NCBI GenBank assembly: GCA_011524735.1
Contig: WTJS01000111.1
Coordinates: 1-34,674, forward strand
Direction of reading: 5' to 3'
DNA: 34,674 bases
DNA from: Alphaproteobacteria bacterium
GTDB taxonomy: Bacteria > Pseudomonadota > Alphaproteobacteria > Puniceispirillales > Puniceispirillaceae
A program made the position numbers and the translations under genes. Below, one piece after another: positions 1 to 34,674 of the stretch (the first letter of the stretch is position 1; each line of letters starts with the position of its first letter). The notes below the pieces were generated by a model that had not been told where the DNA came from, ran no database searches, and worked only from the letters and a program-made list of their open reading frames with translations.

Positions 1-288
1 TTTCCTGAGCAATATACGGACGGGCTGAAACTGTTCACAGTCGGACTGACCAATGATCCAAAACGGTTGAGTGTGGTTCGAAAGACACGTCAAATCGCTC
101 AGTCGGATGAATCCAACACCGATTACACGGATCTTGAGCAGATTTCCAAAGAAGTTCGTGATGCGCGTCGTCTGTTTGCAAAGAAACAATGGCCAGTGAT
201 TGACGTTACTCGTCGCTCAATTGAAGAGACTGCAGCGGCAGTTATACAGCTTTACACAAATTGGCAGGAAGAGAACGAAATCACGTGA
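1..288 (+). CDS. ppsR: Pyruvate, phosphate dikinase/PEP synthase regulatory protein (PPSR, DUF299), C-terminal part; 5' end outside window
   Basis: Frame 1 is open from the window edge to TGA at 286-288. The translation ...LTNDPKRLSVVRKTRQ...YTDLEQISKEVRDARRLFAKKQWPVIDVTRRSIEETAAAVIQLY matches the DUF299 C-terminus. Confidence 0.93.
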   Translation, partial: FPEQYTDGLKLFTVGLTNDPKRLSVVRKTRQIAQSDESNTDYTDLEQISKEVRDARRLFAKKQWPVIDVTRRSIEETAAAVIQLYTNWQEENEIT

Positions 289-959
289 CGGACACCGTTT
301 TTGCACGGCTCCCAACGGGACCGCTGATACTGGCTTCAACAAGTGTCACCCGTCAGCGTCTCCTCAGCAATGCCGGAATCGAATATGTGGCACAGTCAGT
401 GCGGATAGATGAAGACGCCTTTCGTCATGCTGCCGCTGCCGAGGGCGTAGCTGCCAAAGATGTTGCTGTTCTTCTGGCGGAAATGAAGGGGCAGGCTGCG
501 CACAGTTCTGTAGCGCCAGCACCAGGACAGCTTCTTCTGGCAGCCGATCAGATCCTGGAGCTGGACGGAAAAATGCTCGGCAAACCATCTGACCGCGATA
601 TGGCAACGCGACAGATTCAAGGACTGTCCGGTAAAACCCACAGCCTTCACACCGCAGCAGTCATGTTCCGGGAGGGTCAGCGGATTTGGCATCATGTCGC
701 TGAAACAAGGCTACAGATGCGGACACTTCAGGATGGTGAGATTGCCAGCTATCTCGATATCATAGGCGAGGCTGCCTTTTGGAGCCCGGGAAGCTATCAG
801 ATTGAAGGTGCTGGCATGCATCTGTTCCACAAGATTGAGGGGTGTCATTACAGTGTTCTTGGCCTCCCCCTTCTCGAAGTGACTGGTTTCTTGCGCGAAC
901 ATGGACTTGCATTTGCGGAATCTGCAAGCAAAGCAGGTGAATCTGAGGCGGATCGATGA
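285..959 (+). CDS. maf: Maf-like nucleotide pyrophosphatase
   Basis: ORF contains LILASTSVTRQRLLSNAGI and LAADQILELDGKMLGKP, typical of Maf. A GTG start at 285 overlaps the ppsR stop; a TTG at 261 is the alternative start. Confidence 0.9.
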   Translation: MTDTVFARLPTGPLILASTSVTRQRLLSNAGIEYVAQSVRIDEDAFRHAAAAEGVAAKDVAVLLAEMKGQAAHSSVAPAPGQLLLAADQILELDGKMLGKPSDRDMATRQIQGLSGKTHSLHTAAVMFREGQRIWHHVAETRLQMRTLQDGEIASYLDIIGEAAFWSPGSYQIEGAGMHLFHKIEGCHYSVLGLPLLEVTGFLREHGLAFAESASKAGESEADR

Positions 960-1564
960 TTGTTGTTGGTCTGACAGGTGGAATTGCCACTGGTAAATCC
1001 ACAACCTCGACAATTTTCCGCGAGATGAACATACCTGTTCATGATGCCGATGCGACAGTTCATGGGCTAATGGCACCAAACGGACCTGCCACGACCGCCA
1101 TCGCGGCCAGATTTGGCGCTAAGGTTATCGCGGCTGATGGGTCAGTTGACCGTCAGGCATTGGGTAAGACCGTGTTTGGTGATGATGAACTTCGCCGTGA
1201 CCTTGAAGCCATTCTGCATCCGCTGGTTGCGGCTGATCGCGATCAGTTTCTGGCGCAGCATAGACAGGCTGGCGCAGCTGTCGTTGTTCTGGATGTACCC
1301 CTTCTGTTTGAAACTGGGGGTGACTCTTTATGCGATCTGACCATCCTCTGTGTCGTTGATCCCCAAATTCAGCGTGATCGGGCCATGCAACGGCCCGGCA
1401 TGACGGCTGACAAGCTTGACGGGATTATCGCCAGCCAGATGCCAATGGCCGAAAAGATTGAACGCGCTGACTATGTGATCAATACTGACGGTGGTGTAGA
1501 CGCCGCCCGCGCCGACCTTCTGCAGATTCTGGGCGATCATGTGGATCCTGCAAACCATCCGTGA
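956..1564 (+). CDS. coaE: Dephospho-CoA kinase
   Basis: MIVVGLTGGIATGKSTTS P-loop and VVVLDVPLLFETGGD motif. ATGA overlap with maf. Confidence 0.95.
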   Translation: MIVVGLTGGIATGKSTTSTIFREMNIPVHDADATVHGLMAPNGPATTAIAARFGAKVIAADGSVDRQALGKTVFGDDELRRDLEAILHPLVAADRDQFLAQHRQAGAAVVVLDVPLLFETGGDSLCDLTILCVVDPQIQRDRAMQRPGMTADKLDGIIASQMPMAEKIERADYVINTDGGVDAARADLLQILGDHVDPANHP

Positions 1565-1584
1565 CAAGGAACAGGCTATCAGAC

Positions 1585-2289
1585 ATGCGTGAAATTGTTT
1601 TGGATACTGAAACCACCGGCATTGATCCACGCGACGGGCATCGAATCATTGAAATCGGCGCTCTGGAAATGGTGAATCAGTCACCCACAGGCGCGCAATA
1701 TCACGTCTATATCAACCCTGAGCGGGAAATTGACGCCGGCGCCGTGGCCATTCACGGGCTGACTGGCGAGTTTCTGGCAGATAAGCCCATTTTTTCCGCC
1801 ATTGCGGATGAATTTCTGGATTTTATCGGGGATGCCCCGCTTGTCATCCATAATGCTCCGTTTGATATGGGGTTCATCAATGCGGAACTGGCGCTTCTTG
1901 GCCGGGAAACACTGCCGTCAGATCGGGCGGTGGACACACTTATCATGGCGCGACGCAAATTTCCCGGCGCACAGGCCAACCTGAATGCCCTATGTCGCCG
2001 GTTCGAAATAGATAACAGTCATCGTGACCTTCATGGCGCACTGGTTGACGCCGATCTGCTGGCGTCGGTCTATATCGAGCTTCTTGGCGGCCGACAGCCA
2101 AATCTGTCTCTTGAACCTGATATTCAAAAAATTGATGCATCAACACGGCAGGACGGGGCCAGTGACACCGGCTTTGCTCTTCGCGCGGATGCCAGCAAAT
2201 TTGCCCGTCCGCATGCCGCTAGTGAGGATGAACTCAAGTCTCACGCAAAGCTGATGGACAGGATTGAAAATCCCATCTGGCTTCGGTAG
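1585..2289 (+). CDS. dnaQ: DNA polymerase III epsilon subunit (3'-5' exonuclease)
   Basis: MREIVLDTETTGIDPRDGHRIIEIGALE (ExoI motif), VIHNAPFDMGFINAEL, HRDLHGALVDADLLASVY. The ORF track extends to a GTG at 1561. Confidence 0.95.
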   Translation: MREIVLDTETTGIDPRDGHRIIEIGALEMVNQSPTGAQYHVYINPEREIDAGAVAIHGLTGEFLADKPIFSAIADEFLDFIGDAPLVIHNAPFDMGFINAELALLGRETLPSDRAVDTLIMARRKFPGAQANLNALCRRFEIDNSHRDLHGALVDADLLASVYIELLGGRQPNLSLEPDIQKIDASTRQDGASDTGFALRADASKFARPHAASEDELKSHAKLMDRIENPIWLR

Positions 2290-2310
2290 CGGACGGTCAG
2301 CAAAATTGTC

Positions 2311-2829
2311 CTAGGCTTCGCCTTCTGGCGTCGCATCAGCTGTGTCACCACCGGCAGCGGCCTGACGCTCCAGATTGGATTGATAGACAGCCACGAAATC
2401 CAGCGGTTGAATATTCAGCGGCATGAAACCACCGTCGCGTGTGACATCAGAGATGATCGCGCGGGCGAAGGGGAACATCAGTCGTGGTGCTTCAATCATG
2501 ATCAGCGGGTTGAGGTTCTCGCGGCTTGCACCAGGTGCCGATACGATGGCGGCATAGGTCAGTTCGGCAAGAAACAGGGTTTTGTCCGATGTTTTGGCAC
2601 GTGCTGACAAAGACAGCATGACTTCATACTGCTCATTATTCAGGCCGCGTGCACCGACATTCACCCCGATTTCGACATCTGGTTGGGATGGTGGATCAAT
2701 CAGAATGTCGGGTGCATTAGGATTTTCGAAAGACAGATCCTTGATATATTGCGCGTGGACAACAATCTGGCGGCCAGCCTGCTGATCCTGCGCGCTGGTA
2801 TCGGTTCCGTTGGTGGTCTGTTCCGCCAT
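2311..2829 (-). CDS. secB: Protein-export chaperone SecB
   Basis: QIVVHAQYIKDLSFENPNAP...LEAPRLMFPFARAIISDVTRDGGFMPLNIQPLDFVAVY-like SecB core. Confidence 0.96.
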   Translation of the reverse strand: MAEQTTNGTDTSAQDQQAGRQIVVHAQYIKDLSFENPNAPDILIDPPSQPDVEIGVNVGARGLNNEQYEVMLSLSARAKTSDKTLFLAELTYAAIVSAPGASRENLNPLIMIEAPRLMFPFARAIISDVTRDGGFMPLNIQPLDFVAVYQSNLERQAAAGGDTADATPEGEA

Positions 2830-2943
2830 GGGAATGTCCCTTCCTGTGTTTAGAGCGTGAAAAATCTGACGCTGCGGATAGCATGTCAGTGATCTGGCGA
2901 CAAGATCTGCCTCGGCGATTCTGTGTCTGGCTCGGTTTCAGAT

Positions 2944-3534
2944 CTATTTTTCGTTGAGGCTGCGGCGTCCACCCGTTGAGGCATCATCACGTTCTTCGAA
3001 TTCACCTTCAATGGTGTCATCGCGTGCGTCAGGGTGATTGCCTTGATGGTCATGGTCGTGACGGTTAAAGCCGTTGCGATTGAAACCTCCCGGTCCAAAA
3101 CCAGCCTGTCCAAATCCACCCGGTCCAAACCCGGCTTTAGCTCCCATCGGGCCCTTACCCATAAATCCGAACCGTCCAGCTTTGCCGATATTCTTCATAA
3201 GCATGGTCCCAACCAATGTACGAATGCCGGGCACGAACATCATCAACCCCATGGCATCGGATACATATCCAGGGATCAGCATCAGCACAGCACCGAGAAG
3301 GAGCGACAGGCTGTCCGCAATTGACGCTAATGGTGCCTCACCGCGAGCCACCTGTTTCTGTAGCGACGCCATGACCACTCGCCCCTGCGTTCGCAGAAGC
3401 CAGATACCAATGGCACCAGTTACGAAAATGCCAATCAGGGTCAGCAGAACACCAATTTCACCCCCAATTTCAACAAAGGTTGAAATTTCAAGCCAGATCC
3501 ACAGGCAAAAGCCAATAATGAAGATAAGAGCCAC
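2944..3534 (-). CDS. fxsA: FxsA family membrane protein with Gly/Phe-rich C-terminal tail
   Basis: Hydrophobic N-terminal region FIIGFCLWIWLEISTFVEIGGEIGVLLTLIGIFVTGAIGIWLLRTQG and ...LLLGAVLMLIPGYVSDAMGLMMFVPGIR, followed by a GFGPGGFGQAGFGPGGFNRNGFN tail. Confidence 0.88.
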   Translation of the reverse strand: MALIFIIGFCLWIWLEISTFVEIGGEIGVLLTLIGIFVTGAIGIWLLRTQGRVVMASLQKQVARGEAPLASIADSLSLLLGAVLMLIPGYVSDAMGLMMFVPGIRTLVGTMLMKNIGKAGRFGFMGKGPMGAKAGFGPGGFGQAGFGPGGFNRNGFNRHDHDHQGNHPDARDDTIEGEFEERDDASTGGRRSLNEK

Positions 3535-3731
3535 GATGTGTTTAATCCCTGCTGAATGCGCCCCAGCAATCTACCGTCTGAAAATGCCCTTCAGGGCATC
3601 TACAAGCATAAATGAAGAAAAAAATTCCCTGTCTGTAGCTTGCTGGATTATTTGGACAACATATGTATCCTGTAGCCACGCATTGTAAGTCACTTTGCGA
3701 ACAAGACCAAACCATCCCATCGGGGGACCCC

Positions 3732-4373
3732 GTGCAGTTTATCGACATCATCATTTTTGCCGTTATCGCCGTACTTCTTGTCCTGCGGCTTCGCTCCGTT
3801 CTTGGCCAGCGCCCGGGATATGATGAACAGCCCCAGCGTGACACCAGTTTTGACAGGAATGGCGCCGATGTGATTCCGATTGATACTGGGCGCCGGAGCG
3901 GGATTGATGATGGGCACGGCATTGCCGCGCTTCGCAAGGCTGACCGGTCTTTCTCTGAAAAGGAGTTTCTTGGTGGTGCTGCCGCAGCTTTTGAGATGAT
4001 TTTGACATCTTATGCCGATGGCGACGTTGCCAAGCTAAAGCGTCTGCTCAGCTATGACATGCTGCAGAGCTTCACCCAGTCAATTCAGCAGCGACAGCAG
4101 GATGGAGAACGTCTTGCCATCACGTTGGAAACGCTGAGTGAGGCCGAAATTGTCGATGCAAGGGTGTTTGACAATGTCGCGGCTGTGACTGTGAAATTTA
4201 CCAGCACACAAACACGTATCCTGACGGATGAAGATGGTGTGACAATCGAGGATGAGGATACCGGCACTCGTGAGCTTGTCGATATCTGGACCTTTGAACG
4301 TGACCTGACTCTGGATGATCCGAACTGGAAGCTTGCAGAGACGGAATCACCAGATGATGAGGATGACGCCTAG
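3732..4373 (+). CDS. Tim44/TimA-like domain protein
   Basis: VQFIDIIIFAVIAVLLVLRLRSVLGQRPGYDE membrane anchor, then FSEKEFLGGAAAAFEMILTSYADGDVAKLKRLLSYDMLQSF, a Tim44-like domain. GTG start at 3732 chosen; ATG at 3663 is the alternative. Confidence 0.88.
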   Translation: MQFIDIIIFAVIAVLLVLRLRSVLGQRPGYDEQPQRDTSFDRNGADVIPIDTGRRSGIDDGHGIAALRKADRSFSEKEFLGGAAAAFEMILTSYADGDVAKLKRLLSYDMLQSFTQSIQQRQQDGERLAITLETLSEAEIVDARVFDNVAAVTVKFTSTQTRILTDEDGVTIEDEDTGTRELVDIWTFERDLTLDDPNWKLAETESPDDEDDA

Positions 4374-4403
4374 GCACGACCTGGCGGAAAGGCTGTCGAG
4401 ATC

Positions 4404-4964
4404 ATGACTGCCCCCGGTGACAAGCTGCCAGATGATGACGCCGAGCTTTGGGACCGCGTGGCCAAAGGCGTCAAAGTCTATGAGCATGAAGGGCGGCTGG
4501 TGCAGCAGCCCTCCACATCACCAAAGTCAAAACCAAAGAAAAAAGCAAAGGTGCCAGGCAAACCAGCGGCGGTGATACAGGCTGCAGTGGTGAAGCCTAC
4601 GGCGCGCCCGGTTGATCTTCGCGCTGGGGATCATGCCGGCATAGATCGGTCCACCCGGCGCCGACTGGCACAGGGACAGCTTGCTATTGAAGCGCGGCTT
4701 GACCTTCACGGCCTGAATGCCGAACAGGCCGAGCGCCGACTGTCATCCTTTCTGAACCTTGCGCTTCGACAGGGCCATCGTGTGGTGCTGGTCATCACTG
4801 GCAAAGGTCAAATGGGTCAGGGCGTTTTGCGGAGGCTGGTTCCAGAATGGTTGAAATCGGGGCCCTTATCCTCGTCGGTACTGGCCATTTCAACAGCCCA
4901 ACCGGCTGATGGTGGGGACGGCGCGCTTTATGTCATGTTGCGTCGCCGCAGGCAGATTTCATGA
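4404..4964 (+). CDS. Smr/MutS2 C-terminal domain protein
   Basis: ARLDLHGLNAEQAERRLSSFLNLALRQGHRVVLVITGKGQMGQGVLRRLVPEWL is a Smr domain (LDLHG and TGKG motifs). Confidence 0.92.
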   Translation: MTAPGDKLPDDDAELWDRVAKGVKVYEHEGRLVQQPSTSPKSKPKKKAKVPGKPAAVIQAAVVKPTARPVDLRAGDHAGIDRSTRRRLAQGQLAIEARLDLHGLNAEQAERRLSSFLNLALRQGHRVVLVITGKGQMGQGVLRRLVPEWLKSGPLSSSVLAISTAQPADGGDGALYVMLRRRRQIS

Positions 4965-5329
4965 CACCCTTTGGGGCCAAAATGCGTGATCTTCGTGCTG
5001 CCCGCGGCCTGACACAACAGCAGCAGGCTGATGCGCTGGGCGTCTCTAAAGCCTATATCTCATCGCTCGAGACAGGAAAGCGCGGCAGACCATCTGTGCC
5101 ATTAGTGGATCAGATCTGTGCCTGGCTTGGGCTGATCTGGGATGATGCTGAAGAACTGAAGACCCTTGCAGCCTTGTCTCATCCCAAACCAACGATTGAT
5201 GCCTCACAGGCAAGTGCCGAGGCTGTGCGTCTGGCAAATCTGATGGCCACTCATATCGACAGGCTTGATCCGGAAAGCTGTCAGCGCCTCGCTGACCAGC
5301 TGCTTGTTGAGGTCAAGCGGCAGGTCTGA
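4961..5329 (+). CDS. XRE-family helix-turn-helix transcriptional regulator
   Basis: MRDLRAARGLTQQQQADALGVSKAYISSLETGKRGRPS HTH. ATGA overlap with the Smr gene. Confidence 0.9.
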   Translation: MTPFGAKMRDLRAARGLTQQQQADALGVSKAYISSLETGKRGRPSVPLVDQICAWLGLIWDDAEELKTLAALSHPKPTIDASQASAEAVRLANLMATHIDRLDPESCQRLADQLLVEVKRQV

Positions 5330-5423
5330 GACGATTGTGCGCTTTGTGGCGGTGGTGACTTGTGATATCAAGCTGCTGCTGGCGGCCTTGTCCGCCAACC
5401 CCGTTCTGACCTGATGGTGCCAC

Positions 5424-5969
5424 ATGACTCCAGAACAGCTGTCGACACATGTTGCCAAGATCTCGGTGGAAAGTCCGACGCGTCTGTCGCAGGGCGATAT
5501 ACATGAATTGTGCGATGCGGCTGAAGAAGCCATCCTGTCCGGAGGCGGATTTGGCTGGCTGACTCCGCCTCCCCGTTCAGTCATGGAAGATTACTGGCGC
5601 GGTGTACAGCTGATACCCGAACGTCATCTGGTTATCGCCCGTCTTGATAAGGTTGTGGCTGGCAGCTGCCAGATCGTATTGCCGCCACGCAACAACGAAG
5701 CGCAGGCTTTCACTTGCCAACTGACCACGTTTTTTGTCGCCCCGTGGGCACGTGGTCATGGTCTGGCCCAGATGATTGTTGCCGAAGCAGAGGCACTGGC
5801 AAAATCCAAGGGGTTTATGATGATCAACCTGGATGTCAGATCGACCCAGTTTCGGGCCATACAGTCCTTTGAGGCACGCGGGTTCCATCGCTATGCTGTC
5901 AACGACTTCTATGCCCGGGTCGATGATCAATATGTGTCAGGCTACTATTATCACAAGGAGCTGAAGTGA
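5424..5969 (+). CDS. GNAT family N-acetyltransferase
   Basis: FFVAPWARGHGLAQMIVAEAEALAKSKGFMMINLDVRSTQFRAIQSFEARGFHRY contains a GNAT acetyl-CoA-binding motif. Confidence 0.88.
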   Translation: MTPEQLSTHVAKISVESPTRLSQGDIHELCDAAEEAILSGGGFGWLTPPPRSVMEDYWRGVQLIPERHLVIARLDKVVAGSCQIVLPPRNNEAQAFTCQLTTFFVAPWARGHGLAQMIVAEAEALAKSKGFMMINLDVRSTQFRAIQSFEARGFHRYAVNDFYARVDDQYVSGYYYHKELK

Positions 5970-6325
5970 TGTCCTATGACGACAGCAATGTGTTTGCCCG
6001 CATTCTACGGGGCGAGCTGCCCTGCAAGAAGGTTGCAGAAGATGAGCACACGCTGGCGTTTGAGGATATCAATCCCGGCCGTGCGGTTCATGTTCTGGTG
6101 ATTCCCAAGGGTGCCTATGTTGACTGGCTTGATTTTGCAGCCAAGGCGTCAGCTGAAGAACAGACAGCCTTTACCCGCATGATTGCGCATGTTGCCGAGA
6201 TAACAGGAATTGCCGGTACCGGCTTTCGGGTGGTTTCCAATATCGGTGAAAATGGTCATCAGGAAGTGCCGCATCTTCACATGCATGTGTTGGGCGGCGA
6301 GCCGGTTGGCCGGATGCTTTCCTAG
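5966..6325 (+). CDS. HIT-family nucleotide-binding protein (HinT-like)
   Basis: NVFARILRGELPCKKVAEDE...AFEDINPGRAVHVLVIPK...VPHLHMHVLGG; histidine triad present. ATGA overlap with the GNAT gene. Confidence 0.95.
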   Translation: MMSYDDSNVFARILRGELPCKKVAEDEHTLAFEDINPGRAVHVLVIPKGAYVDWLDFAAKASAEEQTAFTRMIAHVAEITGIAGTGFRVVSNIGENGHQEVPHLHMHVLGGEPVGRMLS

Positions 6326-6409
6326 CGCAAATATAAGCAAAATCTAACTAACTTGCGGCCTTGCTGCCACCTGTCCATCATGCCCATCCGTTAGGATAGG
6401 ACACTTGGT

Positions 6410-7924
6410 ATGCATGCTAGCATCAAGACAGTGGCGTTTCGCGGAATTGAAACCATTCCGGTCGATGTTCAGGTGCATATTGCCAATGGGCTGCCATCGA
6501 TGGCCATTGTCGGCCTGGCTGACAAGGCGGTGGCAGAATCCCGTGAACGAGTCCGTGCCGCGCTGGGGTCCATCGGACTGGCACTGCCGCCAAAGCGGAT
6601 TGCAATCAATCTGGCCCCTGCCGATGTGGTTAAGGAAGGGGCGCATTTTGACCTGCCTATTGCGCTGGGCCTGCTGGTGGCAATGGGTGCTGTGCCTGCA
6701 GATTCAGTTGCTGGTGAGATGGTGCTTGGTGAGCTGTCACTTCACGGCGGAATTGAATCCGTGTCAGGCGCACTGCCAGCGGCGCTTGCCGCCGTCGCCA
6801 ATGGACTTGATCTGATCTGTCCCGCTTCCTGCGGGTCTGAGGCGGCGTGGGCGAGTGATCTTTCCATAACGGCCGCTCCTGATCTGATGTCATTGCTAAA
6901 CCATCTCCGTGGGCATCAGATGTTGCCGCCACCAAGACCAGAGCTGCTTCCCCCATCGGGTCCAGCTCCTGATATGCAGGATTTAAAGGGTCAGGAAACA
7001 GCTCGTCGGGTGCTGGAGATTGCGGCTACTGGTGCCCATAACCTGCTGATGATCGGGCCACCGGGCGCTGGCAAATCCATGCTTGCCGCCAGGCTTCCAG
7101 GCTTGCTGCCACCGCTGACACCCCAGGAAGCGCTGGAAGTCACCATGTTGCATTCGGTCGCCGGTCAGTTGCCGGAAGGTGGGTTGGTACAGTCAAGGCC
7201 TTATCGGGACCCGCACCATTCGGCGTCAATGCCGGCCCTTGTAGGTGGTGGTGCACGTGCGCGGCCAGGCGAAATTTCATTGGCACATGGCGGCGTGCTG
7301 TTTCTGGATGAACTTGCCGAATTCACCAAGCCTGTGTTGGATGCGCTGCGTCAACCGCTTGAAACGGGTCATGTCGTGATTGCACGCGCCAACCATCACG
7401 TGAGTTATCCCGCTCGGTTTCAGCTTGTGGCCGCGATGAATCCCTGCCGTTGTGGCTATCTTGGTGATCCTGCACGTGCCTGCAGCAAGGCACCAGCCTG
7501 TGGCCGCACCTACAGTGCACGCATATCCGGCCCAATGCTGGACAGGTTTGATCTGATCATTGAAGTGCCGGAAGTTGACGGAAAACTGCTGTTGAAAGGC
7601 ACGCCAGGTGAAACGTCGCAGCAGGTTGCGTCTCGGGTCAAGCTGGCACGCGACTTTGCCTGTCAGCATGTGCTGGATGAAGCGGATGCTCTGCCCCTCG
7701 ATGCTGGAGCTGGAAACAGGCAGGATGTGCCAGTCAGCCAGATCGACGAAGATGCCAGAAAATTGCTGGAACTGGCGATTGATCGTCAGTCACTCTCAGC
7801 AAGAGGATTCAATCGGGTCCTGCGGGTGGCGCGGACGATTGCCAATCTTGATGGCAGCCCAAAGGTTGCCCGCCGTCACCTTGCCGAGGCACTTGCCTAT
7901 CGGGCGATGCCGTTGCTGGCGTGA
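6410..7924 (+). CDS. YifB family Mg chelatase-like AAA ATPase (ComM-type)
   Basis: N-terminal [37 protein letters not shown], Walker [22 protein letters not shown], and [12 protein letters not shown] signature. Confidence 0.95.
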
Positions 7925-8901
7925 GAGGGATGTGCTTGCTCAATGGCATCCCATGTGAGGGATGCGATGTCCGTACCTGACAGGCTGGCGATCTCACGAA
8001 TGCCTGTCGGTGAGGTCACATTGATTTCGGTGAGATAGTCACCAATGACGTCAATGCCAACGAATAGCAGGCCGCGTCGGCGTAGCTCTGGCCCAATTAC
8101 CTCGCAGATATGGGCTTCACGAGCGGTAATTTCGGTGGCAGCAGCCGTGCCACCAACGTGAAGGTTGGACCGCGCCTCACCCTCAGGTGGAACACGATTG
8201 ACCGCACCAACCGCCTTGCCATCAACAAGAATGATGCGCTTGTCACCGTGCCGCACGTCAGGCAGATAGCGCTGAACCATTACCGGTTCGCGGCTGGCAG
8301 TAAAGAACATCTCCAGAAGGGAATGGAAATTCTGATCCCCCTCGGCAAGCCGAAACACACCTGCCCCTCCATTCCCAAACAGCGGCTTGATGATGATGTC
8401 CCGATGCGTTTCACGAAATGCGGCAATGGCATCTGCGTCGCGAGAGATCAGCGTTGGCGGCATCAGATCAGGAAATAAAGTGACAAGCAGCTTTTCTGGT
8501 GCATTGCGAACTTCGGCAGGATTATTCACCACCATGGTGCCCGGCGGCAGCATTTCCAGAAGATGTGTTGCTGTGATGTAGGCCATGTCAAAGGGTGGAT
8601 CCTGACGCATCAGAATGACATCAAAATCGCTGAGTGGGCGGCGTTCGGGCATGCCGACATCAACATGATTTCCAATCTCGTCGCGCAGGGTAATCGGCTG
8701 GCCAACAGCCTCGACCACTCCCGCATTCAGCGACAGCTTGTCAGGGGTGTAATACCACAGGGAATGACCACGCTTCTGCGCTGCCAGAGACAGCGCAAAG
8801 GAGGTATCACCCCGAATATCAATCTGTTCGATAGGATCCATCTGAATCGCAATGAAAAGCGACTCAGTTGTCGACGTCCGCTGGACTGTCTTCTGTGTCA
8901 T
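7897..8901 (-). CDS. gshB: Glutathione synthase
   Basis: [73 protein letters not shown]. Confidence 0.96.
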
Positions 8902-8910
8902 CAGACGGAC

Positions 8911-9507
8911 CTAGTCACGAAGATCGGTGCGAAGCGAGATGTAATTGACCACCTGCTGGGCAAAGCGAAGTTCCCGTGCATGGTTTACCACCCGGTTCAT
9001 TTCAGCTTCGTCGGCTGCAATGCCAGAGAGATAGACAGTGCCATTTACCACGTCGATGCTGAAATTCAGTGAGGAAACATCCTGATCTGCAATCAGCTTG
9101 CCACGAAGCTGCGCACTTGCGGCCAGATCCTTGGCAACGTCCTTCAGTGATGATTTGTCCTGAACCTGGAGCTCGTTAACCACTTCACGCACGCCGCGCA
9201 CTTCCCAGGCAAGCTTCGTTGCCAGAACTTTTTCTTCTGGCGTTTTTACCTTGCCAGTCATCAGAACCGCGCCGTCATTGACGGTCAGATCGACAACGGT
9301 TGCCAGGCTGGCGTCACTCTGGATGAACTTATCCTGAATTTTGGTGAAGATCACACCGTCTGTGACAGAAGTAGAAATACCTTTTTCGGTGGTTGAGGCC
9401 GCGACCGCGGCGGTGCCCACGCCGACAAAAACAGGTGCGGCGCAACCCGATACCAGCAAAGCCATAACCGTCAGGGCGGCAAATGGTAGAAGGGCGGTTT
9501 TTTGCAT
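8911..9507 (-). CDS. BON domain lipoprotein (OsmY/DolP-like, two BON domains)
   Basis: MQKTALLPFAALTVMALLVSGCAAP lipobox, then two BON-like repeats (FIQSDASLATVVDLTVNDGAVLMTGKV and LNFSIDVVNGTVYLSGIAADEAEMNRVVNHARE). The start is set at the signal-peptide Met rather than the upstream ORF extension. Confidence 0.88.
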   Translation of the reverse strand: MQKTALLPFAALTVMALLVSGCAAPVFVGVGTAAVAASTTEKGISTSVTDGVIFTKIQDKFIQSDASLATVVDLTVNDGAVLMTGKVKTPEEKVLATKLAWEVRGVREVVNELQVQDKSSLKDVAKDLAASAQLRGKLIADQDVSSLNFSIDVVNGTVYLSGIAADEAEMNRVVNHARELRFAQQVVNYISLRTDLRD

Positions 9508-9640
9508 GACTCTGACAAGAGATGCCAGGTGGTAGAGGGCGGTCGTCATGGGGTTGTATACCTTGTCTGTGACAGTGGCAGAAGTTCCAACGCCAATGTG
9601 CCGCCTGCCGATTCCGGGGTCAAGGACAACCGTGGTAGCA

Positions 9641-10045
9641 CTAGCCATCATCTGCCTGCCAGGCATTGCGAATATGAGTGAACATACGCCCATTACCGTG
9701 GAACGGCGCGCTGATCTGGATCAGATCAAACCGCCATTCAAGATTTGGTGAGATATGTCTCTGGCGGGTGAAATCTTCTGCTGCACGCATGATGCGATGC
9801 TGTTGTCGGCGCGAAGGTACGCCGCTGTCATATCCATCCTGCCGGAATTTCACTTCGCAGAAGATGAGACTGTTGCCGCGTCTGGCAATGATATCGATTT
9901 CACCGACGACGGATTTCCATCGTCTTGCCAGAATATAATGACCTTGCAGGCAGAGCATGATGGTGGCCACAGTCTCAGCCATCCGCCCCCATTTTTCAGA
10001 GACGCGGCGTCTATTGGTCCCCCTTTCAGTCCACCTTCGTACCAT
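9641..10045 (-). CDS. yraN: UPF0102 / YraN family endonuclease-like protein
   Basis: GHYILARRWKSVVGEIDIIARRGNSLIFCEVKFRQ core. The start is uncertain; the ORF extends to 10114 and overlaps the end of rsmI. Confidence 0.85.
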   Translation of the reverse strand: MVRRWTERGTNRRRVSEKWGRMAETVATIMLCLQGHYILARRWKSVVGEIDIIARRGNSLIFCEVKFRQDGYDSGVPSRRQQHRIMRAAEDFTRQRHISPNLEWRFDLIQISAPFHGNGRMFTHIRNAWQADDG

Positions 10046-11015
10046 CCACCTCCCCAACACCAATTTCTGCGACACCAATCTCCTCATTAGCCATCTCTCT
10101 TTGGCTCTCTTCATTTAGCTGCAGCGCTCGTCGGTATACATGGTTGCGGGCCAGCCCGGTGCTGGCAACGACGGATTTGACGGCTTCTCGGAGACGCTGG
10201 CCTTCAAGTTCAGCGCGCAGCATCGCGTCAAGCGTTGCATCGTCAATGCCGGCTTCGTCACGTGAACGACCAGCGACAACAAGAACAATTTCCCCTTTCA
10301 GTGGCGCGCCGCCAGACAGTGAAGTGGCTAGATCCGAAAGCGTTCCCTGCAGCACTTCTTCGTGGAGCTTGGTTAGCTCTCGGGTAATCACAGCCTGACG
10401 CTGTCCAAAAATTTCGGCCATGTCGGCAAGACAGGTTGCCAGTTTCGATGGGGTGGCAAACCAGATGCTGGTTGCCGATAGCGAGGCTAGTTCGCGAAAG
10501 GCTTCCTGTCGTGCCGTCGTTGTCGATGGCACAAAGCCAGCGAACATAAATCTGTCAGTCGGCAATCCCGAAATGGCCAGCGCCGCCAGTACCGCGCAAG
10601 GCCCAGGAACCGATGTTACGGGAATACCCTGCTCACGACAGGCGGCAACAAGCTTGTATCCGGGGTCTGAAATCAGTGGCGTTCCAGCATCGCTGACAAG
10701 AACCACATTTTTGCCAGCAACAAGATGTTCCAGAAGTCTTGGCCGCATCGCTGCCCCATTATGGTCATGATAGGCGACCAATCTGGCATTCGTGCTTGTG
10801 GCGGTCAGTGTCAAAAGCTTGCGGGTCACGCGCGTGTCCTCACAGGCGATGATATCAGCCTCGGCGAGCGCTTCGCCCCCTCGAGGCGAAAAATCACCAA
10901 GATTACCGATTGGTGTTGCCACGAGAATGAGCGTGCCCGTTGATTTCACGGGCGATATCACTTGTGACGTCACGGGCGATGTCATGGGGTAAATCCTGAT
11001 TGCGGTTGCTGCCAA
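10026..11015 (-). CDS. rsmI: 16S rRNA (cytidine(1402)-2'-O)-methyltransferase
   Basis: GTLILVATPIGNLGDFSPRGGEALAEADIIACEDTRVTRKLL...LVSDAGTPLISDPGYKLV...SVPGPCAVLAALAISGLPTDRFMFAGFVP. Confidence 0.96.
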   Translation of the reverse strand: MAATAIRIYPMTSPVTSQVISPVKSTGTLILVATPIGNLGDFSPRGGEALAEADIIACEDTRVTRKLLTLTATSTNARLVAYHDHNGAAMRPRLLEHLVAGKNVVLVSDAGTPLISDPGYKLVAACREQGIPVTSVPGPCAVLAALAISGLPTDRFMFAGFVPSTTTARQEAFRELASLSATSIWFATPSKLATCLADMAEIFGQRQAVITRELTKLHEEVLQGTLSDLATSLSGGAPLKGEIVLVVAGRSRDEAGIDDATLDAMLRAELEGQRLREAVKSVVASTGLARNHVYRRALQLNEESQREMANEEIGVAEIGVGEVDGTKVD

Positions 11016-11079
11016 GATATAGCTGATTAATGACTTGTTCGCAAAAACCCGCCATGATGCCGTTCAACGGGAGTTGGGT

Positions 11080-12801
11080 ATGTTGAAATTGATCAGAATT
11101 GTGGGGTTCTGTCTGCCGGTAGTGTCGCTGGCTGCTTGTGGTGTTGCCGTTGACCAGGCCAGCCTTCCTCAGACAAAGGCGCCGCAGGTCAAAGCATCGT
11201 CAGAGGACATAATTTCAAGCTCATCGAGCCTCGGCAAGGCAGCCGATACCGGCACATCTCTGGCAAGTGGCGGTCAGAATGCGGCCTCTAGCGAAGATAG
11301 GGCCCCGGCTACAAATTCAGGGCTGATTATCAGATCAGCAGGCGAAGAGGTTGAAAGCGATCCAAACACGCTTGAAATGGCGCAACTGTCCTCCACGCTG
11401 GCGCCCTCCATCGACAGGCTCCTGGAGGATCAGACAGACTCAAAACTGCCTGACGAAAATATAGAGGCGGAGATTAGTGACACCGAAGTTGCTGCCGAAC
11501 CTTCTGATCTGGGGACAGATGACGCTGAGAACGGACCCGAAGATATTGTTGGTAATATCATCTGGAATTTGGAAACCGCACAGAAAAACAAGCCGACACC
11601 ACCGTCCGAACCTGAAATTCCGATCGGTCAGGATCCATCACTGGCCAGTGAGGCCCTTGAAGCTGCATTTGCTATGCTGGCAGGACGTCAGTCCGTGCCC
11701 GCACCATCCGGATTTAGGCTGCCGCAAAAATCTCCAGGCGTGACACGTATTGCGCTTCTCGTACCCCGTTCGGGAAGTAATGCCATTCTGGGGGATGAGC
11801 TTGTTCGCGGTGCTGAACTCGCGCTGTTCTCTGTCCGCAATGCAAATATCCAGCTTGTTGTTTTGGACACGGCTGGTGGACCGGAAGCTGCCACCGCCGC
11901 CAATCAGGCCGTGAATGCTGGCGCCGATCTGATGATTGGGCCGCTGTTTTCGCAGGCCGTTCTACCTGCACAGGGTGTGGCCGCTCAGTCTGGAATTCCC
12001 ATGTTGGCCCTGTCCAATAATGTTGACGTGGCGGCTTCGGGAAGTTGGCTTTTGGGGTACCTTCCTGAACAGCAGATTGATCTGCTCCTCGGACACGCCC
12101 TCACCGTTGGTGGCGGCAAGGTCGGCATTCTTGCTGAGGACAGCTCGTTCGGACAACGGTTGGCTCAACATGCCGGCAAACGGCTTGGCCAATTTGGGAT
12201 GCGCCCAGAAGCCAGCCTGACTCTGAACGCAGCGCAGCTTGCCAGTGAAGATGATCTGAAACAGGCGATCCGTGATTTTACGGGATATAAACCGCCTGAT
12301 GATGATGAAGACAAGCCTGCCGCCTCAGATCTACCACCACCGCGTTTCGACGCAGTCCTGTTTGCAGGCAGTGCGGATTTCGCCCTTCGGGTGGCGCCGG
12401 TGCTGGCCTACTATGATGCTGATCCAGAACGAGTCCTTTATCTTGGCAATGCGCAGTGGAATCAGCGACGGATTCTAATTGAACCTTCGCTTCAGGGAGG
12501 GCTTTTTGCATCCCGCCCAACCGGCCTGGACGAAAATTTCAACGCTTTGTGGACATCGGCCTGGCCCGGCCGTCCCGGCGCCCTGGCGAGGCTGAGTTTT
12601 GATGCCGTCGCCATGGCGTCAGTCCTGGCAAGTCAGGATCCTCAGACTTGGAACACATCTCTGGTGTCGGGATCTGGTTTTAACGGGTTCAGTGGTGCCT
12701 ATCGCCTGCTCCCGAATGGTGGCAATCAGCGGGCCTTTGAACTGCGTCAGGTCAGCGGAGGTGTTTCAACTCTGGTACAGCCTGCCCCTGATAAGATCTG
12801 A
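11080..12801 (+). CDS. Penicillin-binding protein activator (LpoA/LppC family) lipoprotein
   Basis: Lipoprotein signal MLKLIRIVGFCLPVVSLAACG, a long S/E/D/P-rich linker, then a periplasmic-binding-like domain TRIALLVPRSGSNAILGDELVRGAELALF. Confidence 0.87.
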   Translation: MLKLIRIVGFCLPVVSLAACGVAVDQASLPQTKAPQVKASSEDIISSSSSLGKAADTGTSLASGGQNAASSEDRAPATNSGLIIRSAGEEVESDPNTLEMAQLSSTLAPSIDRLLEDQTDSKLPDENIEAEISDTEVAAEPSDLGTDDAENGPEDIVGNIIWNLETAQKNKPTPPSEPEIPIGQDPSLASEALEAAFAMLAGRQSVPAPSGFRLPQKSPGVTRIALLVPRSGSNAILGDELVRGAELALFSVRNANIQLVVLDTAGGPEAATAANQAVNAGADLMIGPLFSQAVLPAQGVAAQSGIPMLALSNNVDVAASGSWLLGYLPEQQIDLLLGHALTVGGGKVGILAEDSSFGQRLAQHAGKRLGQFGMRPEASLTLNAAQLASEDDLKQAIRDFTGYKPPDDDEDKPAASDLPPPRFDAVLFAGSADFALRVAPVLAYYDADPERVLYLGNAQWNQRRILIEPSLQGGLFASRPTGLDENFNALWTSAWPGRPGALARLSFDAVAMASVLASQDPQTWNTSLVSGSGFNGFSGAYRLLPNGGNQRAFELRQVSGGVSTLVQPAPDKI

Positions 12802-12851
12802 GCCAGATAGCGTCATCCAGAGAATGTCAGGTTGATGTCTACTACGGCAGG

Positions 12852-14018
12852 CTAGTCCTGGGTGTCCAGCAATGCTGCTAGAATGCTGTTCAGAACCATC
12901 CGCCCGTCAAGTGTGACGGCAAGATGGTCAGCCGTCATGGTCAGAAGGCCCTGATCAAGAAGCTGGTGAAGGGTTGTCTGATTAACTGACTGTGCCAGTG
13001 ACCCGAACCGGTGCGAGAAGTCCTGAAGGCTGATCCCGGTAACAAGCCGCAATCCCATCATCAGAAACTCGGCAACGGCTTCACGTCTGTCATCTTCATG
13101 GATCATGTCCAGACCATGTCCCTGTTCTGCAACAGCATCCAGCCAAGCGGTGGGACTGCGTCGCATGGCAAGGCCCAGCCTGCCATCGTCTGTGGTCAGT
13201 CTGCTATGCGCCCCTGGCCCAGTTCCAATCCAGTCATGCGCATGCCAGTAGACGAGGTTGTGTCGGCATTCTGCGCCGGGACGGGCGTAGTTTGACACTT
13301 CATAGGCAGGCAGCCCGGCTGCTGTCATTATCTCTTCGGTGGCGAGATACATATCTGCGGCAATGTCATCCTGTGCGGTCAGAACCTCTCCGCGGCGGGC
13401 TCGTGTGTAGAACCCGGTGCCTTGCTCGATCGTCAGCTGATAGAGAGACATGTGATCAAGGCCGAGTGAAAGTGCCGTCGAGAGGTCACGCTGCCAGTCC
13501 TCGGGACTTTGGTCTTTTAAGGCATAGATCAGATCCATCGACACATGCGCAAATGTTTCGCGTGCCATGGAGATGGCTGTCAGCGCTTCATCAACTGAAT
13601 GTTCGCGACCAAGAAATGCCAGTTCGGGAGCGCGCAATGCCTGAACACCGAGCGATAGCCGATTAACGCCAGCGCTGTGAAAGTCACGAAACACGGAAGC
13701 TTCGCTTGACGTTGGATTTGCTTCGGCTGAAATTTCAGCGCCATTTTCAAACCCAAGCAGCCGGTCAGCTTCATCGATGATGGCAGCAACAAGCCATGGT
13801 GGCATGAGACTTGGGGTGCCGCCTCCAAAAAACAGGCTTGTCAGTTTCCTGCCCCGGCCATGCTGCGCTGCCAGAAATGCCAGCTCGCGGCGAAAGGCTG
13901 CTGCGAAACGCTGGTGATCAATATCGCTGGCTACATGTGAATTGAAATCACAATAGGGGCATTTGGCGCGGCAGAATGGCCAGTGGACGTAAAGCGCAAG
14001 TTTCGGCTCAGCCATCAT
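12852..14018 (-). CDS. hemW: Radical SAM family heme chaperone HemW
   Basis: [22 protein letters not shown] (CxxxCxxC), [36 protein letters not shown]. Confidence 0.95.
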
Positions 14019-14617
14019 GCAAAACAGGCGTCGACAAGCTTGGCAAAGGCGCGGGCACGATGCCCGATATCCAGCTTTTCCTGAGGATCCATCTCGCCGA
14101 ATGTCAGTTCATATCCTGTTGCGATGAACATCGGGTCATAGCCAAATCCATTGTGCCCGCGCGGAGGCCAGACAAGGTGACCATCGATGCGACCGTCAAA
14201 GGCTTCATGATGTCCGTCCGGCCAGTAAAGGGCGAGCGTGCAGTTGAAATAGGCGCTGCGATCCCTGCCGCCGGTTGCCGCCAGTGAACTGTTCACTTTT
14301 TCCATGGCGAGGATGAAATCTTTGTTAGGGCCAGCCCAGCGGGCAGAATAAATGCCGGGTGCCCCGTCCAGTGCGGGCACGACCAGCCCAGAATCATCCG
14401 CCAGTGCTGGCTTGCCCGTCGCCAGCGCTGTGGCTTTTGCCTTGAGTATCGCATTGCCAACAAAACTGTCTTCGGTTTCTTCAGGTTCGGGAAGATCATA
14501 TGCAGCAGCTGAAGTCACACGAAAGTCATAGCTCTCAAAAAGAGCGGCTATTTCTCTCAGCTTGCCAGCATTATGTGACGCCAGCACGAGTTCATCAGCT
14601 TCAAATTTTCGGTGCAT
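14015..14617 (-). CDS. rdgB: XTP/dITP diphosphatase
   Basis: [54 protein letters not shown]. 4-bp overlap with hemW. Confidence 0.96.
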
Positions 14618-14657
14618 GAACGGACCCTTTCCTGTCGGCGCTGAGCTTAACGTCTTA

Positions 14658-15383
14658 TCAGAATGATCCGCGAACAGCTTTCATCTGCATTTCAAACAGC
14701 TGACCACACCCAGCGTCGGCCAGATCCAGCATCTGGTTCAGCTCAGTGCGGGTAAAGGGGCGGTCTTCACCGGTTGCCTGAATTTCCACAAGTCCCCGAT
14801 CAGCGCTCAGCACAAAATTGGCATCAACTTCGGCGGTACTGTCCTCGGCATAATCAAGATCGGCAACGGCCATCCCCTGCCACACGCCACAGGACAGGGC
14901 CGCCACCTGATCACTCATCGGCTGGCGCGAAATGGCGCCTGACAGAAGGAGTTTCTCGCAGGCAATGCGCAGGGCGACCCAAGCACCGGTGATGGCCGCT
15001 GTACGGGTGCCGCCATCTGCCTGAATGACATCACAGTCCAGCTTGATCTGATGTTCGCCAAGTGCGGTCAGATCGGTGACCGACCGCAGGGCCCGTCCGA
15101 TCAGTCGCTGAATTTCCAGTGTGCGGCCTCCCTGTTTGCCACGGGCTGCTTCGCGGTCGGTGCGGCTGTGGGTGGATCGGGGCAGCATGCCATATTCGGC
15201 CGTTACCCATCCCTTGCCGGTATTGCGAAGGAAAGATGGCACGCGGTCTTCCACCGAGGCAGTACAAAGAACGTGTGTGTTGCCAAATCTGGCGAGACAG
15301 GAGCCTTCAGCATGAAGTGAAACGCCAGCTTCCAGCGTAATGTCACGGAGTTGATCGGCAGTGCGGGCGGAAGGACGTTGCAT
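14658..15383 (-). CDS. rph: Ribonuclease PH
   Basis: [49 protein letters not shown]...[17 protein letters not shown]. The ORF extends to 15410; the Met at 15383 fits the family N-terminus. Confidence 0.95.
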
Positions 15384-15589
15384 GAAAACCTCTTCAAGCT
15401 CTTGGGCCATGAATGGCCAGAAGGAATGACGGTCGGAACCTGATTATAGGTCTGGTTGCCGTTGATTGGCAGGGGTATTGTCGATATCGATGCGCTTTGC
15501 AAGGGTGTATCGATTTTTGTCACGCTCTCACATGGTTGTGCCCATTCGGCTTGTTGACCCCACCTCTTTGGCTGCCCTAATCTGACGCC

Positions 15590-16645
15590 ATGAACGATTC
15601 CGCCCTCATCGGCCTGAAGCCACGGGCGCTGGAGATTTTCAGCGCACTTGTGTCAGCCTATCTCGAGACCGGCCAGCCGGTTGGTTCGAAGATGCTGTCG
15701 GAACGGCTGCGCCTGGATCTGTCGCCAGCATCGATCCGCAGCAACATGAGTTCCCTTGAACAGGCAGGTTTGCTGTTCTCGCCACATATTTCGGCAGGCC
15801 GCATACCAACTGAAACGGGCCTGCGGATGTTTGTCGACGGGCTCATGGAATATACCAGTGATTTGAAACCTGAAGATCGTATGTCGATTGATGAAGAATG
15901 CGCAGCAAGGGGCATTTCGGTTGATGATCTTCTGGAAAAAACCACCCGTACCCTGTCAGGGTTGTCACGCTGTGCCAGCCTTGTGCTGTCACCCATCAGC
16001 AATGCGGAACTACAGCATTTTGAATTTGTACCGCTTGGCGAACAGCGAGCCCTGGCGGTTCTTGTGCGTCTTGATGGGAAAGTTGAAAACAGATTGATTG
16101 ATCTGCCCCCAGGGGTACCGCAATCGGCACTTGTGCGGGCAAGTAACTATATGAATGCGCGACTGTCTGGGCGGGATATTGCGGCAGCAACTGGATTAAT
16201 TCAGTCAGAAATTGCAGCGCAGAAAGCCGAACTTGACGAGATGTCCCAGCGCCTTGTCGAAGAAGGTGTTGGGTTGTGGTCGCAGGCTAATGCTGGCGAT
16301 GAAACGGTTCTGGTGATGCGCGGTCAGTCCAATCTGCTGGATGACATTCAGGGTGGCGAGGAGCTTGATACGATCCGCCAGCTGTTTGACGAGCTGGAGG
16401 CGCGGGAAAATGCCCTTCGTCTTCTGGATGCGACAAGTGAAGGTGAAGGTGTGAAGATTTTCATCGGTGCTGAAAATAAACTGTTCATGAATACAGGCTG
16501 TTCACTTGTCATCGCCCCTTACCATAATGCGAATAAGAGCGTCATTGGCGCGATTGGCGTGCTGGGTCCGCGCCATATGAACTATCAACGGATTATTCCG
16601 ATGGTGGACTACACCAGCCGGGCAATCGCATCTGTTCTGAGCTGA
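15590..16645 (+). CDS. hrcA: Heat-inducible transcriptional repressor HrcA
   Basis: LVSAYLETGQPVGSKMLSERLRLDLSPASIRSNMSSLEQAGLLFSPHISAGRIPTETGLRMFVDGLM winged-helix domain and IGVLGPRHMNYQRIIPMVDYTSRAIASVL C-terminus. Confidence 0.96.
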   Translation: MNDSALIGLKPRALEIFSALVSAYLETGQPVGSKMLSERLRLDLSPASIRSNMSSLEQAGLLFSPHISAGRIPTETGLRMFVDGLMEYTSDLKPEDRMSIDEECAARGISVDDLLEKTTRTLSGLSRCASLVLSPISNAELQHFEFVPLGEQRALAVLVRLDGKVENRLIDLPPGVPQSALVRASNYMNARLSGRDIAAATGLIQSEIAAQKAELDEMSQRLVEEGVGLWSQANAGDETVLVMRGQSNLLDDIQGGEELDTIRQLFDELEARENALRLLDATSEGEGVKIFIGAENKLFMNTGCSLVIAPYHNANKSVIGAIGVLGPRHMNYQRIIPMVDYTSRAIASVLS

Positions 16646-17148
16646 TCTATCCATTGTCCAATCTGTGACATCCATAATGACAGCTTCGTCACCATGTCAT
16701 TTACCCACAAGGTGATGGCAAGGCGCTCAAGCGCGATATGTCCCTGCTGATCCAGAAACAAGACGAACAGCCCCATCATGCCCCCCGTCAGCACGGCAAT
16801 GGTGATCCCATTGGCGCTGACAGATATTCGCCCGGCATGGTGGGTGAAGGCGTGCCTGCATGCAGGACATGTGAGAGGAACAGAGATGGTCACCGGATCT
16901 TGGCCCGGAAGCCGCATCTGTGACCGACAGGATGGACAGCGAATGGTATGATTTGTCAGATGTGCCGAAATCGATCTGTCGTCGGCATGGCTGGCACTGG
17001 CGTGGCTGGCAGGCTCATACGGATGACTGCGGCGCGTGAGGCTGAAGCCACGCGCACAGCTCTGGCATTGAACAGGGTAATTGTAAAACCTTCGGAATGT
17101 GTCCGACACGGTCAGAGTGGCGCGGCAATGAGGGCACATCAGCTGCAT
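16609..17148 (-). CDS. Double zinc-ribbon (MJ0042-type) membrane protein
   Basis: Two CxxC...CxxC units (CPHC..CQSC and CPSC..CPAC) followed by the hydrophobic segment GITIAVLTGGMMGLFVLFL. Confidence 0.72.
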   Translation of the reverse strand: MQLMCPHCRATLTVSDTFRRFYNYPVQCQSCARGFSLTRRSHPYEPASHASASHADDRSISAHLTNHTIRCPSCRSQMRLPGQDPVTISVPLTCPACRHAFTHHAGRISVSANGITIAVLTGGMMGLFVLFLDQQGHIALERLAITLWVNDMVTKLSLWMSQIGQWIDQLRTDAIARLV

Positions 17149-17277
17149 GAACAGGGTCCTGCTGGTACAGTTTCCCTATTCTTGGAATGGTAGCGGCTAA
17201 GAAATCGTTAGCGGCGGATAAATTATGGCAGATGGGCCAAATGACGGGCCTCATAAACGGTCCTGTTTCGGCGCTAT

Positions 17278-18492
17278 CTAGCCTAAATCAGGTGGAGATT
17301 TTTTCTTGGTTGTGCGCGGCGCAGCAGTTTTCTTGGTGGCTGCCCGCTTCTTTGTGGCGGACTTCGGAGCCGCTTTCTTTAGAGCTGGCGTGTCTGCTGT
17401 TGCAGGCTGGTTTGCGACAGTGGGTGGCATGGCGTCCGCAACAGCCTCGGCCACTGCGGCTTTGACCATGGCAGGAAGGTCAGTGATCAGAAAGCCCTTC
17501 AGGCTGGTCTCAACCTCTTGCTGTAGCCCGGTTTTGATCTCAGTCCTGATTTCTGTGCGCAGCTCTTCACGCAGTGAGGCAGACAGATCGGCATGAAGCT
17601 CTGACCTGATCGTGGCCGTCAACTGGGCTTTGACTGATTCGCTCAGCTCAGGAGTGGCTGGTCCGCTGGACTGTTCCACAGCTGCAGCGATTTCATCCAT
17701 GGCTGTGGCCATTGCCTGTGACGACGGATCCTCTGCCTGGCCATCGGATTTACCGACAGATGATGAAGTGGCCGCTCCGGCAATGGCGGTTTCATCTTCC
17801 CAGGCCTGCTGCACAAGCGAGTGAATGTCGGCAATATCTAGATCATCCGCCGTGCCAGCCTCTGGCGTAGGTGGTTCGGCAGGAAGTGCAGTTGTACCAG
17901 CGACATCTGGGTCTGAAGGTGGAATGTTCTGCGCAGCGATGGAATCTTCCCCCGTCACATCAGTGGACGCATCATCGGCTGCTGGGATGTTTGTGATTGG
18001 GGCCGTATCGCCAAAGGCTGGCAGGGAGGTGGACAGATCGGGAAGTGACAGATCAGCTGCCACAGCCTCTTCCGTTTCGACCAGATCGTTGAAATCTGAA
18101 TGACCCTGAATAGTCTCTTCTGTCGTCAGATCGGATGACTGATCAGACTCTTCTGTTTGAATGGCGGCAATCAACTCCGCATCGTTGGCTTCAACTGGTT
18201 TAAGGAGAGGCGACGCCTGCAGCGCCTCTTCTTCGGCAAGCCGTTTCAACTCATCAAATCGGGCGACGATGGCGGCTGGTTCTTTCACCGAGGGGGCAGT
18301 GGCCAGAGCACTCATCGCAGTAGCCTGACCTTGCCTTTGGCCAGGTATCTGGCCAGAAATTTGGCTGACCGGCACATCACCCGCATGCGGGGACCGCGTG
18401 CCATGGATCACGGCCAGCATCGGGCTGCCGTCAGCGGCGTTACGCTCGGCCTCCTGATAAAGTGCGGTGATGGATTGCCTGACGATTGACAT
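17278..18492 (-). CDS. Hypothetical disordered protein with amphipathic C-terminal helices and Lys/Ala-rich histone-H1-like tail
   Basis: 404-aa ORF with an acidic, low-complexity middle, the helical repeat LREELRTEIRTEIKTGLQQEVETSLKGFLITDLPAMVKAAVAEAV, and the tail KKAAPKSATKKRAATKKTAAPRTTKKKSP. Confidence 0.75.
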   Translation of the reverse strand: MSIVRQSITALYQEAERNAADGSPMLAVIHGTRSPHAGDVPVSQISGQIPGQRQGQATAMSALATAPSVKEPAAIVARFDELKRLAEEEALQASPLLKPVEANDAELIAAIQTEESDQSSDLTTEETIQGHSDFNDLVETEEAVAADLSLPDLSTSLPAFGDTAPITNIPAADDASTDVTGEDSIAAQNIPPSDPDVAGTTALPAEPPTPEAGTADDLDIADIHSLVQQAWEDETAIAGAATSSSVGKSDGQAEDPSSQAMATAMDEIAAAVEQSSGPATPELSESVKAQLTATIRSELHADLSASLREELRTEIRTEIKTGLQQEVETSLKGFLITDLPAMVKAAVAEAVADAMPPTVANQPATADTPALKKAAPKSATKKRAATKKTAAPRTTKKKSPPDLG

Positions 18493-18689
18493 GAAGCCTG
18501 TTTACAAAGTCGAAGAAAATACCCGCAAGACACGGGTAACCAATATCCTGAATGTCGCACATTACACGGTTGGTCACAATATGTCCGGCGCGTGTCGTGG
18601 GCCTGATGAACACATGTGACATTGCAGCCTGTGCTGGATCACCAATCTGGGTCATGCGGATGAGAATGAAAAAATGCAGGTCAAGGTGC

Positions 18690-18718
18690 CTTGGATGACT
18701 GGACATACATCCCCAAAT
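18690..18718 (+). promoter_or_regulatory. Putative RpoH (sigma-32-type) promoter for grpE
   Basis: CTTG (18690-18693), 17 nt, CCCCAAAT (18711-18718), about 32 nt upstream of the grpE start region. Confidence 0.5.
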
Positions 18719-18749
18719 AGCGGTACGGAAAGGCGAATTTCCAACATTT

Positions 18750-19418
18750 GTGTTGATTGGTGAAGGAAACCAGATGACCAGCACCCAGAGGGATGAGGCT
18801 GACACCGGCGAAGACAAGGCCGCACAGCCACCACATTCAGAAGACAATATGACCGCCGCTTCGGATGACGTATCCGGCGGAGATGCGGGCGATTCAGCGG
18901 ACGAATCGAGCCAGGCTGACATCGCAGCTGAGCCTGCCGACCCGATGGAAGCGCTGCTTCAGGAGCGTGACAGTCTGAAGGATCAGCTGCTTCGTGCATT
19001 GGCCGAGGTTGAAAATATGCGTCGCCGCACCGAGCGTGAGCTGGAGTCGGCGCGTAAATATGCTCATACCGGATTTGCCCGAGACCTTGTTGGTGCCATT
19101 GATAATCTGGCGCGGGCGATCAGCGCAGCGCCCGCCAAGGATGAAGCAGCCTCTGCCGAGGCCATCGACGGGCTGGTGACCGGTCTTGAGATGAGTTGGC
19201 AGGAAATTCAGACCACCATGGAACGCCATGGGATCCGCCAGATTTCTCCAAAAGGCGAAAAATTCGATTACAACCTGCATCAGGCGATGTTCGAAATTCC
19301 AAATGGTGATGTCGAGCCAGGAACGGTCGTTGAAGTTGTTCAGCATGGCTATGTTTTGCATGACCGACTTTTGCGTCCGGCGATGGTCGGCGTATCCAAG
19401 GCCGCAGATCCTGAATAA
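18750..19418 (+). CDS. grpE: Nucleotide exchange factor GrpE
   Basis: LLRALAEVENMRRRTERELESARKYAHTGFARDLVGAIDNLARAI...FDYNLHQAMFEIPNGDVEPGTVVEVVQHGYVLHDRLLRPAMVGVSK. The likely start is the ATG at 18774. Confidence 0.96.
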   Translation: MLIGEGNQMTSTQRDEADTGEDKAAQPPHSEDNMTAASDDVSGGDAGDSADESSQADIAAEPADPMEALLQERDSLKDQLLRALAEVENMRRRTERELESARKYAHTGFARDLVGAIDNLARAISAAPAKDEAASAEAIDGLVTGLEMSWQEIQTTMERHGIRQISPKGEKFDYNLHQAMFEIPNGDVEPGTVVEVVQHGYVLHDRLLRPAMVGVSKAADPE

Positions 19419-19458
19419 TCCTCAGATAGTGAGTCGAAACAGGGCTGAAGCAGCCACT

Positions 19459-19486
19459 CTTGCAACCACAGATTAGCGTCCTATAT
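19459..19486 (+). promoter_or_regulatory. Putative RpoH promoter for dnaK
   Basis: CTTG (19459-19462), 17 nt, CCTATAT (19480-19486). This is a strong match to the alphaproteobacterial RpoH pattern CTTG-N17/18-CYTATNT. Confidence 0.65.
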
Positions 19487-19562
19487 GGACGGTAGATTAA
19501 CACCAAAGAGCATGATCCGCTGGCACGGTGCCAAGGGTGCGGTGGGTCGACATGCCAGAGAT

Positions 19563-19598
19563 CTCATCCTGGTGCTGCCCTGAGGGGGGCAGGATGAG
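19563..19598 (+). promoter_or_regulatory. Stem-loop in dnaK 5' leader, immediately upstream of the ribosome-binding site
   Basis: CTCATCCTG (19563-19571) and CAGGATGAG (19590-19598) form a perfect 9-bp arm. An alternative CTGCCC/GGGCAG pairing lies inside it. Confidence 0.5.
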
Positions 19599-19615
19599 AG
19601 AGAAAGGAGCATTTC

Positions 19616-21528
<1,913 letters not shown>

Positions 21529-21529
<1 letters not shown>

Positions 21530-21581
21530 TCAGTCGTGATGATCAGCATGGCGTGCGAATGGTACGCCATGTTCGACTGAT
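21529..21581 (+). repeat. Intergenic inverted repeat / compound hairpin between dnaK and dnaJ
   Basis: Outer arms ATCAGTCG (21529-21536) / CGACTGAT (21574-21581); inner arms CATGGCGT (21547-21554) / ACGCCATG (21564-21571). Confidence 0.6.
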
Positions 21582-21604
21582 CGGACAAAGCAGCGGCGGC
21601 AGGC

Positions 21605-22738
21605 ATGAGCAAGCGTGATTTTTATGAAGTTCTGGGCGTCTCACAGAGTGCCGATGAAAAGGAACTGAAGTCAGCTTACCGCAAGCTGGCAATGGCCAAT
21701 CATCCGGATCGGAATCCGGATGATGAGGCCGCGGCCGAACGGTTTCGCGAAGCCACTGAAGCCTATGATGTTCTGAAAGATCCACAAAAACGCGCTGCCT
21801 ATGATCGTATGGGCCATGCCGCTTTTGATCAGGCGGCAGGCGGTGGCTTTGGTGGCGGCGGTTTCGGCGGCGGTGGTTTCGGTGGTGGCGGATTCTCCGA
21901 CATCTTCGATCAGATGTTCTCCGAATTTTCGCGTGGCTCGCGCGGTGGCCAACCTGATCGGGCTGGCAATGATCTTCGTTATGACATGAATGTGTCACTG
22001 GAAGAGGCCTTCTCCGGCGTGCAGCGTGATATTACTGTGACCGTGCCAGTCACCTGTGATGGGTGCGATGGATCCGGTTCGTCGGAAGGCAGCCAGCCGC
22101 AGAATTGCGGCACCTGTGGTGGCAGTGGCCGCGTGCGGGCGCAGCAGGGATTCTTTGCTGTTGAACGAACCTGTCACACATGCCACGGGATGGGTCAGGT
22201 GATTACAAACCCGTGTAAGAGCTGTGGTGGTGATGGCCGGGTGCAGCAGAGCAAGGTATTGTCTGTATCTGTGCCAGCTGGTGTCGACACTGGCACCAGA
22301 ATCCGTCTGTCCGGCAAGGGTGAGGCTGGTGTGCGTGGTGGGGCCGCCGGTGATCTGTACATCTTTATTTCAGTCGATCAGCATCCCATCCTTGTGCGCG
22401 ATGGTGCTGACATCATGACACGCATTCCGCTGCCAATGACGACAGCGGCCCTTGGCGGTACGATTGACGTGCCGACAGTTGAAGGTAAGATGGCGCGGTT
22501 GACAATCGAAGCTGGAACGCAGTCAGGCCGACGGTTCCGCATGCGTGGCAAGGGAATGCCGGTTCTGCGTCGTAACATCCGGGGTGACCAGATTGTTGAG
22601 GTTCAGGTAGAAACCCCGACCAATCTCAGCAAGAAGCAGAAAGATCTGTTAAAGGCCTTTGGCGAAGCAGGCGATACCAACCCTGAAACAGATAGTTTCC
22701 TCAAGCGTGTTCGCCGCATCTGGGCTGATGGCGACTGA
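21605..22738 (+). CDS. dnaJ: Molecular chaperone DnaJ
   Basis: J domain with HPD ([10 protein letters not shown]), G/F-rich linker [19 protein letters not shown], and four CxxCxGxG-type zinc motifs. Confidence 0.97.
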
Positions 22739-22740
22739 TC

Positions 22741-22770
22741 AGCGCTTGCCATGCTGGCCGGCGCTTTATA
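22741..22770 (+). terminator. Weak terminator-like hairpin after dnaJ
   Basis: AGCGC-tt-GCCA-tgc-TGGC-cg-GCGCT followed by TTATA, just after the dnaJ stop. The T-run is short. Confidence 0.35.
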
Positions 22771-22789
22771 GTCTCGCCGCAGAACAGGC

Positions 22790-23617
22790 ATGGGATCAGA
22801 ATCAATGACAGCTGAACAGATCAAGATTGCAATTCCTGGTGCGGCTGGCCGCATGGGCCAGATGATCATTCGTGAAATTGCGGCAAGCAATGATCTTGTT
22901 CTTGTTGGTGCCACGGACCGGCCCGGCAGTGAGGCGATTGGCGCGGATAGCGGCATGCTGGCCGGGACGGGCGCCAATGGCGTTATCATTTCGGATGATC
23001 CTGCCAGCCTGTTTGCTGATGCAGATGTGGTGATTGACTTTACCAGCCCTGCAGCCAGCGTTGCCCATGCTGGTATGGCAGCAGCAGGGAATGTTGCGCT
23101 GGTGATTGGCACAACGGGAATGACGGATAGCGACGAAGAGTCACTGGCCGCGGCAGGGAATACCATTCCGCTGGTCTACTGCGCCAATACGTCGGTTGGT
23201 GTAACCCTTCTTGGCAGGCTTGTCGAACAGGTGGCGGCACAGCTTGTTGACGGGTGGGATATCGAAATTGTCGAGACCCATCATCATCACAAGGTGGATG
23301 CGCCGTCCGGCACTGCATTGGCGCTTGGTGAAGCAGCAGCCCGCGGGCGCGGTGTCAAGCTGGCAGAGGTATCGGACATGGTTCGTGAGGGCCAGACAGG
23401 GGCAAGGCGTCCTGGCGATATCGGGTTTGCTGTCATGCGCGGTGGTGATGTCACCGGCGAACATTCGGTAATTTTCTTTGGCGAATCCGAACGTGTTGAA
23501 ATTACACATAAAGCAACAGACCGTGCGATTTTTGCCCGTGGAGCATTGCGTGCGGCGCGATTTGCGGCTGCGGCCAAAGCTGGTTTCTACAATATGGAAG
23601 ACGTGCTGAAAGCCTGA
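22790..23617 (+). CDS. dapB: 4-hydroxy-tetrahydrodipicolinate reductase
   Basis: IKIAIPGAAGRMGQMIIREI, VVIDFTSPAAS, VEIVETHHHHKVDAPSGTAL-like motif (EIVETHHHHKVDAPSGTALALGEA). The start could be 22805. Confidence 0.96.
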   Translation: MGSESMTAEQIKIAIPGAAGRMGQMIIREIAASNDLVLVGATDRPGSEAIGADSGMLAGTGANGVIISDDPASLFADADVVIDFTSPAASVAHAGMAAAGNVALVIGTTGMTDSDEESLAAAGNTIPLVYCANTSVGVTLLGRLVEQVAAQLVDGWDIEIVETHHHHKVDAPSGTALALGEAAARGRGVKLAEVSDMVREGQTGARRPGDIGFAVMRGGDVTGEHSVIFFGESERVEITHKATDRAIFARGALRAARFAAAAKAGFYNMEDVLKA

Positions 23618-24208
23618 TCAGGACGGATCAGGGCCACCCATGGCGTCGGTCCAGTGCCGCCGGCACAGCGACACATATTTCTCATTACCGCCAATATCGA
23701 TTTGCGCGCCCTGCTGGATGACTTCACCCTGTTCGTTTTGACGAACGACCATGGTGGCTTTGCGCCCGCAATGACAGATCGTACGAATTTCCCGCAGCAC
23801 GTCGGCAATCGCAAGAAGCCGGGCACTGCCTGGAAACAGATTTCCCTGAAAGTCAGTGCGAAGCCCGTAACACATCACTGGAATACCCATATCATCAGCA
23901 ATGCAGGCCAGCTGCCAGACCTGTGCCTCACTCAGAAACTGCGCCTCGTCAACCATCACGCAGGCCAGCTCTTGTCTGGCGTGTTCAGTGGCAATCAGGT
24001 CCTGCATGTCAGTATTGGCGTCAAATACAAAGGCGGGCGCCTGAAGGCCGATACGAGATCCAATCTGTCCTTCGCCAACCCGGTCATCCAGCTTGGCTGT
24101 CAGCAGCATGGTGTGCATCCCGCGCTCGCGATAATTATGCGAAGCCTGGAGAAGGATTGTGGTCTTGCCGGCATTCATTGCCGCATATGAAAAATAAAGC
24201 TTGGCCAT
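23618..24208 (-). CDS. tdk: Thymidine kinase
   Basis: MAKLYFSYAAMNAGKTTILLQASHNYRERG P-loop, VMVDEAQFLSEAQV, zinc ligands CHC...C. The ORF extends to 24250. Confidence 0.95.
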   Translation of the reverse strand: MAKLYFSYAAMNAGKTTILLQASHNYRERGMHTMLLTAKLDDRVGEGQIGSRIGLQAPAFVFDANTDMQDLIATEHARQELACVMVDEAQFLSEAQVWQLACIADDMGIPVMCYGLRTDFQGNLFPGSARLLAIADVLREIRTICHCGRKATMVVRQNEQGEVIQQGAQIDIGGNEKYVSLCRRHWTDAMGGPDPS

Positions 24209-24341
24209 GATGACTCCGGCAGACATGGGGTAACGCTGGATCGTCGCCATTCTGCCGTCCAGCTGCGGATTTGTGAATGGAAAATGCCAACACTTGCCGC
24301 TAGGCTTGGGCCAAGTAATCAGAACAGTTTGGACTCAGCCG

Positions 24342-24995
24342 ATGACGCAAGACGCTGCCGCCAGCACCCCTCATCTTCACGTGATGGATCATCCGCTTGT
24401 AGATCACAAGCTTGCTATTCTACGTGCTCGGGAAACACCAAGCCATGTGTTTCGCCAGACGCTGCAGGAGCTGTCCTGGTTAATGGCGCATCCTACTTTT
24501 GCAGCATTGAAGACCGAAACGGCCCAAATCGACACCCCTCTTGAGGCGATGGATGTACGCCGTATGGCTTCACCCTTTCCCTGTCTTGTCTCTATTCTAC
24601 GTGCGGGTAACGGGCTGATTGACGGGTTCAGCCAGATCTGCCCAGAGGCCAGTATTGGTCATCTTGGACTATATCGTGATCATGAAACGATGAAGCCTGT
24701 TGCCTATTACTCCAGCCTGCCAGGTGATATTGAGATCCGTCAGGTCATTCTGGGAGATCCAATGCTGGCCACAGGAGGCAGTGCGATCATGGCAGTCGAT
24801 ACTCTTCGAGACAAAGGCGTTTCTGATATAGTCTTTGCTTGTCTGGTGGCGGCCCCCGAAGGTGTGGCGGCGCTTCATGGCAGCTACCCTGACGTGCCCA
24901 TTATCACGGCCGCGCTGGATCGCGAACTCAATGACAGCTGCTATATTCTGCCCGGCCTAGGGGATGCGGGAGACCGTATCTATGGAACCGAATAA
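24342..24995 (+). CDS. upp: Uracil phosphoribosyltransferase
   Basis: HVMDHPLVDHKLAILRARETPSHVFRQTLQELSWLM, LVSILRAGNGLIDG, GDPMLATGGSAIMAVD, ALDRELNDSCYILPGLGDAGDRIYGTE. Confidence 0.95.
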   Translation: MTQDAAASTPHLHVMDHPLVDHKLAILRARETPSHVFRQTLQELSWLMAHPTFAALKTETAQIDTPLEAMDVRRMASPFPCLVSILRAGNGLIDGFSQICPEASIGHLGLYRDHETMKPVAYYSSLPGDIEIRQVILGDPMLATGGSAIMAVDTLRDKGVSDIVFACLVAAPEGVAALHGSYPDVPIITAALDRELNDSCYILPGLGDAGDRIYGTE

Positions 24996-25057
24996 TCAGT
25001 ACCAGTCGGCCGCCATGGCTGACGACCCGTCATGTCCTGTCTTTGAGGGACAATGTT

Positions 25058-25462
25058 TCACGTCAGATTTTCGGGGCCAAAGCTTTCCGGCAGAAGGTCA
25101 CCAAGCGTAAAGCTTGCCTTTAGTCCGTCGGGGCCGGCGACAAGAATGGGTGTGTTCTGATCACCAAATTCGCGAATGCGCTGGCGGCAGGCACCGCAAG
25201 GTGTGCACAGCATACTCCCATCTCCGCCAGCAACGGCGATGCTCACAATTTTCCTTCCGCCAGCCATTACCATAGCGGCAATGGCACTTGCCTCAGCGCA
25301 GTTGCCGACCGGATAGGCAGCATTTTCCACATTGACCCCGACATGCGTTGCGCCCGTCTCGTCCCGCAATGCGACCCCGACCGGGAAGTGGGAATAGGGG
25401 GCATAGGCCTTTGCCATGGCAGTGATGGCGGCCTCTACAAGCTCATTGTCCGGCTGTTCCAT
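25058..25462 (-). CDS. cdd: Cytidine deaminase
   Basis: AMAKAYAPYSHFPVGVALRDETG, GVNVENAAYPVGNCAEASAIAAMV, CTPCGACRQRIREF. Start ambiguous (25462, 25480 or 25540). Confidence 0.95.
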   Translation of the reverse strand: MEQPDNELVEAAITAMAKAYAPYSHFPVGVALRDETGATHVGVNVENAAYPVGNCAEASAIAAMVMAGGRKIVSIAVAGGDGSMLCTPCGACRQRIREFGDQNTPILVAGPDGLKASFTLGDLLPESFGPENLT

Positions 25463-25466
25463 CTGG

Positions 25467-26741
25467 TCATTCCTTGACATAGGGTTTGCCAATGGCGGCG
25501 GGAGGACGCGCTTGTCCAACAAGTCCGGCAACAACGACAATGGTCGCGATATAGGGGGCCATCGACAGGAATTCGGATGGTATAGGCGTGTTCAGGATCG
25601 ACAGCTTCTGCTGCAATGAATCAGCAAATCCAAAGATCAGTGCGGCCGCCAGAGCACCAAGCGGGTGCCAGCGCCCAAAAATCATCGCAGCAAGTCCGAT
25701 AAAGCCACGCCCGAATGTCATATTGTCATCGAAGCGGCCAACCGACCCCAGCGTGAACCAGGCCCCACCAAATCCGGCGATCATGCCGGCGACAATCACA
25801 TGGGCATAGCGGGTTTTGATCACATCAATGCCAAGCGTGTCGGCGGCGCGCGGATGTTCACCAACGGCGCGGGCCCGCAGCCCCATGCGGGTGTAGAACA
25901 GGTAATAGGTCGACAGGCAGACCAGCATCAGCGCGCCATAGACAAACAAATTCTGATTGAACAGAACCGGCCCAATGAGAGGAATGTCACTCAACACCGG
26001 GATCTTGAAAGCGCGGAAGGGGGACGCATTGTTAAGCCAGCGATATTCGGTGAAGAGCTGGCTGGAAACATAGCTGGTGAGTCCCAGCACAAACAGATTG
26101 ATCACAACCCCGGCAATAATCTGGTCAACCCGATAGCTGATCACAAGAATGGCCAACAGCAGACCAAACATGCCGCCGGTCAGCATCGCACAGATGATAC
26201 CGGCCCATCCTCCCATCAGCGATCCAAACATCGCACCGGCAAAGGCCCCAGCCAGAAGCATGCCTTCAATGCCGATATTGATCACGGCGACGCGCTCACA
26301 CAGAATTCCGGCAAGGGCAGCGAGAGCGATGGGGACTGCGCGCACCAGAGTGGCGTGCAGCATGCCGGTCAGGGAAATGGCCTTGTCGGCCGTTGCCCAG
26401 ACAAGAAAAGCCATGGCCAGAATGACGAGCCCGGTTCCCATGGCCAGTGCGGTCCAGCGGCCACCGCCACGCAGAAATAATCTTGTCCCCAAAAAGGCCA
26501 GCGCAATGGCCGCGATGGTATTGAACCACTGGCTTGGGACCGTCAGATTGCCAACCGCCCAGACATCTCGTGGTCGCGAGATCCGAAAGGTTGAAACGGC
26601 ATCCCAGCTGGTATCAAGAAACAGCGCCACGACCAGGGCCAGAAAAATCAGCAGGCCACCCGTAATTGAAGCGCGCCAATCAATGCTGCGCACAGGTGTG
26701 ATGGCAGATGATGATGGTGGTGTCGGACGGCTGCTGCTCAT
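25467..26741 (-). CDS. ABC transporter permease, BMP-type nucleoside importer
   Basis: Multi-pass protein with AGILCERVAVINIGIEGMLLAGAFAGAMFGSL and AVGEHPRAADTLGIDV motifs of the nucleoside-importer permease family (YufQ/NupC type). Confidence 0.9.
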   Translation of the reverse strand: MSSSRPTPPSSSAITPVRSIDWRASITGGLLIFLALVVALFLDTSWDAVSTFRISRPRDVWAVGNLTVPSQWFNTIAAIALAFLGTRLFLRGGGRWTALAMGTGLVILAMAFLVWATADKAISLTGMLHATLVRAVPIALAALAGILCERVAVINIGIEGMLLAGAFAGAMFGSLMGGWAGIICAMLTGGMFGLLLAILVISYRVDQIIAGVVINLFVLGLTSYVSSQLFTEYRWLNNASPFRAFKIPVLSDIPLIGPVLFNQNLFVYGALMLVCLSTYYLFYTRMGLRARAVGEHPRAADTLGIDVIKTRYAHVIVAGMIAGFGGAWFTLGSVGRFDDNMTFGRGFIGLAAMIFGRWHPLGALAAALIFGFADSLQQKLSILNTPIPSEFLSMAPYIATIVVVAGLVGQARPPAAIGKPYVKE

Positions 26742-27892
26742 GATGCGTCCTCATTCACCGACTTTGTTCGGAATAGGGGTGGCAGGATTCGCTTCACCAG
26801 CAGAGGCGCCGCCACAAAGATGATGATCAGAGCCTGAATGATGCTGATTAGATCAATGGATACACCTGCATCAACCTGCATCTGGCGACCACCTGCCTCC
26901 AGGGCACCAAACAGCAACCCTGCCAGCAGGATGCCCACAGGGTGCGATCGGCCCAGAAGCGCGACGGCGATGGCATCAAATCCAATGCCAGCCGAAAAGC
27001 CGGGTGAGGCCCGCCCCAGAACCCCAGTAATCTGGGTGGCCCCTGCCAGACCAGCCAGCGCCCCGGCAATGGCCATGGCCAGGATGATTGTCAGGCCTGA
27101 TCGGATGCCGGCATAGCGGGCCGCCTGCGGGTTTTCTCCAGAAATGCGAAAGGCAAAGCCAAGCTTGGAGCGGTAGAGCAGCCAATAGACCAGCAGCACG
27201 GCTGCAAGCATGATGAACAGCCCGGCATGAAGCCGCAGATTACCGTCAAAGAAAGACAGGAGGCGTGGCAGTTCCGCACTTTCCAGAACCGCCTTGGAAA
27301 TCGGATCTGATCGGCCTTCCTTCTGAATGAAAGGCTGGCGCAGGAAATAATCCAGAAGCCGAAAGGAGATCAGATTCAGCATGATGGTGGAAATCACCTC
27401 ATGCGCCCCGGTTGTCGCCCGCAGGAATCCGGCGATGGCAGCATAGAGGGCCCCCACCGCCAGTCCAACCATGAGCACAAGCGGCAGGTGAATGATCGAT
27501 GGCAGGCCTGTCAGGCTAAAACTGGCAACAGCTGCTGCCAGCCCGCCAACCACCATTTGCCCCTCGGCGCCGATGTTGAACAGCCCGGCCCGGAAGGCAA
27601 GACCAATTCCAAGCCCGGCCAGGACCAGCGGGATGGTCGCGGTCAGTGTTTCGGAAATGGCGTGAAGTGAGCCAACTGAGCCGCGCGCCATGGCGATGAA
27701 GCTCTGTAGAATGGTGGCCGGCGACACGGATGTCGCCATCATGATGAGCGCACCGAACAATAGGGCAAGCATCACAGCCGCCAGCGGCACCATGAACAAT
27801 TCGCGCCAGGCGCCATCCCGATCAATAGGTGGTGCCATCAACGCACGAACGGCATCGCGCGTGGTGTCCGATTTGTGCTCGGTCTGGCTCAT
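26738..27892 (-). CDS. ABC transporter permease, BMP-type nucleoside importer
   Basis: GLGIGLAFRAGLFNIGAEGQMVVGGLAAA, FAFRISGENPQAARYAGI (YufP/NupB type). ATGA overlap with the downstream permease. Confidence 0.9.
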   Translation of the reverse strand: MSQTEHKSDTTRDAVRALMAPPIDRDGAWRELFMVPLAAVMLALLFGALIMMATSVSPATILQSFIAMARGSVGSLHAISETLTATIPLVLAGLGIGLAFRAGLFNIGAEGQMVVGGLAAAVASFSLTGLPSIIHLPLVLMVGLAVGALYAAIAGFLRATTGAHEVISTIMLNLISFRLLDYFLRQPFIQKEGRSDPISKAVLESAELPRLLSFFDGNLRLHAGLFIMLAAVLLVYWLLYRSKLGFAFRISGENPQAARYAGIRSGLTIILAMAIAGALAGLAGATQITGVLGRASPGFSAGIGFDAIAVALLGRSHPVGILLAGLLFGALEAGGRQMQVDAGVSIDLISIIQALIIIFVAAPLLVKRILPPLFRTKSVNEDAS

Positions 27893-29457
27893 GCGGATGC
27901 CCCCATCAGGGTTGCGTCAGATGGGCTGTCATCAGTGCCAATGCCGGCCATGGCCAGTCCGATCTGGTTTCGGTCGGCGCCGCCTGATCCATCTTCAGCG
28001 CGATGATTATCAAATTCGGCTATTACCCGTCCGCCATACATCACATAGATTCGGTCAGACAGATCCAGAATCTCATCAAGTTCAGACGAGACGATCAGCA
28101 CAGCGTTACCGCGGTCGCGGCAGGCAACAAGCTGACTGTGGATATATTCAATCGATCCAACATCCACACCCCGCGTTGGTTGTGAGGCCACGACAAGACG
28201 GACATCACGTTCCAGCTCGCGTGCGACGACCATTTTCTGCTGATTGCCACCTGACAGGCTGCCGGCCCCCAGAAAGACGCTTGGCGTACGAACATCATAT
28301 TTCAGACAGGCTTCGGCCGCCTGGTCATGGACCTGTTGCCAGTCAATCTGGACACCCCGTGCCACGGGGTCATCATAATAGGAATTCAGCACCATGTTTT
28401 CCGCAACGGAAAAGCTGGCCACCATACCGGATCTCTGGCGGTCTTCAGGAATATGCGCAATGCCCATGGCATGGCGCGCCCGCACGCTGCTGCTGGTGAT
28501 CTCGTTGTTCAGAAACCGGACGCTGCCGCCATTGAGGCCTGTCAGCCCGGTAATGGCCTCCACAAGTTCCGTTTGGCCATTGCCCTGAACGCCGGCAATG
28601 CCGACAATTTCGCCTGCCCGTACATTCAGGCTGATGTCTGACAGCCGCACATCCTGACCGCCTTCGATCATGGTGACACCATCAAGCTCCAGCACTGTCT
28701 GACCCGGAGTGGCAGCTGTCCTGCCAACGGAAAAGCTCACCGGGCGCCCCACCATCATTTCGGCAAGGTCGCCTTCAGAAAATTCACTTGGGGTGCCATG
28801 ACCGACAATTCTGCCCTGACGCAGGACACTGACCCGATCGGCAATTTCCATAATTTCATGCAGCTTGTGGGTGATGAAGACAATGGCCTTGCCGGCATCC
28901 CGCAGGGCGCGGACGATGGCAAAGAAAGACTCGACCTCCTGCGGTGTCAGCACGGCGGTTGGTTCATCCAGGATCAGCACATCGGCCGACCGGAACAGAA
29001 CTTTCAGAATTTCCACCCGCTGCTGAATGCCGACGGGAAGATCTTCGATTAATGTGTCGCTTGGCACGTCCATGCCGTAGCGGGCGTTGATCTGCTGCAC
29101 CTGTTCCCGTGCTGTGTCCAGATCAAGGAAATCGCCTTTCCCAGTCGGTTCAACACCGAGAATTACATTTTCAACAACGGAAAATACTGGAACCAGCATG
29201 AAATGCTGGTGCACCATCCCAATACCACTGGCAATGCTATCACCAGGGCCGGCAAACTGCACTGGCTTGCCATCAATCAGGATTTCGCCGGTATCCGGCT
29301 GGTACAGGCCGGACAGAATATTCATCAGGGTAGATTTGCCGGCACCATTCTCACCAAGAAGGCCAAGCACTTCGCCTGGCTGGATCGCCAGATCGATCTC
29401 CTGGTTGGCCAGAACCAGGCCGAACCGCTTGCTGATGCCCTGCAACTCAATCTTCAT
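27889..29457 (-). CDS. ABC transporter ATP-binding protein with two ATPase domains, BMP-type nucleoside importer
   Basis: MKIELQGISKRFGLVLANQEIDLAIQPGEVLGLLGENGAGKSTLMNILSGLYQPDTG; second domain with LSGGNQQKMVVAREL. 4-bp overlap with the permease. Confidence 0.93.
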   Translation of the reverse strand: MKIELQGISKRFGLVLANQEIDLAIQPGEVLGLLGENGAGKSTLMNILSGLYQPDTGEILIDGKPVQFAGPGDSIASGIGMVHQHFMLVPVFSVVENVILGVEPTGKGDFLDLDTAREQVQQINARYGMDVPSDTLIEDLPVGIQQRVEILKVLFRSADVLILDEPTAVLTPQEVESFFAIVRALRDAGKAIVFITHKLHEIMEIADRVSVLRQGRIVGHGTPSEFSEGDLAEMMVGRPVSFSVGRTAATPGQTVLELDGVTMIEGGQDVRLSDISLNVRAGEIVGIAGVQGNGQTELVEAITGLTGLNGGSVRFLNNEITSSSVRARHAMGIAHIPEDRQRSGMVASFSVAENMVLNSYYDDPVARGVQIDWQQVHDQAAEACLKYDVRTPSVFLGAGSLSGGNQQKMVVARELERDVRLVVASQPTRGVDVGSIEYIHSQLVACRDRGNAVLIVSSELDEILDLSDRIYVMYGGRVIAEFDNHRAEDGSGGADRNQIGLAMAGIGTDDSPSDATLMGASA

Positions 29458-29474
29458 ATAGACATTCCACAATC

Positions 29475-29512
29475 AAAAAACCCGTTGCCCCACAGAACAC
29501 AGGGGCAACGGG
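29475..29512 (-). terminator. Rho-independent terminator/attenuator between the binding-protein gene and the ATPase gene
   Basis: On the minus strand: CCCGTTGCCCC-10 nt loop-GGGGCAACGGG followed by TTTTTT. The stem is a perfect 11 bp. Confidence 0.85.
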
Positions 29513-29525
29513 CATGATGTCAGGA

Positions 29526-30551
29526 TCAGCCGCCGACGTTGATCGAACCGTCAATCAGGCCAGCGCGGACCTTTTCCACTTCGGCCTTCAGCGCGGCGGG
29601 AATGGCACTATCAAAACCATGATAAGGCGAGATATCGACACCACCATTTGCAAGGTTGCCGATCAACAGGCCGCCTTCAAACTTACCGTCCATGGCGGAT
29701 TTGATGACCTGCATAACTGTCTTGTCCATGCCCTTCAGTACTGAAGTCAGATAGACATCACCATTGTTCTTGTCCAAGAATCGCTGATCCCCGTCCACTC
29801 CAATAATTTTCATAGCGTCAGTGCCAAGCTCTGCTGCTAGGGCTGCCGAACCAAGACCAACCGGGCCAGCAACGGGCATCACAATGTCTGCACCTTCATC
29901 ATACAGGTTCTGGGCAAAGGCACGGCCATCATCAAGGCTTTCGAAATTGCCGGTGAACAGACCTTCCTTGCTTGCTGCGTTCCAGCCAAGAACCTGCACA
30001 TTCGTGCCTTTCTGGCTGTTGTGATAGGCCACACCATAATAGAAACCGTCCATAAAGGCGGTCACTGGCGGAATATTCATGCCGCCAAAAACGCCAACCA
30101 CACCAGACTGGCTCATACCGGCGGCAAGGTAGCCGGCAAGAAATGCGGCTTCATTTGTGGCATAGATCTGACCAACCACATTTGGAATGGTTGGATTATA
30201 AGCAAAGTCAACGATGGAAAACTTCTGGTCTGGATTGGCTTCTGCCGATGTCTTGGTGGCATCGCCCATCAGGAAGCCCACCGAAATGACCAGATCACAT
30301 TTGTTCTCGATCAGTGAGTTCAGGTTTGGCTGATAATCGGTCTCAGACTGTGATTCCAGATAACGGCCTTCGATACCATAGGCCGCCTTCGCATCCAAAA
30401 CACCTTGCCAGGCAGTTTCGTTGAAGCTGCCATCGTCGATCCCGCCCACATCTGTCACCTGACAGGCGGTGAATGCTGTTGCCGCGGTCGCAGAGGCCAT
30501 CATGAATGCCGCTGTGATCCCGGAAGTCAGTGCAATCTTTTTCATAAACAT
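29526..30551 (-). CDS. BMP-family ABC transporter substrate-binding protein
   Basis: MKKIALTSGITAAFMMASATAATAFTACQVTDVGGIDDGSFNETAWQGV; signal peptide plus the DVGGIDDGSFN Bmp motif. Start at 30551 or 30545. Confidence 0.93.
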   Translation of the reverse strand: MFMKKIALTSGITAAFMMASATAATAFTACQVTDVGGIDDGSFNETAWQGVLDAKAAYGIEGRYLESQSETDYQPNLNSLIENKCDLVISVGFLMGDATKTSAEANPDQKFSIVDFAYNPTIPNVVGQIYATNEAAFLAGYLAAGMSQSGVVGVFGGMNIPPVTAFMDGFYYGVAYHNSQKGTNVQVLGWNAASKEGLFTGNFESLDDGRAFAQNLYDEGADIVMPVAGPVGLGSAALAAELGTDAMKIIGVDGDQRFLDKNNGDVYLTSVLKGMDKTVMQVIKSAMDGKFEGGLLIGNLANGGVDISPYHGFDSAIPAALKAEVEKVRAGLIDGSINVGG

Positions 30552-30575
30552 CTTGTGTCTCCCGTTCGTTAAAGC

Positions 30576-30600
30576 CTGCCATCCTGAATGGTGATGGCAG
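30576..30600 (-). promoter_or_regulatory. Hairpin in the 5' leader of the BMP binding-protein gene
   Basis: CTGCCATC (30576-30583), 9-nt loop, GATGGCAG (30593-30600); perfect 8-bp stem about 25-50 nt upstream of the start. Confidence 0.45.
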
Positions 30601-30712
30601 CTTTTCTTATGATGAAGCCCGGTTATTCGGAGCCTTACACCTGAACTGAGTCGTATCCTGTTTTGACGTCTCAGTCCAATCTGAATGCCTGCTGTCTGAG
30701 CAAATTACCCAC

Positions 30713-31546
30713 TCAGGATTTCAAGCCAATTTCACGCAGACGCTGCTGCAGATAATCATCGGCTGTTACCCCTTCGGCCAGTGGTGCCTCAGGGTGGGGA
30801 TGCAGAAACATTGGCATCGAATAGCGTGACACATTCTCAATCTGATCAGGGTTGGTCACGCGATGTGTTGTCGATGGAAAATAATTATCCGTTGCCAGTG
30901 CCAGCATGTCGCCATTGTTGATTGTGATCATCCCGGCATCACAGGCGATATCATGCCAGTCACCACTGGCATCCTTGGCCTGAAGCCCTGGCTTTGAGCC
31001 GGAGAGCAGCAGCGTGATCAGGTTGATATCTTCATGCGCGGCGGCGCGGATGGCGCCTGGCTCGGCATCTTCAACCGGCGGATAATGCAGAATGCGCAGA
31101 AGGCTCTGATCGCTGCCCTTCATCATATCCCCAAGTGGCATTTTCAGCTTTTCCGCGACGCTTGTCGGTGCCCCTTGTTCAATCCAGTGCAGCAGTTCGC
31201 GTCCCAGCGTTTCAAGATCGGCATAGATTTCGCGGGTGATCCGGGTCAGCTCTTCAGGCAGACGGCAGCCCGGATAGACATGAAAGAATTCCTTCAGATC
31301 CTTCACCGGAGAATCCTTGGCATTTTCTGACCGAAAGGCAAAATACCCGTCATGTGCAGGGGGTTGCACGGCATAGTCAAACTTGTCCTGCCCGGCAAAA
31401 AAGTCACCCCATGCGGCGTAGATGGTATCGATACGTTCCGGGGTAATCGGGTGGTTGGCAAGTACCGCAAAGCCCGTATCGCGCAGTGATCGCGTCAGTG
31501 TTTCGCCAGCATCGCTGGCGCGGTAATCAACCGTTTCAACATTCAT
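30713..31546 (-). CDS. Isopenicillin N synthase-like Fe(II)/2-oxoglutarate-dependent dioxygenase
   Basis: HxD...H triad (AAAHEDINLITLLL ... STTHRV), the RYSMPMFLHP motif, and N-terminal DIOX_N-like GFAVLANHPIT. Confidence 0.9.
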   Translation of the reverse strand: MNVETVDYRASDAGETLTRSLRDTGFAVLANHPITPERIDTIYAAWGDFFAGQDKFDYAVQPPAHDGYFAFRSENAKDSPVKDLKEFFHVYPGCRLPEELTRITREIYADLETLGRELLHWIEQGAPTSVAEKLKMPLGDMMKGSDQSLLRILHYPPVEDAEPGAIRAAAHEDINLITLLLSGSKPGLQAKDASGDWHDIACDAGMITINNGDMLALATDNYFPSTTHRVTNPDQIENVSRYSMPMFLHPHPEAPLAEGVTADDYLQQRLREIGLKS

Positions 31547-31594
31547 GGCATTGATCCTCTGTCAACTGTGACCCTTATGCGTAAATTTGACTGT

Positions 31595-32548
31595 CTATCT
31601 GGCCCTTTGTCCTGCCTGCTCATCTGCGCTGGCAATCAGAGACAGGAACCTGTCACGTGCTGCTGCACTGTCCACTGTCATGGCAATCCGGACCGCTGGT
31701 CTGCCAGTGTCATCATCGGCATGAATGACCGTGCGACCAAGCTCCTCGCCCCCACAGGTTACCGTGATTGCGGCATTCTCAAAACCGAATATTTGCGGAT
31801 CTGTGATGGCCAGAATGGCTGATGGATCATGCATGAAACAGATCCGCTGTCCGGTCTTGTTTTCATGGAAGTCGAAATAGAAATCGGCCGCCTTCTGCAG
31901 AAACCCGCCGATCACAGGTGATGCTTGGGCCAGAACGGCAAAATCGTCTGGTGTACACTGGGTTTTTTCGGTGACATCAAGTCCCACCATTGTGACTTTC
32001 CACGGAGCGGCAAAGACGGCATCGGCGGCATCTGGATCATTCCAGATATTGGCTTCAGCACAGTCTGAGACATTGCCATGGCGGGCTGCACTGCCGCCCA
32101 TGATGACGACCTCTTTCACGGTATGGGCAATCTGCGGATCTTGATCCAGTGCAGCGGCAAGATTGGTCAGCGGGCCTACGGCGGCGATGATGATTTCCCC
32201 AGGCGCGGCAGCACAGGCTTCACACAGAAATTGCGCGGCGCCACGACTGTCAGCTGCTTTGGATATTGTTGCTGCAGGCAGGGCACCAAACCCCTCTGGT
32301 CCATGAACGAAATCGGCAGGTGGTTCTGGATTGCGGACCATCGGAACTGTTGCTCCGGCGGCTACGGTCAGATCGTAATGTGCCATTTCGGCAAGGTGAA
32401 GCGCGTTGCGCGTGGCCTGATCCGTTCTGACATTGCCGAAGATTGTGGTCATTCCGACAATGTCCAATCGCGGGTCAGCAAAGGCCATATGAATGGCCAT
32501 GGCGTCGTCAATGCCGGGATCAGTATCGATGATGATTTTTTGTGTCAT
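31595..32548 (-). CDS. Inosine-uridine preferring nucleoside hydrolase family protein
   Basis: KIIIDTDPGIDDAMAIHMAFADPRLDIVGMTTIFGNV, the IUNH DTDPGIDD signature, and VGPLTNLAAALDQDP. Confidence 0.93.
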   Translation of the reverse strand: MTQKIIIDTDPGIDDAMAIHMAFADPRLDIVGMTTIFGNVRTDQATRNALHLAEMAHYDLTVAAGATVPMVRNPEPPADFVHGPEGFGALPAATISKAADSRGAAQFLCEACAAAPGEIIIAAVGPLTNLAAALDQDPQIAHTVKEVVIMGGSAARHGNVSDCAEANIWNDPDAADAVFAAPWKVTMVGLDVTEKTQCTPDDFAVLAQASPVIGGFLQKAADFYFDFHENKTGQRICFMHDPSAILAITDPQIFGFENAAITVTCGGEELGRTVIHADDDTGRPAVRIAMTVDSAAARDRFLSLIASADEQAGQRAR

Positions 32549-32617
32549 GGTCTGTCTGCTATCATCTAATGGTCTGGAACTCAGGTCCAAAAATTTCGGT
32601 CAGGCTTCAGGTAAAAA

Positions 32618-33505
32618 TTAATTATGGGTGGCGAGGATGGCTGTTACTTCACCACGTGCCGGGATGGCCAGGCCTGCGCCGGACCGGGTGACCTGAATGG
32701 CCGCCGCGGCATTGGCGTCAGCAAGCGCCGCTGACACAGGCTGATCATTTGCAAGGGCGGCAAGAAAGAATCCAAAGAAACAGTCGCCAGCTCCGGTTGT
32801 ATCCACAGGATCAACGGGCAGAGCAGGCTGATGTAAGGTGCCAGCCTCACCAAAATAATCGGCACCGTCTCCACCACGGGTGATAACAAGATGGGCAAGC
32901 CCAAATTCCTTTGCCGGTCTGCCTAGCATGTCTGCAAGCGCTGCAGCCTCACCTTCATTGACCACCAGAAGATCGGTCACGGGTAGCAGTCTTGCCACAA
33001 TGTCTGCCTCGAACGGAGCCGCACTATAGGCAAGCTTCAGTCCGCGCGCCTTGGCTGCTGCAACAAAGTCATCGCCGCCATTCGTCTCATTCTGCAAAAG
33101 GGCCCAGTCGCCCTTATCTGCCTGATCCAGAACCGCACAGGCAGCGGCCATATCAATGCCGCGGTTTGCCCCCGGACAGAGAAGAATTTGATTTTCCGCC
33201 TCCTGGTTGACCGCGACGATGGCATGGCCGGTGGCAAGGTCGCTGGACTGAATATGGGTGATATCAACGCCGTCATCCTGCATCTGTGCCGTCAGCCACG
33301 CGTCAGCAGGATTGATCGCCCCGATGTGAATTGTATGGGCCCCAGCCTTGGCCAGTGCAATTGACTGGTTGGCCCCTTTGCCGCCAAGCGTGCGCTGGTG
33401 ATCCAGTGTTGTCAGTGTTTCGCCGGGTGCCGGAAAATGTGGCACCGAATAGAACAGATCGAGATTGATTGAGCCAAGATTGAAAACTGTCATCACCGGC
33501 GACAT
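32618..33505 (-). CDS. rbsK: Ribokinase / PfkB family sugar kinase
   Basis: FNLGSINLDLFYSVPHFPAPGETL, RTLGGKGANQSIALAKAG, and DTTGAGDCFFGFFLAAL. Sugar specificity is inferred from context. Confidence 0.87.
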   Translation of the reverse strand: MSPVMTVFNLGSINLDLFYSVPHFPAPGETLTTLDHQRTLGGKGANQSIALAKAGAHTIHIGAINPADAWLTAQMQDDGVDITHIQSSDLATGHAIVAVNQEAENQILLCPGANRGIDMAAACAVLDQADKGDWALLQNETNGGDDFVAAAKARGLKLAYSAAPFEADIVARLLPVTDLLVVNEGEAAALADMLGRPAKEFGLAHLVITRGGDGADYFGEAGTLHQPALPVDPVDTTGAGDCFFGFFLAALANDQPVSAALADANAAAAIQVTRSGAGLAIPARGEVTAILATHN

Positions 33506-33603
33506 CTAGTATGAAAGCGTGATTTAATCCTAGTTCAAATGGTGACCCCGTTCAGCAACTTTTAACGGCCTTCACTAGGTGAAATGACGAAAAGGCATGT
33601 CTC

Positions 33604-34263
33604 ATGGCAAAAACGCCCAGATCGCGAAAGATGAAACTGGCGCATATTGAAGAATGTTTTGTCAGATTATCTGATCGCCTCCCCGACCCTAAGACAGAAC
33701 TGACCTACAGTGATCCCTACACGCTTCTTGTGGCAGTGGTGCTGTCGGCTCAGGCGACCGATGTCGGGGTGAACAAGGCGACCAAGGGTCTCTATGCGGC
33801 GGCTGACACACCGCAGGCGATGGTCGATCTGGGGGTGGACGGGATTGCCCACCATATCCGGACTATCGGCCTGTTCAACACCAAGGCTAAGAATGTGCAT
33901 CGTCTGTCACAGATTCTGCTGGATGAGCATGACGGACAGGTCCCCGAAGACAGAGATGCTCTGGAGGCCCTTCCCGGCGTTGGTCGGAAGACAGCCAATG
34001 TTGTGATGAATGAGGCATTTGGGCATCCGACCATTGCCGTCGACACACATATTTTCCGAGTCGGCAACCGCACAGGCATGGCCCCCGGCAAGACACCGGA
34101 TGCGGTTGAGGTCGAACTTGTGCGGCGTGTTCCTGATGGCTGGAAGAAGGGCGCACATCATTGGCTGATCCTGCATGGACGCTATGTATGCAAAGCTCGC
34201 AAGCCAGACTGTGCTGAATGCGTGATCAAGGAATTCTGTCTGTATAAGGACAAGACGGGCTGA
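33604..34263 (+). CDS. nth: Endonuclease III
   Basis: LLVAVVLSAQATDVGVNKATKGLY, LEALPGVGRKTANVVMNEAFGHPTIAVDTHIFRVGNRTG (HhH-GPD), and C-X6-C-X2-C-X5-C FeS cluster at the C-terminus. Confidence 0.97.
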   Translation: MAKTPRSRKMKLAHIEECFVRLSDRLPDPKTELTYSDPYTLLVAVVLSAQATDVGVNKATKGLYAAADTPQAMVDLGVDGIAHHIRTIGLFNTKAKNVHRLSQILLDEHDGQVPEDRDALEALPGVGRKTANVVMNEAFGHPTIAVDTHIFRVGNRTGMAPGKTPDAVEVELVRRVPDGWKKGAHHWLILHGRYVCKARKPDCAECVIKEFCLYKDKTG

Positions 34264-34298
34264 CCTGTCGCCCCCCGACCGGTCGTCCTGCTGGCTGA

Positions 34299-34674
34299 TC
34301 AGCCTCGGCTGGCGCTGTCGCGTTCGGCAAGCTGCTGACGACATGCGGTCACATCAAGCGTTTGACCGATTTTGGGAACGCGCCAGTCCCAGTGAGTCAC
34401 CTGTCTGCCTGTCGCGGCAGGATAGATATAGAAATCCACGACACATGCAGTCAGCCGATACTGCCAGACTTCCATATTGCCTTCCTGTCGAAGAAGATCA
34501 GCGGCACCAAGAGTTGAAAACAATCCGGCTTGGTCGATGCCAAGAAGTGTGGCAGGTGCCAATTCTGCTGGCGGTGGCGGTGGCGGCGCAGCAGGCTGCA
34601 CCATTGCAAGCTGCTGGGTGTCATCGTCGGGTTCGGGTGTCGGCAATTCTGCTTCCGCCTGCTCTGCTTCCGCC
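34299..34674 (-). CDS. Hypothetical protein, Pro/Glu/Ala-rich linker then a small conserved-looking domain; N-terminus beyond the window
   Basis: The reading frame stays open upstream of the annotated TTG at 34646 to the window edge (AEAEQAEAELPTPEPDDDTQQ...), so it is truncated. Confidence 0.6.
   Translation of the reverse strand, partial: AEAEQAEAELPTPEPDDDTQQLAMVQPAAPPPPPPAELAPATLLGIDQAGLFSTLGAADLLRQEGNMEVWQYRLTACVVDFYIYPAATGRQVTHWDWRVPKIGQTLDVTACRQQLAERDSASRG

Follow-up and report, generated by a model that had tools for sequence, protein, structure and literature searches.

A candidate deoxynucleoside 2'-hydroxylase gene that exchanges places with deoC in bacterial nucleoside operons

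The window, the whole stretch of 34,674 nucleotides of alphaproteobacterial DNA analysed here, carries a gene for an Fe(II)/2OG-dependent oxygenase among genes for nucleoside import and breakdown. The genes are the following:

32618..33505, minus strand: ribokinase-like PfkB kinase (rbsK); PF00294, best NCBIfam model TIGR02152
31595..32590, minus strand: IUNH-type nucleoside hydrolase (NH); IU_nuc_hydro E=3.5e-85, DTDPGIDD motif, nearest solved structures nucleoside N-ribohydrolases
30713..31546, minus strand: Fe(II)/2OG-dependent oxygenase, IPNS-like, candidate deoxynucleoside 2'-hydroxylase; PF03171/PF14226, model fold, invariant catalytic residues
29526..30551, minus strand: BMP/PnrA-type substrate-binding protein; PF02608 E=4e-51, PDB relatives 7x0r, BmpA and TmpC
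27889..29472, minus strand: ABC importer ATPase with two ATPase domains; PF00005, two stretches
26738..27892, minus strand: ABC importer permease 1; PF02653 (BPD_transp_2)
25467..26741, minus strand: ABC importer permease 2; PF02653 (BPD_transp_2)
25058..25540, minus strand: cytidine deaminase (cdd); TIGR01354 over cut-off
24273..24995, plus strand: uracil phosphoribosyltransferase (upp); TIGR01091 over cut-off
23618..24250, minus strand: thymidine kinase (tdk); NF003300 over cut-off

The first-pass annotation had described an oxygenase with an HxD...H motif lying on the minus strand with rbsK, NH, a BMP importer and cdd, and all of these coordinates and strands were confirmed. The spacing is 27 bp between rbsK and NH, 48 bp between NH and the oxygenase, 161 bp between the oxygenase and the BMP gene and 53 bp between the latter and the ATPase gene; the remaining genes overlap. 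The tdk and upp genes, also described as adjacent, do adjoin the cluster, but upp is outside the operon because it is on the plus strand, and tdk is situated past it. The TTG start listed for cdd places its first 74 bp inside the permease gene (25467-25540), and the true start is more likely an internal ATG further in. NH combines the IU_nuc_hydro domain with the N-terminal metal-binding motif at residue 22. The rbsK product contains the PfkB motifs and scored 195 bits against the ribokinase equivalog TIGR02152 (cut-off 299.65); it is named by resemblance, as ribokinase-like only.

The oxygenase ORF is intact and encodes 277 amino acids. Its domain composition (DIOX_N, E=1e-10, 42.5 bits vs. 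a Pfam cut-off of 27.3; 2OG-FeII_Oxy, E=4e-17, 62.7 bits vs. 23), its HxD...H and RxS motifs and its fold place it among the IPNS-like Fe(II)/2OG oxygenases. PF03171 and PF14226 were the only Pfam matches, with no PHYH-type domain, and the NCBIfam profile search returned no name. Oxygenase matches were present in 54 of 61 related genomes (E<=1e-3). The metal triad (H171-x-D173...H228) and the 2OG pair R241/S243 are invariant in 44 relatives; R151, Y155, R241 and S243, which correspond to the 2OG ligands of thymine-7-hydroxylase (T7H) (PMC4787775), are invariant or nearly so among them. The AlphaFold model (pLDDT 90.4) matched, best first, Shewanella oneidensis SO_2589 (3on7, TM 0.90), Caulobacter 3oox and Neurospora T7H (TM about 0.8), a pyrimidine oxygenase and the nearest functionally characterised fold. 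SO_2589 was also the best PDB relative by sequence (E=2e-86); it is a member of this oxygenase family, with 49% identical residues when the folds are aligned, but its close tree neighbours are unlinked to nucleoside genes and lie in deoC-positive genomes. Searches of the open-access literature turned up nothing about what SO_2589 does and no account of a deoxynucleoside 2'-hydroxylase from bacteria.

The rbsK-NH-oxygenase-BMP ABC importer-cdd operon has been conserved in SAR116 and in part of the Rhodobacteraceae. Of 80 fetched loci, many of which are interrupted by contig ends, 35 have NH together with the oxygenase; they come from SAR116, Amylibacter/HTCC2255, Pacificispira and Leucothrix. 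In a tree of 114 oxygenase sequences, NH-linked members occupy three or more separate positions: one is the alphaproteobacterial clade, another is Leucothrix together with L095, and a third is the gammaproteobacterium G423. The last has the rbsK-NH-oxygenase arrangement, while NH/rbsK is divergent from the oxygenase in Leucothrix L099 and in L095. The first-pass annotation would have been refuted by homologues that show no conserved linkage to nucleoside genes; instead, such linkage is kept and has arisen more than once. Two importer types occupy the same position, one in most of the window's genus and a second in most other SAR116 and Rhodobacteraceae. The two (BMP protein, ATPase and both permeases; window, L031-L036 and L048 vs. 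L037-L047) are about 30-46% identical, the binding protein about 30%; the importer was swapped while rbsK-NH-oxygenase stayed.

A different set of partners was found in one gammaproteobacterial family (f47), where 45 genomes carry the oxygenase on the same strand 3' of udk and nupC, the gene for a CNT-type nucleoside transporter. The nupC-oxygenase pair was on the same strand in 45/45 loci (median gap 79 bp), with udk present in 44. This linkage was first met in eight gammaproteobacterial loci of the initial sample; all but one of the loci in that sample were without NH/rbsK, and most of those not linked to nupC had unrelated neighbours. The alphaproteobacterium IMCC14465 also has a nupC-oxygenase pair. 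Udk requires a ribonucleoside, and the NH/ribokinase pair likewise requires one as its source of ribose. The requirement shared by both sets of partners points to a ribonucleoside as the product of the oxygenase.

In the textbook route, bacteria use deoxynucleosides by phosphorolysis followed by DeoC. In the 61 genomes of the window's order, no deoC (profile control positive in 10/14 named genomes) and no thymidine phosphorylase deoA (a narrow model that one control passes) scored over the cut-off. Absence from the window genome alone would be weak evidence because that genome is 86% complete, but deoC and deoA were also absent from complete relatives. PNP_UDP_1 matches in the relatives were set aside, since most were weak hits in frames of some 200 aa that do not resemble a DeoD/Udp phosphorylase. 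No deoC was found in the genomes of Leucothrix, L095, L054, Pacificispira, IMCC14465 and Amylibacter, and in G686 and G641, two alphaproteobacteria harbouring both deoC and the oxygenase, the oxygenase is unlinked.

The same relation was seen in f47. Among 95 classifiable oxygenase-bearing genomes of this family, all 45 with a nucleoside-linked oxygenase were deoC-negative, while those with an unlinked oxygenase were deoC-positive in 45 cases and deoC-negative in five. The Fisher p of 1e-21 for this split is overstated, because the genomes share ancestry and the state changes on the tree are few; at least one reversal is seen, since genus g275 (deoC-positive, unlinked) nests within the linked clade. 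All 60 f47 genomes with deoA over the cut-off were also deoC-positive. In deoC-positive relatives, deoC follows the orthologous udk-nupC pair on the same strand at 42-152 bp (17 of 20 checked), so that in f47 the slot 3' of nupC carries deoC or else the oxygenase. The pattern recurs with different partner genes in the Alphaproteobacteria, where the orthologous BMP importer block lies near deoC in 10 of 20 deoC-positive genomes, usually with cdd. Two annotated loci read importer-cdd-PNP-deoC-deoA and importer-cdd-PNP-deoC-(one ORF)-deoA-deoB; SAR116 and Amylibacter have rbsK-NH-oxygenase where these deoC-positive alphaproteobacteria have the deoC segment. Where the deo pathway is missing, the oxygenase therefore takes the position of deoC, and mutual exclusion and positional exchange occur in two phyletically separate contexts.

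These observations support the earlier proposal that a deoxynucleoside is converted to a ribonucleoside, through the absence of deoC/deoA, the mutual exclusion with deoC and the exchange of positions; the C2' chemistry itself is deduced. The oxygenase is probably a C2' hydroxylase of imported (pyrimidine) 2'-deoxynucleosides that replaces the deoA/deoC route, a reading based on gene content and order. The gene context argues strongly for a nucleoside as the substrate and gives good support to a deoxynucleoside, while the position of hydroxylation is suggested by the partner enzymes. C2' is the best reading because the product must suit Udk in one lineage and NH plus ribokinase in another, and a single hydroxylation at C2' is the simplest step from a substrate that otherwise needs deoA/deoC to a product that suits both. 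Following import, the oxygenase would carry out the reaction 2'-deoxynucleoside + 2OG + O2 -> ribonucleoside + succinate + CO2. Cdd would deaminate cytidine/deoxycytidine, NH would cleave the resulting ribonucleoside, the ribokinase-like protein would pass the ribose into central metabolism and Upp would salvage uracil; in some gammaproteobacteria the ribonucleoside would go to uridine kinase instead. The oxygenase route would thereby stand in for the phosphorylase and the deoxyribose-phosphate aldolase. The canonical deo pathway (deoA/deoD-deoB-deoC) shares importer partners and operon slots with the oxygenase but proceeds by phosphorolysis and aldolase cleavage and uses no oxygenase. The proposed reaction and its cofactors are those of the fungal pyrimidine-deoxynucleoside 2'-dioxygenase (EC 1.14.11.3), an activity described decades ago to which, to our knowledge, no gene has been assigned. 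The oxygenase differs in being bacterial and in forming a defined gene family. Counting against the proposal, deoxy- and 2'-O-methyl nucleosides are themselves substrates of some nucleoside hydrolases (PMC12709175), so hydroxylation before cleavage is not strictly required.

The main rival explanation is that the oxygenase demethylates 2'-O-methylated ribonucleosides from RNA decay and so supplies NH or Udk. The product would be of the same class, fitting NH/rbsK and udk equally well, and 2OG-dependent demethylation of free 2'-O-methylnucleosides is established for FJS/PHYHD1 (PMC12709175), which also yield ribonucleosides from 2'-modified nucleosides. However, these known demethylases are of the PHYH family, whereas the oxygenase is of the DIOX_N/2OG-FeII_Oxy type, and demethylation leaves unexplained both why nucleoside linkage of the oxygenase coincides with loss of deoC/deoA and why the oxygenase is in the deoC slot; we consider it unlikely. 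Oxidation of the deoxyribose elsewhere, for example at C1' to give the base and deoxyribonolactone, or action on free deoxyribose, would fit the loss of deoC, and fungal 1'-hydroxylation of deoxyuridine counts in favour of C1' attack. A ribokinase with a ribonucleoside hydrolase, or a uridine kinase, would be unneeded as partners, and no deoxyribonate genes were identified beside the oxygenase, making this option quite improbable. Oxidative deoxyribose pathways do exist (PMC6365646): the one in Pseudomonas simiae uses the DNA sugar without deoC, as the proposed route would, but its substrates are free deoxyribose/deoxyribonate and its enzymes are dehydrogenases and a beta-keto acid cleavage enzyme (PMC6365646).

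Hydroxylation of the base had been raised by the first-pass annotation as the alternative and became less likely once the T7H pocket was compared. In this reading the oxygenase would act on thymine or a 5-methyl group, as fungal T7H does, and thymine would be salvaged via uracil. Neurospora T7H (PDB 5c3p/q/r/s) is the closest functionally characterised fold and shares with the oxygenase the HxD...H motif, the 2OG-binding Arg/Ser/Tyr and equivalents of Arg190 and of the stacking Phe292 (F247), and upp is adjacent. Identity is about 24%, however, and two base contacts, Tyr217 and Asn294, are replaced by I174 and H249, both invariant in the oxygenase family, so that the protein does not qualify as a T7H. 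Moreover, none of the annotated neighbours was recognised as an iso-orotate decarboxylase-like gene, and neither the deoC exchange nor the nupC/udk linkage is explained. Base hydroxylation is very improbable.

Hydroxylation at C2' would have wider consequences. DNA is a major source of phosphorus and nitrogen in the sea, and SAR116 and many f47 gammaproteobacteria are without the textbook phosphorolysis/DeoC route; the proposed reaction would explain how SAR116 and the deoC-negative f47 bacteria use DNA. It is somewhat likely that O2-dependent use of DNA nucleosides is widespread in marine bacteria, with a family of 2OG oxygenases having taken over from deoA/deoC through non-orthologous displacement in two or more lineages, and that these are the first bacterial candidate genes for the long-described fungal 2'-hydroxylation. 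The solved structure 3on7 would gain a candidate function, and the oxygenase could serve as a 2'-hydroxylation biocatalyst.

Unlinked oxygenases persist in many deoC-positive genomes (45 in f47, 11 other gammaproteobacteria and most Bdellovibrionota loci checked), so the oxygenase is not simply a deoC substitute. A nucleoside role for all family members is not supported by gene context. There are also linked exceptions in deoC-positive genomes, namely L063 (a MAG, NH-linked), L073 (dCMP-deaminase-linked) and L096 (BMP-linked). The bdellovibrionotal locus L096 (9899-15192) has genes for an isochorismatase-family hydrolase and a BMP-type importer after the oxygenase. Five f47 genomes (G495, G527, G553, G484 and G494) have neither deoC nor a nucleoside-linked oxygenase, and most of them have long branches in the oxygenase tree. 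In one SAR116 subgroup (L057, L061 and L062), the oxygenase adjoins an IscR-SUF operon, away from nucleoside genes; of these genomes, L057 and L061 were tested for deoC, and neither gave a match. In the Fidelibacterota (Neomarinimicrobiota) L073 and L102 (also L075), the oxygenase starts 16-18 bp past a dCMP-deaminase-like gene adjoining SUF genes. SUF genes lie near the oxygenase in distant lineages (L057, L061, L062, L073, L075 and L083).
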